Assembly: GCF_000741645.1 (NCBI RefSeq)
Contig: NZ_JGZD01000009.1
Coordinates: forward strand, 310,001-374,000
Source of the DNA: Bifidobacterium minimum
Lineage (GTDB): Bacteria > Actinomycetota > Actinomycetes > Actinomycetales > Bifidobacteriaceae
Length of the DNA stretch: 64,000 bases
Reading direction: 5' to 3'
Shown here: one piece after another, positions 1 through 64,000 of the stretch
Position numbering within the stretch: the stretch's first letter is position 1
Layout: each line of letters opens with the position of its first letter
Translations under genes and position numbers: made by a program
The notes under the pieces: generated by a model
Seen by the model: only the letters and a program-made list of their open reading frames with translations
The model's database searches: none
Told to the model about the DNA's origin: nothing

Positions 1-1
1 G

Positions 2-400
<399 letters not shown>

Positions 401-425
401 CCGGTATGAGCCCGATATCCGAATA

Positions 426-443
426 ACCGATCGGCGGATCGGT
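426..443. terminator. short inverted repeat after guaB
   Basis: ACCGATC and GATCGGT form a perfect 7-bp stem around a GGCG loop, 26 nt after the guaB stop. There is no T-tract, so termination is only a suggestion. A second weaker pairing, CCGCGTC (450-456) with GACGCGG (481-487), lies just before orn. Confidence 0.4.
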
Positions 444-528
444 CCGATGCCGCGTCCCCGACGCCCCCAGACGTCATGGAGACGCGGTATCCTTGCATGT
501 TTGCTGTTCACAAGGAAAGGCGGCAGGG

Positions 529-1236
529 ATGGCGCAGGAACACGAGGACCCCACGTTCACGTCCGAGGAGTCGAGACTGATCTGGATCGACTGCGAGATG
601 ACGGGACTCGACATCTTTCATGATGAGCTGTGTGAGGTCTCGGTGGTGCCGACGGATTTCACCCTCAAGGTTCTGGACAAGGGCATCGATCTGGTCATCA
701 GGCCGTCCGACGTGGCGGTCGCTCATATGAACGACTTCGTGCGCGACATGCACACCTCGTCCGGACTGGTCGACGAGTGGAACCGTTCGGGACTGTCGCT
801 GGATGAGGCGCAGAGGCGGGTCGTCGACTATGTGTCCCGTTTCCTGCCTCTCCACGGCAAGGCCCATCTGGCGGGGAACTCGGTCGGATCGGACAAGAAG
901 TTCCTCGACAGGTACATGCCTGACCTCATGTCGCGCCTCCACTACCGCGTCATCGACGTGAGCACGCTCAAGGAGCTGTCGCGACGCTGGTATCCGGATG
1001 TCTACAGGAACAAGCCCGCCAAGCACGGCGGCCATCGCGCGCTCGCCGACATCATCGAGTCGATCGACGAGCTGCGCTATTACCGTGACATGATGTTCGT
1101 CCCGCAGCCCGGTCCGGATGCGGGGACGTCGCGTCGTGGCGCCGAGGCCGTCGAATCCACCAGCCTTCTGCGTGATTACGAGCGTGGGGGGAACCCGGTC
1201 GAGGACGCCGACCACCCCCAGAAGGCCGACTACTGA
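529..1236 (+). CDS. orn: oligoribonuclease
   Basis: Orn is a DEDDh-family 3'-5' exonuclease that degrades 2-5-nt RNAs to mononucleotides, the last step of RNA turnover and of pGpG breakdown. The 235-residue protein opens with the ExoI motif IDCEMTGLD, has [18 protein letters not shown] as ExoII, and ends its core with [11 protein letters not shown], which supplies the catalytic His and last Asp. An in-frame ATG at 493 lies further upstream. The start at 529 is preferred because AAGGAAAGG (511-519) is at a normal distance and because family members begin close to the first motif. The C-terminal 40 residues are a variable acidic tail. It stands alone between guaB and a HAD phosphatase. Confidence 0.93.
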
Positions 1237-1368
1237 TCGCAGGAACGAGCGGGGATCGCGGGAACGAGCGGGGACGAACCTTCGCGCCGCGTGATGGGCC
1301 GTGGAATCCACGCGGGCGAGGTCGAATTCGTCCCGACGGAATCCACGATGGAACCGAGGAGAACCGGA

Positions 1369-2220
1369 ATGGCGCGTGATTGGGAATCGATACCGCGGGG
1401 ATCCGCCGATCTTCGACTCGTCGTCACCGACATGGACGGCACGCTGCTGGATGCCGATGGCAGGGTTCCCGCGTCCTTCTGGCCCATGCTTCGAACGATG
1501 AGGGAGCGCGGCATCGTCGTCGTCCCCGCCAGCGGACGCCAGTACGCGACCCTGCTGGCCATGTTCGGCGACCGCAACCCCCACGGGGCCTATATCGCCG
1601 AGAACGGCAACCTCGTCGTCGCCGATGGACGGACGGTTTCGGTCACGGGAATGGACGCCGCGGATGTGGTCCGTATGGTCACGGCGGTCGACGACGCCTT
1701 CAGAAGCGGACTGCGTGACGTCGCCGCCGTGGTATGCCGTCCCGACTGCGCCTACGTGTCACGTGGAGAGCCGAAGGTTATCCGCGAAGCGTCACGGTAC
1801 TATGCCCGGCTTGAGGTGGTTCCGGATCTGCGCAATGTGGACGGACCCGTCATTAAGGTGGCTGTGCTTGACTTCGACGATGCACAGGAGACCGCGGAAG
1901 GAATTCTTGGCGTGTTCGCCGGCTCGCATCAGGTGGTGGCGTCCGGCCGGCATTGGGTGGACGTCATGGACCATGGCGCCGATAAGCGCCGTGGCGTTAT
2001 GGCGTTGCGTGACGCCATGGGGATCGGAGCGGAGCAGACCGCGGTGTTCGGCGACTATCTCAACGATCTGGAGATGCTGTCGGCTGGGTACTGGTCGTTC
2101 GCGATGGCCAACGCGCATGAGGACCTCGTTCGCGCCGCACGGTTCACGGCCCCCTCGAACGCCGACAATGGCGTGGTCCGCGTGCTTGGCCGTCTTCTGG
2201 GAGTGGACGTCGAACACTAG
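1369..2220 (+). CDS. Cof-type HAD-superfamily phosphatase
   Basis: This is a cytoplasmic HAD IIB hydrolase, a group that dephosphorylates sugar phosphates, flavin or PLP-type small molecules. The nucleophile motif is VTDMDGTLLD near residue 25. Motif II is VPASGRQ, and motif III/IV is FGDYLNDLEML, which carries the acidic Mg2+ ligands. The cap domain lies between. Length (283 residues) is normal for Cof proteins. Earlier in-frame ATGs at 1291 and 1348 exist; 1369 is chosen because GAGGAGAA at 1356-1363 precedes it with 5 nt. The substrate cannot be deduced from sequence. It is followed 40 nt later by the helicase gene in the same direction. Confidence 0.85.
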   Translation: MARDWESIPRGSADLRLVVTDMDGTLLDADGRVPASFWPMLRTMRERGIVVVPASGRQYATLLAMFGDRNPHGAYIAENGNLVVADGRTVSVTGMDAADVVRMVTAVDDAFRSGLRDVAAVVCRPDCAYVSRGEPKVIREASRYYARLEVVPDLRNVDGPVIKVAVLDFDDAQETAEGILGVFAGSHQVVASGRHWVDVMDHGADKRRGVMALRDAMGIGAEQTAVFGDYLNDLEMLSAGYWSFAMANAHEDLVRAARFTAPSNADNGVVRVLGRLLGVDVEH

Positions 2221-2260
2221 TCCGCGCTTGTCGTGCGAAGGAACGGAAGGAGCGTGTCCC

Positions 2261-3655
2261 ATGAGGCAATCCGAGGCGCTGCGCATTCTCGAGGCGGGAT
2301 GCCCGGTCTTTCTCACCGGTGCCCCGGGTTCAGGCAAAACCTATGTCCTCAACAGGTTCATCGATTCCGCCAGACAGGCCGGCGCCCACGTCGCGGTCAC
2401 CGCGTCGACGGGAATCGCGGCCACGCATATCAACGGGCGGACCATCCACTCGTGGAGTGGGGTGGGCGTGGCGACGGAGCTCACGGATTCCCTGCTGAGA
2501 ACGATACGGTCCCGTCGGCGTCGAAAGATACAGGAGGCCGATGTGCTCGTCATCGACGAGGTGTCGATGATGCACGCGTGGCTTTTCGACATGGTTGACC
2601 GCGTCTGCCGCGCGCTGCGGCATAGCTCGGATCCCTTCGGCGGCCTTCAGGTGGTCCTGTCCGGGGATTTCTTCCAGCTTCCTCCCGTCACGCGGGCTCA
2701 CGGGAACGTCCACGATCCCGCGCGCGACCCGGAATACGCGCGGTACGCCGAGGAGGGAAGGGATCCCGAGGGGTTCATCACCGAATCGCTGGTGTGGGAC
2801 GAGCTTTCCCCAGTGGTGTGCTATCTCGATGAGCAGCATCGTCAGGATGATGGGCGGCTTCTGGGCGTCCTCACCGACATCCGACGTGGACTCGTGGATG
2901 ACGACGACCGCATGGCGCTCGGCCGGCGCGTGGGGATGGCGCCCGACGAGGGTGTGACGTCCGTGCATCTTTTCCCGATGAACAGTCAGGCCGATTCCCT
3001 GAACGCTCTGCGCCTGTCTCAGATAGAGGCGGGGGAGCATGGGTTCGACGCGCGGAAGACGGGACCGGCGGATCTCGTGCGCCAGCTCACCCGGAACATG
3101 CTCGCGCCCGAGCATCTGTCCCTGAAGACGGGCGCCGCGGTGATGGCGTTGCGCAACGACGCCGATGGCCAGTACGTCAACGGCTCCATCGGGACGGTGA
3201 CGGGATTCGCCTCGACGGGAGACGGCGGCTGGCCCGTCGTGCGGTTCGACAACGGCAGAACCTGCACCATGCGTCCGGTGGCGTGGGAGATGATGGACGG
3301 GGAGAGCGTTCTGGCTTCGGTCAGTCAGGTGCCTCTGCGCTGCGCCTGGGCGATCACCATCCACAAATCGCAGGGGATGACTCTGGATCTGGCCGTGATG
3401 GATCTGCGTCGGGCCTTCGCGCCGGGGATGGGGTATGTCGCGCTGTCGCGCGTGGAATCGATGTCGGGGCTGTTCCTTGAGGGGATATCCGAACGGGCCT
3501 TCGTCGTGTCGCCCATGGCCGTGGATCTTGACGGCGAGCTGCGGGAGCGATCGATGTCCGCCGTCCGAACGCTGGATGAGAAGGGCGCCGATGCGCTGGC
3601 CCGCCGGTCCGGGATCGCGACGGCCGAGGAGTTCTCCCAAAGCGAGTTGTTCTGA
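2261..3655 (+). CDS. PIF1/RecD-like SF1 helicase (AAA family ATPase)
   Basis: This protein resembles the PIF1/RecD branch of superfamily 1 DNA helicases (5'-3' unwinding). Motif I is TGAPGSGKT (about residues 19-27), followed by TASTGIAATHINGRTIHSW, which is the PIF1-type motif Ia region. Walker B is VLVIDEVSMMHAW. SGDFFQLPPV is motif III, and WAITIHKSQGMTLDLAVMDL plus YVALSRVESMSGLFL form motifs V and VI. The 464-residue length is that of a minimal bacterial PIF1-like helicase with no accessory domain. The reading frame stays open far upstream into the phosphatase gene, but ATG 2261 has AAGGAG (2247-2252) 8 nt before it and starts at the domain. Its role in repair or replication is inferred from family only. 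Confidence 0.85.
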   Translation: MRQSEALRILEAGCPVFLTGAPGSGKTYVLNRFIDSARQAGAHVAVTASTGIAATHINGRTIHSWSGVGVATELTDSLLRTIRSRRRRKIQEADVLVIDEVSMMHAWLFDMVDRVCRALRHSSDPFGGLQVVLSGDFFQLPPVTRAHGNVHDPARDPEYARYAEEGRDPEGFITESLVWDELSPVVCYLDEQHRQDDGRLLGVLTDIRRGLVDDDDRMALGRRVGMAPDEGVTSVHLFPMNSQADSLNALRLSQIEAGEHGFDARKTGPADLVRQLTRNMLAPEHLSLKTGAAVMALRNDADGQYVNGSIGTVTGFASTGDGGWPVVRFDNGRTCTMRPVAWEMMDGESVLASVSQVPLRCAWAITIHKSQGMTLDLAVMDLRRAFAPGMGYVALSRVESMSGLFLEGISERAFVVSPMAVDLDGELRERSMSAVRTLDEKGADALARRSGIATAEEFSQSELF

Positions 3656-3798
3656 GGTCTTCTGCGGGCGTGATCCGTGGACGCGTTGCCGTCACGGGCG
3701 TCGTCCCGCGAGCGTTGCCGTCGCAGGCGGATGACGATGTCTCCGCGCCGCGGACGTCATCGGGCGGATGTCGTCAGGCGGATGTCCTCTCGCGAGCA

Positions 3799-3811
3799 TA
3801 ATTTGGAACGC
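3799..3811 (+). promoter_or_regulatory. -10 box TAATTT 7 nt before proS ATG (leaderless)
   Basis: TAATTT (3799-3804) is followed by 7 nt and the ATG at 3812, with no Shine-Dalgarno sequence. This is the TANNNT-N6-8-ATG arrangement seen at a dozen genes here and supports a transcript that begins at the start codon. Confidence 0.6.
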
Positions 3812-5635
3812 ATGAGCTCCACAGCACTTCGCATGTCCACACTGTTCCTTCGCACCCTCCGTGAGGATCCCGCGGACGCGGACGTGGATTCCGCGCGTCT
3901 TCTGCAGCGCGCCGGGTACATCCGCAAGGCCGCTCCGGGAATCTGGACATGGCTTCCTCTGGGACTTCGCGTCCTGAACAGGATAGAGTCCGTCATCCGC
4001 GAGGAGATCAACGGCATCGGCGCACAGGAGGTCCACTTCCCGGCGCTGCTTCCACGCGCCCCCTATGAGGCCACCCACCGGTGGGAGGAGTACGGCGAGA
4101 ACCTGTTCCGGCTCAAGGACCGCCATCATGCCGACTATCTTCTTGCCCCCACGCATGAGGAGATGTTCACGCTTCTCGTGAAGGACATGTACTCGTCCTA
4201 CAAGGATCTTCCCGTGACCCTCTATCAGATCCAGACGAAGTACCGTGACGAGTTCCGTCCGAGGGCCGGGCTGATCCGGGGACGCGAGTTCATCATGAAG
4301 GACGCCTACTCCTTCGACATCGACGAGGAGGGTCTGCGCAGGGCGTACGTCGACGAGCGCGGTGCCTACGAGCGCATCTTCCGGAGGCTGGGAGTCGACT
4401 ATGTGATCGTGCATGCCATGTCCGGACCCATGGGAGGATCGGCGTCCGAGGAGTTTCTGGCGCCCCTGGCCATCGGTGAGGACACCTTCGCGCAGTCGCC
4501 GTCGGGCAAGGCCTGGAACGTCGAGGCGTTGACCACGCCTCCCACGGCCGATGTCGACTTCTCCGACACGGCGCCCATGAGGCCTCTGCCCACTCCGGGG
4601 AGCGCGACCATCGACTCGCTGGTGGAGAAGGCGAACTCCTCCCATCCCCGCGAGGACGGACGGCTGTGGCAGGCGAGCGACATCCTCAAGAACGTGGTCA
4701 TCGCCGTCAAGCATCCTGAGGACGCCGACCACGACCATCCATGGCGCGAGATCGTCGTCGTCGGCGTGCCAGGGGATCGGCAGGTGGATCTCAAGCGTCT
4801 TGAGGCGCAGCTCGCTCCCAGCGAGATTGAGGAGGCCACCGAGAAGGATCTCGCGGATCATCCCGAGCTCGTCAAGGGCTATATCGGACCGGGTGTCCTG
4901 GGGCCGCAGGCACGGGCGAAGGAGTCGATCGACGCTCCCGTGAGGTATCTCATGGATGCGCATGTGGCGCGGGGCTCCGAGTGGGTCACGGGCGGTGATG
5001 ATGAGGGCCTGCATGTCATCCATGCCGTGTACGGCCGTGATTTCGAGGCCGATGACGTTGTCGAGGCCGTCGAGCTGCGGCAGGGCGATATGAGCCCGGA
5101 TGGCTCCGGACCGTTGCGCTTCCAACGTGGTGTCGAGATAGGCCAGGTGTTCCAGCTGGGGTTGAAGTACTCCGATGCGTTGGGTCTGAAGGTTCTGGAC
5201 TCCAACGGCAAGGCCGTCCCCGTGTGGATGGGATGCTACGGCATCGGCGTCTCCCGTGTTCTGGCATGCATAGCCGAGTCCCACCATGACGACAGGGGTC
5301 TCGCGTGGCCGGCGGCGATAGCCCCGGCGCAGGTGCATGTGATCGCGACGGGCAAGGATGATGTCGCTTTCGATGCGGCCGAAACGCTGGTCGGACGGCT
5401 GGAGAGCCTCGGAATCAACGTGCTGTTCGATGACCGGCGCAAGGTCTCCCCGGGCGTGAAGTTCAAGGACGCGGAACTGATCGGCGTGCCGCTGGTCGCC
5501 GTCGTGGGACGCGACACGGTCAACAATGGAACCATCGAGGTCCGTGACCGTACGGGGAGGGATTCCGTCGCCGTTCGTGCTGATGACGCCGCGGATGAGC
5601 TTGTCCGGAGATGGAACGAGCTGACCGAAGGCTGA
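3812..5635 (+). CDS. proS: prolyl-tRNA synthetase (bacterial long form)
   Basis: ProRS charges tRNA-Pro. The 607-residue protein has the class II core at the N-terminus ([17 protein letters not shown], then the motif 2 region [12 protein letters not shown]), followed by an editing (INS/YbaK-like) insertion between about residues 230 and 410. Motif 3 ([19 protein letters not shown]) and a C-terminal anticodon-binding domain follow ([20 protein letters not shown]). It resembles bifidobacterial ProS closely. The upstream reading frame is open from 3677, but that stretch is Arg-rich and unlike any ProS. ATG 3812 lies 7 nt after a -10 box; ATG 3833 is an alternative. A hairpin terminator follows at 5691. 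Confidence 0.95.
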
Positions 5636-5642
5636 CGCGAAG

Positions 5643-5672
5643 CGGGGTATGCCCGTCCGGGGTATGCCCGTC
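5643..5672 (+). repeat. 15-bp tandem duplication after proS
   Basis: CGGGGTATGCCCGTC occurs twice head to tail just after the proS stop codon. It is non-coding and one of many short perfect duplications in this window. Confidence 0.8.
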
Positions 5673-5690
5673 TTGCTGTCCGACCATAAC

Positions 5691-5736
5691 AGGGGTCGTT
5701 TCCCGGTGTTCCCGGGTGACGGCCCCTTCGTTTTCG
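5691..5736 (+). terminator. proS terminator hairpin
   Basis: AGGGGTCGT (5691-5699) pairs with ACGGCCCCT (5719-5727) over 9 bp with one G-U pair, and a T-rich stretch TCGTTTTCG follows. It fits an intrinsic terminator for proS. Confidence 0.6.
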
Positions 5737-6059
5737 ACCATCATGTACGGTTCGACCACCATGTATCGTTCATCCGTGCATTCCGTCGCCACCGCATCCG
5801 TATCGTTCTCCCGGATGCGCATCGTTCGACCACATTGATGTGTCGCCGCGCGGAGCGGGGTGGCTTCCGGCGAGAATGGTCACACCGCGCGTGTTATGCA
5901 GACGGTGGACGTCGCGGCCCTCGCATGTTGCAGCCACACCGAGCGAGGGCCACGACGTGCGTCAGAATCGTGGCACGCGGGGACCACGTATGGGAGTCGA
6001 TGCCTCTTTCCGTTCTCGTTGCCGGACGGACAAGGGGCTCGCCGGATCAAGGAGAGGTC
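5737..6059. other. non-coding gap between proS terminator and ssb, with long hairpin
   Basis: No credible gene is seen here. The gap contains an imperfect 18-bp tandem repeat near 5734-5769 (TCGACCAYCATGTAYSGT type) and a strong inverted repeat at 5909-5958. In that repeat ACGTCG-C-GGCCCTCGC pairs with GCGAGGGCC-A-CGACGT, a 15-bp stem with one mismatch and an 18-nt loop. It lies about 100 nt before ssb and has no T-tract, so it may be a leader structure or a protein-binding site rather than a terminator. Confidence 0.6.
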
Positions 6060-6539
6060 ATGACGCAGCAGGGAACGGTGATCATCACCGGTTTTGTGGG
6101 ATCCGAACCGAGTTCGTTCGGGAGGGAAGGGGGAGCAATGGCGTGCTCGTTCCGATTGGGATGTACAGGAAGGTTCTTCGACGCCAGACAGGGGGAATGG
6201 AAGGACAGGCCTACGGTCTGGGTGACGGTGAAGGCGTTCCGTGGACTCGCGGCCAATATCCTGATGAGCGTCCATAAGGGGGATCCCGTGATGGTGGTGG
6301 GATCGTTGGGGATGGAGGAATGGACGAAGGATGGGGCGAAGCGCAACTCGCTTGTCGTGCAGGCCACGGACGTGGGACATGATCTGACGCGGGGGACCAG
6401 CGTTTTCACGAAGACGCCGACAGGATCCCCCGCGGACGACCCCCGCGTGCAGGATGGCGGGGATCGGCATGCACGCGGGGGTGAGCCGGATCCGGTGGAT
6501 GCTGGGATCGATGACGGATACTCCGTCGGAGGCATGTGA
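6060..6539 (+). CDS. ssb: single-stranded DNA-binding protein (stand-alone paralogue)
   Basis: SSB coats single-stranded DNA during replication, repair and transformation. The OB-fold spans about residues 1-110: QGTVIITGFVGSEP, then FRLGCTGRFFDARQGEWKDRPTVWVTVKAF, LAANILMSVHKGDPVMVVGSL and a final strand VVQATDVGHDL. The C-terminal tail is acidic but ends GYSVGGM, not the canonical DDDIPF tip, so binding of SSB-interacting partners may be weak. Length is 159 residues. It does not sit in the rpsF-ssb-rpsR context, which suggests it is a second SSB. AAGGAGAGG (6049-6057) fixes the ATG at 6060; the frame is open much further upstream but is not coding-like there. Confidence 0.85.
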   Translation: MTQQGTVIITGFVGSEPSSFGREGGAMACSFRLGCTGRFFDARQGEWKDRPTVWVTVKAFRGLAANILMSVHKGDPVMVVGSLGMEEWTKDGAKRNSLVVQATDVGHDLTRGTSVFTKTPTGSPADDPRVQDGGDRHARGGEPDPVDAGIDDGYSVGGM

Positions 6540-6555
6540 TGTCGGCTCAGCCCTG

Positions 6556-6588
6556 CGTGGCGCACGATTTCGAGGATCGTGCGCCACG
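6556..6588. terminator. bidirectional hairpin between ssb and pepO
   Basis: CGTGGCGCACGAT (6556-6568) and ATCGTGCGCCACG (6576-6588) form a perfect 13-bp stem with a TTCGAGG loop. It sits between two convergent genes, 16 nt after ssb and 5 nt from the pepO stop, so it probably ends both transcripts. Confidence 0.7.
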
Positions 6589-6593
6589 GCGTC

Positions 6594-8663
6594 CTACCAG
6601 ATGCGCACCCGTGACCCAGGGTCCATCCACATGCCGTCCCCGGGATGGACGCCGAAGGACTTGTGGAAGAGGTCCACGTTGCGGACGATGCCATTGGTCC
6701 GGAATTCGGCTGGGGAATGAGGATCGATCTGCAGATACTGCTCCGCCAGCTCGTCGCGCTGTTTGGTGCGCCAGATCGAGGCATAGCTGAGGAAGAATCT
6801 CTGCGCGCCGGTGAACCCGTCGAGAACGGGAGCGCCGGCGAGAGAATCCTCGATGGCCTGGGGCGAGGGATCATGCGGTCTGGCGGTCGCATCGTCCACG
6901 GCGAAGGCGTAGGCCGTCAGAGCGATGGACACGCCGCACAGGTCGCCGATGTTCTCTCCGATGGTCAGGGCGCCATTGACGTGTGGCATGGAATCCGGAT
7001 CGTGGGCGTATCTCTCGCGCAGCTGCTGAGGGATATAGGAGTCGTACTGCGCGATCAGCGATCGGGTGCGTTCCTCGAACCGCGCCCGATCCTCGTCCGT
7101 CCACCAGTTGTTCAGTCGCCCATCTCCGTCGTACTGGCTGCCCTGATCGTCGAACCCATGGCCGATCTCATGTCCGATAACCGTTCCGATGCCGCCATAA
7201 TTCGCCGCATCGTCGGCGTGAGGGTCGAAGAAAGGAGGCTGTAGAATCGCCGCGGGGAACACGATGACGTTCATGGTCGGCTCATAGTAGGCGTTGACCG
7301 TCTGCGGGTTCATCAGCCACTCATCACGGTCGACCGGTCGTCCGGCCTTCGCGAGCTGATAGGCCGACTCGTACAGTGACGCGGCTCGCATGTTGGCGAT
7401 CAGTCCCGCATCGGCTCGGACGTCCAGGGCCCCGTAGTCGCGCCAATGGGTCGTGCAGCCGATTTTGGGGACGAACTTGGACAGCTTCTCAAGCGCCTTC
7501 GTCTTCGTCTCATCCCCAAGCCAGTCGCTGCCGCTGATCGCCACACGATAGGCCTCGATGAGATTGGCGACCAGCGTCGTCATGCGGGCGCGCGATTCCT
7601 CCGGGAAATGCCGGGAGACATACTCGCGTCCGACATCCTCCCCGCACACTCCGTTGACCAGCGAGACGGCCCGCTTCCATCGAGCCCTCTGCTCCCTGGC
7701 TCCTGAAAGGGTCCTGCCGAAGAAGTCGAAATTGGTGGAGTCGAATTCCGAGGACAGCATGGACGCCCAGCCCATGATCGTGTGGACGCGTGCCCACAGC
7801 TTGAGTTCATCAAGCGTGGAATCCCTCCAGAAACGGTCCAGTCCCGTTATGAAGCTGGGCTCATGGACGATGGTTCTGGACAGGGCGGAGAGCATCGACA
7901 CCGGTTGGTGCGCGGCGGCGGATGTGGAATCATACGACCGCTGCCACTCGTTCGCCCACCGTGCGATGTCATAATGGGCCAGCGTCGAGCGGAGATCGGC
8001 GAAATCCGTCGGATTGTATGTTTTCTGCGAGTCCCGTGTGGAGACGTTGTCCCAATGGTATGAGGCCAGACGGGTTTCGACCCTGAGGAAAAGCCCGGCC
8101 TGGTCGTCGGCGTCGTCGTATCCGGCGTGCCGAAGCTGGTCGGAGACCATCCGGACATAGGCGTCGCGGATCGGCTCGTACCGGCCTTCGCGATAGTACG
8201 CCTCATCGGGAAGACCGAGCCCTCCCTGCTCGATGTGGACGATGTTGGTGTCGGGGTCGCCGGGGTCGCCATAGACGCCGATGTTCATCAGATCGGGGCC
8301 GCCCTGAGGCGCCAGCGTTCCCAGAACGTCCGTGAGGGAACCCTTGTCGGGCGCCGCGTCGATGGCGTCCAGATCGGCTTTGATCGGCGAGATCCCCGCC
8401 TTCTCCACGGCCCGGGTGTCGCAGAAGGAACGGTATAGTGCCTGGGATCTGACGGCCGTGCACTCCTCGTCCTCGAGTATGGCCTTGACGTCGTTCTCCG
8501 CCTGCTCGGCCAGACGGTCGAAGGAGCCGTATCGGGAACGGTCATCGGGAAGCCGGTAGGTGTCTATCCATGGGCCATTGACATAGCGGAACAAATCGTC
8601 GCGAGGGGTGGTGACCGCCGAGAAGGAGGACGGATCCACACCCGAAACCTCAGGTGTCGTCAT
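6594..8663 (-). CDS. pepO: M13 family zinc metallopeptidase (PepO-like oligoendopeptidase)
   Basis: Neprilysin-type peptidases cleave peptides up to about 40 residues. This 689-residue protein has the full M13 layout: N-terminal helical domain starting with DDLFRYVNGPWID, then NAYYEPTMNVIVFPAAILQPP. The zinc site IGHEIGHGFDDQGSQYD follows, and ENIGDLCG supplies the third zinc ligand Glu. The C-terminal signature ends in RVRIW, the usual short aromatic end. There is no signal peptide or N-terminal membrane segment, so it is probably cytoplasmic like lactobacterial PepO and could serve peptide nitrogen use together with the oligopeptide importer further on. The ATG at 8663 follows a TAGGGT box by 6 nt with no ribosome-binding site. 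Confidence 0.93.
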   Translation of the reverse strand: MTTPEVSGVDPSSFSAVTTPRDDLFRYVNGPWIDTYRLPDDRSRYGSFDRLAEQAENDVKAILEDEECTAVRSQALYRSFCDTRAVEKAGISPIKADLDAIDAAPDKGSLTDVLGTLAPQGGPDLMNIGVYGDPGDPDTNIVHIEQGGLGLPDEAYYREGRYEPIRDAYVRMVSDQLRHAGYDDADDQAGLFLRVETRLASYHWDNVSTRDSQKTYNPTDFADLRSTLAHYDIARWANEWQRSYDSTSAAAHQPVSMLSALSRTIVHEPSFITGLDRFWRDSTLDELKLWARVHTIMGWASMLSSEFDSTNFDFFGRTLSGAREQRARWKRAVSLVNGVCGEDVGREYVSRHFPEESRARMTTLVANLIEAYRVAISGSDWLGDETKTKALEKLSKFVPKIGCTTHWRDYGALDVRADAGLIANMRAASLYESAYQLAKAGRPVDRDEWLMNPQTVNAYYEPTMNVIVFPAAILQPPFFDPHADDAANYGGIGTVIGHEIGHGFDDQGSQYDGDGRLNNWWTDEDRARFEERTRSLIAQYDSYIPQQLRERYAHDPDSMPHVNGALTIGENIGDLCGVSIALTAYAFAVDDATARPHDPSPQAIEDSLAGAPVLDGFTGAQRFFLSYASIWRTKQRDELAEQYLQIDPHSPAEFRTNGIVRNVDLFHKSFGVHPGDGMWMDPGSRVRIW

Positions 8664-8675
8664 GGTTTCACCCTA
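8664..8675 (-). promoter_or_regulatory. -10 box TAGGGT 6 nt before pepO ATG (leaderless)
   Basis: On the minus strand TAGGGT (8675-8670) is followed by GAAACC and the ATG. The same TAGGGT plus six bases also precedes map. Confidence 0.65.
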
Positions 8676-8997
8676 TCCACATCCGTGATGGAAGACAAAC
8701 GGGGAGACGGACGAAGGGGTCGCCGCCGCGGGGAGAGGCTTCGTGGGGAACTTCCGAGGCGAGAACTCCGAAGGAGATCTCCGTGGGGAGCCTCGGCGAG
8801 GGAATGCTCCGGGAATGCTCCGCATCATAGTGCGTTCGCGCAACGTCGGAGGAATGCGCAACGCCGGAGGAATGACTAGCATGGGGGATGACACTGACGG
8901 CGTGGCGCCGTCTCCGTGCGACCGGGCCGGCGCGATTCCGCGGCGATGGCCAGGGGCGGTCGTCCGAGAGTCCTGAGAATGAAGGAGAGCAGTTCCC
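8676..8997. other. gap with short direct repeats upstream of the HdeD-like gene
   Basis: No gene is supported in this divergent interval. It contains small direct repeats such as GGGAATGCTCC (twice near 8800-8820) and GCGCAACGYCGGAGGAATG (twice near 8830-8875). No clear promoter was identified. Confidence 0.5.
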
Positions 8998-9651
8998 ATG
9001 ACATCGACATCACAGAACCACGTGCCCGAGGATGACCAGCGCAACGGCGGGGAATTCGGTCCTGCGGCCGGCGCGAACCCCTTCCGCCTCGTTGAGGAGA
9101 TGCTGCCGCAGAAGGCCAAAAGCGCCGTGCGCACGGGATATGGGATTCTCGGCGTGGCCGCCGTCCTTCTGGGAGGTGCGCTGCTGTTCTGGCCAAGCCG
9201 AACTCTGTCCGTGGCTGCGATCCTTATCGGAATCTACTTCGTCGTCTCGGGCGTCATCCGCGTCGTCAGCGCCATCGTGGAGCTTGGCCTTCCCGCCGGA
9301 TGGCGTGTTCTCGACATCCTTGTGGGTGTTCTGCTGTCCATCGGCGGCGTGGTGATGATGAAGAACACGACGCTGTCCGCCGCGACGCTTGCCGTTCTCG
9401 TGACCATGACGATCGGCATCGGCTGGATCATGGAGGGCGTCGTGGCCCTGATGGAGTCCTGGCATGTCCCGAACTCCGGCTGGGCCGTGGCCTACGCCGT
9501 GCTCTCGGTCATCGCCGGAATCGTCGTGCTTGTCTTCCCGCTCTCCGCGACGGCCATGATGCTCATCTTCGCCGCCGTTGCGCTGCTGGTCACGGGAATC
9601 ACCGCCATCGTCCGTGCCTTCACCTTCGGCAAGACGAGGACAAAGGACTGA
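8998..9651 (+). CDS. HdeD/DUF308-family membrane protein
   Basis: This is a small integral membrane protein of the HdeD/DUF308 type (acid-resistance protein HdeD in enterics; function in Gram-positives unknown). A polar N-terminus of about 45 residues is followed by six hydrophobic segments arranged as three helical hairpins: GILGVAAVLLGGALLFW, VAAILIGIYFVVSGVIRVV, VLDILVGVLLSIGGVVMM, LAVLVTMTIGIGWIMEG, WAVAYAVLSVIAGIVVLVF and AMMLIFAAVALLVTGI. The tail is basic (FGKTRTKD). AAGGAGA at 8982-8988 precedes the ATG. It is followed by map with its own promoter. A role in acid or envelope stress is a guess from the family name. Confidence 0.8.
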   Translation: MTSTSQNHVPEDDQRNGGEFGPAAGANPFRLVEEMLPQKAKSAVRTGYGILGVAAVLLGGALLFWPSRTLSVAAILIGIYFVVSGVIRVVSAIVELGLPAGWRVLDILVGVLLSIGGVVMMKNTTLSAATLAVLVTMTIGIGWIMEGVVALMESWHVPNSGWAVAYAVLSVIAGIVVLVFPLSATAMMLIFAAVALLVTGITAIVRAFTFGKTRTKD

Positions 9652-9751
9652 GGCCGCCGAGGCTGTCGGGACCGCCGGGGCTGGCTGGGGGTCGTCGGGG
9701 CGGTCGGGACCATCTCGCGGACATGGCCGTGCTCTTGTTGGCATGGGGCAT

Positions 9752-9763
9752 TAGGGTGAAGCC
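9752..9763 (+). promoter_or_regulatory. -10 box TAGGGT 6 nt before map ATG (leaderless)
   Basis: TAGGGT (9752-9757) is followed by GAAGCC and the ATG at 9764. No good Shine-Dalgarno sequence is present. Confidence 0.65.
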
Positions 9764-10546
9764 ATGATCGAACTGAAGACGCCCTCGGAGATCGAGGCCA
9801 TGAAACCAGCGGGAAGGTTTGTCGGATCTATTCTCACGGAACTGCGCAAGAGGACCACCGTGGGAACCAATCTTCTGGAGATCGACGACTTCGTCAAGCA
9901 GCGTGTGCTGAGCCGTCAGGGAGCCGAATCCTGCTATGTCGACTACGCTCCGGATTTCGGGACCGGACCATTCGCGCATTACATATGCATCTCAGTCAAT
10001 GATGCGGTGCTTCACGGCGTTCCCTATGACTACGACCTCAGGGATGGCGATCTGGTCAGCCTTGATCTTGCCATCAGCGTCAACGGCTGGGTCGGCGATT
10101 CGGCCATCAGCTTCGTCGTGGGACGGGACAAGGATCCCGAAGATCTTCGGCTCATCGCCTGCACCGAGGAGGCCCTCGCCGCCGGGATCGCCCAGGCCCG
10201 GCCCGGTAATCGCCTGGGTGACGTGTCGGCCGCCATCGGCGATGTGGCACGGTCTCAGGGCTACACGGTGAACCTGGATTTCGGGGGCCATGGCGTGGGA
10301 CATATCATGCATGGCGATCCCCATGTCGCCAACGACGGCCGCGCCCACCACGGATACCGGCTGCGTCCGGGACTGGTGATCGCCATCGAGCCGTGGTTCA
10401 TGGCCACAACCGATGAGATATATCAGGATCCCAAGGATGGATGGACGTTGCGGTCCTCGGATGGATCCCGCGGGGCCCATAGCGAGCACACCATCGCGAT
10501 CACGGAGAATGGGCCGGTTATTCTCACCGCGCGCGACGGGGACTGA
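9764..10546 (+). CDS. map: type I methionine aminopeptidase
   Basis: MetAP removes the initiator Met from nascent proteins. The 260-residue protein has the five metal ligands of the pita-bread fold: the two Asp around SLDLAISVNGWVGDSA, His in GHGVGHIMHGDP, Glu in AIEPWF, and the last Glu in AHSEHTIAI. ISVNDAVLHGVP carries the conserved substrate-site His. It lacks the N-terminal zinc-finger or SH3-binding extension of some actinobacterial paralogues. The frame begins with IELKTPSEIEAMKPAGR, a normal start for the family. Its own leaderless-type promoter indicates separate transcription from the membrane-protein gene upstream. Confidence 0.95.
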   Translation: MIELKTPSEIEAMKPAGRFVGSILTELRKRTTVGTNLLEIDDFVKQRVLSRQGAESCYVDYAPDFGTGPFAHYICISVNDAVLHGVPYDYDLRDGDLVSLDLAISVNGWVGDSAISFVVGRDKDPEDLRLIACTEEALAAGIAQARPGNRLGDVSAAIGDVARSQGYTVNLDFGGHGVGHIMHGDPHVANDGRAHHGYRLRPGLVIAIEPWFMATTDEIYQDPKDGWTLRSSDGSRGAHSEHTIAITENGPVILTARDGD

Positions 10547-10639
10547 TCCGCGCCTGGTCGTCATGCTTCCTGCGTGTCCGGGAACCGGACCACACATGTA
10601 TCGCATTGACGCGTATCGCATTGAAAGGAGACCAAGCCG

Positions 10640-11935
10640 ATGACTCTGGCGGAATTCGATGTCGACGACAACAGGTTCACGCTGCCCGTCGTCAAGGCGA
10701 CCGAGGGTCCCGACGGCATCGTGGTGTCCAAGCTGCGCAATGACGGATGGGTCACGCTGGATCCCGGTTTCCTTACCACGGCCCAGTGTGAGTCGAAGAT
10801 CACGTTCATCGATGGGAGCCGCTCCATCCTGCGCTATCGCGGGTACCCCATCGAGCAGCTGTGCGCCCATTCCGATTTCCTTGAGGTCGCGTGGCTGCTC
10901 CGTCATGGGGAGCTGCCGACCAGGGACCAGTACGATCGGTTCTGCTCCGACATCAACCATCGGACGATGGTGGGAGAGGATTTCCGCACCTTCATGGGTT
11001 CCTTCCCGCGCACCGCCCATCCCATGAGCATGATGGCCTCGGCGGTCAACGCGCTGGCCACGTTCTATCCCGACACCACCGACGTGTCGGATTCCGACCA
11101 GTTGGAGGAGTCCGCCACCATCATCATGGCCAAGGCCCGCACCATCGTGAGCTATATCTTCCGCCGGCGTCGCGATGAGCCCATGCTCTTCCCGGACTAT
11201 TCCCGCGGGTACGTCGACGATTTCCTTCGCATGTGCTTCGCCGTTCCGTATGAGCCGTTCGATTCCGATCCCCTGTACGTGCATGCCCTCGGCCGCCTGC
11301 TGATCATTCACGCCGATCATGAGCAGAACTGCTCGACGTCGGTGGTGCGGATAGCCGGAAGCGCCCATGCCAACCTGTATTCGGCCATCGCCGCCGGGAT
11401 CAACGCCCTGTCGGGCCCGTTGCATGGCGGCGCCAACGAGGCCGTTCTTCGTCAGCTGAAGGCCATCAGGGACTCCGGGAAAAGCGTTCGCGAATTCGTG
11501 GAGTGGTCCAAGGCCAACGGCAGGAGGATCTCGGGTCTGGGCCACCGGGTCTATAAATCCTATGATCCGAGGGCCGCCATCGCCAAGCAGTATCTGGAGA
11601 AGATCATGGCCAGAACGGACACGGCGCGTCTTCCCGCCGATGAAAGGGCGCTTTTCGACGTGGCCACCGAGCTGGAATCCCTGGCCATGAACGATGACTA
11701 TTTCATCTCGCGGCATCTCTATCCGAACGTGGATTTCTACACGGGGCTTATCTACCGTGCCATCGGCTTCGATCCGGCCATGTTTACCACTCTGTTCGCG
11801 TTGGGAAGGATACCGGGGTGGATAGCGCAGTATCGGGAGATGCTCTCCGATCCCAACACCAAGATCGGACGCCCCCGTCAGGTCTACACGGGCGAAGGTG
11901 AACGCGCGTACGTTTCCATGGAGGAGAGGGGCTGA
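10640..11935 (+). CDS. gltA: citrate synthase
   Basis: GltA condenses acetyl-CoA and oxaloacetate to citrate. In bifidobacteria, which lack a full TCA cycle, it feeds 2-oxoglutarate for glutamate synthesis. The 431-residue type II-like enzyme shows the catalytic His in HADHEQNCSTS, the second active-site His in GLGHRVYKSYDPRA and the catalytic Asp in YPNVDFYTGLIYRAIG. SGPLHGGANEAV is the CoA/oxaloacetate loop. The start at 10640 follows AAAGGAGA by about 9 nt. A perfect hairpin follows the gene, before the convergent dapD. Confidence 0.95.
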   Translation: MTLAEFDVDDNRFTLPVVKATEGPDGIVVSKLRNDGWVTLDPGFLTTAQCESKITFIDGSRSILRYRGYPIEQLCAHSDFLEVAWLLRHGELPTRDQYDRFCSDINHRTMVGEDFRTFMGSFPRTAHPMSMMASAVNALATFYPDTTDVSDSDQLEESATIIMAKARTIVSYIFRRRRDEPMLFPDYSRGYVDDFLRMCFAVPYEPFDSDPLYVHALGRLLIIHADHEQNCSTSVVRIAGSAHANLYSAIAAGINALSGPLHGGANEAVLRQLKAIRDSGKSVREFVEWSKANGRRISGLGHRVYKSYDPRAAIAKQYLEKIMARTDTARLPADERALFDVATELESLAMNDDYFISRHLYPNVDFYTGLIYRAIGFDPAMFTTLFALGRIPGWIAQYREMLSDPNTKIGRPRQVYTGEGERAYVSMEERG

Positions 11936-11978
11936 GGCCGGCTCCCCAGAGGGCGGACCGTCATCGGGACGGCGGCCT

Positions 11979-12004
11979 CGGCTGAGACGTCGGGGTCTCA
12001 GCCG
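11979..12004. terminator. hairpin between convergent gltA and dapD
   Basis: CGGCTGAGAC (11979-11988) and GTCTCAGCCG (11995-12004) form a perfect 10-bp stem with a 6-nt loop. There is no T-run, but its place between convergent genes fits a two-way terminator. Imperfect repeats of GGGATGTCGGT follow to about 12040. Confidence 0.6.
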
Positions 12005-12051
12005 GGATGTCGGTCTTAGCTGGGATGTCGGTTCATCGGGACGCCGACTCG

Positions 12052-13047
12052 TCAGTTGTTGTGCAGCTTCGCGTTGAGCTCGATTCCCACTGCGCGGTGG
12101 CGGGCCTCAATCGTTCCCGTCACCGAGTTGCGGATGAACAGGATGTTGTTTTTGCCGCTGAGCTCCGCCGCCTTCGTCACGATTAGCGGCTCGCCCGCGG
12201 CCAGTCTGGCCTTGTCATGGATCGTGACCTTCGTGCCGGCGGTTATGTACAGCCCCGCCTCGACGACGCAGTTGTCTCCGAGGGATATGCCGATGCCCGA
12301 GTTGGCTCCGAGAAGACTGTGCTCTCCGATCGCGTTGCGCAGGCGCCCGCCTCCCGACAGCGTGCCCATGATGGAGGCTCCTCCGCCGATGTCCGAACCG
12401 TCCCCGACGACGACGCCCTGCGAGACGCGTCCCTCGACCATCGACACCCCGAGCGTCCCCGCGTTGAAATTGACGAATCCGGCATGCATCACGGTGGTGC
12501 CGGGCGAGAGATAGGCGCCCAGCCTCACTCTGTCCGCGTCGCCGATCCGCACTCCCGTGGGAACGACGTAATCGACCATGCGGGGAAACTTGTCGACGCC
12601 GAGAACGGTTACCGTCGTCGTGACGGCATGGGACGCGTCTCGTGCGGACTCCTCCATCACGGCGAGCCTGCGTTGCGCGAATCCCTCCACGGGGAAGGGG
12701 CCGTGGTCGGTCCACACGACCGTGGCGAGTGCCGAGAAGATGCCGTCGAGGTTCAGGGTGTTGGGTTTGACCAGCCGCGTGCTCAGAAGATGCAGACGCA
12801 GATACGCGTCGGCAGCGTCCGCTACGGGGGAGTCGCAGTCGATGGAGGTGAAGACGGGAACCCGCCGCACCCCGCGGGCGTCCGGATCGGACGTCGCCAA
12901 CGATCCGAAACCATGATCCGGACGGGAGCCCTTGTCGGGTGCCGTGCCCAGATGGGGATCGGGGTACCATGCGTCCAAAGTCGTTCCGTTGTCGTCGACC
13001 GAGGCCAGTCCCCAGCCCCAGGCGTGAGTGAGTGTGCCGTCTGCCAT
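12052..13047 (-). CDS. dapD: tetrahydrodipicolinate N-succinyltransferase
   Basis: DapD succinylates 2,3,4,5-tetrahydrodipicolinate in the succinylase branch of lysine/meso-DAP synthesis. The 331-residue protein is the actinobacterial long type: an N-terminal alpha/beta domain with [22 protein letters not shown], then a left-handed beta-helix of hexapeptide repeats ([60 protein letters not shown]). The frame continues upstream to 13407, but the family N-terminus matches [13 protein letters not shown] at 13047, preceded by GGAAAGGAATCC. A -10 candidate TACAGT lies on the minus strand at 13131-13126. It is convergent with gltA and divergent from the small membrane gene. Confidence 0.92.
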
Positions 13048-13176
13048 GTCTATGGATTCCTTTCCGTCAGTGGGCTTCAACCGTGGCGAATCCCGGGAGG
13101 CCTCGCCGCACGCCCAGCGTGACCAACTGTACAGCCGGGACCGGCGTCTTCGGCGGATGAGTTCCACGATCATGCG

Positions 13177-13189
13177 TACAATGGCCGGC
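13177..13189 (+). promoter_or_regulatory. -10 box TACAAT 7 nt before small-protein ATG (leaderless)
   Basis: TACAAT (13177-13182) lies exactly 7 nt before ATG 13190 and there is no Shine-Dalgarno sequence. It supports the small gene downstream. Confidence 0.6.
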
Positions 13190-13321
13190 ATGAGCGATGC
13201 CAGGGATGATAGACGCCGTCGTGCGCGCCGGCGCCAGATCGTTGCACGCGTCGTGTGCGTGGTCGTCGTGGCCGCCATGTTCATGGCCTTGGTGCTTCCC
13301 GCAATATACTCCGGGCTTTGA
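13190..13321 (+). CDS. small basic single-pass membrane protein (43 aa)
   Basis: This is an unrecognised 43-residue protein. Its N-terminal half is strongly basic ([11 protein letters not shown]) and is followed by one membrane helix ([21 protein letters not shown]) and a short end, giving an expected N-in, C-out topology. Function is unknown. The frame is open further upstream, but that part is antisense to the start of dapD. The ATG at 13190 sits 7 nt after a TACAAT box, which argues for this start and for the gene being real. It precedes prfB by about 175 nt; in that gap CATGGCGGAGTTCCCGG is duplicated in tandem (near 13390-13425). Confidence 0.55.
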
Positions 13322-13482
13322 CGGCGCATCCGGCATGGCACGCTGGCGGACGGCGGCCATGGGATGGATGGGATGCGGGGATTCCTGCGCGGCGGAGTTC
13401 CCGGCATGGCGGAGTTCCCGGCATGATTGTGCGGACCTTGAACAGAGAGCCGGATGGGTATCCGGCATGGGCGACGACGGAA

Positions 13483-13495
13483 TATGGTGGTGACA
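13483..13495 (+). promoter_or_regulatory. -10 box TATGGT 7 nt before prfB ATG (leaderless)
   Basis: TATGGT (13483-13488) is followed by GGTGACA and the ATG at 13496. The ATG at 13484 is part of this box, which helps decide the start. Confidence 0.6.
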
Positions 13496-14647
13496 ATGGC
13501 AGAGTTTGATTATGCGCAGGCGCTGGCGCAGATCGATGAGAAAAGCGCGATGATGTCCAAGGCGCTGAACGTGGACGAGCTTCGGCGCAGCATCGCGGAG
13601 CTGGAGAGGCAGGCCTCCGAGCCGGGACTGTGGGATGACACTGAACGGGCGCAGGGGATCACGACGCGTCTGTCGGCCGCGCAGTCGCAGCTGCGGCGTT
13701 TGGAGGATCTGTCCCGACGCATCGAGGACGTCCATGCCCTCGTCGAGCTTGGGCGGGAGGAATCCGATCAGGAGTCCCTGGAGGAGGCTCAGGACGAGAT
13801 CCGATCCATCCATGCCGATCTTGCGGATCTCGAGGTTCAGACGCTTCTTGATGGCGAGTATGACGCGCGTTCGGCGGTCGTCACGTTGAGATCCGGTGCC
13901 GGCGGGGTGGACGCCGCGGACTTCACTCAGATGCTTCTGCGCATGTACCTTCGCTGGGCTGAACGGCACGGTTACAGGACGACGGTCATGGACACCTCCT
14001 ACGCCGAGGAGGCGGGAATCAAATCGGCGACGTTCCGCGTCGACGCACCCTATGCGTACGGCCGCATGTCGGTGGAGGGAGGCACCCATCGCCTCGTCCG
14101 CATCTCACCGTTCGACAATCAGGGTAGGCGTCAGACCAGCTTCGCCGCGGTGGAGGTGGTCCCCCTCGTCGAGGCCACCGATCACATCGACGTTCCGGAC
14201 TCCGATATCCGCGTGGATACCTACTGCTCGTCGGGGCCTGGAGGACAGGGCGTCAACACCACGTACTCCGCGGTGAGGATCACCCACCTGCCCACGGGAA
14301 TCGTCGTGACCATGCAGGACGAACGCAGCCAGATCCAGAACCGCGCGGCGGCCATGGCGGTGCTCCAGTCCAGGCTTCTCGTCCTTCGCCATGAGGAGGA
14401 GGCCCGGAAGAAGAAGGAGCTTGCGGGGGACATCAAGGCCAGCTGGGGCGACCAGATGCGCTCGTATGTCCTGCACCCGTATCAGATGGTCAAGGATCTT
14501 CGTACCGGGTACGAGACGTCGCAGACCCAGGCCGTATTCGATGGGGACATCGATGCCTTCATCGAGGCGGGGATCCGGTGGCGGCATGAGCAGCGCAAGG
14601 CCGAGCAGGCCGAGGCGGGGTCCCCGGACGGCGTTTCCAGGAAGTAG
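13496..14647 (+). CDS. prfB: peptide chain release factor 2
   Basis: RF2 reads UAA and UGA and triggers peptide release. The 383-residue protein has an N-terminal coiled-coil domain, a codon-recognition domain with RISPFD (SPF anticodon-like motif, about residue 205), and the catalytic GGQ loop in [17 protein letters not shown]. The C-terminal helices follow, ending near WRHEQRK. There is no in-frame UGA and no programmed frameshift as in E. coli. The frame extends upstream to 13454, but [10 protein letters not shown] at 13496 matches family N-termini and the leaderless promoter. It lies directly upstream of ftsE (23-nt gap), the usual order in actinobacteria. Confidence 0.94.
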
Positions 14648-14670
14648 ATCCCACGGGAAGGATGACGCGA

Positions 14671-15417
14671 ATGGCACTGATCACCTTGGACAAGGTGTCG
14701 AAGGTCTACCCCCGGGGCGCACGCCCCGCTCTGGACGGGATCACCCTGCACATCGACCGTGGTGATTTCGTCTTCCTTGTGGGATCCTCGGGATCCGGAA
14801 AGACGACGTTGCTCAGTCTTCTTCTCCGGGAGGAGGAGGCGACGGACGGCGATATCCATGTGGCGGGGAACGATCTGCGACGCCTTTCCAACAGGCAGAT
14901 TCCCCGATACCGTCGTTCCCTGGGATTCGTGTTCCAGGATTACAAGCTTCTCAACAACAAGACCGTGTGGCAGAACGTCGCGTTCGCCCTCGAGGTCATC
15001 GGCGAGAGCCGATCGACCATACGCGCGATGGTTCCCAAGGTCCTTGCAACCGTGGGACTGACGGGCAAGGAAGGCAACTATCCGCATGAGCTCTCCGGAG
15101 GCGAGGCCCAGAGAGTCGCCATCGCCCGCGCGTACGTGAACCATCCTCAGATACTTCTGGCGGACGAGCCGACCGGAAACCTCGACCCCACCACGTCACT
15201 GGGCATCATGGAGGTCCTCGACTCCATCAACCGTCAGGGGACCACCGTCGTGATGGCCACCCACAACGAGGAGATCGTCAACTCGATGCGTCGTCGCGTC
15301 GTGGAGCTTCACGAGGGCGTCATCGTGCGTGACGAGGCTCAGGCTCCTACGACTCCTCGCTGTACTACGAGAACAAGGCCGTATCCGCCGCCCGTCCGAC
15401 CTCCCCGACAGCCGTGA
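14671..15417 (+). CDS. ftsE: cell division ATP-binding protein FtsE (reading frame lost after the ATPase domain)
   Basis: FtsE is the ATPase of the FtsEX complex that couples the divisome to peptidoglycan hydrolase activation. Walker A is [11 protein letters not shown], the Q-loop VFQDYKLL, the signature [15 protein letters not shown], Walker [12 protein letters not shown] and the switch MATHNEE. The ATPase domain (about 220 residues) is intact. After about position 15342 this frame gives a low-complexity tail ([12 protein letters not shown] type) and stops at 15417, while frame 3 carries a coding-like extension up to ftsX. This looks like loss of one base relative to relatives with long FtsE. 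The start at 14671 follows GGGAAGGA (14655-14662); ATG 14662 overlaps that site and is less likely. Confidence 0.88.
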
Positions 15418-15917
15418 CGGTCGACGGTCAGGACGACGGCATCGCCCGGCTGGCGACGTCGCTGCATTCAGGGCGCGTGGGACGCTATGGCGAGGCCTTC
15501 CAATCGGCGGAGACCACGATGACGTGGGGCAAGGGCATCGACATGTCGGACATGGGCGATTCCGGCTCTGATGATCATGCCGACGAGGGGGAGCATCCCG
15601 GCGGCGGCGACGCCACGTCGGTTCCGGCTCCTCCCGCTCCTCCGCATGTCCCGGATCCCGCCGCTCCTCCCGCTCCTCCCGCTCCTTCATCACCGGTCGC
15701 CGCCGATTCCTCGGGATCCGGCTCCGGGCGGTTCGATGACGGTACCGTGGATCCCGACAGTGCCGTGGATCCCGTCAGTGTCGTCGACCACAGGGATGAC
15801 GCCGAGCACAGGGATGGGACCGATCACGGGAATCGCGACGATCACGGGGATGGCGCCGGCGCCACGGGCGGTCCCCATGGCGACGGCCCGGATGACGAGA
15901 AGGGAGACAGGCGATGA
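15345..15917 (+). pseudogene. ftsE: out-of-frame C-terminal extension of FtsE
   Basis: This frame, one base off from the FtsE ATPase, reads [12 protein letters not shown], then DGIARLATSLHSGRVGRYGEAF, then a Pro/Ala- and Asp/His-rich tail. It ends in TGA at 15915-15917, overlapping the ftsX start (ATGA), which suggests normal translational coupling to ftsX. The frame has a stop at 15330-15332, so ribosomes can only enter between there and 15417. No slippery heptamer is visible near 15340. A separate gene starting at GTG 15414 has no ribosome-binding site. Most likely a single-base deletion near 15343, or a sequencing error, separates it from the ATPase. The core FtsE function may survive without it. 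Confidence 0.65.
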
Positions 15918-16834
15918 GACCACGATTCGTCGTGTCGGAGATCTGGACGAGCTTCACCCGCAACATACCGATGATCCTTTCGGTCACTTTGGTGACGTTC
16001 ATCTCCTTTCTGTTCATCGGAGCCTCGGGACTTCTTCAGCTGCAGATCGTGAAGGCCAAGGGCGATTGGTACGACAAAGTCGAGGTCGTGGTCTGGCTGT
16101 GCCCCGACGGCACCAGCCAATCGGCGAACTGCGACGGAAGCGCGGCGACGGCGTCGCAGATCACCGATCTGCAGAAGGCCATTCGCGATGAGCTGTCGGA
16201 CGACGTCGCGAAGACCACGTTCATGAGCAAGGAGGAGTTCTACAAGAACTCCTTCCTCAAGCAGTATCCGAACGGCGAGTTCCAGGGCAGGACGCTGACC
16301 GCGAACGACATGCAGGACTCCTTGTGGCTCAAGCTCAAGAATCCGGAGCGGTACAAGGTCGTCTCCGAGGTTCTGTCCGGCCGGGAGGGGGTCGAGGAGG
16401 TGAGCGATCAGCGCCAGATCTTCGAGCCGGTGTTCACGGCCCTCAACAAGGCCACCGTCGTGACCATCACGCTCGCCGCGGTCATGGTTCTGGTGGCGGT
16501 GATGCTCACGGGAACCACCATCCGCATGTCGGCCGCGTCACGGCGGCAGGAGACCGAGATCATGCGGCTGGTGGGAGCATCGAACTGGACGATCAGGCTG
16601 CCGTTCATCCTGGAGGGGGCCATCGCGTCCATCGCCGGTTCCGTGCTGTCATGCGTGGCGCTGGCGTTGGTGGTGAAGGTGTTCATAACCGATTGGCTGG
16701 TGAAGAACATCTCGTGGATGCCCTTCATCGATCAGACGACCGTATGGACCATCGCTCCCGTTCTCGTCATCGGTGCCGCGGTCCTGTCGACGCTCTCATC
16801 GTCCATCGCTCTCCGCCGATATCTGAGAGCCTGA
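15914..16834 (+). CDS. ftsX: cell division protein FtsX
   Basis: FtsX is the membrane subunit of FtsEX; its external loop activates peptidoglycan hydrolases. The 306-residue protein has a first transmembrane helix (IPMILSVTLVTFISFLFIGA, about residues 18-37), then a large extracellular domain with a Cys pair (WLCPDGTSQSANCDGS). Three further helices cluster at the C-terminus (TVVTITLAAVMVLVAVMLTG, FILEGAIASIAGSVLSCVALALV, WTIAPVLVIGAAVLSTLSSS). EIMRLVGASNWTIRLPF is the cytoplasmic coupling segment to FtsE. The start overlaps the end of the FtsE extension by 4 nt. The following CHAP hydrolase is a plausible effector. Confidence 0.93.
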   Translation: MRPRFVVSEIWTSFTRNIPMILSVTLVTFISFLFIGASGLLQLQIVKAKGDWYDKVEVVVWLCPDGTSQSANCDGSAATASQITDLQKAIRDELSDDVAKTTFMSKEEFYKNSFLKQYPNGEFQGRTLTANDMQDSLWLKLKNPERYKVVSEVLSGREGVEEVSDQRQIFEPVFTALNKATVVTITLAAVMVLVAVMLTGTTIRMSAASRRQETEIMRLVGASNWTIRLPFILEGAIASIAGSVLSCVALALVVKVFITDWLVKNISWMPFIDQTTVWTIAPVLVIGAAVLSTLSSSIALRRYLRA

Positions 16835-16835
16835 C

Positions 16836-16860
16836 CCGCCGACGGTATCGTCGCCGGTTT
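16836..16860 (+). terminator. hairpin after ftsX
   Basis: CCG-C-CGACG (16836-16844) pairs with CGTCG-C-CGG (16849-16857) around GTAT, followed by TTT. It lies directly after the ftsX stop and before a separate promoter for the CHAP gene. Confidence 0.5.
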
Positions 16861-16950
16861 CCTGGCACGCTCTTTTCGCGCATGCGTCCAGGGGAGAGCT
16901 TCTGCCGGATCCCCGGTTTTCACCCACGTCGGACGCCCGAGTTCGCCTGC

Positions 16951-16956
16951 TATGGT
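16951..16956 (+). promoter_or_regulatory. -10 box TATGGT of the CHAP hydrolase gene
   Basis: TATGGT lies about 40 nt upstream of the ATG at 16997 and would give a leader of about 34 nt containing AAAGGAACC. No clear -35 box is seen. Confidence 0.45.
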
Positions 16957-16996
16957 GGTTAGCACGTGACGCACCCTATGGAAAGGAACCCATTCG

Positions 16997-18391
16997 ATGT
17001 TGATGAAGGGAAAGTCCGTATCCGCCCTTGTCGCCGCGGGAACGCTGTGCCTGGGACTGGTCGTGGTTCCCCTGACGCCGGCCGTCCAATCCGCCCACGC
17101 CATCACCTATAGCGATCTGGCGAACGCCCGGAGCAGCAAGGCCAGCAGCGCCGCTCGGGAGGCTCAGCTGCGCGAGCAGTTGTCGGGGGTGAAATCCGAT
17201 CTGGCCGATCAGATCGTCGAGCTGGACGACATCACGAACAACCAGATTCCCGCCGCCCAGAAGAAGGTGACCGCCGCCAACGAGGCCGCCGCCGCCGCGC
17301 AGTCCGAGGCGGACGCCGCCGCGCAGCGTCTCGCCGCCGCCCGGAAGGATGCCGAGTCCCTCCAGAAGAGCATCGCCCAGACCGGTGTGGATTACGACGA
17401 CGCCAAGGCGGCCGTCGCCCAGATGGCGCGTCAGGATATGCACGGCTCCGACGCCTCGGACGTGATGAGCATCGTGACGGGTTCCACAAGCACCACTGAG
17501 TTCATCAGCTCCATGCAGTCCAAGGACGCGTTGTCCCGCAACGAGTCGAACGCCGCCAATGATGCGGCCAGCACGTTGAGCACCTCCATGAACCGCGCGC
17601 AGCGTCTCGCCGCGATCGAGAAGCGCGTCGCGGAGCTGAAGGCCACCGCGGACAGCAAGGCCGAGTCGGCCAAAACCGCGGCCAGCGAGGCGTCCAGTGA
17701 GCGAAGCAAACTCGATAAGCTGCGGCAGCAGGGCGAAGAGGCCCGTGACCGGCTGCAGTCACAGCAGAGCCAGATCAGCAGCGCCGTCGCCGCGCAGGCC
17801 GCGAAAACCGTGATGCTTGAGTCCCAGCTGGACTCCTACAACCGTCAGTATGCGGCGCAGCAGGCCGCGGCGGCCGCCCAGGTCGATAACGGGAGGCAGG
17901 GGTCGACGGACAGTGGCTCGTCCAACGGTGGTTCGTCGGGTGGCGGTTCGTCCAACGGTGGTTCGTCGGGTGGCGGTTCGTCCAACGGTGGTTCGTCCGG
18001 TGGCGGCTCATCAAGTGGCGGCTCGTCCTCCGATCAAGGCGCATCCAATGGCGACGTCGGCAATGCCTATCCATGGGGACAATGCACCTATTGGGCATAT
18101 GTGCATCGCCACGAGATGGGGATCTCAACGCCCTCCTATCTCGGCAATGGCGGAGAATGGTGGGCGAACGCCTCGAAGTACGGTCTGCGCGCCGACCACA
18201 CGCCGCAGGTGGGTGCGGCCATATCGTTCCTTCCCGGGCAGCTCGGCGCGGATGGCACCTACGGGCATGTCGCCGTCGTGGAGAGCGTGTCGGGGAGCAC
18301 GATCACGATCTCCGAGATGAACGCCAAAGGTCTGGGCGTCGTCAGCTACAGGACCGTGTACAACGCCTCCCAGTACTGGTACGTGCACTAG
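16997..18391 (+). CDS. secreted coiled-coil CHAP-domain peptidoglycan hydrolase (PcsB/RipC-like)
   Basis: This is probably the murein hydrolase controlled by FtsEX. The 464-residue protein has a signal peptide (hydrophobic core [18 protein letters not shown], cut near SAHA), a long Ala/Gln/Lys-rich coiled coil (about residues 40-295), and a Gly/Ser linker with three 10-residue [10 protein letters not shown] repeats. The C-terminal CHAP domain has catalytic Cys363 in GQCTYWA and His424 in YGHVAVVE. This layout of coiled coil plus CHAP matches PcsB and related FtsX-dependent enzymes. SD AAAGGAACC precedes the ATG. It follows ftsX but has its own -10 box. Substrate bond (amidase or endopeptidase) cannot be told from sequence. 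Confidence 0.87.
17921..18010 (+). repeat. three 30-bp in-frame repeats coding the Gly/Ser linker
   Basis: Three direct copies begin at 17921, 17951 and 17981, each coding [10 protein letters not shown]. The third differs by two bases. The number of copies could vary by slippage and change the tether between coiled coil and CHAP domain. Confidence 0.9.
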
Positions 18392-18465
18392 AGCCGGGAC
18401 GGTCGGATGCGCACGGGGCGCACGGAGCATATCAGAAGAACGGAGTATATGAGGAGAGAGGAAAC

Positions 18466-18942
18466 ATGGCGAAGGAGAAGGGGACGACGCTGATCGTCCA
18501 GAACCGCAAGGCCCGGCATGACTACGATATTCTCGAACGCTTCGAGGCGGGGGTGTCCCTGACCGGCACCGAGGTGAAGTCCCTGCGCGAAGGGCGCGCC
18601 TCGCTGGCGGAGTCATTCGTGTCCATAGACCGACGTGGCGAGGTGTGGCTGGAAGGCGCGAACATACCGGAATACCTCAACGGGACGTGGACCAACCACG
18701 CGCCCCGGCGCAAAAGGAAGCTGCTCCTCCATGCCGCGCAGATCGCCAAGCTCTCCCGGCAGGTCGAGGCCAAGGGCGTCACCATCGTCCCGCTGAGCCT
18801 GTATTTCAAGGACGGTCTGGTCAAGGCGGAGATCGCAGTGGCGCGGGGCCGTCGCGAATACGACAAAAGACAGGCGCTGCGCGAGCAGCAGGACAAGCGC
18901 GAGGCCCAGCGGGCCATGCGGTATCGGAATCTCTCGGCGTGA
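18466..18942 (+). CDS. smpB: SsrA-binding protein SmpB
   Basis: SmpB binds tmRNA and delivers it to stalled ribosomes for trans-translation. The 158-residue protein has the OB-like core ([63 protein letters not shown]) and a basic C-terminal tail ([20 protein letters not shown]) that enters the mRNA channel. The SD GAGGAGAGAGG lies at 18451-18461. The frame runs upstream to 18073 within the CHAP gene, which is a shadow. No ssrA gene was found nearby. The prfB-ftsE-ftsX-CHAP-smpB order is characteristic of actinobacteria. Confidence 0.95.
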
Positions 18943-19112
18943 CGACCTGCGTGACGGAGTGAGCGACATGTGGCGTGATGGTGCGTGGAGCGCGTAACGG
19001 TGCGTGGCATGTGATGTGGCCTCCATCGTGGCGTCCACCGGCCTCCGTCGGCGTCCATCGAATGAGACCATGACGACTGGCGTCGGTTACGTGGTCGTAG
19101 CATGGGTCTTCT

Positions 19113-19118
19113 AGTGTC
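19113..19118 (+). promoter_or_regulatory. -10 candidate TAGTGT for the amino acid ABC operon
   Basis: TAGTGT lies about 90 nt upstream of the binding-protein ATG. The interval 18943-19207 otherwise shows only repeats of GTGCGTGG and GGCGTCCATCG type and no gene. Confidence 0.35.
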
Positions 19119-19207
19119 CCCCATGCATGGTCGGCGGGAGGCGGGAGTCCTGACATGGGCGTCGCGTCTCATCGTCCGATGGCACTGGATAAGAGAGAGG
19201 ACCAATT

Positions 19208-20131
19208 ATGACCTTCACACGAGTGACCACGGTGGCGGCGGCGATTATGAGCTCCGTTATGGTGGTGGCATTGGCGGCCTGCGGGACCACCGACACGCCG
19301 GATTCCTCGTCGTCCTCGACGACGACCACAGGATATGACGTCAGTTCGGTGGAGAAGGATGCCGACATCGCCGCGCTCCTGCCGCAGTCCGTTGCGGAGG
19401 ACGGAAAACTCACGGTCGGCACCGACACTTCGTATGCCCCCGCCGAATTCCTTGCGGAGGACGGCAAGACGGCCGTTGGCTTCGACGTCGATCTGACGAA
19501 GGCGATCGCGGCCGTTTTCGGTCTCAAACCCGTGACGGTGTCGTCGACCTTCGACTCGATCCTTCCCTCCGTGGGCACGAAATACGATCTGGGCATATCC
19601 TCCTTCACCGTGACCAAGGACCGTCTCTCGGCCGTCGATTTCGTCACGTACTTCAACGCGGGATCGACCTACGTGGTCAAGAAGGGCAACCCCGACAAGG
19701 TGGACTCCGGCGACCTGTGCGGCGTCAAGGTGGCCGTGCAGACCGGGACCACGCAGGAGGAAGAATCCAACAAGGCCAGTGCGGATTGCAAGAAGGCCGG
19801 GAAATCCGCCGTTGAGGTTCAGTCCTACAAGATGCAGACCGACGTGACCACCGCCGTCGTGACGGGCAAGGCCGCGGTGTTCTACGCGGATTCCCCGGTG
19901 GCGGGATACGCGATCAAGCAGACCGATGACCAGCTCGAGTCCCTCGGCGACGAGACCGGCGTGGCCCCCGAGGCCGTGGCGGTGAAGAAGGGCGACGACG
20001 CCACCGCGCAGGCCGTGCAGAAGGCCGTCCAGAAGCTGATCGACGATGGTACCTACAAGAAGATCCTCGATACGTGGGGAGTGAGTTCAGGAGCGATCTC
20101 CACGTCCGAGATCAACCCGTCAGTGGAATAG
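19208..20131 (+). CDS. polar amino acid ABC transporter, substrate-binding lipoprotein
   Basis: This is a periplasmic-binding-protein type II (SBP_bac_3) receptor anchored to the outer face of the membrane. The signal peptide ends in the lipobox LAACG (Cys at about residue 25), followed by a Ser/Thr linker. The mature part starts LTVGTDTSYAPAEF and contains VGFDVDLTKAIAAVFG, the ligand-fold pattern for polar amino acids, and FTVTKDRLSAVDFVTYFNAG. The last helix ends DTWGV. SD AGAGAGGA precedes the ATG. It is the first gene of a three-gene operon with permease and ATPase. The amino acid transported cannot be named. Confidence 0.9.
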   Translation: MTFTRVTTVAAAIMSSVMVVALAACGTTDTPDSSSSSTTTTGYDVSSVEKDADIAALLPQSVAEDGKLTVGTDTSYAPAEFLAEDGKTAVGFDVDLTKAIAAVFGLKPVTVSSTFDSILPSVGTKYDLGISSFTVTKDRLSAVDFVTYFNAGSTYVVKKGNPDKVDSGDLCGVKVAVQTGTTQEEESNKASADCKKAGKSAVEVQSYKMQTDVTTAVVTGKAAVFYADSPVAGYAIKQTDDQLESLGDETGVAPEAVAVKKGDDATAQAVQKAVQKLIDDGTYKKILDTWGVSSGAISTSEINPSVE

Positions 20132-20178
20132 CCGACAGCCTGCCGAGGTCGGACGGATGGATCGAAAGGTGAATATCC

Positions 20179-21168
20179 ATGGCACAGCGCGATGATGGTT
20201 CCTCCGGAATGCCGGGACGTATCGAGGCCCTTCCGGTCAGACGCCCCGGACCTCTGATCGCAGGCATCATCGTCGCGCTGCTGGCGGTGATGCTTGTCCA
20301 TGGGATGATCACCAATGACCGTCTCGATTGGCCGACGGTCGGCAAATACCTGTTCAACGCGAACGTCCTGTCGGGAATCGGATGGACGCTGATTCTTACC
20401 GTTGCCTCCATGGTCATCGCCATCATCCTCGCCGTCACGCTGGCGGTGATGCGCAAGTCCACCAATCCCGTGCTCCGCGGCGTGAGCTGGTTCTATATCT
20501 GGTTCTTCCGTGGGACTCCTGTGTACACCCAGCTGGTGTTCTGGGGGCTTTTCGCGGTCCTCGTCCCACGGATATCGATGGGCGTGCCGTTCACCGACAT
20601 CACCTGGTGGTCGCTCACGACGGATTCGCTCAACAACATCATCGCGCCCGGGTTCATCGCGGCGGTCGTGGGACTGGCGCTGAACGAGGCGGCGTATCTC
20701 GCGGAGATCGTCCGGGCCGGACTGGAGGCCGTCGACCCAGGACAGGCCGAGGCCGCGAAGGCTCTGGGAATGCGGCGGTCCCTGATCATGCGTCGGATCA
20801 TCCTTCCGCAGGCCATGCGCATCATCGTTCCACCCACGGGCAACGAGACCATCGGGATGCTCAAAACCACCTCGTTGGTTATGGCCGTGCCATTCGGCCT
20901 TGAACTCCAGTTCGCCACCAACGCCATCGCCAATCGCATCTACAAGCCCATTCCGCTGCTGATCGTGGCCTGCATCTGGTATCTGGTGATCACCACGATT
21001 CTCATGGTCGGACAGGCGTATCTGGAACGGCACTTCGGCAAGGGGTTCGACCAGCGGCCCATCGGCGTCCGCGGGAAGAAGACCCCGCTCCCCGGGAAAA
21101 CCGACGGTGAGCTGCAGCATGACATCGACAAGACGAATCAGGCCACATTCGTGGGCCTGAACGCGTAA
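20179..21168 (+). CDS. polar amino acid ABC transporter, permease
   Basis: This is a HisMQ-type membrane subunit of 329 residues. An N-terminal helix (GPLIAGIIVALLAVMLVHGM) precedes the transport core: GIGWTLILTVASMVIAIILA, the FRGTPVYTQLVFWG motif, and the EAA loop with EAAKALGMRRSLIMRRIILPQAMR that contacts the ATPase. Two or three more helices follow. A cytoplasmic tail of about 45 residues (after LERHFGKGF) is longer than usual. SD GAAAGGTG lies before the ATG. A single permease gene implies a homodimer. Confidence 0.92.
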   Translation: MAQRDDGSSGMPGRIEALPVRRPGPLIAGIIVALLAVMLVHGMITNDRLDWPTVGKYLFNANVLSGIGWTLILTVASMVIAIILAVTLAVMRKSTNPVLRGVSWFYIWFFRGTPVYTQLVFWGLFAVLVPRISMGVPFTDITWWSLTTDSLNNIIAPGFIAAVVGLALNEAAYLAEIVRAGLEAVDPGQAEAAKALGMRRSLIMRRIILPQAMRIIVPPTGNETIGMLKTTSLVMAVPFGLELQFATNAIANRIYKPIPLLIVACIWYLVITTILMVGQAYLERHFGKGFDQRPIGVRGKKTPLPGKTDGELQHDIDKTNQATFVGLNA

Positions 21169-21183
21169 GCGAGGCGACGAGGC

Positions 21184-21987
21184 ATGGGCACAATGGATAT
21201 GAACGAATCGGCGTCCGCGGTTCCGGCGGTGAAGGCGACCGGTGTGCATAAGGTCTTCGGCGACCTTCATGTTCTCAAGGGCATCGACCTCACCGTGATG
21301 CCCGGCACGGTGACTGTGATCCTTGGACCGTCCGGCTCGGGCAAGTCCACGTTCCTTCGTCTGATCAACCAGCTGGAGACGTTGACCGCGGGCAGCATCG
21401 AGGTCGATGGCGAGCTGATCGGGTACCGCCATGTCACGCGCCATGGCCGGGACGTCCTCCAGTGCCTCGACGAGAAGGGGATCGCGAGGCAGAGATCGAA
21501 GCTGGGTATGGTGTTCCAGCGTTTCAACCTGTTCCCCCACAAAACCGCGTTGGAGAACGTGATGGAGGCCCCCGTCCACGTCCTGCACATGTCGAAGGCC
21601 GAGGCGCGTCAGCGTGCGATCGACGAGCTCGGACGCGTTGGTCTCGACGATCGCCTTGACCATTATCCGATGCAGTTGTCCGGCGGCCAGCAGCAGCGTG
21701 TGGCCATAGCGCGGGCGTTGGCCATGAAGCCGGAGATCATGCTGTTCGATGAGCCGACGTCGGCGCTGGATCCCGAGCTGGTGGGGGAGGTGCTTTCCGT
21801 GATGCGCTCGCTGGCGTCGCACGGGATGACCATGGTCGTGGTGACCCATGAGATCGGATTCGCCAAGGAGGTCGCGGATCAGGTGGTCTTCATGGACGAA
21901 GGGATCGTCGTCGAACGGGGCGGTCCCGAGATCATCGATCATCCGGGAGAGCCGCGGTTCCAGGACTTCCTCCATCATGTGCTGTAG
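21184..21987 (+). CDS. polar amino acid ABC transporter, ATP-binding protein
   Basis: This is a GlnQ/HisP-type ATPase of 267 residues. Walker A is GPSGSGKST, the Q-loop is [20 protein letters not shown], the signature [15 protein letters not shown], Walker [17 protein letters not shown] and the switch VVTHEIG. A small insert ([20 protein letters not shown]) before the Q-loop is common in amino acid importers. The start at 21184 has GAGGCGA at 21171-21177; ATG 21193 or 21199 are alternatives. It closes the operon, 15 nt after the permease. Confidence 0.92.
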
Positions 21988-22368
21988 GTGCATCCTTGGC
22001 GGGTGCAGGCTTTTCTGCGCCGTGAGCGCGCCTTTGGTACCGTAGGCCTTGGCATCGTAGGCCTCTCCGGCGCTGCACGTTGTTATAAGTGTTTCCGGGT
22101 CTGAGGGTGCCTCTTTGTCTGCGGGTGTTCCTTTGTCTGTGAGTGTCCTCTGGCAGTGCCGCTGAGGGGCATCGCCGTCCGGGGCCACCGAAGCGAGGTC
22201 GCGACGCGTTGCGTCTTTCGGCCCGTCTCATTCCATTCCGGCCCGTCTCATTCCGTTCCATCCCGTTTCTCATCCCGTCTCATTCTGTTCCATTCCATCC
22301 GGGACATCCCATCTACGCGGGTCGTGTAAAGGTCCGCGAGTCCCGGCTCCGGCGCAACACGCGTCGCA
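21988..22368. repeat. gap upstream of glmS with pyrimidine-rich direct repeats
   Basis: No gene is supported in this gap. Between 22221 and 22300 a 20-bp unit beginning CCCGTCTCATTCC recurs three to four times with changes. Near 22110-22145 CTTTGTCTGYGRGTG occurs twice. The repeats are strongly C/T-biased on the plus strand. No riboswitch or glmS ribozyme-like structure was recognised. Confidence 0.6.
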
Positions 22369-22382
22369 TAGACTGTGGGGCT
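22369..22382 (+). promoter_or_regulatory. -10 box TAGACT 8 nt before glmS ATG (leaderless)
   Basis: TAGACT (22369-22374), then 8 nt, then the ATG at 22383. No ribosome-binding site is present between them. Confidence 0.6.
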
Positions 22383-24272
22383 ATGTGTGGAATCGTGGGA
22401 TACGCAGGGTCCGGTCCGGCGTGCGGAAAGCCGCTGGACGTGTGCATGCAGGGTCTACGGCGGTTGGAATATCGAGGCTATGATTCAGCGGGCGTGGCTC
22501 TGGCCGCCCCGGGGATGGACCAGATCGTCGTGCGCAAGAAGGCGGGACGGCTCGCCAATCTCGAGGCGGAGATCGCCGTGCATCCGCTTCCCGACGCCAC
22601 GGTGGGCATCGGGCATACGAGGTGGGCCACCAACGGCGCGCCCATCGACGTCAATGCGCATCCGCACATAAGCGAGGACGGGCGTATAGCCCTCATCCAC
22701 AACGGCATCATCGAGAACGCGAACTCGCTGAAATTCGATCTGCAGACGGAAGGATACGTGTTCTCATCCGGAACCGACACCGAGGTGGCGGCCAAGCTTC
22801 TGGGAAAGATCGCCAACGAGATCATCGAGGAACTCGGACATCCGGACCTGTTCGAGGCTCTGAGACGTCTCGCGCGCATGCTCACGGGGGCGTTCACCAT
22901 ACTGGCCGAGGACGTGCGGCAGCCGGACATCGTCGTCGGCGCCAGACATGATTCGCCGTTGGTCGTCGGACTGGGAGACGGCGAGAACTTTCTGGGTTCC
23001 GATGTGGCGGCCTTCGTCGCCTATACGAAGCAGGCTCTGGAGCTGGGGCAGGACCAGGCCGTGTGCATCAGCGGGGGCAGCGTCGTCGTGACCGATTTCG
23101 ACGGGAACGTCATCGACGACGGCAACCGCTTCACCGTCGATTGGGACGCGTCGGCCGCCGAAAAGGGTGGATGGCCGTCGTTCATGGACAAGGAGATCCA
23201 TGAGGATCCCGAGGCCGTGGCCAACACGCTGCTGGGGCGCTTCGATGCCAAAGGAGATATCGTCCTCGACGAGGTGCGGATCGAACCCGAGGTCCTGCGG
23301 TCGATCGACCGCATCGTCGTCGTCGCCTGCGGCACCGCAAGCTACGCCGGGTTGGTGGCAAGGTACGCGATCGAGCATTGGGTGCGGATTCCCGTTGAGG
23401 TCGAGCTCGCGCATGAGTTCCGATACCGCGACCCCATCCTCACGCCCCGGACGCTGGTGGTCGCCATCTCGCAGTCGGGCGAGACGATGGACACCCTCAT
23501 GGCCATCCGGCACGCGCGTGAGCAGGGATCGCGGGTTCTGGCCATCTGCAACACGCAGGGAGCGTCGATCCCGCGGGAGTCGGATGCGGTTCTCTATACG
23601 CATGCCGGTCCGGAGATCGCCGTGGCGTCGACGAAGGCCTTCGTGGCGCAGATCGTCGCCGCGTATCTGCTGGGTTTGTATTTCGCCCAGATCAAGGGCA
23701 CGATGTTCCGTGACGAGATCCACCACATCGTTCAGCAGCTGCGGTCCATGCCCGAGAAGATCCAATGGGTGCTTGACACGCAGGCCGACACCGTGAATCG
23801 CACGGCCACGCACATGGTCAACGCGAGGTCGTTCCTTTTCCTCGGCCGGCATGTGGGATATCCGGTGGCCTTGGAGGGGGCGCTGAAGCTCAAGGAGATC
23901 GCCTACACCTTCACCGAGGGATTCGCCGCAGGAGAGCTCAAACATGGTCCCATCGCCCTTGTGGATGCCGGTGAGCCCGTCGTGGTTATCGTCCCCTCAT
24001 CACGTGGTCGTTCCACGCTGCACAACAAGGTCGTCTCGGGGATCGAGGAGGTCAAGGCCCGGGGGGCGTACACGATCGTGGTGGCGGAGGAGGGCGACCC
24101 CGATGCCGAGCGCTACGCCGACGCGGTTTTCTGGAGGCCGGTGTGCTCGACGCTTCTCAGCCCGCTGGTCGACGTCGTCCCGCTGCAGCTTTTCGCCATG
24201 GATATGGCCATGCTCAAAGGCTACGACGTCGACAAGCCCCGCAACCTCGCCAAATCCGTCACCGTCGAGTGA
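22383..24272 (+). CDS. glmS: glucosamine-6-phosphate synthase (isomerizing)
   Basis: GlmS makes glucosamine-6-phosphate from fructose-6-phosphate and glutamine, the entry to peptidoglycan amino sugars. The 629-residue protein starts MCGIVGYAG, so Cys2 is the amidotransferase nucleophile after Met removal; this fixes the start at 22383 despite an open frame upstream. GHTRWATNG and HNGIIEN complete the glutaminase domain. The two SIS domains follow (VVVACGTASYAGL, AISQSGETMDTLMA, GRHVGYPVALEGALKLKEI). The end KPRNLAKSVTVE is canonical. Confidence 0.97.
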   Translation: MCGIVGYAGSGPACGKPLDVCMQGLRRLEYRGYDSAGVALAAPGMDQIVVRKKAGRLANLEAEIAVHPLPDATVGIGHTRWATNGAPIDVNAHPHISEDGRIALIHNGIIENANSLKFDLQTEGYVFSSGTDTEVAAKLLGKIANEIIEELGHPDLFEALRRLARMLTGAFTILAEDVRQPDIVVGARHDSPLVVGLGDGENFLGSDVAAFVAYTKQALELGQDQAVCISGGSVVVTDFDGNVIDDGNRFTVDWDASAAEKGGWPSFMDKEIHEDPEAVANTLLGRFDAKGDIVLDEVRIEPEVLRSIDRIVVVACGTASYAGLVARYAIEHWVRIPVEVELAHEFRYRDPILTPRTLVVAISQSGETMDTLMAIRHAREQGSRVLAICNTQGASIPRESDAVLYTHAGPEIAVASTKAFVAQIVAAYLLGLYFAQIKGTMFRDEIHHIVQQLRSMPEKIQWVLDTQADTVNRTATHMVNARSFLFLGRHVGYPVALEGALKLKEIAYTFTEGFAAGELKHGPIALVDAGEPVVVIVPSSRGRSTLHNKVVSGIEEVKARGAYTIVVAEEGDPDAERYADAVFWRPVCSTLLSPLVDVVPLQLFAMDMAMLKGYDVDKPRNLAKSVTVE

Positions 24273-24304
24273 CGGGGCGTGGCTATGGGGGCGGCCATCG
24301 GTGG

Positions 24305-25042
24305 GTGACGAGCGAACCGGACATCCCCTTTCCTCTGGACGTCATCTATGAGGATGAGCGGATCATCGTCGTGGACAAGCCGCATTTCCTCGCGACCACG
24401 CCGCGCGGCATGTGGTACTCCCAAAGCGCGTTGATGAGACTGCGAGCGGCCTATGGGGATCCTCTCATCACTCCCGCGCATCGCCTTGACCGCGCCACCG
24501 CGGGGATAGTCGTCTTCGTCAGGGACCGGTCATGCCGCGGCGCCTACCAGATGCTCTTCCAGAACCGGAAGGTGGAGAAGGTCTATGAGTGTCTGGCTCC
24601 GGAGGGGCCGACGCGTCACGTCGAGCATGGAACGGTGCGTGCGGTGAACGGACGGGATGGTCGTCGTCTTCTTCTCCGGCGCTCCCACATCGTCAAGGAC
24701 CGTGGAGTTCTGCAGGCCTATGAGGATGACGGCGTGCCCGATTGCGAGACGGTGATCGGCGACGCCGGCCCCGCGCCCTTTCCGGGCATGCGACGGTACC
24801 GTCTCGTCCCCCGGACGGGGAAGACCCACCAGCTGCGTGTCCATATGTGCTCGCTGGGCCTTGCCATCATGAACGACGACCTGTATCCCACCATCCGTGA
24901 CCGTCCCTATGACGATTTCACGCATCCCCTGCAGCTGGTCGCCCGATCGCTGGGCTTCGTCGATCCGGTCACCGGCATGGAACTCCGCTTCGTCTCGCGC
25001 ATACCATTGGATGGAGCGTCCTGCGCCCGGCCCGGGCTGTGA
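24305..25042 (+). CDS. RluA-family RNA pseudouridine synthase
   Basis: This enzyme isomerises uridine to pseudouridine in rRNA or tRNA. The core shows VVDKPHFLATTPRG, the catalytic Asp in AHRLDRATAGIVVF and the motif KTHQLRVHMCSLGLAI near the C-terminus. No S4 domain is present. About 245 residues start from GTG 24305. A GTG at 24269 overlaps the glmS stop (GTGA) and could be the true coupled start, but the twelve extra residues (TGRGYGGGHRW type) look non-coding. It is transcribed with or just after glmS. Confidence 0.82.
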   Translation: MTSEPDIPFPLDVIYEDERIIVVDKPHFLATTPRGMWYSQSALMRLRAAYGDPLITPAHRLDRATAGIVVFVRDRSCRGAYQMLFQNRKVEKVYECLAPEGPTRHVEHGTVRAVNGRDGRRLLLRRSHIVKDRGVLQAYEDDGVPDCETVIGDAGPAPFPGMRRYRLVPRTGKTHQLRVHMCSLGLAIMNDDLYPTIRDRPYDDFTHPLQLVARSLGFVDPVTGMELRFVSRIPLDGASCARPGL

Positions 25043-25137
25043 TGCGGGACGCGGGGACGGGATGGGCGTGATCGGGCGCCCTGCGCGAAGCGACGTAGAC
25101 TCGACACGTCACGGCAGATGTCCGCGACGCCGATGAT

Positions 25138-25142
25138 GGAGG
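25138..25142 (+). promoter_or_regulatory. ribosome-binding site GGAGG that favours GTG 25149
   Basis: GGAGG abuts the in-frame ATG at 25143, which is too close for initiation, but lies 6 nt before GTG 25149. A TAGACT -10 candidate lies at 25096-25101. Confidence 0.55.
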
Positions 25143-25148
25143 ATGCCT

Positions 25149-26576
25149 GTGCGAGGATTGCATGGATTACATGGATTGCATAGATTGTATGTCCTGGTCT
25201 CATACGTTGTGGCCGGTCTCCTCGTCATCGCCATGGCGGGATGCGGAGGAGGGGACCAGCGCACGGTGGTGACCGTGTGGTCATGGGAACCCAGCATGGC
25301 GTCGGTGGCCAAGGAGTTCGAGAAAAGCAATCCGGACATCCGCGTCGTCGTCAAGTCCACCAGCGGCTATGAGAACCTCAACACGGCCATCCAGAACGGA
25401 TACGGGCTGCCGGATGTGGTCCAGCTCGAGTACTATGCGCTTCCTCAGTACGCGGTGAGCGGTCAGCTGCTGGACATCACGAACAGGGTGTCCGACATGG
25501 CGGATTTCTACACGCCTGGGACGTGGTCGTCGGTGACGCTCAACCATGAGGTTTATGGCCTGCCGATGGACTCGGGACCCATGGCCTTCTTCTACAACAA
25601 ATCGGTTTTCGACCAGGCGGGCGTCGACGCATCGTCCATCCACACGTGGGAGGACTACTATCAGGCGGCCAAGAAGCTCAAATCCATCGGGGTCTACATC
25701 GCCGCGGATTCCGGGGACGCCAGCTTCTTCAACGCCATGGTCTGGCTGGCCGGCGGCGAGCCCTTCCACACGTCGGATGACGGGAAGACGGTGACGGTGA
25801 ATCTTTCCACCGATCCGGGGACGCTCACCTTCACGGCTTTCTGGCAGAAGATGATCGACGAGGGTCTTGTCGACACAAGCGTCAAGACATGGTCGGACGG
25901 TTGGAAGAGGGCCGTGGGCGATGGGACGGTGGCTTCGGTTTTCGCCGGAGCCTGGATGCCGTCGCTTCTCCTTGCCGACGTCCCCGGCACCGCGGGCCTG
26001 TGGCGTGTGGGGACCATGCCGACCGCCGACGGCTCGTCCGTCAACTCCGAGAACGGCGGATCGTCGCTGGCGGTTCTGAAGTCCACGCGCAAGCCCAATG
26101 CCGCGTACCGCTTCGTGGAATACGCATGTCATAACCGCCGCGGCATCGGCATCCGAGTCGCGGGCGGCGCCTTCCCCGCGGACAATGAGACGCTGGACAG
26201 CCCCGATTTCCTCACCAGGACGACGATCACGGACTCCCGTGGCATCGACATCCCGTATTTCGGCGGGCAGGAGTTCAACAGGGTGCTTTCCACGGCCGCC
26301 GACGACGTGTCCGTGCGCTACCAGTATCTCCCCTTCGAGGTGTATGCGCGTGGGGACTTCCGCTCCACCGTGGGGACGGCGTACCAGTGGTCGAAGGCCA
26401 AGCTGGCATTCGACGCCGTCCAGCGTCGGATCGACGAGGGGAAGAAGAATTCCGATGGAAGCGCATTGTCGCTTCCCCAGAATCCCGGTTCCAAGGTCTC
26501 GCTGATGGATGGCGTCGCCCTCTGGCAGAAGGATCTGATCGAGTATGGGACGAACCAGGGGTTCACCATGCGGTGA
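25149..26576 (+). CDS. extracellular sugar-type solute-binding lipoprotein (orphan)
   Basis: This is an SBP_bac_1 family receptor. The signal peptide has a hydrophobic stretch (YVVAGLLVIAM) and a lipobox AMAGC, then GGGDQRTVVTVWSWEPSMAS begins the mature domain. YGLPMDSGPMAFFYNKSVFDQAG is a family hallmark. Carbohydrate specificity is likely but not provable. The N-terminus is odd: LHG LHG LHR is coded by four 9-bp tandem units before the hydrophobic core. No permease or ATPase is adjacent, so it must share transport subunits encoded elsewhere. GTG 25149 is preferred over ATG 25143 because GGAGG abuts the latter. Confidence 0.85.
   Translation: MRGLHGLHGLHRLYVLVSYVVAGLLVIAMAGCGGGDQRTVVTVWSWEPSMASVAKEFEKSNPDIRVVVKSTSGYENLNTAIQNGYGLPDVVQLEYYALPQYAVSGQLLDITNRVSDMADFYTPGTWSSVTLNHEVYGLPMDSGPMAFFYNKSVFDQAGVDASSIHTWEDYYQAAKKLKSIGVYIAADSGDASFFNAMVWLAGGEPFHTSDDGKTVTVNLSTDPGTLTFTAFWQKMIDEGLVDTSVKTWSDGWKRAVGDGTVASVFAGAWMPSLLLADVPGTAGLWRVGTMPTADGSSVNSENGGSSLAVLKSTRKPNAAYRFVEYACHNRRGIGIRVAGGAFPADNETLDSPDFLTRTTITDSRGIDIPYFGGQEFNRVLSTAADDVSVRYQYLPFEVYARGDFRSTVGTAYQWSKAKLAFDAVQRRIDEGKKNSDGSALSLPQNPGSKVSLMDGVALWQKDLIEYGTNQGFTMR
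25155..25190 (+). repeat. four 9-bp units inside the signal peptide
   Basis: GGATTGCAT and near copies (GGATTACAT, GGATTGCAT, AGATTGTAT) lie head to tail and code the repeated GLH/RLY residues. AT content is unlike the surrounding DNA. Confidence 0.8.
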
Positions 26577-26585
26577 GGCGCCATG

Positions 26586-26618
26586 ATCCGGTGACACGTC
26601 AAATCCGGTGACACGTCA
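26586..26618 (+). repeat. 16-bp direct repeat between convergent genes
   Basis: ATCCGGTGACACGTCA occurs at 26586-26601 and 26603-26618. Further on, GGTCGGGTCA-type repeats run from about 26740 to the end of coaX. No terminator hairpin is clear in 26577-26766. Confidence 0.75.
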
Positions 26619-26766
26619 TAATCGTCCGTCGGCGGGACCTTCCCGCATGGCGCATGCGGGCGTCCATGCGGTTTGGGATGGGTCCGGCGTGGACATACGC
26701 GATCCGGAATGACGACGTGGTGCGGCGAACGCCAGAGTCTGGTCGGTCGGGTCGGGTCAGGTCGGG

Positions 26767-27543
26767 TCAGGGACGCTGACGGCTTGTCTTGGCGTGGATG
26801 ACGGCCATGCCCTTGAAGATGAGGTCGGGATCATAGACGTCGATCAAATCGGTGTCGTCCGCGAAGATCCGGCCCAGTCCTCCCGTGGCCACGACCTGGA
26901 AGTCGTCGGATATCTCCTCGTGGAATTGATGTATGGTCCGTTCGACCCCACCGAGGAAGCCGTAGTACAGGCCCGCCTGCATGGCGTCCTTGGTGCTGCG
27001 GGCCAGAATCGACCGTGGCCGGGTGATCTCGACCTCGGGAAGCTGTGCGGTGGAGCTCCACAGAGCGTTGGCTCCCGTGCGGATTCCGGTGGTGATCAGG
27101 CCGCTCAGAATCGTGCCGGATGCGTCGACGTAGTTGAATGTCGTGGCCGTCCCGAAGTCCGCCACCAGGACGGGACCGCCGTAGAGATAGTAGGCCCCCG
27201 CGCAGTCGGCCAGACAGTCGGCCCCCAGCGTTTTGGGGTCGTCGATGGTGATGCGGATGCCGGATTTGACGCCGGGGCCCACGATCATCGGCTCGATGTC
27301 GAAATAGGTGACGATGGCGCCGCGGAACGAGTGCATCACCTTGGGGACTACCGACGAGATGATGACGTCGTCCACGTCGGACGCCGACAGATCGTGCCGG
27401 GCCAGAAGCTCCGTGAGAAGCAGTCCGTATTCGTCGGCCGTTCGTGGCAGTCCCGTGGAGATGCGGTGCGTGGCGATGATCGCCGGACCGTCAAGAAACC
27501 CCAGAACGATGTTGGTGTTGCCGATGTCCACTGCGACGAGCAT
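26767..27543 (-). CDS. coaX: type III pantothenate kinase
   Basis: CoaX phosphorylates pantothenate in the first step of CoA synthesis. The 258-residue protein has the ASKHA fold: phosphate-1 motif VAVDIGNTNIVLGF at the N-terminus, LGADCLADCAGAYYLYG, phosphate-2 ADFGTATTFNYVD, then GLITTGIRTGANAL and VVATGGLGRIFA as adenosine motif. The start at 27543 is set by MLVAVDIGN and GGGAGGG just upstream; the frame stays open to 27705 without coding character. It is divergent from the peptide-binding protein gene. Confidence 0.93.
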   Translation of the reverse strand: MLVAVDIGNTNIVLGFLDGPAIIATHRISTGLPRTADEYGLLLTELLARHDLSASDVDDVIISSVVPKVMHSFRGAIVTYFDIEPMIVGPGVKSGIRITIDDPKTLGADCLADCAGAYYLYGGPVLVADFGTATTFNYVDASGTILSGLITTGIRTGANALWSSTAQLPEVEITRPRSILARSTKDAMQAGLYYGFLGGVERTIHQFHEEISDDFQVVATGGLGRIFADDTDLIDVYDPDLIFKGMAVIHAKTSRQRP

Positions 27544-27797
27544 GGGCCCTCCCTGGGAGCGTGAGTCGTGTTGTCCCGGTGGAGCAGCCGATTGTCCCGA
27601 TGGGGCCGTCGGTCGTGAGACCACCATGGGAACCATCATAGTTCCGGTGGGTCGGGGATGGTATATGCTGGCCGTGGCGGGCGACCCGGGCAGGGCGTCC
27701 AGCATTTCAATCCATGATGTTTAGTAGTCGTCCCGACGCCCTGATGATCGGGCGTGGGCGGCGCTGACGAGGCGGCATGATGAGGGAAGGGTTTTCC

Positions 27798-29576
27798 ATG
27801 TCGGTAGATGACGATGCGCAGACTGAAAACGACAAGGGCGCGGATGGCAGCGGTGTGGACGGCAGCGTGGACGCGGCTTCCAGCGCACCCACGGCTTCCA
27901 GCGCACCCACGGGGGATGGCGCTCCGGCGTCACGAGGCGAGGCGGGAGCGGCGGGTCCCCTCCCTGACGGCGGCGCGCCGGATCGCGGTCCTGATCCAAG
28001 CAGCGGTCTCGATGGTCTCGATTCGGAGATGAAAGCGCATACGGTCCGTCGGACGGCGCGTCGTCGGCGTCGGACGATTATCGCGGTGATTCTGGTCGTG
28101 ATTCTGGTGGTCGTCAGCGGGGTGGCCGTGCTGGCGGTGCGCGGTCTGCATTCCGGCGGGGCCTCCGCCTCGTCCACGGTGACCATCGGACTCAAGCTGG
28201 CCCCCACCAATCTCGACATCCGCACCCAATCGGGCTCGTCCCTTGACCAGCTTCTTATCGGCAACGTCTACGAGGGTCTGGTGGCGCGCAATTCCAACAA
28301 CAAGGTCGTTCCATCGCTGGCCAAGTCGTGGTCGATGTCCAGCGACGGCCTGAGATACGATTTCACGCTCAACTCCGGTATGACCTTCTCCAACGGGGAC
28401 GTCCTGGATGCCGACGACGTGGTCTGGTCGATCCGGCAGCTGGTGAAGAATCAGTACGTGGGAGCCGATCTTCTGGTGGGATTCCAGTCCATCCGCGCGC
28501 TGGATTCCCATCACGTCAGAATCACCCTCTCCCGGCCGTATTCCGATTTTCTGTGGGTGCTTTCAGGCAGACCGGGCCTTGTGCTGGATTCTCAGTCCGA
28601 CAATGATCTGCGCGTCAGCGCCGTGGGATCGGGGCCATACAAGATCTCGTCCTTCCATGAGTCCAGTTCGGTGACCCTCAAGGAGAACACGGCGTATTGG
28701 CGGGGCACCTCTCCCGCGACGCCCACGGTCGTCATACGCTATTTCTCCGATGACAATGCGGCGCTCAACGCGCTGAAATCCGGAGATGTGCAGGTTCTTG
28801 CGCCGGTGAGCCAGAATCTGGTGGAATCGTTGTCGTCGAATCCCGACTACACCGTGTCCGTGGGGGAGGGGACCGACAAATTCGTCCTCGCCTTCAACTC
28901 CGCGTCGGCTCCGACCAGCGACATCCGGGTGCGACGGGCCATACGGTATGCGATCGACCATAAGGAGCTCATCGCCTCGCGCGGGGGCGTGGACCGTCAG
29001 CTTGGGGGTCCCATCCCGAGTCTGGATCCCGGGTATGAGGATCTGACCGACATGTATCCCCTGAACAGGGCCAAGGCGAAGAGCCTTCTCGCCGAGGCGG
29101 GGTACGACGAAGATCACCCGCTCGAGTTGACTCTGGAATATGCGAACGTGTATGGGACCCAGCTGGGCGAGCAGCTGAAATCGCAGCTCGCCACGGTGGG
29201 GATCCGTCTGACCGTCCATGTCGTCGAGTTCGCCACATGGCTGCGCGACGTGTACACCAATCACGACTATGAGCTGTCGTTGGTGGATCACAACGAAAGC
29301 CACGACTTCTACCAGTGGGCGGATCCGGACTACTACTACGGATATGACAACGCCACGGTGAAGTCGCTGTATGACAAGGCGATGGAGTCGCGGTTGGACT
29401 CCGATCGCGACGAGCTGCTGGCCAGGGCGGCCCGGATCGTCTCGCGTGACGCTCCCGCCGACTGGCTTTTCAACTACCGCATCACCACCGCGTGGGCCGC
29501 CGGCGTCTCCGGTTTCCCGGTGAATCTCAATCAGACGCTGATGCCCCTGTCCGGTGTGAAGTGGACGGGAGCATGA
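27798..29576 (+). CDS. oligopeptide ABC transporter substrate-binding protein, membrane-tethered
   Basis: This is an SBP_bac_5 family receptor (OppA/DppA type): SLAKSWSMSSDGLRYDFTLN, FSNGDVLDADDVVWSI, IRYAIDHKELIASRGG and YDEDHPLELTLEYAN. Unusually it is not a lipoprotein. A cytoplasmic stretch of about 90 residues rich in Gly/Ala/Pro/Asp comes first, then a basic cluster (RRTARRRRR), then one transmembrane helix (about residues 92-115), and then the binding domain outside. SD AGGGAAGG at 27783-27790 favours ATG 27798 over 27777. Part of the tail is an 18-bp duplication (near 27886-27921). Matching permeases start at 32425, separated by a sulfur-stress gene group. Confidence 0.87.
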   Translation: MSVDDDAQTENDKGADGSGVDGSVDAASSAPTASSAPTGDGAPASRGEAGAAGPLPDGGAPDRGPDPSSGLDGLDSEMKAHTVRRTARRRRRTIIAVILVVILVVVSGVAVLAVRGLHSGGASASSTVTIGLKLAPTNLDIRTQSGSSLDQLLIGNVYEGLVARNSNNKVVPSLAKSWSMSSDGLRYDFTLNSGMTFSNGDVLDADDVVWSIRQLVKNQYVGADLLVGFQSIRALDSHHVRITLSRPYSDFLWVLSGRPGLVLDSQSDNDLRVSAVGSGPYKISSFHESSSVTLKENTAYWRGTSPATPTVVIRYFSDDNAALNALKSGDVQVLAPVSQNLVESLSSNPDYTVSVGEGTDKFVLAFNSASAPTSDIRVRRAIRYAIDHKELIASRGGVDRQLGGPIPSLDPGYEDLTDMYPLNRAKAKSLLAEAGYDEDHPLELTLEYANVYGTQLGEQLKSQLATVGIRLTVHVVEFATWLRDVYTNHDYELSLVDHNESHDFYQWADPDYYYGYDNATVKSLYDKAMESRLDSDRDELLARAARIVSRDAPADWLFNYRITTAWAAGVSGFPVNLNQTLMPLSGVKWTGA

Positions 29577-29598
29577 CGGACGGGAGCATGACGGACGG
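29563..29598 (+). repeat. 15-bp duplication spanning the stop codon of the binding-protein gene
   Basis: GGACGGGAGCATGAC is repeated 2.4 times and includes the TGA stop, so the gene end has been duplicated in place. Confidence 0.75.
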
Positions 29599-29621
29599 CC
29601 GCGATGGTCGCCGCGCGGCCA

Positions 29622-29807
29622 TCACATGCCAAAAAGCCTGCCGAAAAGTCCGGAGCCGGAGGAGCTCCCATTGGAGCTCGTCGACGAGGGACCGTGTCCG
29701 GGACAGCGCTGGTCCATGGGTATGCCCCGCATGACCTGATCGACGTGCATTCCGCATCCGGCCCAGGTCTTCTTTCCGCAGATGGGGCAGGTGACTTCGT
29801 AGCACAT
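29622..29807 (-). CDS. small zinc-ribbon-like protein (61 aa)
   Basis: This is a 61-residue protein beginning MCYEVTCPICGKKTWAGCG and continuing HVDQVMRGIPMDQRCPGH, with a Ser/Gly tail ending LFGRLFGM. The CxxC pair plus later Cys and His suggest one bound zinc. Similar very small proteins with the CGKxTWxGCGxHV pattern are common in actinobacteria and other bacteria; their function is unknown. A perfect AAGGAGG lies 7 nt before the ATG (minus strand), which makes translation very likely. It is the last gene on the minus strand downstream of the repressor gene, with 101 nt between them. Confidence 0.75.
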   Translation of the reverse strand: MCYEVTCPICGKKTWAGCGMHVDQVMRGIPMDQRCPGHGPSSTSSNGSSSGSGLFGRLFGM

Positions 29808-29908
29808 AACGTGCCTCCTTGGTGATTGTGGTTGTGATGGTTGATGGTTGTGATGAGTGGGTGGGAGCGGACGCCGAGATCCGTCCCCCCCACCCTCCTG
29901 ACGCGGCC

Positions 29909-30289
29909 CTAGGCCAGTGTCAGGAAGAGTTTCTCGAGTTCGTCGATGGTGGGCTGGGGCGCGTTCGTCGATGCGTTCCCGATGCATTCGCGCATGGATG
30001 TGGCGATGATCAGGAAACCCACCCTGTCGAGTGCCTTGGAGGCGGCGCTGAGCTGCGTGATGGTGTCGGCGCAGGGACGCCCGTTCTCGACGCTGGAGAT
30101 AACCGCATTGAGTTGTCCGGACGCGCGTTTCAGCCTGTTGAGGATGGCCCGGCGCTTCCTCTCCGCCTCGGCGTCGGCCGTCCGCGACGCGATGTCGGAG
30201 GGCGTCGACGGGCTGTCCGCCGCCGCGTCCGCGCGTTTCGGCGCTCCGTTCTGAACCGTGGTGCTGGTGGTGATGACGGTGTCGTTCAT
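29909..30289 (-). CDS. CsoR-family repressor with CstR-like residues
   Basis: This is a four-helix DUF156/CsoR-family DNA-binding repressor of 126 residues with a 40-residue disordered N-terminus. The core is ILNRLKRASGQLNAVISSVE, Cys73 in RPCADTITQL, and Cys102 in SMRECI. The position of the copper-binding His in CsoR (four before the second Cys) is Ser98. Two Cys without the His is the pattern of CstR, which senses persulfides by forming Cys-Cys polysulfide links. It follows the CoA-disulfide-reductase/rhodanese gene by 2 nt, which supports a persulfide rather than copper role. The likely operator is the palindrome at 31994-32009. Confidence 0.82.
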   Translation of the reverse strand: MNDTVITTSTTVQNGAPKRADAAADSPSTPSDIASRTADAEAERKRRAILNRLKRASGQLNAVISSVENGRPCADTITQLSAASKALDRVGFLIIATSMRECIGNASTNAPQPTIDELEKLFLTLA

Positions 30290-30291
30290 GT

Positions 30292-31959
30292 CTACAGATA
30301 CCTTCCCAAGGTGTTCATGCCTCCCGAGAGGACGCTTGAGGCGATGCCGTGGTGGTCGAGGATCCGATGGGCGAGGTAGGCCCTTTTGCCTGAGGCGCAG
30401 ACCAGAAGGACGGGCCTTGCCCCGGCCCTTCGGCGGATGTCCTCGATATGGTCGCGAATTCGGGTGTGCGGGATGTTGATCGCCTGGGGAAGGTGCCATT
30501 GCTCGAATTCCCGGGGCGTTCGCACATCGAGCACCATCATGGACCCGATGACGTCGGGCAGATCGGTGGCCTGCGTCTGCGTGAGCTTCCCTTGGGAGAG
30601 ATCCTGGGCCATGTATCCGACGAAGTTGATGGGATCCTTGGCCGATCCGAACGGTGGTGCGTAGGCGAGGTCCAGATCGATGAGGTCGTCGGCCGTCAGA
30701 CCGGCGGTGATGGCCGTGGCCATCACGTCGATGCGTTTGTCCACTCCCTCGCTTCCGGCCGCCTGCGCTCCCAGAATGCGCCCGTCGGACCCCACGTGGA
30801 CGCGCAGATCCACCTCGCAGGCGCCCGGATAGTATCCCGCGTGCTGGGAGGGCTGGAGGTGAAGGGTGCGGAATGCGATGCCGGCCCGGGTGAGCGTGGT
30901 GGCGTTGGCACCCGTCGCTCCGATGACGCTGTGCCCCACGCGGATGATCGCGGTCCCCAGCGTCGGCGGGAAGGGGCGCGCGTGGTCCGGGTCGAGAATC
31001 GCGTCGGCGACCAGCCGTCCCTCCCTGTTGGAGGGGCCCGCCAGCGCCAGTGGGTGACGAGATCCGGTGACCCTGTCCGTGCGCAGGGTGACGTCGCCGG
31101 CCGCCCAGACGTTCGGGAGACTGGTGGCTCCGTGCTCGTCCACGTCGATCCATCCCCGGTCGGTCCGGATCCCGGCGGCGGCGAACGCCTCGGAGTTCGG
31201 GACGACGCCCGTCGCGACGAGGACGAGATCGGCATCCAGAGGGTCGCCGTTCGAGAGCGTGACGCGCAGAGGCGTCGTATGATCGGACGAGGGGTCGGCG
31301 GCCGTGATTCGCGCCACCGTCGTGCCCATGAGCACATCCGCGCCCAGCGCCTGCAGCGACTGCGTGGCGTAGGAGGCGATGTCGGGGTCGACGAATCCCA
31401 GGGGGTGGTCGCCGCCGTCGACGATGCTTACGGAGGCGTGGGCCGCGATCATGTTCTCGGCCGCCTCGACCCCGATGAATCCGGCTCCGATGATGACGAC
31501 GCGGGGGCGGTGGTCGTCGTTTCCGTCCTCCAGCACCGACCGGATGGACACCGCGTCCTCGATGGTCCGCAGTGTGGTGACTCCGGGGCTGTCCAGTCCG
31601 GGGATCGGCGGAGTCGCCGATCGTGTTCCCGTGGCGATGACCGCGGCGTCGTAGGGGACGTCCGTCGTGCCGTCCGATGTCCGTACCGTCACGGTCCGGG
31701 CGACGGGGTCGATGCCGATCGCCTCGTTGCCGAGGCGCACGTCGATGTTCAGCGAGGCCTTCAGCGACTCCGGGGTCTCGACCTCCAGGGCCGAGCGGGA
31801 GGCGATCGTTCCCGACAGATGGTAGGGCAGCCCGCAGCTGGCGCTGGACACGTGGTCCGTTTTCTCCAGCACCGTGATGTCGGCGTTCTCGTCAAGACGT
31901 CGGGCGCGTGCCGCGCAGCTCATCCCGGCGGCGGTTCCGCCGATGACAACCAGATGCAT
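30292..31959 (-). CDS. CoA-disulfide reductase with C-terminal rhodanese domain
   Basis: This is an FAD- and NAD(P)H-dependent disulfide oxidoreductase (555 residues) fused to a rhodanese. The FAD site is VVIGGTAAGMSCAARARR, the single active-site Cys42 lies in SSASCGLPYHLSG, and the NAD(P) site is VVIIGAGFIGVEAAENM. WAAGDVT is the second FAD motif. The C-terminal domain (about 455-555) carries the rhodanese loop VCASGKR with Cys521. Such fusions reduce CoA disulfide, CoA persulfide or polysulfides. SD AAAGGAC is 7 nt before the ATG. It heads the operon with the repressor gene and is divergent from a small gene. Confidence 0.9.
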   Translation of the reverse strand: MHLVVIGGTAAGMSCAARARRLDENADITVLEKTDHVSSASCGLPYHLSGTIASRSALEVETPESLKASLNIDVRLGNEAIGIDPVARTVTVRTSDGTTDVPYDAAVIATGTRSATPPIPGLDSPGVTTLRTIEDAVSIRSVLEDGNDDHRPRVVIIGAGFIGVEAAENMIAAHASVSIVDGGDHPLGFVDPDIASYATQSLQALGADVLMGTTVARITAADPSSDHTTPLRVTLSNGDPLDADLVLVATGVVPNSEAFAAAGIRTDRGWIDVDEHGATSLPNVWAAGDVTLRTDRVTGSRHPLALAGPSNREGRLVADAILDPDHARPFPPTLGTAIIRVGHSVIGATGANATTLTRAGIAFRTLHLQPSQHAGYYPGACEVDLRVHVGSDGRILGAQAAGSEGVDKRIDVMATAITAGLTADDLIDLDLAYAPPFGSAKDPINFVGYMAQDLSQGKLTQTQATDLPDVIGSMMVLDVRTPREFEQWHLPQAINIPHTRIRDHIEDIRRRAGARPVLLVCASGKRAYLAHRILDHHGIASSVLSGGMNTLGRYL

Positions 31960-31982
31960 GGGTGTGTCCTTTCGTTGTGGCG

Positions 31983-32012
31983 TTGTCACAATAATACCCC
32001 CGGGGGTATACT
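31983..32012. promoter_or_regulatory. bidirectional promoter with perfect 16-bp operator palindrome
   Basis: ATACCCCCGGGGGTAT at 31994-32009 is a perfect palindrome of the type bound by CsoR/CstR repressors (GC tract flanked by AT). On the plus strand TTGTCA (31983-31988), 18 nt and TATACT (32007-32012) form a promoter with the palindrome in the spacer. On the minus strand TATTAT (31996-31991) can serve as -10, again with the palindrome upstream of it. One bound repressor would block both directions. Confidence 0.8.
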
Positions 32013-32073
32013 GGGACACGCCGAGGGGGCGTCGATTGACGGGCGCTCCGGGTCGCGTACGCGGGAGGTCGAT

Positions 32074-32235
32074 ATGACCGAGAACAACCACGGGGATGCA
32101 GGAGCGGATCATGGGGCCGACACACCCATGCGTGACATCCATGGAAAGCAGCGCCTGAGCGCGCCTTCGGGGCGGCCGACATGCCCGTTCGTGGCGCTGG
32201 GGAGATGGCTGTCGCGTCTGTTCGCGGACCGCTGA
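32074..32235 (+). CDS. small protein divergent from the CoA-disulfide reductase (53 aa)
   Basis: This is an unrecognised 53-residue protein: a His/Asp/Asn-rich N-terminal half (MTENNHGDAGADHGADT), then CPFVALGRWLSRLFADR at the end, which could form an amphipathic helix with a single Cys before it. GGGAGG at 32063-32068 lies 5 nt before the ATG, and a good -10 (TATACT) lies about 62 nt upstream, so expression is plausible. The promoter shares the 16-bp palindrome with the sulfur-stress operon, so the gene should be co-regulated with it. Function is unknown; metal or sulfur binding is speculation. Confidence 0.6.
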   Translation: MTENNHGDAGADHGADTPMRDIHGKQRLSAPSGRPTCPFVALGRWLSRLFADR

Positions 32236-32424
32236 TCCTGATCTGGACCCGGGCTCACTGGCGGGCGTCGGTTTGCGCGTCCCGCCATCGACCTCCCGGG
32301 GACGCGGTAGTGTTGAGGCGTCATAGCGGACGGGGCCGTCGGTTTCGCGCCGGCCTCGTCCCTTTCCTCGTGTCATGGCCGCCACCGGATGTCGCTTTCG
32401 GGGTGGACCGGAGGTGGTGATTGT

Positions 32425-33381
32425 ATGCGCTACGCCATGCGTCGAATCGGCGCGCTCGCGCTGGCCCTTGTCATCTCGTCGATCGTCGTGTTCGCCGCAT
32501 TGCGTATCCTGCCCGGTGATCTCGCGACGGTTATGGCGGGGACGGACGCGTCGGCGAGTCAGGTCGCGCGATTGCGCGTCCAGATGGGGCTGAACCACTC
32601 GCTGCCCCGGCAATACGTGGAATGGATCGGGAATCTGGCCCGGGGTGACCTGGGGACGTCCATGCTCACCGGTTCGACGGTGGCCCGTCAGATCGGCACG
32701 CGCGCGTCCATCACTCTTCCCCTCGTCGTGATGTCGACGGTGGTGGCGCTGATCGTGGGCGTTCCCGCGGGATGCCAGGCCGTCGTGGCCCGTCGGCGTC
32801 GAACGCGCACCGCCATCCATGTGGCGTCACTGGTGTTCGGCGCGATTCCCGCGGTCTGGGCGGGGATGATGATGATCCTGCTTTTCGGCACGGGCTTGGG
32901 GCTTATCCCCGTGCTTCCCTCGCAGGGGTTCCCCACCGTCGGATGGCGGGACCCGCTTCGCGCGTGCGCGTCCCTGGTCCTTCCCGCGGTGACGGTTGGT
33001 CTTATCGAGGGCGCGCAGGTGATGCGGTACGTGAGATCCGGGCTGTCGGGGGTTATGGAGGACGACGCCGTGGTGATGGCCATGGCCTCGGGAATGACCA
33101 GACGGGATGCCGCGTTGACCGTGGGGCTGAGATTGGCCGCGCCGCAGCTCGTCTCGGTTGTCGCGCTGGAGATGGGAAGCATGATCACGGGCGTGATGGT
33201 CATCGAGAGCCTTTTCGCTCTGCCCGGCCTGGGTTCCGGCCTGGTGTCCGATGTGGGCAATCGCGATCTTGTCGTCGTCCAAAGCGAGTTGTTCCTGTTG
33301 TCGGCGGTTTTCCTGCTTCTGGGATTTTCCGTCGATCTGGCGCATCGCGCCCTCGACCCCCGTATGGGGGTGGTCTCATGA
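32425..33381 (+). CDS. oligopeptide ABC transporter permease (DppB/OppB type)
   Basis: This is the first of two membrane subunits of a peptide importer, 318 residues. The N-terminal helix RRIGALALALVISSIVVFAA is followed by the external loop with MGLNHSLPRQYVEWIGNLARGDLGTS, typical of DppB. Five further helices follow, with the EAA loop region around VVMAMASGMTRRDAALTVGLR, and LFALPGLGSGLVSDVGNRDL near the end. GGAGGTGGTGA precedes ATG 32425; an earlier ATG at 32389 is disfavoured. It overlaps the next gene by 4 nt (ATGA). Confidence 0.9.
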   Translation: MRYAMRRIGALALALVISSIVVFAALRILPGDLATVMAGTDASASQVARLRVQMGLNHSLPRQYVEWIGNLARGDLGTSMLTGSTVARQIGTRASITLPLVVMSTVVALIVGVPAGCQAVVARRRRTRTAIHVASLVFGAIPAVWAGMMMILLFGTGLGLIPVLPSQGFPTVGWRDPLRACASLVLPAVTVGLIEGAQVMRYVRSGLSGVMEDDAVVMAMASGMTRRDAALTVGLRLAAPQLVSVVALEMGSMITGVMVIESLFALPGLGSGLVSDVGNRDLVVVQSELFLLSAVFLLLGFSVDLAHRALDPRMGVVS

Positions 33382-34424
33382 GACGGCGGTGGCGTGCTGC
33401 CGGGCGTGTGTGCCGGTATGTGTTGTCGACGCCATCGGGGGCCTTCGCCACGGCTGTGCTTGCTCTGTGGATTCTCACGGCGGTGGTGTCCCTGCTATGG
33501 ACTCCGGTGCCGGTGAACGAATCGGATGGCTACCACGTGTGGATGCCCCCGTCCTCCCGGCACTGGCTGGGGACGGATGGATCGGGATTCGACGTGTTCA
33601 GCTGGCTTATGGCGGGATCCGCGGTCGACCTGCTGATAGTGGTGCTTGTGGTGCTTGTCGCCGCCATCGAGGGGGGTGTGCTTTCGCTGGCCATGATCAT
33701 GTCGTCAGCGCGTGTGGGCGATATGGTGGTCGTGGCGGTGGACGCGATGATATCGATCCCCGTCATTCTTCTGGCGCTTCTGCTGTCGGTTCCATGGGGC
33801 GGGTCTATTGCCGTCGTCGTGGTGGCATGCGGCGTGGGGTATGGACTCAACTTCGCCCGAGTCATCCGTCCCGTCGCCGGTTCCGTGGCCCGGTCTCTCT
33901 ATGTGGAGGCGGGGACGGTCGCCGGCGGTTCGCGATGGCGTGCATGGCGGTCGCATATCCTGCCGCATTGCCTTCCCACCGCGCTGGTCCAGCTCTCTCT
34001 GGCGGCGGGCACGTCGATCCTCGCGGAATCGGGTCTGACGTATCTGGGGGTCGGCGTCCCCGCGGGAACTCCCAGTTGGGGACGATCCCTGGCGATGTCG
34101 GCCCAGATGATGAGCGTGCGCCCCCTGACCGTTCTGTGGCCCGGGGTGGTGGTGACGCTGGTGGTGGCGGCCTGCGGTATGTTCGTCGACGCCTTGCGTG
34201 ACGCGATCGACCCGATGGTCAACGAGGGGCTTCGCGTGGACGATGGTGGCGATGCCCGCGATCGTCCCGTCCTGCGCAGCGGTCCCGTCCGGCGCGACCG
34301 TTCCGTCCGACTGGATGGACGATCGGGAAGGCCGTCGGGGCGTTGCGACGGGGAGGGAACCGAGGAGCCGTCCAGTCCGGCATTGGACTCGGCGTTGAGC
34401 CCGGCGTCAGGGGAGGATGGATGA
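33378..34424 (+). CDS. oligopeptide ABC transporter permease (DppC/OppC type)
   Basis: This is the second membrane subunit, 348 residues. After an N-terminal helix (AFATAVLALWILTAVVSLLW) it has HWLGTDGSGFDVFSWLMAGS, the DppC hallmark that precedes the transport domain. RVIRPVAGSVARSLYVEAGTV and the EAA loop LPHCLPTALVQLSLAAGTSI follow, then GLTYLGVGVPAGTPSWGRSL. About 70 C-terminal residues after DALRDAIDP are charged and low in complexity, longer than usual. It is translationally coupled at both ends: 4-nt overlap with the upstream permease and a shared stop/start region with the ATPase gene. Confidence 0.9.
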   Translation: MRRRWRAAGRVCRYVLSTPSGAFATAVLALWILTAVVSLLWTPVPVNESDGYHVWMPPSSRHWLGTDGSGFDVFSWLMAGSAVDLLIVVLVVLVAAIEGGVLSLAMIMSSARVGDMVVVAVDAMISIPVILLALLLSVPWGGSIAVVVVACGVGYGLNFARVIRPVAGSVARSLYVEAGTVAGGSRWRAWRSHILPHCLPTALVQLSLAAGTSILAESGLTYLGVGVPAGTPSWGRSLAMSAQMMSVRPLTVLWPGVVVTLVVAACGMFVDALRDAIDPMVNEGLRVDDGGDARDRPVLRSGPVRRDRSVRLDGRSGRPSGRCDGEGTEEPSSPALDSALSPASGEDG

Positions 34425-36184
34425 TGGGTGCTCATATCGAGGGATTGACCGTGTCGATCGCGGATACGCCGGTCGTGCATGGCGTCGACATGTCCATCGG
34501 GCAGGGGGAGCGCGTCGGTCTGGTCGGCTCGTCGGGGTCGGGGAAGACGATGATCGCGAAGACCATCATGGGGCTTCTTCCCCGCCAGGCCGTGGTGGAG
34601 GGGAGCGTCCGCCTGGGCGAGCGTCAGATCGTCGGAGCGAGCGACGAGGACATGGCCGACATTCGCGGGCGGCTGGTGTCGCTCGTGCCGCAGAACCCCA
34701 CGACGTCGCTCAATCCCGTGGAGCGCGTCGGCAGGCAGGTGGCCAGACCTCTTCGCGAGCACACCGATCTGGGACCGGACCGACGACGGGATCGTGTTCT
34801 TCGTGTTTTGCGTTCCGTGGGGCTGGATGACTCCATCGCCACGAGATACCCGCACGAGCTGTCGGGTGGACAGTGTCAGCGCGTGTGCATAGCCACGGCG
34901 ATGGTCGCGTCCCCGCGCCTGATCATCGCCGACGAGCCGACCACGGCATTGGATTCCCTTGCCCAGCGCGAGATCCTTGATCTTCTCACGGGTCTGGTCG
35001 AGGTTTCGGGCTCGTCGTTGCTGCTTATCACCCATGATTTCGCGGTGCTGTCGCGTTCCGTGTCCCGTGCGTATGTTCTTGAGCAGGGACGCGTGGTCGA
35101 AGCCGCTCCGATACGCGATCTGATCGAGAGGCCGTCTAGTCCGATGGGTAGGAGACTGTCCGCTGCGGCGTCGGCGCTGACTCTGCACTCCCCGGCGTCG
35201 GGCTGCGTCGCGGTTCCGTCGGACGACGGCATCGTGAATTCGTCGGATGATGGCGGCATGGTTCCGTCGCGTGGACCCGTCGGCTCCGGATTCTGCGGTG
35301 AGGCGTGCGGCTGCGAGGCGTGCGGCGATGGCGCGGTCCGGCATGGGTCACGGGACAATGGGTCACGGGACAGTGGGTCACGGGGCGTCCGGATGGAGGA
35401 GGGCGCGTCCGTTGGATCCGAACCACTGGTCCGTATGTCGCGTCTGGCGGTCTCCCGGGGCCGAGGCCGTCATCGCCGGACGATCCTCACGGATGTCGAT
35501 CTGTCGGTGCTTCCGGGAAGGACGCTCGCCATCATAGGATCCTCGGGTTCGGGGAAGACGACCATGGTCCGCGCCATGCTGGGGCTGGAACCCGACGTCG
35601 ACGGTGACGTCTCATATCGTGGTCTGGCCGTCCGGGGACCGGATTCGCCGGGCTTCCGGGCATTGCGGCGAGAATCCGCGTTGATGTCGCAGAACCCCTT
35701 CGCATCCCTCGACCCGTGGTGGACGGTGGAGCGCAGCGTCGGCGAACCGTTGCGGATCGCCGGATGGCATGATGGCGAGGACATTCGCCGTCGTGTCGAT
35801 TGGGCTTTGTCGTCGGTCGGTCTGGATGCGTCCCTGGTCGCCGGGAGGTATCCCGTCGATCTGTCGGGCGGACAGGCGCAGCGGGTTGCGCTCGCCCGGG
35901 CGATGGTCACCGGACCGCGTCTTATCGTCGCCGACGAGCCCATGAGCGCTCTTGACGTGGTCTCGCGCATGCAGGTGGTCGAGGCGTGCGAGTCGATCCG
36001 CAGGGCCCGGCCGGACATGGCGATGGTCATCGTGTCGCACGACCTCGGAGTGGTGCGCCGCATGGCCGATGACGTGGTGGCCCTCCGCCGCGGGACGATT
36101 GTGGAGCGGGCGCCCGTCGGGGACGTCATCGCATCGGCGCGGTCCTCCTATGTGCGTGCGCTGGTGGATGCGGCCACCATGTGA
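34424..36184 (+). CDS. oligopeptide ABC transporter, fused double ATPase (DppD-DppF)
   Basis: Two ATPase domains are joined in one 586-residue chain. The first has Walker [11 protein letters not shown], signature LSGGQCQRVCIATAM, Walker B IIADEPTTALD and switch LITHD. The second has [40 protein letters not shown] and IVSHD. The linker of about 100 residues (roughly 245-345) contains four closely spaced Cys (FCGEACGCEACG) and three 15-bp repeats coding GSRDN/GSRDS/GSRG. Both domains look catalytically complete. GGGAGGA at 34411-34417 suits ATG 34424 better than ATG 34421. It pairs with the two permeases and the tethered binding protein. Confidence 0.9.
   Translation: MGAHIEGLTVSIADTPVVHGVDMSIGQGERVGLVGSSGSGKTMIAKTIMGLLPRQAVVEGSVRLGERQIVGASDEDMADIRGRLVSLVPQNPTTSLNPVERVGRQVARPLREHTDLGPDRRRDRVLRVLRSVGLDDSIATRYPHELSGGQCQRVCIATAMVASPRLIIADEPTTALDSLAQREILDLLTGLVEVSGSSLLLITHDFAVLSRSVSRAYVLEQGRVVEAAPIRDLIERPSSPMGRRLSAAASALTLHSPASGCVAVPSDDGIVNSSDDGGMVPSRGPVGSGFCGEACGCEACGDGAVRHGSRDNGSRDSGSRGVRMEEGASVGSEPLVRMSRLAVSRGRGRHRRTILTDVDLSVLPGRTLAIIGSSGSGKTTMVRAMLGLEPDVDGDVSYRGLAVRGPDSPGFRALRRESALMSQNPFASLDPWWTVERSVGEPLRIAGWHDGEDIRRRVDWALSSVGLDASLVAGRYPVDLSGGQAQRVALARAMVTGPRLIVADEPMSALDVVSRMQVVEACESIRRARPDMAMVIVSHDLGVVRRMADDVVALRRGTIVERAPVGDVIASARSSYVRALVDAATM
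35345..35389 (+). repeat. three 15-bp repeats in the double-ATPase linker
   Basis: GGGTCACGGGACAAT-type units lie head to tail and code GSRD(N/S). They sit in the variable linker between the two nucleotide-binding domains. Confidence 0.8.
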
Positions 36185-36274
36185 GGCCGTGCTGACCGTG
36201 AAGCCGTGCTGACAGTGAAACTGCACTGACCGTGGGGATGGGACGGCGGCGTGGATGACGATGGAGCGCCGCGA

Positions 36275-37267
36275 TCAGACCACACGGTTGAAGGCCGACC
36301 CCGTGAAGAACGCGGCGATGGCGCGGACGATCTGGACGCTCAGCGCGCGATAGGCCTCGTCGTCCCTCCAGGCGACATGGGGCGTGAGCACGATGCCGGG
36401 CACCGATCGGAGCGGATCGTCAAGGGGGAGCGGCTCGTGGTCGAAGACGTCAAGACCCGCCAGAAGGTCGCCACGGAGAAGACGCCGAGTCAGCGCACCG
36501 GGTTCGATGACCTCGGCCCGTGCGGTGTTGACGACGATCGTTCCCGGGCGAAGACGCTCCAGATGATCGGCCGTGATGATGCCCGTCGTCGAATCGGTCA
36601 GCGGCAGATGGATGCTCGCGACGTCGCTGCGATGAAGGAGTTCGCCCAGATCGTCCACCGCGGTGACATGATGGGCCGCGACCGCCTCCTCATGGAGATG
36701 CGAGTTCCACACCAGCGTGGACATGCCGAATCCCGTCGCCATATCGGCCACGGCCTGCGCGATGCCGCCGAAGCCGATCAGTCCCAGTGTCCTGCCGTAC
36801 AGGGATATGCCGTCGAGGCCATCCCATCGCCCGGATTTCACGATGGCGTCCAGACGGCCGACCCGACGGGAAAGCTCCATGATCAGCGCGAACGTGTGCT
36901 CGGCGACGGCGTGGTCGCCGTATCGAACCACATTCGTCACGGCGATGCCCCGTTCCCTGGCTCGGGAAAGGTCGATGTAGCTGGCCACTCCGGTTCCGCC
37001 GAAGGAGAAGCACCGCACATGGTCGCTGAGGCGGTCGAACATCGAGTCGTCGACATGGAAGCCGATGACCATGACGGCGTCCGCGTCGGCGCATCTGTCC
37101 ACGATGACGTCGCCGTCAAGCGTCGCGTCGTCGTAGATGCGCACGCGGGCTATGTCGTGAAGCAGAGGCAGCGCCTCGCGGAATGGCTGAACCATGGATT
37201 CGATGATGCTGGGCATGACGACGAGCGGAAGATCCGTCCTGTCGTTCTGGGTGCTGATAAGGGCCAT
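36275..37267 (-). CDS. D-2-hydroxyacid dehydrogenase family protein
   Basis: This is an NAD-dependent D-isomer-specific 2-hydroxyacid dehydrogenase of 330 residues. LGLIGFGGIAQAVADMATGF is the NAD-binding glycine motif; VNTARAEVIEPGAL holds the catalytic Arg region, followed by the Glu in FDHEPLP and the catalytic His in LTPHVAW. VRYGDHAVAEHTFALIMELS is the family helix before the nucleotide domain. The substrate could be a small 2-keto acid or phosphoglycerate-like; it lacks the ACT domain of SerA. The start at 37267 follows TAGGGT by 7 nt, indicating leaderless expression. It is divergent from the transsulfuration leader. Confidence 0.87.
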   Translation of the reverse strand: MALISTQNDRTDLPLVVMPSIIESMVQPFREALPLLHDIARVRIYDDATLDGDVIVDRCADADAVMVIGFHVDDSMFDRLSDHVRCFSFGGTGVASYIDLSRARERGIAVTNVVRYGDHAVAEHTFALIMELSRRVGRLDAIVKSGRWDGLDGISLYGRTLGLIGFGGIAQAVADMATGFGMSTLVWNSHLHEEAVAAHHVTAVDDLGELLHRSDVASIHLPLTDSTTGIITADHLERLRPGTIVVNTARAEVIEPGALTRRLLRGDLLAGLDVFDHEPLPLDDPLRSVPGIVLTPHVAWRDDEAYRALSVQIVRAIAAFFTGSAFNRVV

Positions 37268-37280
37268 GGCACCCACCCTA
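37268..37280 (-). promoter_or_regulatory. -10 box TAGGGT 7 nt before the dehydrogenase ATG (leaderless)
   Basis: On the minus strand TAGGGT (37280-37275) is followed by GGGTGCC and the ATG at 37267. Confidence 0.6.
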
Positions 37281-37359
37281 GAACATGATGGGAACGTGCG
37301 TGTGACGGTTGCGGCGGGTGGTCGTGGACGGGACGACACGCCGTTGTCGGGAGGCGTGT

Positions 37360-37372
37360 TATGGTGAGAACC
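37360..37372 (+). promoter_or_regulatory. -10 box TATGGT 7 nt before the polycysteine sORF
   Basis: TATGGT (37360-37365), then GAGAACC, then ATG 37373. No ribosome-binding site fits between, so the sORF would be the very 5' end of the transcript. Confidence 0.65.
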
Positions 37373-37405
37373 ATGTTCCATCTTCTGTGTTGTTGTTGTC
37401 GATGA
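37373..37405 (+). CDS. leaderless polycysteine leader peptide (10 aa)
   Basis: The sORF reads MFHLLCCCCR and stops at TGA 37403-37405. Four consecutive TGT codons (37388-37399) make its translation sensitive to Cys-tRNA. It starts 7 nt after a TATGGT -10 box and lies about 430 nt upstream of a cystathionine beta-synthase gene. Leaderless sORFs with several Cys codons in a row have been reported in mycobacteria as cysteine-responsive attenuators of sulfur genes. The arrangement here is the same in outline. The peptide itself probably has no function beyond ribosome pausing. Confidence 0.75.
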   Translation: MFHLLCCCCR

Positions 37406-37832
37406 CCGGCGCCTTCGGGCGAACGGTAGGCAACGCATAATTGGAGATGGGTTTCGCGGCGGTCCTGATGATTGTGATGACCGGTATGCCGCGAGTCTGA
37501 AGGGTTACGGTTGAAGTGTCCGTGGCCGTCGAGGTGAATCGCAGCCGGATGACGCCACACCCGTGTGATCGGCGTCGATGCGTCGAGTCGGTCGGATCGT
37601 GTCGTTGATCGTCCCTTCATGATGATGGCCGGTGGTGGCCGGCGGCAGCATGGTTCCGCGGCCGAGTGACCCGAGTGGCCGCGGCCTTACGCCGATGTTC
37701 CGGCACAACACCGCATCGGCACTGCATTTCCTTCCGATTGATCGCCTCCGTGGCCCGACGTCCGGTTCTCCGTGTTCCTCATCCGTCACCGTCCCGTCAC
37801 CCCATCAACGAATTCAGAGAAATCGAGCGATC
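37405..37832 (+). promoter_or_regulatory. structured leader of the transsulfuration genes (putative cysteine attenuator)
   Basis: This 428-nt stretch without a gene follows the sORF. Hairpin A (37405-37427) begins at the last base of the sORF stop: ACCG and CGCC pair with GGCG and CGGT around a TTCG loop, so a ribosome paused on the Cys codons would reach it. Hairpin B (37454-37494) pairs TCGCGGC-GGTC with GACC-GCCGCGA with a 5-nt bulge. Hairpin C pairs CCGCGGCC (37656-37663) with GGCCGCGG (37677-37684) over a 13-nt loop. None has a T-tract, so control could act on translation or Rho rather than by intrinsic termination. Confidence 0.6.
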
Positions 37833-38843
37833 ATGACCATCCACCAATCAACCATCGAACTCATCGGCGACACTCCTCTTGTCGCGCTCCACCACGTCGT
37901 CGAAGGCGTGCGCGCCACCATCGCGGTGAAAGTCGAGTATCTCAATCCCGGCGGCTCGTCGAAGGACCGCATCGCCGAAAGGATCATATCGGCCGCGGAG
38001 ACCGAGGGGAAGCTGGCCCCCGGAGGGGTGATCGTCGAACCCACCAGCGGCAACACGGGAGTGGGCCTGGCGCTGGTCGCCCAGCAGCGCGGATACCGCA
38101 CCATATTCGTTCTCCCCGATAAGGTGTCCGAATCCAAGAGGGCGGTTCTGCGGGCCTATGGCGCCGAGGTCGTGGTCACGCCCACGGACGTTGAACCCGA
38201 CGACCCGCGGTCCTACTACAGTGTGTCCGACAGGCTCGCCGCCACGATCCCCGGGGCCTTCAAGCCCGACCAGTACTCCAACCCGAACGGGCCGCTCAGC
38301 CATTACCGCACCACCGGACCCGAGATATGGCGCGACACCGACCATGCGGTCACGCATCTTGTGGCGGGGATCGGCACGGGTGGAACCATATCCGGCACGG
38401 GACGATTCCTCAAGGAGGCGTCCGACGGCAGGGTCGTGGTCGTGGGGGCCGACCCGGACGGATCTATCTACTCCAATCCCCATGACGTGCATCAGTACGA
38501 CGTCGAGGGGGTGGGGGAGGACTTCTATCCGCAGGCCTTCGACCGCACCATAGCCGACGACATCGTGCAGGTGACGGATGCGCAGGCCTTCGAGATGACG
38601 CGCAGACTCGCCGCCGAGGAGGGGCTTCTCGTGGGCGGATCCTCGGGCATGGCCGTGGCCGCGGCGGTGAGATACGCGAGGATGAGGGATCTTGACGAGA
38701 AGCAGCTTCTCGTCGTCGTTCTTCCCGATTCCGGACGTGGGTATCTCGAGAAGATCTTCGACGATGGATGGATGCGGGAGCATGGATACGGCGCCGTCGT
38801 CGACGCCACGACCCGGCCGTCCCTCGTGGCGCGATCCCGGTGA
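37833..38843 (+). CDS. cystathionine beta-synthase (catalytic core only)
   Basis: This is a PLP enzyme that joins serine (or O-acetylserine) and homocysteine to cystathionine. The PLP Lys is in NPGGSSKDRIAERI, followed by the substrate loop EPTSGNTGVGLA, the phosphate loop GIGTGGTISGTG and the ends VGADPDGSI, DVEGVGEDFYP and LPDSGRGYLEKIFDDGWM. The last three are typical of CBS rather than CysK. At 336 residues it lacks the C-terminal pair of regulatory CBS domains. It lies behind the polycysteine leader and 110 nt before a cystathionine gamma-synthase/lyase, so both probably form a homocysteine-to-cysteine route. The ATG at 37833 has only a weak GAGCGA site. Confidence 0.88.
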   Translation: MTIHQSTIELIGDTPLVALHHVVEGVRATIAVKVEYLNPGGSSKDRIAERIISAAETEGKLAPGGVIVEPTSGNTGVGLALVAQQRGYRTIFVLPDKVSESKRAVLRAYGAEVVVTPTDVEPDDPRSYYSVSDRLAATIPGAFKPDQYSNPNGPLSHYRTTGPEIWRDTDHAVTHLVAGIGTGGTISGTGRFLKEASDGRVVVVGADPDGSIYSNPHDVHQYDVEGVGEDFYPQAFDRTIADDIVQVTDAQAFEMTRRLAAEEGLLVGGSSGMAVAAAVRYARMRDLDEKQLLVVVLPDSGRGYLEKIFDDGWMREHGYGAVVDATTRPSLVARSR

Positions 38844-38953
38844 TTCCTCCCATCGTCCATCCAACCATCGTCCGACCAGCCATCGTCCATCCCCATAACC
38901 ACATATCGCCACGCGGCACGGACCGTCGTGGCGGAACCGAAAGGACCATCACC

Positions 38954-40240
38954 ATGACGGCGACAACCAATCGACCCACGAACTCCGCAGTATCTACGAA
39001 CCCCGCATCATCCACGAACTCCGAGAATTCCGCCGGCGCGGCATCACCCGTCTCGCCCGTCGACCTTTCCTCTGTCGACCTTTCCGCCATGGCCGTGGCG
39101 ACGCGCGCCATCCACGCGGGTCAGGAGCCCGATGCGGCGACGGGTGCGGTCGTTCCGCCGATATACATGACCTCCACGTTCAAGCAGGATGGCGTCGGAG
39201 GGCTGCGTGGCGGATACGACTACAGCAGATCGGTCAATCCCACGCGCGACTCCTTCGACACCCAGCTGGCGGCGATCGAGGGGGCCCGGCATGCGCTCGC
39301 GTTCTCGTCGGGTCTGGCCGCCATCGACGTGCTTCTCCGTTCCACGGTGAAGCCTGGCGATCGCATCCTTCTGGGAAACGACGTGTACGGCGGCACGTAC
39401 AGGCTGCTTTCGCAGGTGTTCGTTCCCTGGGGCGTCGGCCTTGACGTCGTCGACATGACGGATCTCGAGTCCGTCTCCCATGCTCTGGAATCCGCTGCGT
39501 ATTCGTATGTGTGGGTCGAGACCCCCAGCAATCCGCTTCTGGGGATCACCGACATAGCGGCCACATCCGAGGTCGCCCACCGGCACGGAGCCAAGGTCGT
39601 GGTCGACAACACCTTCGCCTCGCCGATTCTCCAAAGACCTCTCGATGAGGGCGCGGATGCCGTCGTGTACTCGACGACCAAGTACATCGGAGGCCATTCG
39701 GACGTCGTGGGCGGAGCGGTCGTGCTCAACGACGACGCGATCAGGGATCGTGTGGCCTTTCTGCAGAACGCCGCGGGGGCCGTGCCGTCGCCATTCGACT
39801 CATGGCTGGATATCCGCGGCCTGAAGACATTGGATCTGCGCGTCCACAGGCACAGCGAGAACGCCCTGGCCGTCGCGACGTGGCTGCAGTCGCGGCCCGA
39901 GGTGGAGCGCGTATGGTATCCGGGCCTCGAATCGCATCCCGGACATGACATCGCCGCGCGGCAGATGCGCGGAGGATTCGGCGGCATGGTGTCCATCCAG
40001 CTTGCCAGTGGGGAGGATGCCGCGAAGGCCTTCGCGGGCGCGACCAGCATCTTCACGCTCGCGGAGTCGCTGGGAGGGGTGGAGTCGCTGATCGAGCATC
40101 CGGCGGCGATGACCCACGCCTCCGTGTCGGGGACCACGTTGGAGGTTCCCTCCAATCTCGTTCGCCTGTCCGTGGGCGTCGAGGACGCCGATGATCTCAT
40201 CGCCGATCTTGACGCGGCGTTTGCGCGCATCGCCCGATAG
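38954..40240 (+). CDS. cystathionine gamma-synthase/gamma-lyase family PLP enzyme
   Basis: This Cys/Met-metabolism PLP enzyme has 428 residues. YDYSRSVNPTRDSFDTQLAAIEG and the aldimine Lys in YSTTKYIGGHSDVVGGAVV are diagnostic. ETPSNPLLGITDI, SPFDSWLDIRGLKTLDLRV and SLGGVESLIEHPAAMTHAS complete the family pattern. With the preceding cystathionine beta-synthase it most likely acts as gamma-lyase releasing cysteine, though gamma-synthase activity (MetB) cannot be excluded. A Ser/Ala/Asn/Pro-rich extension of about 45 residues precedes the fold. GAAAGGA (38939-38945) fixes ATG 38954. The intergenic DNA holds repeats of CATCGTCC. Confidence 0.9.
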   Translation: MTATTNRPTNSAVSTNPASSTNSENSAGAASPVSPVDLSSVDLSAMAVATRAIHAGQEPDAATGAVVPPIYMTSTFKQDGVGGLRGGYDYSRSVNPTRDSFDTQLAAIEGARHALAFSSGLAAIDVLLRSTVKPGDRILLGNDVYGGTYRLLSQVFVPWGVGLDVVDMTDLESVSHALESAAYSYVWVETPSNPLLGITDIAATSEVAHRHGAKVVVDNTFASPILQRPLDEGADAVVYSTTKYIGGHSDVVGGAVVLNDDAIRDRVAFLQNAAGAVPSPFDSWLDIRGLKTLDLRVHRHSENALAVATWLQSRPEVERVWYPGLESHPGHDIAARQMRGGFGGMVSIQLASGEDAAKAFAGATSIFTLAESLGGVESLIEHPAAMTHASVSGTTLEVPSNLVRLSVGVEDADDLIADLDAAFARIAR

Positions 40241-40264
40241 AACCCATTGGACGGCCCGGTCGTC

Positions 40265-40277
40265 TAGGCTCGCACGT
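40265..40277 (+). promoter_or_regulatory. -10 box TAGGCT 7 nt before recQ ATG (leaderless)
   Basis: TAGGCT (40265-40270), CGCACGT, then ATG 40278. The downstream copy of the ATG in the 18-bp duplication (40296) has no such box. Confidence 0.6.
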
Positions 40278-40310
40278 ATGGGTGATTCGCAGCGTATGGG
40301 TGATTCGCAG
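40275..40310 (+). repeat. 18-bp tandem duplication at the recQ start codon
   Basis: CGTATGGGTGATTCGCAG is present twice (40275-40292 and 40293-40310), so the protein begins [11 protein letters not shown] with two possible start codons in frame. Confidence 0.9.
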
Positions 40311-42203
40311 GGGATGGCGCGTGAGGCGTTGCGTCGATACTGTGGGTACGACTCGTTCCGCCCCGGTCAGGAGGATCTTGTCGACGCGATACTGTCCGGT
40401 CGGGACGTTCTGGGGGTCATGCCCACGGGGGCGGGGAAGTCGGTCTGCTATCAGGTTCCCGCGACGATCCTTCCCGGGCTGACCATCGTGGTCTCGCCGC
40501 TGATATCGCTGATGCGCGATCAGGTCGACGCGCTGAACGACACGGGGATCGCGGCGGCGTACATCAATGGGTCGCAGGACTCCGCCGCCCAATCCGCGGT
40601 GTTCGAGAAGGCGTCGGCCGGACGCCTGCGCATGCTCTACGTGGCCCCCGAACGATTGGAGACCCCGCGGTTCCGTGATTTCGCCGTGCATCACGACATC
40701 TCCATGGTGACGGTCGACGAGGCGCACTGCATATCGCAGTGGGGGCAGGATTTCCGTTCCTCGTATCTGGGGATCGCGGATTTCATCGCGCTGCTGCCGC
40801 ACCGCCCGGTGGTCTCGGCGTTCACCGCCACGGCCACCAGCAGAGTCAGAGAGGACATCATCGCGCTCCTGCGTCTGACCGACCCGATGGTGAAGGTCAC
40901 CGGCTTCGATCGGCCCAACCTTTTCTTCGACGTGATCACCGCCTCGGCGAAGGCCAAGAAGGCGTGGATCGCGAGATACGTCCGGAGCCACCCGGGGGAG
41001 TCCGGCATCGTGTACTGCTCCACCCGACGTCAGACCGAGGAGGTGGCCCGCATGCTTGCGGAGAGGGGGGTGTCCGCCGTCGCCTACCATGCCGGGATGA
41101 GCCCTCAGGAGAGGGACGTCTCACAGCGGCGGTTCGTCACCGACGAGGCGACCGTCGCCGTGGCGACGAACGCCTTCGGCATGGGCATCGACAAGTCGAA
41201 CGTGCGGTATGTGATACACCACAACATGCCCGAAAGCCTGGAGGCCTACTACCAGGAGGCCGGCAGGGCGGGACGGGACGGCGAACCGGGGCGCTGCACA
41301 CTGCTGTGGAACGAATCGGACATCGTCACGCGCCGTCGGCTGCTGGAGTCGGGGGACGAGAACGACCGCCTCGGACCCGATGAGAGGGAGATCGTCGCGG
41401 CATCGCGCCGTCGGCTGCTGGATGCCATGATCGGCTACTGCCACACCACGCAATGCCTTCATCGGTTCATCATGAGGTATTTCGACGATCGCGACGACGC
41501 GGGGGGTGCCGCTGAGCGGGACGTCCGTTCGTGCGGTATGTGCGTGAACTGCACGTCGACGCCGAGGACGACGGATGTGACCGCCATCGCGGTCGCCGTC
41601 AGCCGATGCGTGCATGATCTGGGGCAGCGCTACGGCGTGGGCAGGATCGTGGCGGTGCTGCGGGGATCGAAGGCCAGGGATCTCGTCGAACGGGGGTGCG
41701 ACGCCGTTCCCAGCTACGGGGTTCTCGCATCCGTCGGCGAGGCGAGGATCAGGTCCGTCGTCTACCACATGGTTTCCGAGGGTCTTCTGTCGATCTCGCC
41801 GGGGCGTCTTCCCATCGTGGGATTCGGCCCGCAGGCGGCGCGCACCGTGGATCCCGGATTCCATCTGGAGATGTCGCATATGGAGCCTGAGCGGGTCGAT
41901 GCCGTCGCCCCATCCGGACGAACCTTCGGGGCGGTGCCCGGAGAGGACGACGGGGAGCTGTTCGAGCGGCTGCGCGCGTTGCGGCGATCCGTGGCGGCGG
42001 AGGCGGCGCTGCCTCCGTATATGGTGTTCTCCGACCGCACGCTTCATGACATGGCGAGGCTGAAGCCCGTCAACGACTCCCAGTTCCTCGCCGTCGCGGG
42101 GGTGGGGGAGACCAAGCTCGCCCGATATGGGCGCCGGTTCATGCGCCTGATAGCCATGGACGCGGGAACACAGGAAAAACCAGAGACAAAGGAGACGCAA
42201 TGA
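40278..42203 (+). CDS. recQ: ATP-dependent DNA helicase RecQ
   Basis: RecQ unwinds DNA 3'-5' in recombination and repair. The 641-residue protein has Walker [19 protein letters not shown] box [32 protein letters not shown], and the helicase C domain with [20 protein letters not shown] and [13 protein letters not shown]. The RecQ zinc site follows (CHTTQC, then CGMCVNC), and a winged-helix and a C-terminal HRDC domain end it ([14 protein letters not shown]). The start is taken at 40278 beside the -10 box. Its stop overlaps the luxS start by 4 nt, a coupling seen in bifidobacteria. Confidence 0.95.
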
Positions 42204-42748
42204 GCACCAATGACGACATCGACGAGGGCACCACGAAGCGCTTCGACGACCGGGGACGTGACGAATCGCCGGTCGTGGAGAGCTTCCAGCTGGACCACAC
42301 CAAGGTCAAGGCGCCGTACGTGCGTTTCATCGACACGGAGACCGGCCCGCACGGCGATGTCGTGTCGAACTACGACCTGCGCCTCGTCCAGCCCAACGAG
42401 AACGCGATACCCACGGCCGCGCTTCATACGATCGAGCACACCCTGGCCGTGCAGATGCGCAAGCGCATCGACGGATACATCGACTGCTCGCCGTTCGGAT
42501 GCCGCACCGGATTCCATCTGCTTGTCTGGGGGGAGCACGACACGGTCGAGATCGCCAACGCGCTGAGGGAGTCGTTGGAGTTCATCGCGTATCAGGCCAC
42601 CTGGGACGATGTCCCCGCGACGACCATCGAAAGCTGCGGGAACTATCGCGACCACAGTCTTTTCGGCGCCCGGCAGTGGAGCAGGGACATTCTGGGGAAG
42701 GGCATCAGCTCCGATCCGTTCGAAAGGAAGGTCGTCTCCGGCGACTAG
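42200..42748 (+). CDS. luxS: S-ribosylhomocysteine lyase
   Basis: LuxS splits S-ribosylhomocysteine into homocysteine and DPD, the precursor of AI-2. The metal ligands are His76 and His80 (HTIEH) and Cys146 (ESCGNYRDH); the catalytic Cys101 lies in SPFGCRTGF. Length (182 residues) is slightly longer than usual because of a polar N-terminus. SD AAAGGAG lies within the end of recQ, and ATGA overlap couples the two. The homocysteine it makes is the substrate of the cystathionine beta-synthase encoded 2.4 kb upstream, linking the methyl cycle to cysteine supply. Confidence 0.97.
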
Positions 42749-42865
42749 GCGGTTAGATGGGCCGCGCCGCCGGCGCCATCATCGTCTTCGCGCCGTCGCC
42801 GTCCATGACTTCCGCCCCGGTTCCCGGCGAGATCTCCGTGCGTGAGCGCGGCGCTTCCGACGTGG

Positions 42866-42871
42866 TATTCT
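42866..42871 (+). promoter_or_regulatory. -10 box TATTCT upstream of the GNAT gene
   Basis: TATTCT lies 41 nt before ATG 42913 and would give a short leader containing AGGGGG as ribosome-binding site. Confidence 0.45.
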
Positions 42872-42912
42872 TGCGTCCGGCGTAATCGGAATGGTCCGTC
42901 AGGGGGCTTGAA

Positions 42913-43536
42913 ATGGTTGTTGAGTATGGCGGCGGATCGTCGGTGGCGCTTCCGGGGCATGAGGACGTTCTGGGAGGGGCCCGCCTGCGCGTGGCCGTGC
43001 CGGACGATCTTCCGCTGATGCTGGACATCTATGCGCGGGCGCGAAGGGTTATGGCCGATGCGGGGAATCCAACCCAATGGGGGACCCTGTATCCGCGTGC
43101 CGAGGTCGTGGCCGACGATGTGCGCGAAGGGCGGTCGCTGCTGCTGGTCGACGACGGCAGGGATGACGCTGGGCATGATGGCATCGGGCATGATGGCATC
43201 GGGCGCCCTGCGGAGCGGGTGCTGGCGCAGTTCGCTCTCTGCCGGGGGAGGGATCCCGCCTACGCCTCCATCGATGGTCGCTGGCTGGACGATGATCCCT
43301 ATGTCACCATCCATCGCCTCGCCTCGTCCGGGGTCGAACGTGGATCCGCCCGGCGTTGCCTGATGTGGGCCGTGTCCACCTGCGCGAACGTGCGCGTGGA
43401 CACCCATCGGAGGAACTCGGCGATGCTCCACATACTCGAATCCCTGGGATTCACACGGTGCGGGATCATCACGACGCTTGGGGATCGGGACGATCCGCAT
43501 CGGATCGCGTTCCAGCGCCACGACCGCATCGCCTGA
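42913..43536 (+). CDS. GNAT-family N-acetyltransferase
   Basis: This is a predicted acyl-CoA-dependent acetyltransferase of 207 residues. ARLRVAVPDDLPLMLDIYARA is the GNAT start; NPTQWGTLYPRAEVVADDV follows, and the C-terminal half carries TIHRLASSGVERGSARRCLMW (acetyl-CoA site region) and VDTHRRNSAMLHILESLGFTRCGII, the usual final strand-helix pattern. Substrate unknown. An insertion around residues 80-97 is a 15-bp tandem duplication coding GHDGI GHDGI. SD AGGGGG is 6 nt from the ATG. It stands alone between luxS and a convergent permease gene. Confidence 0.82.
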   Translation: MVVEYGGGSSVALPGHEDVLGGARLRVAVPDDLPLMLDIYARARRVMADAGNPTQWGTLYPRAEVVADDVREGRSLLLVDDGRDDAGHDGIGHDGIGRPAERVLAQFALCRGRDPAYASIDGRWLDDDPYVTIHRLASSGVERGSARRCLMWAVSTCANVRVDTHRRNSAMLHILESLGFTRCGIITTLGDRDDPHRIAFQRHDRIA

Positions 43537-43633
43537 CGGCGCCGGTCCTTCGTTGCGCCGGTCCCAGCTCCACGTTGGTCCCCGCTCCGGTTGGTCACCG
43601 CTCCGGTCGGTCCCCGCTCGGTTGGTTCGCTCG
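43537..43633. repeat. imperfect repeats between convergent genes
   Basis: CCGCTCCGGTTGGTC-like units recur four times from about 43560 to 43630 between the GNAT gene and the permease stop. No T-tract hairpin is evident. Confidence 0.55.
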
Positions 43634-45124
43634 TTATGCCAGTTCGGTTTTGAGCGCGGGACCGGCGCCTTCCCCGTCCTCGGCGTCGGCATGGTCGGAC
43701 GGTGAGCGCCCGGGCTCCAGCTTCGAGCGTTTCCTGCTGTATCCGAAGTACACGAGCATGCCCAGGGCGAACCAGATCGCGAACCGCACCCAGGTCTCCC
43801 AGTTGAGTCCGGCGATGAGGACCAGACAGAAGACGATGGCGAGGATCGGCGTGAAGGGCACTCCCGGCGCGCGGAATCCCCGATGGGCGTCCGGCTGCGT
43901 CCGCCGCATGCGCATCACGCCCGCCGACACGATGATGAAGGCGGTCAGCGTTCCGATGTTGACCAGCTCGAAAAGGATGTTGATGTTGATGAATCCTCCG
44001 GCCAATGCGGTGAGGATGCCGAAGAACCACGTCCCCTTGAACGGCGTCCGGTACCGGGGGTTCACGTCCGCGAAGAACTTCGGGAACAGGCCGTCGCGGC
44101 CCATCGCGTAGCAGATGCGCGACTGGCCGTACAGCTGCACGAGCATGACCGTCGTCATGCCCAGAAGCGCTCCGAGATTCACGATCACGGCCAGCCAGTT
44201 CAATCCGGTGGCGAGGATGACCCCGGCGACGGGGGCGTTGATGAACTTGGCGAACTCCTTGTAGGGCACCACGCCGGTCATGATGAGCGTCATGATGACG
44301 TAGAGGACGGTCGAGATCCCCAGGGAGTAGAGGATCCCGCGGGGCAGCGTGCGGTTGGGCTCGATGGTCTCCTCGGCGGAGGACGACACCGCATCGAATC
44401 CGATGAAGCTGAAGAACACGATCGACGCGGCCGGAAGGATGCCCATGGGCTGCGTGGATCCCGGCTGGAAGGAATACAGACCGTAGGGTGAGAAGGGCTT
44501 CCAGTTCGACGGATTCACGTACCAGACGACGCACACGATGAACAGGACGATGATCGCGAGCTTGATGATCACCATGACGTCGTTCGCGCGTTTGGTCTGG
44601 TTGATGCCGATCGACAGAATCCATGTGATGAGCAGCACGATCACGAAGCCGGGAAGGTTGAAGTACGTCGTCACTCCCGGCGTGGTCCCCCATGCGGCAG
44701 TCAGCTCGACGGGAAGGTGCAGCCCGAATCCTTCGAGGAGCTTGGAGAAGTACCCCGACCATCCCGCCGAGACGGTGGCCGCCTGAAGCGCATACTCGAG
44801 GATGAGATCCCAGCCGATGATGAACGCGATGATCTCCCCGAACGCCAGATACGCGTAGGAGTAGGCCGATCCGGACACGGGCGCCATCGATGCGAACTCC
44901 GCGTAGCATAGTCCGGCGAAACCGCAGCATACCGCCGCAAGAATGAACGACAGGCTCAGCGCCGGTCCCGCGGTCAGCGCGCCCTTGCCGGTCAGCACGA
45001 AGATTCCGGTGCCGATGATGGCGCCGATTCCCAGCATCGTGAGATCGAAGGTCCCCAGAGTCCGTCGTAGCGGCGTGGATTCCTGGACCAGCTGGTCCAC
45101 GGTCTTTTTGCGCAGAAGATTCAT
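43634..45124 (-). CDS. APC-family amino acid permease
   Basis: This is a 12-helix amino acid transporter of the APC superfamily, closest in look to cationic amino acid transporter-type permeases (496 residues). The first helix motif LTMLGIGAIIGTGIFVLTGK is diagnostic. SLSFILAAVCCGFAGLCYAE, GSAYSYAYLAFGEIIAFIIGW, and VFFSFIGFDAVSSSAEETIEPNRTLPRGI (helix 6 and following loop) are conserved. MGRDGLFPKFFADVNPRYRTPF is the helix 8-9 loop. Substrate is unknown. The start at 45124 is preceded by GAGGGGAAG on the minus strand. A palindrome overlaps its likely -10 box. Confidence 0.9.
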   Translation of the reverse strand: MNLLRKKTVDQLVQESTPLRRTLGTFDLTMLGIGAIIGTGIFVLTGKGALTAGPALSLSFILAAVCCGFAGLCYAEFASMAPVSGSAYSYAYLAFGEIIAFIIGWDLILEYALQAATVSAGWSGYFSKLLEGFGLHLPVELTAAWGTTPGVTTYFNLPGFVIVLLITWILSIGINQTKRANDVMVIIKLAIIVLFIVCVVWYVNPSNWKPFSPYGLYSFQPGSTQPMGILPAASIVFFSFIGFDAVSSSAEETIEPNRTLPRGILYSLGISTVLYVIMTLIMTGVVPYKEFAKFINAPVAGVILATGLNWLAVIVNLGALLGMTTVMLVQLYGQSRICYAMGRDGLFPKFFADVNPRYRTPFKGTWFFGILTALAGGFININILFELVNIGTLTAFIIVSAGVMRMRRTQPDAHRGFRAPGVPFTPILAIVFCLVLIAGLNWETWVRFAIWFALGMLVYFGYSRKRSKLEPGRSPSDHADAEDGEGAGPALKTELA

Positions 45125-45196
45125 GGCTTCCCCTCGATGCTCGGTGATGGAATGCCGCGTGCGTGCCCCACATCGTGACATGCCGTGCAGCGTGCC

Positions 45197-45213
45197 ACAT
45201 CATAGTGTGATGT
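45197..45213 (-). promoter_or_regulatory. operator-like palindrome over the APC permease promoter
   Basis: ACATCA-TAGTG-TGATGT is an inverted repeat with 5-nt spacer. It overlaps TATGAT (minus strand, 45204-45199), the likely -10 box about 75 nt upstream of the ATG. A repressor site is plausible. Confidence 0.45.
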
Positions 45214-45264
45214 CGCCCGCAACGCCGCGAAGTGGCCGTCATATAGACGCGAGACAATGGACGC

Positions 45265-46638
45265 ATGGCATCTGACAGTGCATCACCAACGCGTATCGAG
45301 CCGGATTTCTCCTCCCCGCAGGGGCGGGAGCATTACGATGAGGCCCTGCGGTCCTATCCCGGGCAGGCCATCGTCGATCTTCGCGCGATGCGCGACAATA
45401 TGCGTCGACTGGTCGAGATGTGCGTCCGCGATGACGGCGGCCGCGCGGCGGTGATGGGAGTGGTCAAAGCCGACGCGTACGGGCATGGCCTCATCCCCTC
45501 CGCGCTCGCCGCGCTCGCGGGCGGCGCGACCTGGCTGGGAACGGCGCAGGCCCACGAGGCCCTTCTGCTGCGCCGTGCCGGGATCGGGCCGGACCGATGC
45601 CGCATCCTCACGTGGGTATACAACGGTCACCGGGTTCCCTTTGACGATCTCATCGTCCACGACATCGACGTCTCCGTCGGGTCATTGGATGGCATCGACG
45701 CCGTGGGGGCCGCCGCCCGCAGGATCGGACGCCGTGCGCGCGTCCATGTCAAGGTCGACACCGGATTCGGACGTAACGGCTTCACGCCGGAGATCTTTGA
45801 CGAGGCGCTTCGCCGTCTGCGTCCACTGGTGGATGAGGGGCTTGTCGACGTCGTCGGCCAGTGGAGTCATCTTGCCGTGGCGGACAGCCCCGACGTCCCC
45901 GAGTTCGTCGCCTCCACGGATCGGCAGATAGCGTCCTTCCATGAGTTCACCCGGAGGATGGCCCAGGCCGGCATGAGGCCCGTCATCCGTCATCTCGCCA
46001 ACACCGCGGCCACCATGTCGCGTCCCGACATCCGCTTCGAGCTCACGCGGCCTGGCATAGGACTGTATGGGTATGAGCCCGATCCCTCGATGGGGCGGCC
46101 GTCGTCGTACGGACTGCGGCCCGCCATGAGGCTGCAGGCGCAGCTGTCGACCGTCAAAAGAGTCGAGGCCGGTCATGGCATCTCGTATGGGCGCACGTAT
46201 CTGACGCCGGACGACACCACCACTGCGATCGTCCCGATCGGGTACGCCGATGGAATCAACAGGGCGGCATCGGGCTTCGACATGCAGGGGGCGCGCCACG
46301 TCGACAAGCCGGGAGGGCCGGTCCGTGTCCGGACCGCGTCGGGTCCGAGGATCTGCCACGTGTCGGGGCGCGTGTGCATGGATCAGTTCATCATCGATCT
46401 GCATGGCGATGCCGGTGAGTTGAACGTGCATGAGGGAGACACCGTCGAATTGTTCGGGCCGGGCCGTGGAGAGGACTTCGGAGAGCCGACCGCCGACGAC
46501 TGGGCTCGGGCGGGGGACACCATCAGCTACACGGTGTTCACCTGCCTGAGCAATCGCATCCCGCGCCTGTACGAGCATGCGTACGAGGTCGTCGACGCCC
46601 GTGACATGGCGATGCTGGACGAGGCCTCCCTGCTGTAG
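45265..46638 (+). CDS. alr: alanine racemase
   Basis: Alr interconverts L- and D-alanine for peptidoglycan. The PLP Lys68 lies in GVVKADAYGHG; GFGRNGF and HLANTAATMSRPDIRFELTRPGIGLYGY follow; the second catalytic base Tyr is in HGISYGRTYLT, and CHVSGRVCMDQFIIDL is the family end motif. At 457 residues it is longer than the usual 370-390, with 30 extra N-terminal residues and small insertions. GACAAT lies 6 nt before ATG 45265, so it may be leaderless. The stop codon lies inside an 18-bp tandem repeat array. Confidence 0.95.
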   Translation: MASDSASPTRIEPDFSSPQGREHYDEALRSYPGQAIVDLRAMRDNMRRLVEMCVRDDGGRAAVMGVVKADAYGHGLIPSALAALAGGATWLGTAQAHEALLLRRAGIGPDRCRILTWVYNGHRVPFDDLIVHDIDVSVGSLDGIDAVGAAARRIGRRARVHVKVDTGFGRNGFTPEIFDEALRRLRPLVDEGLVDVVGQWSHLAVADSPDVPEFVASTDRQIASFHEFTRRMAQAGMRPVIRHLANTAATMSRPDIRFELTRPGIGLYGYEPDPSMGRPSSYGLRPAMRLQAQLSTVKRVEAGHGISYGRTYLTPDDTTTAIVPIGYADGINRAASGFDMQGARHVDKPGGPVRVRTASGPRICHVSGRVCMDQFIIDLHGDAGELNVHEGDTVELFGPGRGEDFGEPTADDWARAGDTISYTVFTCLSNRIPRLYEHAYEVVDARDMAMLDEASLL

Positions 46639-46708
46639 TGGGCCAGTGGGCGCTAGTGGGCTAGTGGGCGCTAGTGGGCTAGTGGGCGCTAGTGGGCTAG
46701 CGGGCGCT
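46637..46708 (+). repeat. four 18-bp tandem repeats starting at the alr stop
   Basis: AGTGGGCTAGTGGGCGCT and variants occur four times head to tail; the first copy begins inside the TAG stop codon of alr. Each unit is itself two similar 9-bp halves. This pattern suggests slippage-driven growth. Confidence 0.9.
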
Positions 46709-46822
46709 GGTGGACCGTGGCGGACGTCCGCGTGTCATGGCGGACGTCGGCATACGGCCGTCCCACGCATGCCCACCGCGAACACGCTTGCGTCGCGGGG
46801 CCATGAGTGGTGGTATGGGGGC

Positions 46823-47281
46823 ATGACTACATATCAGGGCCATGAGCCCACAAGCATCGCGTACACCGCGACGGCGCAGGTCACCGGCGGACGCAACGGC
46901 CATGCCGTCAGCCACGAGCCCGACATGTCGCTCGACCTCGACACCCCGGTCGCCATGGGAGGAAAGGGCGAAGGCACCAATCCCGAACAGCTTTTCGCCA
47001 TCGGATGGGGTGCATGCTTCCAGGGCGCCCTCGCTCTGGCGGCGAAGGAGATGCGCGTCGCCGCGACCAGGCTCGCCACCAGCAGGGTCCGCACGCACAT
47101 CTCGTTGGGCGACGAGGGGGAATCCTTCGGGATCAGCGCGCTGATCGAGGTGTACCTGCCGGACGTCGACAGGGACCTGGCCGTCAGGCTCGTCGACCGC
47201 ACCCAGGAGCTGTGCCCGTATTCCAAGGCGACGGCGGGAAACGTCCCGACGCGGGTCGAGGTCGTTGACTCGCTGGACTGA
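46823..47281 (+). CDS. ohr: organic hydroperoxide resistance protein (Ohr)
   Basis: Ohr is a thiol peroxidase that reduces organic hydroperoxides. The 152-residue protein has the two redox Cys in the expected places: Cys65 in WGACFQGALALAAKE and Cys131 in LCPYSKATAGN, the latter motif being specific for Ohr rather than OsmC. GGKGEGTNPEQLFAIG precedes the first. The frame runs upstream through the repeat array, but the family begins around residue 10 of the form starting at 46823. A GAGTGGTGG site lies about 10 nt before. No OhrR-type regulator is adjacent. Confidence 0.92.
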   Translation: MTTYQGHEPTSIAYTATAQVTGGRNGHAVSHEPDMSLDLDTPVAMGGKGEGTNPEQLFAIGWGACFQGALALAAKEMRVAATRLATSRVRTHISLGDEGESFGISALIEVYLPDVDRDLAVRLVDRTQELCPYSKATAGNVPTRVEVVDSLD

Positions 47282-47346
47282 GGTCGGATCCCTTGGCCGA
47301 ACGCATATGGCGGGCGGCTATCCATCCATGGGGGTAGCGGGGGCGT

Positions 47347-48780
47347 ATGTCGGGAAACGAACCACATGATGCTGCGGCGGATGCCGGCGTGGCAGACGTC
47401 GTCACAACGGATGCCGGCACAACGGACGCCGGTGCGACGAAGCTCATCGCGAGGACGGTCGACGCCTTGGCCCGTCAGTCCGTCGGTGTGCCGTCGACAG
47501 TGGCGTCCATGACGCCGCGCGAGGAGACGTCCGCGGGATATTCCGAGCGCGACGAGGAGAGATGGGCGCCCGAACCCCCCAAATCCCGTTCACGGACCGC
47601 CTTCCAGAGGGACCGTGCGAGGCTGATCCATTCATCCGCGCTGAGACGGCTGGGCGCCAAAAGCCAGATTCTTGTGGCGGGGACCGACGACTTCGCCCGC
47701 ACGCGCCTGACCCACACTCTTGAGGTGGCGCAGATCGGCCGCCAGATAGGATCCATGCTGGGATGCGATCCCGACGTCGTCGATTGCGCGTGCCTTGCGC
47801 ACGATCTGGGGCATCCCCCCTTCGGGCACAACGGGGAACGCGTCCTCGCCGACATCGCCCGGGACATCGGCGGCTTCGAAGGCAACGCGCAGACCCTGCG
47901 CATCCTCACCCGGCTTGAGCCGAAGGTCATGACCGATGACGGTCGGTCCGTCGGCGTGAATCTCACCCGGGCCACTCTGGACGCCACGGTGAAATATCCA
48001 TGGACGCTGCAGGAGGCCCCCCGTCATCCCAAGGGCGAGCGCAGCGCGAAGTTCTGCGTGTATCCCGACGATATGGAGGTTTTCCGGTGGCTCAAGCAGG
48101 GCGCTCCCGCCGACGTCACTCCGATGGAGTGCCAGGTGATGGATCTGTCCGACGACATCGCCTACAGCGTCCATGACGTCGAGGACGCCATCGCCACCAA
48201 CGCGTTCAATCCTCTGGCCCTGCGTGACTCCGCGGTTCTGGACGCCGTCGTCGACGTGACGCGACGGTGGTACGGGCGCGCATGGGATGCCGATCTGCTC
48301 GTCGAGGCACTTCTGCGTCTGCGTCGTGGGGGCGCGTTCCCCGAGCATTTCGACGGGTCCCGGCGCGCCTTGGCCCAGTTGAAGAACGTCACGAGCGGAC
48401 TCATCGGACGTTTCGCGGTTTCGGTCGAGCGTGCCACGCGAGACGCCTACGGGCAGGGCCGCCTGACGCGTTACGGGGCGCGCGTGGTCATCCCGCGCTC
48501 CACGTCGTATGAGATCGTCGCGCTGAAGGGAATCGCCGCCTATTTCGTCATGGAGCCCAGGGAGCGGGAGCCTCTCCACGATCAGGAGCAGAGGATCGTG
48601 GCCGATCTTGTGGACGTCATGATGGCCGATTCACCCCGTCCCAGCGATGCGCTGGAGCCGGTTTTCCTCGACGACTGGCGGGAGGCCTCCAACGATCGCG
48701 AGCGTCTGCGTGTGGCGGTGGATCAGGTGGCGAGCCTGACCGACGGGTCGGCCATGACGCTGCACTCCATTCTGTGTTGA
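47347..48780 (+). CDS. dgt: dGTP triphosphohydrolase-like HD protein
   Basis: Dgt-type enzymes hydrolyse dNTPs to nucleoside and triphosphate. The 477-residue protein starts with a variable Asp/Ala/Thr-rich stretch of about 55 residues, then YSERDEERWAPEPPKSRSRT, RDRARLIHSSALRRLGAKSQ, the HD-domain His in RTRLTHTLEVAQIGR and the HD pair in CLAHDLGHPPFGHNGERVL. DLSDDIAYSVHDVEDAI supplies the last metal ligand. An alternative start at Met54 would skip the variable part. It sits 119 nt upstream of dnaG, a neighbour order frequent in actinobacteria. Confidence 0.92.
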   Translation: MSGNEPHDAAADAGVADVVTTDAGTTDAGATKLIARTVDALARQSVGVPSTVASMTPREETSAGYSERDEERWAPEPPKSRSRTAFQRDRARLIHSSALRRLGAKSQILVAGTDDFARTRLTHTLEVAQIGRQIGSMLGCDPDVVDCACLAHDLGHPPFGHNGERVLADIARDIGGFEGNAQTLRILTRLEPKVMTDDGRSVGVNLTRATLDATVKYPWTLQEAPRHPKGERSAKFCVYPDDMEVFRWLKQGAPADVTPMECQVMDLSDDIAYSVHDVEDAIATNAFNPLALRDSAVLDAVVDVTRRWYGRAWDADLLVEALLRLRRGGAFPEHFDGSRRALAQLKNVTSGLIGRFAVSVERATRDAYGQGRLTRYGARVVIPRSTSYEIVALKGIAAYFVMEPREREPLHDQEQRIVADLVDVMMADSPRPSDALEPVFLDDWREASNDRERLRVAVDQVASLTDGSAMTLHSILC

Positions 48781-48828
48781 TTCGCCGGTCTGTGCTGATC
48801 CGTCGGTTCGTGCCGATCTCCGGTCCCG

Positions 48829-48860
48829 CGCGTCTTCGGTCGATCGCGTCTTCGGCTGAT
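48829..48860 (+). repeat. 16-bp imperfect tandem repeat before dnaG
   Basis: CGCGTCTTCGGTCGAT is followed directly by CGCGTCTTCGGCTGAT in the dgt-dnaG gap. Confidence 0.7.
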
Positions 48861-48884
48861 GACCGCGGCTTCCGGCCACTGCGC

Positions 48885-48898
48885 TAGTGTGGGTGCCT
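48885..48898 (+). promoter_or_regulatory. -10 box TAGTGT 8 nt before dnaG ATG (leaderless)
   Basis: TAGTGT (48885-48890), GGGTGCCT, then ATG 48899. The GTG at 48887 lies inside the box and is unlikely to be the start. Confidence 0.6.
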
Positions 48899-50947
48899 AT
48901 GGCCGGGATGATCGATAAGCAGGATGTGGAGAAGGTGCGCGCCGCGGCGGACCTCTACGACATAGTGTCATCCTCCGTGACTCTCAAATCGTCGGGAACG
49001 GGAACCTTCGTGGGGTTGTGCCCGTTCCATGACGAGAAGACGCCCAGCTTCAACGTGCGACCGTCGCTCGGCGTATGGCACTGTTTCGGATGCGGTCTGG
49101 GAGGGGACGTCTTCGCGTACGTCCAGCAACGCGAGAACGTGGACTTCCGCGAGGCCGTCGAGCTTCTCGCCGACCGCTGCCACATCGAACTGCACTACGC
49201 CCAGGGCGAGGGGCGGCAGGAGAGGCAGGGGTCGAAGCGCACGCGGCTTCTGGACGCCAATGAGGAGGCGCAGCGCTTCTTCCTCGACCAGCTTTCGGGA
49301 CAGGACGCCGAGGCCGCCCGCGCGATGCTGTCCGGCAGGAACTTTTCCGCCAGGGACTACGCGTACTTCGGATGTGGATACGCGCCGCGCGGCTGGGACA
49401 ATCTGGTGCGGTACCTCGCCGAGAAGGGCTTCACCCACAAGGAGATGCTCGATGCGGGACTGGCGAGGCAGGGTCAGAGGGGAATCTACGATTACTTCCG
49501 CGGCCGCGTGACATGGCCGATCAGGGACTCCACGGGCAGAACTCTGGGATTCGGGGCGCGGCGGCTGTATGACGATGACGCGATCGAGGCGAAGTACATC
49601 AACACCCCGGACACCGCCCTGTACCGCAAGACGCAGGTCCTCTACGGTCTGGATCTGGCCAAGAAGGCCATAGTCGCCAAGAGGCAGGCCGTCATCGTCG
49701 AGGGGTACACGGACGTCATGGCCTGCCATCTCGCCGGAATCGACACCGCCGTGGCCACATGCGGGACGGCTTTCGGCGCGGAGCACGCGAAGATCGTGCG
49801 GCGCCTGATATCCGACGACTCCCTGGGCGCGGTCCAGCTGGTGGGACCACGCAAGGTCGCGGGGCAGCAGCTCAGCTCCCGAATCGTCTTCACCTTCGAC
49901 GGCGACGCCGCCGGACAGAAGGCCGCGGTCCACGCCTTCGGTCTGGATTCGGCGTTCCTGTCCCAGACCTTCGTCGCGGTGGCGCAGGACAACCTCGATC
50001 CCTGCGACCTGCGGATTCGGCATGGCGACGAGGCCGTGCGCTCGCTGGTGACGAACGCCAAGCCCCTGTACGACTTCGTCATCGACGCGGCCATCGAACG
50101 TTTCGACATGAGCTACACGACCGGCCAGATGGGCGCCGTGAAGGCCGTGGCGCCGTTGATCGCGCAGATCCGCGACAAGTCGTTGCTGGACATATACACC
50201 CGCAAGGCCACCAGGCGCATCGGCGTGGATCTGGACCTCATGCGCGGCGAGGTGTCCTCCGCCCGCCGCGGGATGCACATCGTGCCGGACGACGCCTATT
50301 CGACGCCCCGGCGACGCGATCCCATGCCCTCGTCGTCGCGCGCCGGCGAGGATGGCCGGGCGGAGATGGTCAGACGCGGAAGGATACAGCGTCAGGATGC
50401 CGCCCAGCAGTCCTATCACCGCATCGACGACGCGGTTTTCATCTGCGAGCAGCAGTTCATGGCCATGGTGGTGCAGCAGCCGGCGGCGATCGATCCGGCC
50501 TCGTTCGCGCAGCTGACCCTGATGAATTTCATCACCCCGGTGTTCCGCTCGCTGTTCCAGGCCATCGCTGCCGCCGGAGGATTGCCGGGCAAGGAGGTGA
50601 CGCAGGGACTGTGGATGCACGAGATATCCAAGGCCGCCGGCCCGCTGCTCCAGAGCGTCGTCGACGAGCTGGCCGTGATGCCGTTGCCTCTTCCCGCGCC
50701 TTCGACCGGCGGGGGAGCCGATGCGCATGCGGATTCCGGCCCCACGCAGGACGAGGTCAGGTATGCGGCAGAGCTTCTGGTGAGACTCATCGACTTGGGG
50801 TATATGCGTAGGATCGGCGCGGCGAAAAGGCGGATGGCTCAGCTTGGGCCGGACAGCCCGCAGGGGATCGCATTGCTGGGGGATATTGCCGGTCTGGAGA
50901 AGGCGCGGCGCGATCTGCGTGATCAGGTGTTCGGAAACGCGGTGTGA
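48899..50947 (+). CDS. dnaG: DNA primase
   Basis: DnaG makes RNA primers at the replication fork. The 682-residue protein has the CHC2 zinc site (Cys41, His44 in CPFHDEKTPSF; Cys62, Cys65 in HCFGCGLGGD). The RNA polymerase domain has YFRGRVTWPIRDSTGRTLGFGAR, and the TOPRIM motifs are AVIVEGYTDVMACH and VFTFDGDAAGQKAA. The C-terminal helicase-binding domain is the divergent actinobacterial type. A loop before FTFDGD (QLVGPRKVAGQQLSS) is longer than in E. coli. The start is taken at 48899 next to the -10 box. Confidence 0.95.
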   Translation: MAGMIDKQDVEKVRAAADLYDIVSSSVTLKSSGTGTFVGLCPFHDEKTPSFNVRPSLGVWHCFGCGLGGDVFAYVQQRENVDFREAVELLADRCHIELHYAQGEGRQERQGSKRTRLLDANEEAQRFFLDQLSGQDAEAARAMLSGRNFSARDYAYFGCGYAPRGWDNLVRYLAEKGFTHKEMLDAGLARQGQRGIYDYFRGRVTWPIRDSTGRTLGFGARRLYDDDAIEAKYINTPDTALYRKTQVLYGLDLAKKAIVAKRQAVIVEGYTDVMACHLAGIDTAVATCGTAFGAEHAKIVRRLISDDSLGAVQLVGPRKVAGQQLSSRIVFTFDGDAAGQKAAVHAFGLDSAFLSQTFVAVAQDNLDPCDLRIRHGDEAVRSLVTNAKPLYDFVIDAAIERFDMSYTTGQMGAVKAVAPLIAQIRDKSLLDIYTRKATRRIGVDLDLMRGEVSSARRGMHIVPDDAYSTPRRRDPMPSSSRAGEDGRAEMVRRGRIQRQDAAQQSYHRIDDAVFICEQQFMAMVVQQPAAIDPASFAQLTLMNFITPVFRSLFQAIAAAGGLPGKEVTQGLWMHEISKAAGPLLQSVVDELAVMPLPLPAPSTGGGADAHADSGPTQDEVRYAAELLVRLIDLGYMRRIGAAKRRMAQLGPDSPQGIALLGDIAGLEKARRDLRDQVFGNAV

Positions 50948-51020
50948 TGCGTCATGCCGTGTGCGTCGCACCCGTGATGCGTCATGCCGTGATGTGTCAC
51001 TCGCGGTCATGCGCGGTGAC
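50944..51020. terminator. hairpin and 18-bp direct repeat between dnaG and the convergent ATP-binding gene
   Basis: GTCAC-T-CGCG (50996-51005) pairs with CGCG-GTGAC (51012-51020) around a 6-nt loop, giving 9 bp with a bulged T. Just before it GTGATGCGTCATGCCGTG is repeated at 50944-50961 and 50974-50991; the first copy holds the dnaG stop. Confidence 0.5.
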
Positions 51021-51053
51021 GTGAGGTGCGGTGACGGCGATGGCGGCGGAGTT

Positions 51054-52349
51054 CTAGACCATGGAGTATCGGGCGGCGCGTGAGCGTCCGTGCATGGCGA
51101 TTTTCCCGTCGCGTTTCAGGGACCGCAGAACATGGGCGGTCTGGTTCTTGGTCAGTCCGAGGGTCGTCTGTATCTGGGAGCGACTGAGTGTGGTCCCGCT
51201 GTCCGACAGAAGCCGCAGTGTCATCTCCTCAAGAGGCTCCATCGTCAGGGAGGGGCATGCACGTGGGGTGATGTCGGCGCGACGTGTGCGATTCGAGCGT
51301 CCCGGTATGACGCGTCCCAGCATGACGACGGTGGGGCCTCCGCCTCCGATGGCCCTCGTCGCGTCGGGATATGGGATGTCCTCTCCGCAGGCCGTGCCGG
51401 TGCCGGTGCCGTTCCATCCGTTCGCGTCAGGGGGAGGGAACGCGTACCGTTTGGCGGTGCGTGGACGGGCGCTCGCGTGGCCGGTGCCGTTCGGGGTGGA
51501 ATCGCCGCGGGCGGGTTCACCGTCGTCGCGGCCTCCCTCTGTTCCTTCCGGCCATGCGGTGCGGAGGGGAAGCACCATCGCCACCGATGCGGACGCGACG
51601 CGGAGCTGTGGGCTTGTGGCGCTGTCGTCATAGGCCTCCATGATGCGTTGGATCCCTAGCCCCGCGTTCTCGCTCAGACCAAGAACCTCGAAGGCGTCGG
51701 CAAGATCCGGATTGCGCGGCAGGCAAACGCCATTGAGAACGTCGTCGGTGTGGATTCCGCAAACCAGCCCTCCCAGAGAAATCACCTCAAGACGATGGGG
51801 GAATCGGTGGATGACGGTGGGCCCCTTGAGTGCGTAGTCGCGGTGCGCGTAGGCGTTGACAACGCTCTCGCGAACCGCTCGGGCGGGCCAGGGTTCTCCG
51901 GTGGCGGCCGCGGCGCCGGCTGCCGACGCGCCTGCTGCAGTTGCGTCTGCGGAGGTGGTTGCGTCTGCGGAGGTGGTCGCATCGGGGGACGCGGAATCGT
52001 CTCCGTCCGCTGTGGCGACGAGGGTTCCGGCTTCTGGTGCGGCGGCATCGGAGTTCAAAAGAGTTGAGAGGGAATCGTCGAGCTGCCGCAGAAGAGAGCC
52101 GCGGCATATGAGGCGCCGCCGTGGAGAGGAGGCGTCGTCCCCTTCGAAAAGAACGATGATGGTCGTGAACGGGCAGTCGTCGGAGAGGAGCAACCCCGTG
52201 CGGGTGGCGGCATCGGAGTCGTCCTGAAGATGAAGGCGCCGTCGGGTCTTATCATTCCATGTCAGTCCGCGTCTGCGCGCCGAGCGGCGAAGATAGGAGA
52301 AACGGGGAGTCCCGTGGTTCCTGCTGATGGTTTCTTCGTCGTTCACCAT
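51054..52349 (-). CDS. ATP-binding protein (HATPase_c_4 type) with C-terminal winged helix
   Basis: It resembles the C-terminal half of the AlbA_2-HATPase transcriptional-regulator family. PARAVRESVVNAYAHRDYALKGP is the GHKL N-box equivalent (Glu and Asn), ISLGGLVCGIHTDDVLNG the G-box region, and NPDLADAFEVLGLSENAGLGIQRI the family end. The last 60 residues (SRSQIQTTLGLTKNQTAHVLRSLKRDG) form a winged helix. The usual N-terminal AlbA_2/Schlafen-like domain (about 130 residues) is missing and only about 40 residues precede the first recognisable part. A Thr/Ser/Ala/Asp repeat insert lies mid-protein. The start at 52349 follows TACCAT by 6 nt. Role unknown, probably DNA-binding regulation. Confidence 0.75.
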   Translation of the reverse strand: MVNDEETISRNHGTPRFSYLRRSARRRGLTWNDKTRRRLHLQDDSDAATRTGLLLSDDCPFTTIIVLFEGDDASSPRRRLICRGSLLRQLDDSLSTLLNSDAAAPEAGTLVATADGDDSASPDATTSADATTSADATAAGASAAGAAAATGEPWPARAVRESVVNAYAHRDYALKGPTVIHRFPHRLEVISLGGLVCGIHTDDVLNGVCLPRNPDLADAFEVLGLSENAGLGIQRIMEAYDDSATSPQLRVASASVAMVLPLRTAWPEGTEGGRDDGEPARGDSTPNGTGHASARPRTAKRYAFPPPDANGWNGTGTGTACGEDIPYPDATRAIGGGGPTVVMLGRVIPGRSNRTRRADITPRACPSLTMEPLEEMTLRLLSDSGTTLSRSQIQTTLGLTKNQTAHVLRSLKRDGKIAMHGRSRAARYSMV

Positions 52350-52361
52350 GGCTGTATGGTA
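52350..52361 (-). promoter_or_regulatory. -10 box TACCAT 6 nt before the ATP-binding-protein ATG
   Basis: On the minus strand TACCAT (52361-52356) is followed by ACAGCC and the ATG at 52349. It is leaderless by position. Confidence 0.55.
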
Positions 52362-52585
52362 ACGGCAGCTTGAGACACGCAATTCATCGCATATCAGCGC
52401 ATTTCATCGCAGAGAGTGAACGGACGTCCCCGTCCGCCTCGCTTCGTCCGTCCGCCGCCCGCCGTCATCGCGCCGTCGTGGGGCCCGCGCTTCGGCGACG
52501 TTCTTGGGTGATATGGACGTACGTTTCGGTCTGTTTGGGTATGCTTCTGGCGACATCGTGCAACATCTGTGCGGACGCCGTATGC

Positions 52586-52681
52586 CATCCGCATGATATC
52601 CATACGGATGTTTTCGTTGGTATTCCGCCGTTCCGTGGTGACCCCGGCCGGATTCGAACCGGCGACCTACAGATTAGAAGT
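52586..52681. repeat. left attachment repeat with tRNA-Arg 3' fragment
   Basis: This is identical over 96 bp to 55753-55848. Bases 52636-52681 are the 3' 46 nt of the tRNA-Arg gene on the minus strand, including CCA. Outside the repeat (52564-52585) similarity to the matching right side continues but is degraded. Confidence 0.92.
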
Positions 52682-52939
52682 TCGTAGCATCCGAGGGATG
52701 GGAGGGATCGACCGAAATGCCTTTATCCGTTGCGGGAGTAGACTCGACGCCATGACCGGACCGGCGGCGTGGAGCGTTTCTCAGCCGGATTCCCGGACAT
52801 TCACGGACAAACTGACGCGGGCATGGGAAAGCCCCGCCGAAGCGGGCTAGGGAAGGAATCGCTCTCGGGTGATTGGCAGGTTGGCATGGCTATCATTGAG
52901 TGACGTCATAGCATGTGATGATGTGCTATTAGTATCAGT
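52682..52939. other. left arm of the element, no gene
   Basis: This stretch holds the tandem decamers at 52789-52809, a GC-rich hairpin at 52832-52850 (AGCCCCGC, CGAA, GCGGGCT, one bulge) and a TGACGTCA palindrome near 52904. No convincing start or promoter consensus was seen for the downstream DUF2335 gene beyond TATTAG close to its ATG. Confidence 0.55.
52789..52809 (+). repeat. tandem decamers near the left end of the element
   Basis: Two CCCGGACATT-type decamers lie in tandem. The 21-nt stretch matches that at 55712-55732 at 20 of 21 positions and in the same orientation. These could be recombinase arm sites or repressor operators. Confidence 0.7.
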
Positions 52940-53542
52940 ATGAGTCAAAATGAAGGAAGTGATTCCGATGGCAACGAAAATCAGGAGAATGTCACGGGGA
53001 ATCATTCGGGGATTGGACATGACGTTGGAGGCGAATCCCCGAAGCCTCAGGAAAACAACGAATCGTCTGACGAAAACTACGACCGTGGGGTATTCGTGGG
53101 CGCAGGTGGGGCAATTGATTCAGGAGCAAATGGACACGCAGGTGGCAAAGAAGAGCTGAACCCTCATCAGGTAGCGGTAATCGAGAGGCATATAGCTGAG
53201 CATTATTCGGGGCCAGTACCAGCAGCGAAGGAAATGAAACGGTATGCCGAGATTGACCCGTCATTCCCCGATCGGATGATGACAATGGCGGAAAAACAAC
53301 AAGATGCGAATATTCGTATTGCGGAAAGGCTCTCTAAAAGCGAGGCTTTTTCGGTTCCAGTGGTCGCCATACTGGCCATTGTCCTTCCTTGGGGCATATG
53401 CGCGTTTTGCGTGGCAAAGGGATACGCGTTTCCTGCGTGGGTGAGCGGCGGTGCCGGCTTCCTGACTTCTGCAGCTCAAATCATCAGATCAATCAAGGGT
53501 GACAAGGATTCGGCAAATGGCAGGGGAGACGACTCCGAATAA
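52940..53542 (+). CDS. DUF2335-family membrane protein
   Basis: This 200-residue protein has a disordered, acidic Asn/Ser/Gly-rich first third. The DUF2335 signature follows (about residues 75-125): VIERHIAEHYSGPVPAAKEMKRYAEIDPSFPDRMMTMAEKQQ. Two transmembrane helices come next (about 138-176, FSVPVVAILAIVLPWGICAF and a second around AWVSGGAGFLTSAAQ) and then a polar tail. The family is found mainly in mobile elements and prophages and has no known role. It is the only plus-strand gene of the element. A bidirectional terminator separates it from the GIY-YIG gene. Confidence 0.8.
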   Translation: MSQNEGSDSDGNENQENVTGNHSGIGHDVGGESPKPQENNESSDENYDRGVFVGAGGAIDSGANGHAGGKEELNPHQVAVIERHIAEHYSGPVPAAKEMKRYAEIDPSFPDRMMTMAEKQQDANIRIAERLSKSEAFSVPVVAILAIVLPWGICAFCVAKGYAFPAWVSGGAGFLTSAAQIIRSIKGDKDSANGRGDDSE

Positions 53543-53570
53543 CCGGATGTCCTTATAGGGTACATGACCC

Positions 53571-53616
53571 CGGCCTTGTGCCGGGCTTTTTCGTATATGA
53601 GAAAGCCCGGCACAAG
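53571..53616. terminator. bidirectional terminator between DUF2335 and GIY-YIG genes
   Basis: CTTGTGCCGGGCTTT (53575-53589) and AAAGCCCGGCACAAG (53602-53616) are perfect inverted repeats of 15 bp. In addition CCCGGC-CTTGT-GCCGGG followed by CTTTTT makes a classic intrinsic terminator for the plus-strand gene. Confidence 0.85.
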
Positions 53617-53629
53617 CGAGGCTGATTAG

Positions 53630-54472
53630 TTAGTTTCTGTTGTATCCAAGTTCTTCTGCACGAGATCCTAAAGTAAGCTTCCACCAGGATTCGCGTGCCA
53701 GAACGATGGCGTCATCGACTCTTGCATTGTAATTTTCGAGTATTGAATACTGGAAATAACTCTTGACGTAGTCAAACCCTTTTTCGTTGACTAGCTGTTT
53801 GAGTGCAACATCTCCGCCATGACCATTCTTGATGTAAGTTCTCCACCGCTTAAGCAGCATGCCTCTTTCAGCTGTCGCAGAACCGACATACAGTTTTCCT
53901 GACTTCTTGTCTGTTATAAGATAGACCGCCTTCTGATTTTCCAAAGCGGAATTCCAATCAAATAATTGGCTATGAATAATATTTCCTAACTGACTGTATG
54001 AGAGCCGGACATTGTCGTAGCCGGGGAAGTGATTATCGTTGAATAAATCAGGAAGGACTTCCGTCACTTCCAGCGAGTCAATCACTTTTAACGCTTCCGT
54101 TACGGAGGCTCGGAAATCCTTGTGGAAATTAACAATCACGCGTCCATCAAAGTTTGAACTTTCAAGTCGTTCATCTGCATCATATGCGACACCATTATGC
54201 ACGCCAAGGTCTTTTGTGATGGTCTTCACGGCAGTGAAGAGATAATGATCATTGGAGATTCGGACTAGCGAGATCACAATGTCCCCGACGTGGAAACGGT
54301 TGTTTTTCTCTCTCCATAGAAGCCAGTTCGTGTTCACTTCTTCAGGATTTGTTTTGAACACTTCTATTGGGTCTACGTGCCCATTGTTCAGATTAAATCT
54401 GATTTTGGTATGCTCAAGCTCTTGTTGGCTAAGATTTAACAGCTGATTGAGCAATATGGCATTCTGCGTCAT
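53630..54472 (-). CDS. GIY-YIG nuclease-domain protein
   Basis: The GIY-YIG endonuclease domain lies at about residues 180-265 of 280: KAVYLITDKKSGKLYVGSA holds the VYL/YVG forms of the two motif strands. Arg209 in LLKRWRTY and Glu261 in ARESWW fit the catalytic Arg and Glu. The first 175 residues form a separate conserved domain (ELEHTKIRFNLNNG, DPIEVFKTNPEEVN, GYDNVRLSYSQLGNII) of unknown function, perhaps for target recognition. SD GGAGGAAG lies before ATG 54472 (minus strand). It is the last gene of the minus-strand set. A restriction-like or defence role is possible but unproven. Confidence 0.83.
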   Translation of the reverse strand: MTQNAILLNQLLNLSQQELEHTKIRFNLNNGHVDPIEVFKTNPEEVNTNWLLWREKNNRFHVGDIVISLVRISNDHYLFTAVKTITKDLGVHNGVAYDADERLESSNFDGRVIVNFHKDFRASVTEALKVIDSLEVTEVLPDLFNDNHFPGYDNVRLSYSQLGNIIHSQLFDWNSALENQKAVYLITDKKSGKLYVGSATAERGMLLKRWRTYIKNGHGGDVALKQLVNEKGFDYVKSYFQYSILENYNARVDDAIVLARESWWKLTLGSRAEELGYNRN

Positions 54473-54555
54473 TCTTCTCTTCCTCCCAGCAACGATGCTG
54501 AGGGAATCATAACACCGTATGAGCTCACACGTATTGTCGTCTGTCGAGCACGAAA

Positions 54556-54583
54556 TATGAAAAAGCCCCGCCGAAGCGAGGCT
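54556..54583 (-). terminator. terminator between zinc-ribbon and GIY-YIG genes
   Basis: On the minus strand AGCCTCGC, loop TTCG and GCGGGGCT form an 8-bp stem followed by TTTTTC. It resembles the hairpin at 52832, as phage-type terminators often do. The GIY-YIG gene would therefore need its own promoter or readthrough. Confidence 0.75.
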
Positions 54584-54596
54584 ATCTATTAGTAGA

Positions 54597-54830
54597 TTAT
54601 ACCTTCCAGTCGTATCCGCAGTCCTGGCAGAGAGCCTCCTTGTGAGATGTGATCTTGGTTCTATTCTTCCCCTGGCCATGCCCCGTGAGAGCCCAAAGTC
54701 CACCCGTGCTGACAACCATCGTTGCTCTTCCGAGCGCCCTCAGACCGCTTCTGCTTTTCTTTTTGGTGGTCATGGCATCCTGCACGAGCTAGATGCTTAC
54801 TGATTCACTACCGCATTTGGGACATTGCAT
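54597..54830 (-). pseudogene. zinc-ribbon protein gene interrupted by one amber codon
   Basis: Read from ATG 54830 the minus strand gives MQCPKCGSESVSI, then TAG (54791-54789). It then continues in the same frame as LVQDAMTTKKKSRSG to the end CQDCGYDWKV. CPKC at the start and CQDC at the end are the two halves of a zinc ribbon around a basic and hydrophobic middle (TMVVSTGGLWALTG), a known small-protein layout. A single change such as CAG to TAG would explain the stop. GAAGGGTG lies before the ATG. Translation restarting at the internal ATG (54773) would give a protein lacking the first zinc knuckle. Confidence 0.7.
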
Positions 54831-54907
54831 TATGGACACCCTTCGTTTTATCCTTTGCCGGACTTCGTCGCCCAAGAAAAATATAGTACGAAGTATGTAA
54901 ATTTGCA

Positions 54908-55336
54908 CTATACGTGCGTTAGACGTGGTATAACCAGTCGCTGGTAGTCCTTCACCACCTGTTCGGTCACATCCAGTTCCAGCGCAATGAGGGCCACGTC
55001 GCCCTCGTACATGGTCTCTGCCAGCGCGTAATCGGTCGGTGAGACCAGCAGCGTCGCGGTCTCACGCCGCGTGCGGTTCTCGATTCTCGTGTGAATCACC
55101 GGAACGCATGTGGAATCCCCATGGGACCAGTGGACCAACTCGTGGGTGAGCGTGCAACGCTTCATCGTGTAATCCATGCTCCTGTCGATGACGATGAGGT
55201 TCGTCGGAGCGTGGTAGAAGCCCTCCAGTTCGCCCGGAAGGCTCCTGCTGCACACGGCGACGCCCAGGGAATCGGCGAACCGCCGCATGTCCCCGTAGCT
55301 CAATCCCCTTATCGGAGTGAGGTCACGCGCCGTCAT
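54908..55336 (-). CDS. ImmA/IrrE-family metallopeptidase
   Basis: This is a 142-residue putative zinc protease of the type that cleaves phage or ICE repressors (ImmA) or stress repressors (IrrE). The zinc motif is HELVH at residues 65-69 in CTLTHELVHWSHGD, with a RETATLLVSP segment after it, corresponding to the region with the third ligand in relatives. LPGELEGFYHAPTNLIVID is typical of the family N-terminus. Its start overlaps the end of the HTH gene by 14 nt, so the pair is a repressor-antirepressor module. The partner repressor next door is its probable substrate. Confidence 0.87.
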   Translation of the reverse strand: MTARDLTPIRGLSYGDMRRFADSLGVAVCSRSLPGELEGFYHAPTNLIVIDRSMDYTMKRCTLTHELVHWSHGDSTCVPVIHTRIENRTRRETATLLVSPTDYALAETMYEGDVALIALELDVTEQVVKDYQRLVIPRLTHV

Positions 55337-55691
55337 CCGCGGGCTTGTCTCCTCTCTTATGCTTGTCCGCGCTGCGCAATGCCGCCAACGCCATGGGATC
55401 GTTCATCGCGTCGCGCATCGCCTCGGCGAACTTCTCATCCTCCGTGAGCCCATCGCTGGTTTCGGCGGCCTTGCGCAATATCAGGAACGGATCCACACCA
55501 AGCGCCCTCGCGATGGCATCAATGTCACTCGTCGTAAACTCCGTGTCGCCGCGCATTTTTCTGAAGTATGTCCTTCGTGTGATGCCTGATCGGAGAATAA
55601 GTTCCGCGACCGTTATACCGGCATCTAAGCGTGCGTTTTCGATTGTTTGTATCACCTGGTCGGTGAATCCGGCGTTGTTCTGGCGTGCCAT
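55323..55691 (-). CDS. HTH-type repressor of the element
   Basis: This is a 122-residue DNA-binding protein with an N-terminal HTH (about residues 8-65: VIQTIENARLDAGITVAELI, SGITRRTYFRKMRGDTEF, DIDAIARALGVDP) of the XRE-like kind and a charged C-terminus ending KHKRGDKPADDGA, which could hold the ImmA cleavage region. The start at 55691 is 7 nt after a TAGAAT box. The tandem decamers at 55712-55732 overlap where the -35 region would be, so autorepression is plausible. Confidence 0.78.
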   Translation of the reverse strand: MARQNNAGFTDQVIQTIENARLDAGITVAELILRSGITRRTYFRKMRGDTEFTTSDIDAIARALGVDPFLILRKAAETSDGLTEDEKFAEAMRDAMNDPMALAALRSADKHKRGDKPADDGA

Positions 55692-55704
55692 GGTCCTGAT
55701 TCTA
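55692..55704 (-). promoter_or_regulatory. -10 box TAGAAT 7 nt before the HTH gene ATG (leaderless)
   Basis: On the minus strand TAGAAT (55704-55699) is followed by CAGGACC and the ATG. The decamer repeats start 8 bp upstream. Confidence 0.7.
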
Positions 55705-55711
55705 CCCGACC

Positions 55712-55732
55712 ATTCCCGGACATTCCCGGACA
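55712..55732 (+). repeat. tandem decamers near the right end of the element
   Basis: CATTCCCGGA is repeated twice in tandem and then continues CATCCG. It matches the left-end copy at 52789-52809 at 20 of 21 positions. It is 20 bp from the attachment repeat and overlaps the HTH promoter. Confidence 0.75.
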
Positions 55733-55752
55733 TCCGTGCGGCACACGTGCGG

Positions 55753-55848
55753 CATCCGCATGATATCCATACGGATGTTTTCGTTGGTATTCCGCCGTTC
55801 CGTGGTGACCCCGGCCGGATTCGAACCGGCGACCTACAGATTAGAAGT
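55753..55848. repeat. right attachment repeat within tRNA-Arg
   Basis: This 96-bp copy is identical to 52586-52681. It covers the tRNA from the anticodon loop to CCA and about 50 bp downstream of the tRNA. Confidence 0.92.
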
Positions 55849-55879
55849 CAGTTGCTCTATCCAACTGAGCTACGGGGCC
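55803..55879 (-). tRNA. tRNA-Arg (anticodon UCU)
   Basis: The 77-nt gene on the minus strand folds as a cloverleaf. The acceptor is GGCCCCG/CGGGGTC with one G-U, the D arm GCTC/GAGC, the anticodon loop CTTCTAA (TCT), and the T arm GCCGG-TTCGAAT-CCGGC. The discriminator is A and CCA is encoded. The anticodon stem ACTGA/TCTGT has a T-T mismatch at 29-41. The 3' part lies inside the attachment repeat, so it may come from the element. Confidence 0.93.
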
Positions 55880-56069
55880 AAGACAACGAAAACACATTCT
55901 ACCAGTGCGGTGGACGTGTGTCGTGGTGTGGTTTGCGCTCGGTCGGCTATCGTTGATGGGGTTATGGCCGGGGAGACGCTCCGGGGAAGCCCGCACCCCG
56001 ATGGAGGCGCCCCGATGGATGCGGGCGGTGACGGTCGGTGACGGGCCTTATGAGGAAAACGGAGAAGTG

Positions 56070-56441
56070 ATGGACAAGAAGATGATGGCGGCGCTCAGGT
56101 CGCAGGCGCAGACGATGGATCCCGTTGTGTGGATCGGTCGCAACGGCGTCACGGACGCGGTGGTGGATCAGGTTTCTGAGACCTTGGATTCACGCGAGCT
56201 CATCAAATGCGCGGTGCAGGATGGATGCCCCACCGACGCGCGGGAGACAGGCGAGGAGGTCGCGGGAAGGGTCGGGGCCGAGATTGTTCAGATGATCGGG
56301 AAGCGCTTCGTGCTGTTTCGCGCTCTTCCCGACGATGCCAAAACCGGTGCGAAATCCGCGGGTGGAGCGGGCAGGACGCGGACGAATCCTGGATCCCGTG
56401 GCTCCGGACGGGTGGGATCCTCGCGATCGCCGCGCCGATAG
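56070..56441 (+). CDS. yhbY: YhbY-family (CRM domain) RNA-binding protein
   Basis: YhbY binds pre-50S ribosomal particles. The CRM domain spans about residues 5-98: LRSQAQTMDPVVWIGRNGVTDAVVDQVSETLDSRELIKCAV, then EEVAGRVGAEIVQMIGKRFVLFR with the usual GxxG-like turn IGRNGV. A basic Ser/Gly/Arg tail of about 25 residues follows. GGAGAAG lies just before ATG 56070; the frame continues upstream without coding character. TATCGT near 55948 is a possible -10 box. Confidence 0.88.
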   Translation: MDKKMMAALRSQAQTMDPVVWIGRNGVTDAVVDQVSETLDSRELIKCAVQDGCPTDARETGEEVAGRVGAEIVQMIGKRFVLFRALPDDAKTGAKSAGGAGRTRTNPGSRGSGRVGSSRSPRR

Positions 56442-56662
56442 GCCGCGATGCCGGTCAGTGGCGTGCTCGGATGGTGCATGCCGATTGTGGCATGATCCAA
56501 TCGAGATCATAACGGGACCGTGCAGGATCGTGGCGGGATCGCGGCGGTGTCCGATCGCGCTCACTTCATCCCGCGCTCGCCCCGGGGTCATCGCGCTTAT
56601 CTCGCGCTCATCCTGGGATCGCCCTGCGCTCACCCCGTGCTCGCCCCGCGCTCGCCTCGGGC
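56442..56662. repeat. repeat-rich gap between yhbY and dxs
   Basis: CATGCC (56477-56482) pairs with GGCATG (56489-56494) around GATTGT, a weak terminator for yhbY. From about 56560 to 56660 variants of CGCGCTCGCCCC / GCGCTCACCCC repeat. No gene is supported. Confidence 0.5.
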
Positions 56663-58624
56663 TTACCCGAGGGACAGCGCCTTCACCACGCGGCGGGCCA
56701 CGGCATCCGGCGTCAGACCATAGCGCCGTTCGAGATCGGGCAGGGGAATGCGGTTGGTGAATTCCTTCCCCGCCCCTAGACATATCACTTGGGGCTGCGC
56801 GTCGTGGGGACCATGGGAGCCGGGGCGGTCCATGCTCGTCACGTATGACGCGATTCTTTCTCCCCAGCCTCCGTCGACCTGCCCGTCCTCCAGAGTCACG
56901 ACGAGGCGGTGCGTGGCGGCAAGACCGTCAAGCGTGCCGGCGTCGATGCCGGAGCACTGGCGTGGATCGACAACCGTCGGACGGACCGCGCCCCCGGTGA
57001 GCCTCTCCAGGGATCGCGCCGTTTCGAGGGCTACGGGGTACATGTCGCCCAGCCCCATCAGCGCCACCTGAGAGCCCTGACGGTCGATGCGGTATCGGCC
57101 GTATGGATTCTCCCGCGTGGCTTCGTCGACCGGAATGGAATCCCCGGCACCGCGGAGTGACGCCGTTTCCATGGTGACCTCGTCCACGCCGCGCCTATCT
57201 TCAGCGTCGGTCTCTCCAGCGCCGGTCCCGTCGCCCACGCCGCGCTCATAGGCGAGGATCCGTTCGCCGGGAACCCGGATGGCCACCGTCCCGTGGGCGC
57301 GGGAGCGTGTTGACCAGTCGAGCATCTCCAGAAAATCCGTCGAGCTGGATGGCGCGAGGTAGCTCATCGCGGGAATCGTGGCGAGCATGGCCGTGTCGAG
57401 CGATCCGGAATGCGTGTGGTCCGTGCCGGAGATGCCTGCGGCGAACACCAGAAGGGTGGCGGGAAGGCCGTTAAGCGCGAGCTCCTCGATGATCTGGTCG
57501 TAGGCGCGTTGGAAGAACGTCGCGCTCGTCGCGAGAACGGGCGTTCCCCCCGCTTTCGCTATTCCCGCGGCGTATGCGGCCGCGTGGTCCTCGCATATCG
57601 CCGTGTCGACGTAATGGGCTCCGGCCCGGGCCCGGAATCCGGGCGTGATGCCGTTCGACCGTGCGGTGGCCGGTGAAATGACCACTAGACCGGGTTCGTC
57701 GGGGAATCGCCTTTCCAGCTGGGCCATCGCCAGCGCACCGTACGTCTTGCGTGAACCGACGGGCGCATCCTCGTCGCAGAACGGGTTCTGCCAATGGTTG
57801 AACTCGTGACGTCCCGGGACCACTCCGTGGCGCGCGTCCTCCTCGTCGAGTCCCAGTCCCTTGGTCGTATGGATGTGGAGGACGATCGGATGATCGATGT
57901 CGCGTATCCTCGTCAGCTCCTCGATGAGGACGTCGACGTCGTTCCCCTTCTCGACGTATCGGTAGTCCATGCCCAGAGCGGTGAAGATGTTCGGCTCCGC
58001 CCTGCCGTCGCTCTCACGCAGCCGTGCCAATCCCCGATACAGTCCTCCATGGTTCTCGGCTATCGACATCTCGTTGTCGTTGACGATGACGATGAGATTG
58101 CCGCCCTGCTCGGCCGCGTCGCTCAGACCCTCGAGCGCCACGCCGGAGCTGAGCGCGCCGTCGCCGATGACCGCGATGATGCTGCCCGATCCCGCGCCGC
58201 CGTCGGGGACGGCCCCCATGTCACGCGCCTTCGCCATTCCGCAGGCGAGCGAGATGGAGGTCCCCGTGTGGCCCAGGGCGAACATGTCGTGCTCGCTTTC
58301 CGCGGGGTTGGTGAATCCCGTCACCTGGTCGTAGTGCCGTGGATCGAGGAAGGCGGCGGCCCTGCCCGTGAGCATCTTGTGCGTGTAGCTCTGGTGAGAG
58401 ACGTCGAAGATGATGGCGTCCCGGGGCGAGTCGAACACGCGGTGGAGGGCGACGGTCAGTTCGACGACCGCGAGGTTCGAGCCGACGTGGCCGCCGTGGC
58501 GCTTGCCGAACTCCACCAGTGAGGCCCGTATCTGCGCGCAGAGCGGGCGGATCTGATCATCGTTGAGATCGTGTACGTCGCGGGGACAGCGGATATGGTC
58601 CAATGGTCCGCTGGTGATCCTCAT
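56663..58624 (-). CDS. dxs: 1-deoxy-D-xylulose-5-phosphate synthase-like enzyme (divergent subfamily)
   Basis: This thiamine-diphosphate enzyme of the transketolase fold has 653 residues. The ThDP-Mg motif is IGDGALSSGVALEGLSDAAE to VNDNEMSIAEN; HGGHVGSNLAVVEL and DVSHQSYTHKMLTGR are DXS-like; the catalytic Glu is in TAICEDHAAAYAAG. Several loops (DPRHYDQVTGFTNPAESEHD) match a divergent DXS-like subgroup seen in Firmicutes rather than standard actinobacterial Dxs, so synthesis of DXP is likely but not certain. About 50 extra acidic residues interrupt the link to the C-terminal domain (after GERILAYERG). SD AAAGGGG precedes ATG 58624. Confidence 0.8.
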   Translation of the reverse strand: MRITSGPLDHIRCPRDVHDLNDDQIRPLCAQIRASLVEFGKRHGGHVGSNLAVVELTVALHRVFDSPRDAIIFDVSHQSYTHKMLTGRAAAFLDPRHYDQVTGFTNPAESEHDMFALGHTGTSISLACGMAKARDMGAVPDGGAGSGSIIAVIGDGALSSGVALEGLSDAAEQGGNLIVIVNDNEMSIAENHGGLYRGLARLRESDGRAEPNIFTALGMDYRYVEKGNDVDVLIEELTRIRDIDHPIVLHIHTTKGLGLDEEDARHGVVPGRHEFNHWQNPFCDEDAPVGSRKTYGALAMAQLERRFPDEPGLVVISPATARSNGITPGFRARAGAHYVDTAICEDHAAAYAAGIAKAGGTPVLATSATFFQRAYDQIIEELALNGLPATLLVFAAGISGTDHTHSGSLDTAMLATIPAMSYLAPSSSTDFLEMLDWSTRSRAHGTVAIRVPGERILAYERGVGDGTGAGETDAEDRRGVDEVTMETASLRGAGDSIPVDEATRENPYGRYRIDRQGSQVALMGLGDMYPVALETARSLERLTGGAVRPTVVDPRQCSGIDAGTLDGLAATHRLVVTLEDGQVDGGWGERIASYVTSMDRPGSHGPHDAQPQVICLGAGKEFTNRIPLPDLERRYGLTPDAVARRVVKALSLG

Positions 58625-58657
58625 GCGAATTCCCCTTTCGACTGTTCCCACCGGGGC

Positions 58658-58676
58658 ATATTACGCGAATTCGCGT
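58658..58676 (-). promoter_or_regulatory. dxs promoter with 14-bp perfect palindrome
   Basis: ACGCGAATTCGCGT (58663-58676) directly adjoins TAATAT (minus strand, 58663-58658), a good -10 box. Transcription would start about 25-30 nt before the ATG. The palindrome lies in the spacer region, as expected for a repressor operator. Confidence 0.6.
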
Positions 58677-58814
58677 GGATGGGAGGGTATGCGGTGCGAC
58701 ATTCCCAACATCTTCGTATTACCGTGGCGCGCGCAGGTCGGCGGCCGTAGAGGATGCCGGAACGCGAACCGGAATGTGAAGGGGGCTTCGCGGGCCGTTT
58801 TTCGGCTGCGCTGC

Positions 58815-58820
58815 GTAGAG
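58815..58820 (+). promoter_or_regulatory. -10 box TAGAGT of purE
   Basis: TAGAGT lies 29 nt before ATG 58850, leaving a short leader with GAGGGAGG as ribosome-binding site. Confidence 0.5.
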
Positions 58821-58849
58821 TGGGGATGGTTCGATGAGGGAGGTTCATA

Positions 58850-59347
58850 ATGTCCGTTGACTTACCCGAGATCGCGGTGGTGATGGGATCCGCCAGTGAT
58901 TGGGAGACCATGAGGCACGCCTGCGAGATTCTCGATCGGTTCGGTGTTCCTTATGCCAAGCAGGTGGTGTCCGCCCATCGGACGCCTGACCTCATGGCTG
59001 ATTTCGCCCATGGCGCACGTGGCCGGGGCCTCAAGGTGATCATCGCCGGAGCCGGCGGCGCCGCCCATCTCCCCGGAATGATCGCCGCCCAGACGACACT
59101 GCCCGTTATCGGCGTCCCGGTGCGCTCGCATGCCCTGTCCGGGTGGGACTCGCTGCTGTCCATAGTGCAGATGCCCGGCGGGGTCCCCGTTGCCACCACC
59201 GCCGTCGGCAATTCCGGAGCCACGAACGCCGGTCTGCTGGCGGTCGAGATCCTGTCGATCAACGATTCCGCCCTCGCCGACGCGTTGGACGATTATCGTG
59301 AACAGCTCAGGAAGGAGGTGGAGCGGTCCAATGCCAAGCTTGTCTGA
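58850..59347 (+). CDS. purE: N5-carboxyaminoimidazole ribonucleotide mutase
   Basis: PurE converts N5-CAIR to CAIR in purine synthesis. The 165-residue class I enzyme has [19 protein letters not shown] at the start, [14 protein letters not shown] with the catalytic His, [40 protein letters not shown], and [22 protein letters not shown] lies 7-10 nt before the ATG. Its end overlaps purK by 17 nt; the pair forms the usual PurK-PurE route. Confidence 0.96.
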
Positions 59348-60509
59348 GGAGACCCACGGTCGGATCGACCATCTTCTTCCCGGCGGCACCATCGGCATCG
59401 TCGGTGGCGGGCAGCTTGGGCGGATGATGGCGTTGTCCGCCCGATACCATGGATGGCGCATCGGCGTGCTTGACCCCACCCCCGATTGCCCGGCGGCCCA
59501 GGTCGCCGACTTTCAGGTGACGGCGAATTACGACGATCATGCCGCGATCCGCGAGCTGGCACGGCGCAGCGATGTCCTGACATACGAGTTCGAGAACGTG
59601 GACGCCGCGGCGCTTGACGACGTCCGGGATATCGTCGCCATTCCCCAGGGGACCGATCTGCTGCGAGTGACCCAGAACCGCGTCAGCGAGAAGAGGTTCA
59701 TCAACGACCATGGCATCGAAACCGCGCGCTGGCGTCAGGTCGATGGCGTCGATGGCCTGCGCCGGGCCGTGGAGGAGATAGGATACCCCTGCGTCCTCAA
59801 AACGCGGTCCGGCGGATACGACGGCCATGGGCAGCGCGTTCTGCATGGCCGGGACGACACGGAGGACGTGGTGCGGGGCGTGGACGCGGAGCATCCCCTT
59901 CCTCCCTGCATCCTGGAGGGCTTCGTTGACTTCGCCTTCGAGGCGTCCATTCTCGTCAGCGGGGACGGGGCGCATTTCGTCACCTTCCCCATCGTGCGCA
60001 ATGAGCACCGCAACAACATCCTGCATATGACGCTTGCGCCCGCCGCGGTGGATGCCGCAGTGGCCGACTCCGCCCGTGACCTCGCCATGAGGCTGGCGGG
60101 AGGATTCGAACTGGCCGGGACTCTGGCGATCGAGCTTTTCGTCACGCGCGATGATCGTCTCATCGTCAACGAGCTGGCTCCGCGTCCGCATAATTCGGGT
60201 CATTACACGATCGAGGCGTGCTCCATCGACCAATTCGACGCCCACGTCCGTGGCATCACGGGCGGCCCGTTGCCGCAGCCGCGTCTTCTCAGCCCGGCCG
60301 TTATGGTCAACGTCCTCGGCCAGCATGTCGCGGCCACGCGGGCGTTTGCGCCCCGGCACCCGGAGTGGAGCGTGCACGATTACGGCAAGGCGCGCGTCGT
60401 CAGGAACCGCAAGATGGGACACATCACCGTGCTGACCGACGATCCCGTGGCCGAGGCGCGGGCGTTGGACGCCACCGGCTGCTGGAGCGATCTGGAGGGC
60501 GAGCCATGA
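59331..60509 (+). CDS. purK: N5-carboxyaminoimidazole ribonucleotide synthase
   Basis: PurK is an ATP-grasp enzyme that carboxylates AIR with bicarbonate. The 392-residue protein has [41 protein letters not shown], the ATP-grasp core [30 protein letters not shown], and the metal-binding end [20 protein letters not shown]. Translation starts inside the end of purE at ATG 59331 (AGGAAGGAGG upstream), and its stop overlaps the next start (ATGA), giving a tightly coupled three-gene operon. Confidence 0.96.
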
Positions 60510-61036
60510 GTCGGGAGGATGCCGCGCGCGGGGATGGCACGTCCGTCGATTCCGCCGACGTCGTCACGGCCGATTCCGCGGCTCTGGCTCGCAGCGGTCC
60601 ATCCCGTCACACCTGGCAGCGCAAGGCCGTTCTGGACCAGTTGCGTCAGTGCGATGACTTCGTGTCGGCGCAGGGGCTCCACCGTCTGCTTGAGGTCTCG
60701 GGAACGTCGATAGGATTGTCGACGGTGTACCGACAGCTCAATTCCCTCGCCGAATCGGGCCTGGCCGACACCATCAGGCTTAACGAGCGCCAGATGTTCC
60801 GTGTATGCGAGGACGGCGGCCGGCACCACCATCATCTGGTGTGCGAACGATGCGGCAAAACCTTCGAGATCGAGCCGCCGGACAACGAATGGTTCGCCTC
60901 GGTCGCCCGGCGCCACGGGTTCACCGTGACGTCGCACACGATGGAGGTATTCGGACTGTGCAGCGAATGCCTGGCGGACGCGCAGGACGGCGAGGTCGGT
61001 GCCGGAAGTGACACGACGCGGTCGTCCGACATCTGA
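60506..61036 (+). CDS. Fur-family metalloregulator, probably Zur
   Basis: This 176-residue Fur-superfamily repressor has a 35-residue polar N-terminal extension, the winged helix RHTWQRKAVLDQLRQCDDFV to GLSTVYRQLNSLAESGLAD, then RHHHHLVCERCGKTFEIEPP and GLCSECL. The last two supply the structural Cys4 zinc site and the regulatory His cluster. The HHHHLVCxxCGK pattern and lack of extra peroxide-sensor features favour Zur over Fur or PerR. The gene overlaps purK by 4 nt. The operon with purine genes is positional; a shared regulation is not evident. Zinc specificity is inferred. Confidence 0.82.
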   Translation: MSREDAARGDGTSVDSADVVTADSAALARSGPSRHTWQRKAVLDQLRQCDDFVSAQGLHRLLEVSGTSIGLSTVYRQLNSLAESGLADTIRLNERQMFRVCEDGGRHHHHLVCERCGKTFEIEPPDNEWFASVARRHGFTVTSHTMEVFGLCSECLADAQDGEVGAGSDTTRSSDI

Positions 61037-61054
61037 CGGGCCGGTCACCGTCAG
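61033..61054. terminator. bidirectional hairpin across the stops of two convergent genes
   Basis: CTGACGG (61033-61039) and CCGTCAG (61048-61054) form a perfect 7-bp stem with an 8-nt loop. Each arm contains one gene's stop codon. No T-tract is present. Confidence 0.5.
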
Positions 61055-63726
61055 GCCGTGGATGGTTTCACCAGGGTTCTGGCCACATGGATGATCTGCG
61101 AGGCGTCCATCGAGGGGACGTAGGCCTCTGTGACCGCCAGAGCGAGCGCCGGCATCTTCGCGTTGTCCGGCATGCACACATACACGGGATCCGCGAGGGG
61201 ATGGAACTTGTGCTTGAAGGCATACAGGGATTTGAATCCGTATGCCGGTTCCAGCATGTCCGACACCATGGTCAGCGCGTGGGTGATGATGTCCGCGTTG
61301 TGCGATCCGGATCCGTCGCCCGGATTGAGTCCCGCCAGAGGAGCCGTCGAAAGGCTCATGAATCCTACCGCGTTGGCGGGATCGGCCTCGCCCTGATCGC
61401 GCAGACGCTCAGCCATCCTCGCGATGAGGAACTCCATGATCCCATTGGGGCTGTCGGGTCGGTGCCTCATGAAATCGAGCGTCCAGCCCACGACGTTCCC
61501 GTCACGGTAGGTCGGCAGCCAGCTCGTCACGCCCTGAACGGTTCCTTCCGCATCGACGGCGACCAGAAGCATGACGCGCGGATCCATGAGCTCGTCGACG
61601 CCGCCGAGCGTGAAATGCATCTCGGGAAGGGACTTCATCTCCGCCCACTGCTCCGAGATGTCGATGATCTGATGCCGAATGGAATCCGGCGCCGCGTCGA
61701 AGGTCGTCATCATGTCCGTGATGCCGGTTTTCCCGGCTTTGTTGATGGCCGTGCGGATGTCCTGCCATTTCTTTCCCCGCGTCTGCCAGTCGGCGGGGAT
61801 GACGACCATCTCCGTCCCTATGCGGATCGCCGAGCATCCCTCGTTCTCCATCACCGCACGTTCGTCATCGTGGACGGCGTAGAACGCGGGCGTCCACGAG
61901 TGGTCGGAGCAGAATCGCATGAATCCACGCACGCAGTCCTCCCGCTCCGTGAGGTCCCCGATGGGTCCGGTGACGGTCAGGGCGATCGAGTGGAGGACTC
62001 GGTAGGCGATGGCCGATCTGCCGGACGGTGAGATCCAGTACCGGTTCCCCTCCCACGTGGTCATGAATCCCATGGAGTTCCCTCCGCGCATGATCAGCGC
62101 GTCGGCCAGCACGCGGCTGTCCTCGTCCGCGCGGGCAACGTCGTTGAGCAGCCAGAGGAGCACGGCGAGGAGCGCCGCCCACGGAATGAGACCAACGACC
62201 TGCGTGACGCCGCTCGCCAGAGGCGTCGTCGGCAGCAGAGCGGAATGGAACAATCCGTCAAGGTTGAGCGGAAGGACGAGATGGGCCATGGCGAGAAGGA
62301 TGAGTCCCGGGCTCGCCGGAGGAGTGAAGGACGAGGGGAACGCCATCGCGTACAGGGAGAATGCGAGGCACATGGCGAGGACCGAGACGGCCACGATGGC
62401 GCCGCCCATGCGGGCCTTGCCTGGATTGGTGGCGATGGTGAAGCGCCTCATGCTCAGTGCGGTCGTGACGGCGATGAACAGCGTGGGGATGACGGTGGTG
62501 AGGAGCGACATGGCTATCGTTCCCGCGGATCTCGGTAGATGGTCGTCAACGCCCAGCGGAGTCAGATAATACAGCGCGGCGAAAAACGCCAGACTGGAGT
62601 TGGCGATGACGCCTAGTACGGCGGCCAGTCTCCGTCCCCGGTGTATGCCCCACGCGATGACCACCATCACGGCCATTGGCAGAAGGAGACGCATCCACAT
62701 GCCGGCGGTGGCGGTATGGCGAAGACCGATCATGGTCGCGCAGCTTCGAGCGGTCTGGCTGGAGAGACACTGGTCAAGCATCGACGTACCGTCATCGGTT
62801 GAGAGAAGAAGCCCCAGACGGGTCAGTGCCCCGGCATGGGATTGCGAGGTCATGGCGACAAGCGGGCCCAGGGCCAGGGCCAGTTGCAGATATGAGAGAA
62901 GACGGCGGATCTCATGGTCCGTGCCGCGGCTCCAGGAGATGGCCGGGACCAGATTGCGCGACGACACGATGCCCCATATCTGTCCGATGACGGCTGTGGC
63001 CAGCAGACAGTAGTCGGAGGGATTCCCCGCGAAGAGCAGGGTGGAGAAGATCGCGGTGTAGCCGATGGTCAGGATTCTGCGGCGATGCAGCAGGGGGGCG
63101 CGGTATGCCGATGCCATGAGGGGGCCGGCGGCCAGGATGATGGGGGAGAACCGCACGGGCATCTCCCTCATCCAGTTGCCGAAGGTCACATGATCGGACA
63201 CCAGAATGGACAGTCCCAGACCAAGTGCGATGCCGATGATGGTAGACGCCAGAGAGACGACGATGGTCCGCGCCGCGCCCAGACGGGTCTCGGCCAACGC
63301 CAGAACGACGAAGAGCGCGACCACGCCGATGATCAGAGCCGACAGACTGCGAACGAGCACGATGGAGGATGCCATATGGAGCAGCTGCGTCATATCCCCT
63401 TTGTCGGAGGGGATGAGGGGATGATGGCGGAGTGATCCGATCGTGTCCCATCCGTGGGGGAAGAGGAGCGAAAGCCGCCCGTAGATGGACTGCGACCATA
63501 CATGCTCATGATGGACGATGCGGATGCCGATCCTGATGATGTTGGCCACAAGGACAAGCGTGGCCGCGACCAACGCCACCGGATGGGAGCGGACCCACGC
63601 GATGGCGTCGCCTCCCAGCGCCCGTACCCCGCGGACGCGACCATCCGGTTCGCGGCGCTCGCCACGAGATGGATGACGGTCTGCCGGAGCGGATGCCTTC
63701 GTTCCGTCGACGTGGATCCCTGACAT
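61051..63726 (-). CDS. MprF-like membrane protein with DUF2156 (lysyl-phosphatidylglycerol synthase-type) domain
   Basis: This 891-residue protein has an N-terminal region of about 540 residues with a dozen hydrophobic helices and a cytosolic C-terminal DUF2156 (tandem-GNAT) domain. That domain starts near FMTTWEGNRYWISPSGRSAIAYR and includes LTVTGPIGD, EMKSLPEMHFTLGGVDEL, WTLDFMRHRPDSPNGIMEFL, FMSLSTAPLAGL and LYAFKHKFHPL. MprF homologues transfer amino acids from tRNA to phosphatidylglycerol and flip the product, giving resistance to cationic peptides. The end of DUF2156 is conserved, but which amino acid is used cannot be told. AGGAAAGAAGG precedes ATG 63726. Confidence 0.85.
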   Translation of the reverse strand: MSGIHVDGTKASAPADRHPSRGERREPDGRVRGVRALGGDAIAWVRSHPVALVAATLVLVANIIRIGIRIVHHEHVWSQSIYGRLSLLFPHGWDTIGSLRHHPLIPSDKGDMTQLLHMASSIVLVRSLSALIIGVVALFVVLALAETRLGAARTIVVSLASTIIGIALGLGLSILVSDHVTFGNWMREMPVRFSPIILAAGPLMASAYRAPLLHRRRILTIGYTAIFSTLLFAGNPSDYCLLATAVIGQIWGIVSSRNLVPAISWSRGTDHEIRRLLSYLQLALALGPLVAMTSQSHAGALTRLGLLLSTDDGTSMLDQCLSSQTARSCATMIGLRHTATAGMWMRLLLPMAVMVVIAWGIHRGRRLAAVLGVIANSSLAFFAALYYLTPLGVDDHLPRSAGTIAMSLLTTVIPTLFIAVTTALSMRRFTIATNPGKARMGGAIVAVSVLAMCLAFSLYAMAFPSSFTPPASPGLILLAMAHLVLPLNLDGLFHSALLPTTPLASGVTQVVGLIPWAALLAVLLWLLNDVARADEDSRVLADALIMRGGNSMGFMTTWEGNRYWISPSGRSAIAYRVLHSIALTVTGPIGDLTEREDCVRGFMRFCSDHSWTPAFYAVHDDERAVMENEGCSAIRIGTEMVVIPADWQTRGKKWQDIRTAINKAGKTGITDMMTTFDAAPDSIRHQIIDISEQWAEMKSLPEMHFTLGGVDELMDPRVMLLVAVDAEGTVQGVTSWLPTYRDGNVVGWTLDFMRHRPDSPNGIMEFLIARMAERLRDQGEADPANAVGFMSLSTAPLAGLNPGDGSGSHNADIITHALTMVSDMLEPAYGFKSLYAFKHKFHPLADPVYVCMPDNAKMPALALAVTEAYVPSMDASQIIHVARTLVKPSTA

Positions 63727-63754
63727 TGGATCGGCCTTCTTTCCTGTTGATGCT

Positions 63755-63830
63755 CAAAGGTTGATGCTCGACGGTGGATGTCCGAGCGTGGGTGTCCGAC
63801 GGTGGGTGTCCGACGGTGGATACCCACGAA
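63755..63830. repeat. imperfect repeats upstream of the MprF-like gene
   Basis: Units of the type GTGGGTGTCCGACG and GTGGATGTCCGAGC recur about four times. The gap 63727-63930 has no other visible gene or promoter. Confidence 0.65.
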
Positions 63831-63930
63831 GGGTTGCTGGCGGCGTCTGCGTGGATCGGCACGTTTCAGGGCTTCCATGCGGGGGACGGGACGGTTTCGT
63901 GCGCATCGGGGGCGCGGGGGGACGTGGTGG

Positions 63931-64000
63931 TCATTGGCCGAATCCCGGGACAAGGACGATTCTCGGGTCGCTCCGGATGGATGTCGTGGCCTTGCCCAGA
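63931..64000 (-). CDS. C-terminal end of a further protein (cut by window edge)
   Basis: On the minus strand one frame is open from the window edge and ends in TGA at 63933-63931. The last residues read SIRSDPRIVLVPGFGQ. Third codon positions are almost all G or C, as in real genes here, which the other frames do not show. Only about 22 residues are visible and no family is recognised. Confidence 0.45.
   Translation of the reverse strand, partial: LGKATTSIRSDPRIVLVPGFGQ

Follow-up and report, generated by a model that had tools for sequence, protein, structure and literature searches.

Cysteine is often limiting for bifidobacteria in culture. In mycobacteria, leaderless polycysteine sORFs reportedly serve as attenuators that act at the level of translation, and the structure involved is said to act directly, by sequestering the RBS of the gene that follows. 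Translational attenuators of the erm type rely on four segments, with A:B and C:D paired in the off state and B:C paired when a ribosome stalls on A.

The available portions of papers citing the mycobacterial work treat leaderless polycysteine attenuators as established in that group. In Bifidobacterium longum, a leader peptide containing Cys codons upstream of cbs was already reported by Seliverstov et al. 2005 (PMC1262725). According to the accessible text of that study, the other elements of an attenuator are missing at this locus, the mode of regulation is left open and Rho is suggested. The expectation of the sequence-only reading, that the locus described here would extend the mechanism to a new lineage and gene set, was therefore not borne out. 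A literature search, with most subscription journals outside its scope, yielded nothing later on the cbs leader of bifidobacteria. Of note, 15% of the mapped transcription starts of B. pseudolongum are leaderless, as given in the accessible part of PMC4782308.

The polycysteine sORF upstream of cbs

The window, i.e. the whole stretch of 64,000 nucleotides that was analysed, contains the following features at this locus.

37360..37365, + strand: -10 box TATGGT, extended by a TGT in front; read in the letters, and 97/99 family loci have TANNNT 6-8 nt ahead of the start.
37373..37405, + strand: segment A, the putatively leaderless sORF MFHLLCCCCR with its stop codon; read in the letters, with equivalents in 98/99 loci.
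37378..37450, + strand: sORF hairpin, with a 5' arm at 37378-37400 (sORF), an inner stem-loop at 37405-37427 and a 3' arm at 37429-37450; based on fold z, pair probabilities and relatives.
37833..38843, + strand: cbs, encoding a cystathionine beta-synthase-like PLP enzyme; PF00291, TIGR01137.
38954..40240, + strand: cystathionine gamma-synthase/lyase gene; PF01053, PRK07811.

The TATGGT box, its 7-nt spacing and a sORF with four TGT codons in a row, all named in the sequence-only reading, can be read directly in the letters. The spacer GAGAACC (37366-37372) separates the box from the ATG at 37373, and transcription is predicted to start at the A of this codon, which would make the sORF leaderless. 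Its codons are ATG TTC CAT CTT CTG TGT TGT TGT TGT CGA TGA, the four TGT lying at 37388-37399. The long leader claimed before cbs is present, with 427 nt counted between the sORF stop and the cbs ATG (37833) instead of the 428 nt given.

Directly downstream of the leader, profile matches identified two genes of cysteine metabolism, cbs and a cystathionine gamma-synthase gene, in line with the transsulfuration genes proposed earlier. The best model for the cbs product was TIGR01137, with 492.6 bits, below the cut-off of 510, and a match that stops at position 320 of the 457-position model; the gamma-synthase product scored above the cut-off of PRK07811 (668 versus 513 bits). Judging from the gap of 110 nt between them, the two genes probably form one operon. 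On the other side of the leader lies a divergent 2-hydroxyacid dehydrogenase gene (36275-37267, minus strand). A perfect 7-bp inverted repeat, ACACGCC-N10-GGCGTGT (37336-37342 and 37353-37359), was observed with its right arm abutting the -10 box; an ACGCC...GGCGTG repeat was retained upstream of the -10 box in several relatives and absent in others. The repeat at 37336-37359 is a possible operator.

A search with the cbs protein in 189 genomes of the Bifidobacteriaceae returned 99 loci counted as orthologous, with E values up to 2.2e-144; all of them were examined. They come from 97 genomes, two genomes carrying a second copy. Seven Bifidobacterium records (L003-L009; e.g. B. tibiigranuli, B. 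subtile and B. psychraerophilum) exhibited the same sORF layout and were excluded from the family counts, as they duplicate genomes already counted, and 11 distant homologues that are not cbs orthologues (L181-L191) were left out of all counts. A sORF was scored when it had at most 16 aa, at least 3 Cys and a TANNNT at N4-10 ahead of its start. The script detected such a sORF upstream of cbs in 97 of the 99 loci; when the upstream regions were dinucleotide-shuffled, it detected one in 1 of 990. One more was found by eye, giving a total of 98/99; in this locus (L107), MTNFSCCCCR is present, but TANNNT is absent at the required spacing. The sole locus without a Cys-run sORF (L171) is a second cbs copy, located downstream in the same species. 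In this genome (G036; L133 and L171), two cbs genes lie about 1.5 kb apart (540530 and 543008), and the second is preceded by a coding end resembling Cys/Met metabolism, with no sORF.

Among the 97 sORFs, the distance from the -10 box to the start was 7 nt in 85, 6 nt in 6 and 8 nt in 6, and TGN stood in front of the box in 89. The final residue was Arg in 93 and Leu in 4, and the sORFs contained 3 (55 sORFs), 4 (41) or 5 (1) Cys, encoded across the family by TGT 315 times and by TGC 19 times. Overall, the comparison across the family that had been suggested as a check found the predicted leaderless architecture, the Cys codons and the first hairpin all conserved. The Cys-run sORF is real, and the leader peptide upstream of cbs is very likely cysteine-responsive.

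A search for CCCR-stop in the window's own genome gave one other match only, with no TANNNT upstream of the in-frame starts inspected. In the genus, TGYTGYTGYCGNTRA had matches in at least 105 of 112 genomes; among the matches listed, six lying away from cbs were inspected, none of them with TANNNT preceding a start. Matches to GCATAACTTGARAT were found in 39 of the 112 genomes, 38 of them adjoining cbs by coordinates and the remaining one in G106. The hairpin block GCATAACTTGAAAT was observed in G106 (L199), which has no cbs orthologue.

Outside the family, a Cys-run sORF preceded cbs in 19 of the 73 actinobacterial loci taken from the best 80 by similarity. All 19 (within L041-L082) had a GTG start, were of the putatively leaderless type and ended 61-192 nt ahead of cbs (e.g. 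MLAHLSCCCH in Promicromonospora and MSLSCRCCRR in Agromyces). A different sORF, MMTNCCCNVCCCAFLNRNDVCKH, was observed behind TATCAT-N6-ATG in 4 of the 11 distant loci (L182, L183, L189 and L190, with one residue changed in L189), about 360-375 nt before a distant cysteine-synthase-like gene in four small genus genomes.

The sORF hairpin

A first hairpin had been proposed to begin at the stop codon of the sORF. This hairpin is present and conserved, but its beginning was misplaced: it takes in most of the sORF, which forms the 5' arm (37378-37400). In the window, it folded at -34.2 kcal/mol (z -4.26), a value reached by 0/200 shuffles, and the complete 460-nt leader folded no better than shuffles (z +1.13). 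In relatives, the stop codon is followed by a conserved stem-loop and then by a nearly fixed block around GCATAACTTGAGATAG. Folds of the leader start suggest why this block hardly changes: it forms the 3' arm of the hairpin, opposite the sORF, which supplies the 5' arm. We also considered the block as an rRNA antitermination boxA and dropped this candidate, the genome's own 16S leader (L193) sharing only TTGAGA with it. In the leader, no Rfam covariance model matched at its gathering score, the best E of 1 being at the level of chance, and the sole Rfam match in the window was a tRNA located elsewhere.

Pairs of the outer stem were counted by script in a fixed register, and those of the inner stem on an alignment (A2) of 35 of the 41 prepared references, the other six being excluded because their inner loops were larger or they did not fit in some other way. 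The covariation count on a MAFFT alignment (A1) was not used because sORFs with three and four Cys align out of register. The five pairs just 5' of the Cys codons matched their own arm better than a foreign one (4.21/5 versus 4.09; own value reached by 25/5000 permutations). No covariation support was found for the outer pairs at -12..-6 (583/5000 permutations), and the pairs at the Cys codons hardly vary and are too invariant to judge covariation. The inner stem had a covariation score of 0.068 versus 0.033 in shuffled alignments (reached by 0/500 shuffles), and was 88.9% paired, versus 25-40% when slid. Two of its pairs were changed on both sides, versus 0.7 in shuffles (60/500). Across both stems, two-sided change lends modest support to the hairpin.

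Long-range pairing and ribosome stalling in silico

The distance from the sORF stop to cbs ranged from 80 to 983 nt in the family, with a median of 316 nt. With the target RBS this far away, an extra sequestering segment seems to be needed, and the following elements were considered in the window.

37425..37461, + strand: segment B, the hairpin 3' arm and following bases, proposed anti-sequesterer; own-versus-foreign match, and stalled-state pairing in the window.
37591..37612, + strand: alternative to C, pairing with the cbs start region when no ribosome is stalled; pair probabilities mostly 0.7-0.9, not seen at that place in relatives.
37733..37749, + strand: segment C, candidate sequesterer TCCGATTGATCGCCTCC; the site (about -100) where many relatives carry theirs, weak in the window alone.
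37815..37844, + strand: segment D, the cbs ribosome-binding region and start codon; unpaired probability of -18..+3.

In the mechanism that we propose, transcription would begin at the ATG of the leaderless sORF. When Cys-tRNA is ample, a ribosome would translate the sORF and depart, so that A would pair with B in one hairpin and C with D, leaving cbs and the gamma-synthase gene little translated. When Cys-tRNA is scarce, the ribosome would wait on the Cys codons and cover A; the freed B would capture C, D would open and cbs would be translated. The transcription start, translation of the sORF, stalling, the cysteine response and co-expression of the two genes are the parts of this model that we infer.

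In many species, the complements of D and of B converge on the same middle segment C, often at -80 to -170 from cbs (e.g. GGAATCCCGTTTCA in L091 and GTATCGTCTCATTTC in L164). The RBS and C co-vary, as in L145 (CGTGAAACAAG with CTTGTTTCACG) and L135 (GATAACGAG with CTCGTTATC). In an own-versus-foreign test, 90 leaders in 58 clusters were scored against leaders from other clusters; L107, L171, L172, L173 and L175, which have no segments, were excluded from the segment analyses, and four leaders with a middle of at least 560 nt from this test onward. The match to the own leader middle was positive in 45 of the 58 clusters for D and in 43 for B (0/20000 permutations in each case), and a joint B + D site was found at p <= 0.05 in 22 of the 58 clusters (mean z 1.52, SE 0.23). 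A first and more lenient scan, which looked for duplexes in which the B and D sites coincide, had shown no excess (25/94 leaders versus 100/470 shuffles); the own-versus-foreign, joint-site and folding tests, which express the same idea on the same data, were chosen after this null result. Judged by these computations, B, C and D are co-adapted within species.

Of 91 leaders with a ribosome footprint placed on the Cys codons, 49 gained more than 0.05 in the mean unpaired probability of the RBS and 6 showed a fall, versus 7 and 6, respectively, with an equal-sized control block in mid-leader. In the 56 cluster representatives (L110 and L144 left out), the mean RBS gain on stalling was +0.107 (SE 0.016), with 37 opening and 1 closing, and 19 showed no gain above 0.05. 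The gain was +0.014 with a shuffled middle (22% up, 12% down), +0.025 with a foreign hairpin (Wilcoxon p 1.6e-6) and +0.029 with a foreign middle (p 9.9e-6); the folding of RNAs of 300-450 nt, on which all these values depend, is uncertain. In computation, covering A thus opens D. The gain peaked with the A-site at Cys 1-3 (0.107-0.109); a ribosome placed four codons before gave +0.076, and one 24 nt beyond Cys 1 gave 0.049. As the gain is not specific to the position of the Cys codons, the model accounts for opening whenever a ribosome is kept on the sORF; the hold itself would be provided by the Cys codons.

In the window itself, the mean unpaired probability of the RBS (-18..+3) increased from 0.288 in the free to 0.463 in the stalled state, a gain matched by 0/160 shuffles. 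In the stalled fold, B paired with 37733-37749, where relatives carry C, with pair probabilities of only 0.2-0.4; complementarity was found between 37739-37745 and 37827-37833, and between 37733-37740 and 37438-37445. The window's own B and D matches did not rise above expectation (residuals -3.1 and -2.3, fixed-register scores) and its joint B + D site had a p of 0.80. Moreover, the mid-leader control block likewise opened the RBS (0.29 to 0.42), which remained 0.48 open with the ribosome 24 nt further on. For the exclusive A:B/C:D versus B:C pairings, the own-versus-foreign, joint-site and folding tests of the family were thus positive, as was the stalled fold of the window, and the own-match and joint-site tests of the window were negative. 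Given these negatives, the effect of the control block and the pairing of the cbs start with 37591-37612 in the free fold, the mechanism is stronger for the family than for the window sequence.

Possible modes of regulation and related systems

Taken together, bifidobacteria seem to switch on two cysteine-making genes through ribosome stalling on Cys codons, which would reshape the mRNA. We assign a probability of about 0.68 to a cysteine-responsive translational attenuator acting over about 400 nt. The in silico behaviour fits a cysteine-responsive attenuator, as the sequence-only reading proposed; it differs from the mycobacterial layout in its target RBS, which lies 80-983 nt away in the family.

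The alternative that survives best, which we consider unlikely, is Rho-dependent transcription attenuation, in which a stalled ribosome would alter the fold of the C-rich leader and so keep Rho from loading on it. Rho was proposed for cys operons and B. longum cbs in the accessible text of Seliverstov 2005 (PMC1262725), the leader is long, and its stretch from 100 to 21 nt ahead of cbs is rich in C and poor in G (means of 0.35 and 0.21 in 81 leaders; 0.42 and 0.20 in the window). However, such stretches may be common ahead of start codons in these genomes, and Rho control does not predict that the RBS should match C, and C match B, within a species. Less probable still is a sORF leader that responds to cysteine by another route, such as mRNA stability, the re-use of ribosomes or the binding of a regulator to the conserved hairpin; it would suit the variation in leader length (80-983 nt) and the lack of in silico RBS opening in about a third of clades, but not the shuffle and swap controls of the folding test. 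Classical transcription attenuation with an intrinsic terminator appears very improbable: terminator-like sites occurred in 9/94 leader middles versus 18/470 mononucleotide shuffles, but they were missing from 85/94 relatives and from the window leader (0 versus 0.6 expected), and the accessible text of Seliverstov 2005 (PMC1262725) reports none either. A functionless chance ORF is excluded in practice by the conservation of the Cys run (97/99 loci versus 1/990 shuffles).

We lean slightly towards one family-wide switch, in which the sORF is a hairpin arm and its release would be relayed by a fast-evolving C to the distant RBS. This would be a relayed form of the mycobacterial attenuator, with leaders of 80-103 nt as the direct form. 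If true, cysteine supply would be linked to a ribosome-based sensor in nearly all cbs-bearing family members examined, and the four-segment reading makes the mode of regulation left open in 2005 testable by point mutation.

The B. longum cbs leader (PMC1262725) is alike in gene, genus and a Cys run adjoining the stop codon, and a leaderless start is not discussed in the text available from that study. Over this report, the present analysis likely adds the hairpin, the distant sequesterer, the family-wide survey and a testable account of how the sORF might act on a distant target. The uORFC-8-2 motif of Rhodobacterales cysS, as described in the accessible part of PMC8632094, also has tandem Cys codons in a uORF, lying within a stem; it differs in its intrinsic terminator, its two Cys codons, the gene concerned and its alphaproteobacterial hosts. 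The mycobacterial attenuators share the tandem Cys codons, the cysteine-metabolism genes downstream and, by prediction, the leaderless sORF and the control of translation, whereas in most bifidobacterial species a long distance separates the sORF hairpin from the RBS. Three species of Bifidobacterium with 80-103 nt from stop to cbs (L172, L173 and L175) look nearer to the mycobacterial layout; in two of them, L172 and L175, the ribosome-binding site directly follows a segment complementary to the Cys codons. With the erm-type attenuators, the locus would share the four-segment scheme, the inducer being an antibiotic there and, presumably, a missing amino acid here.
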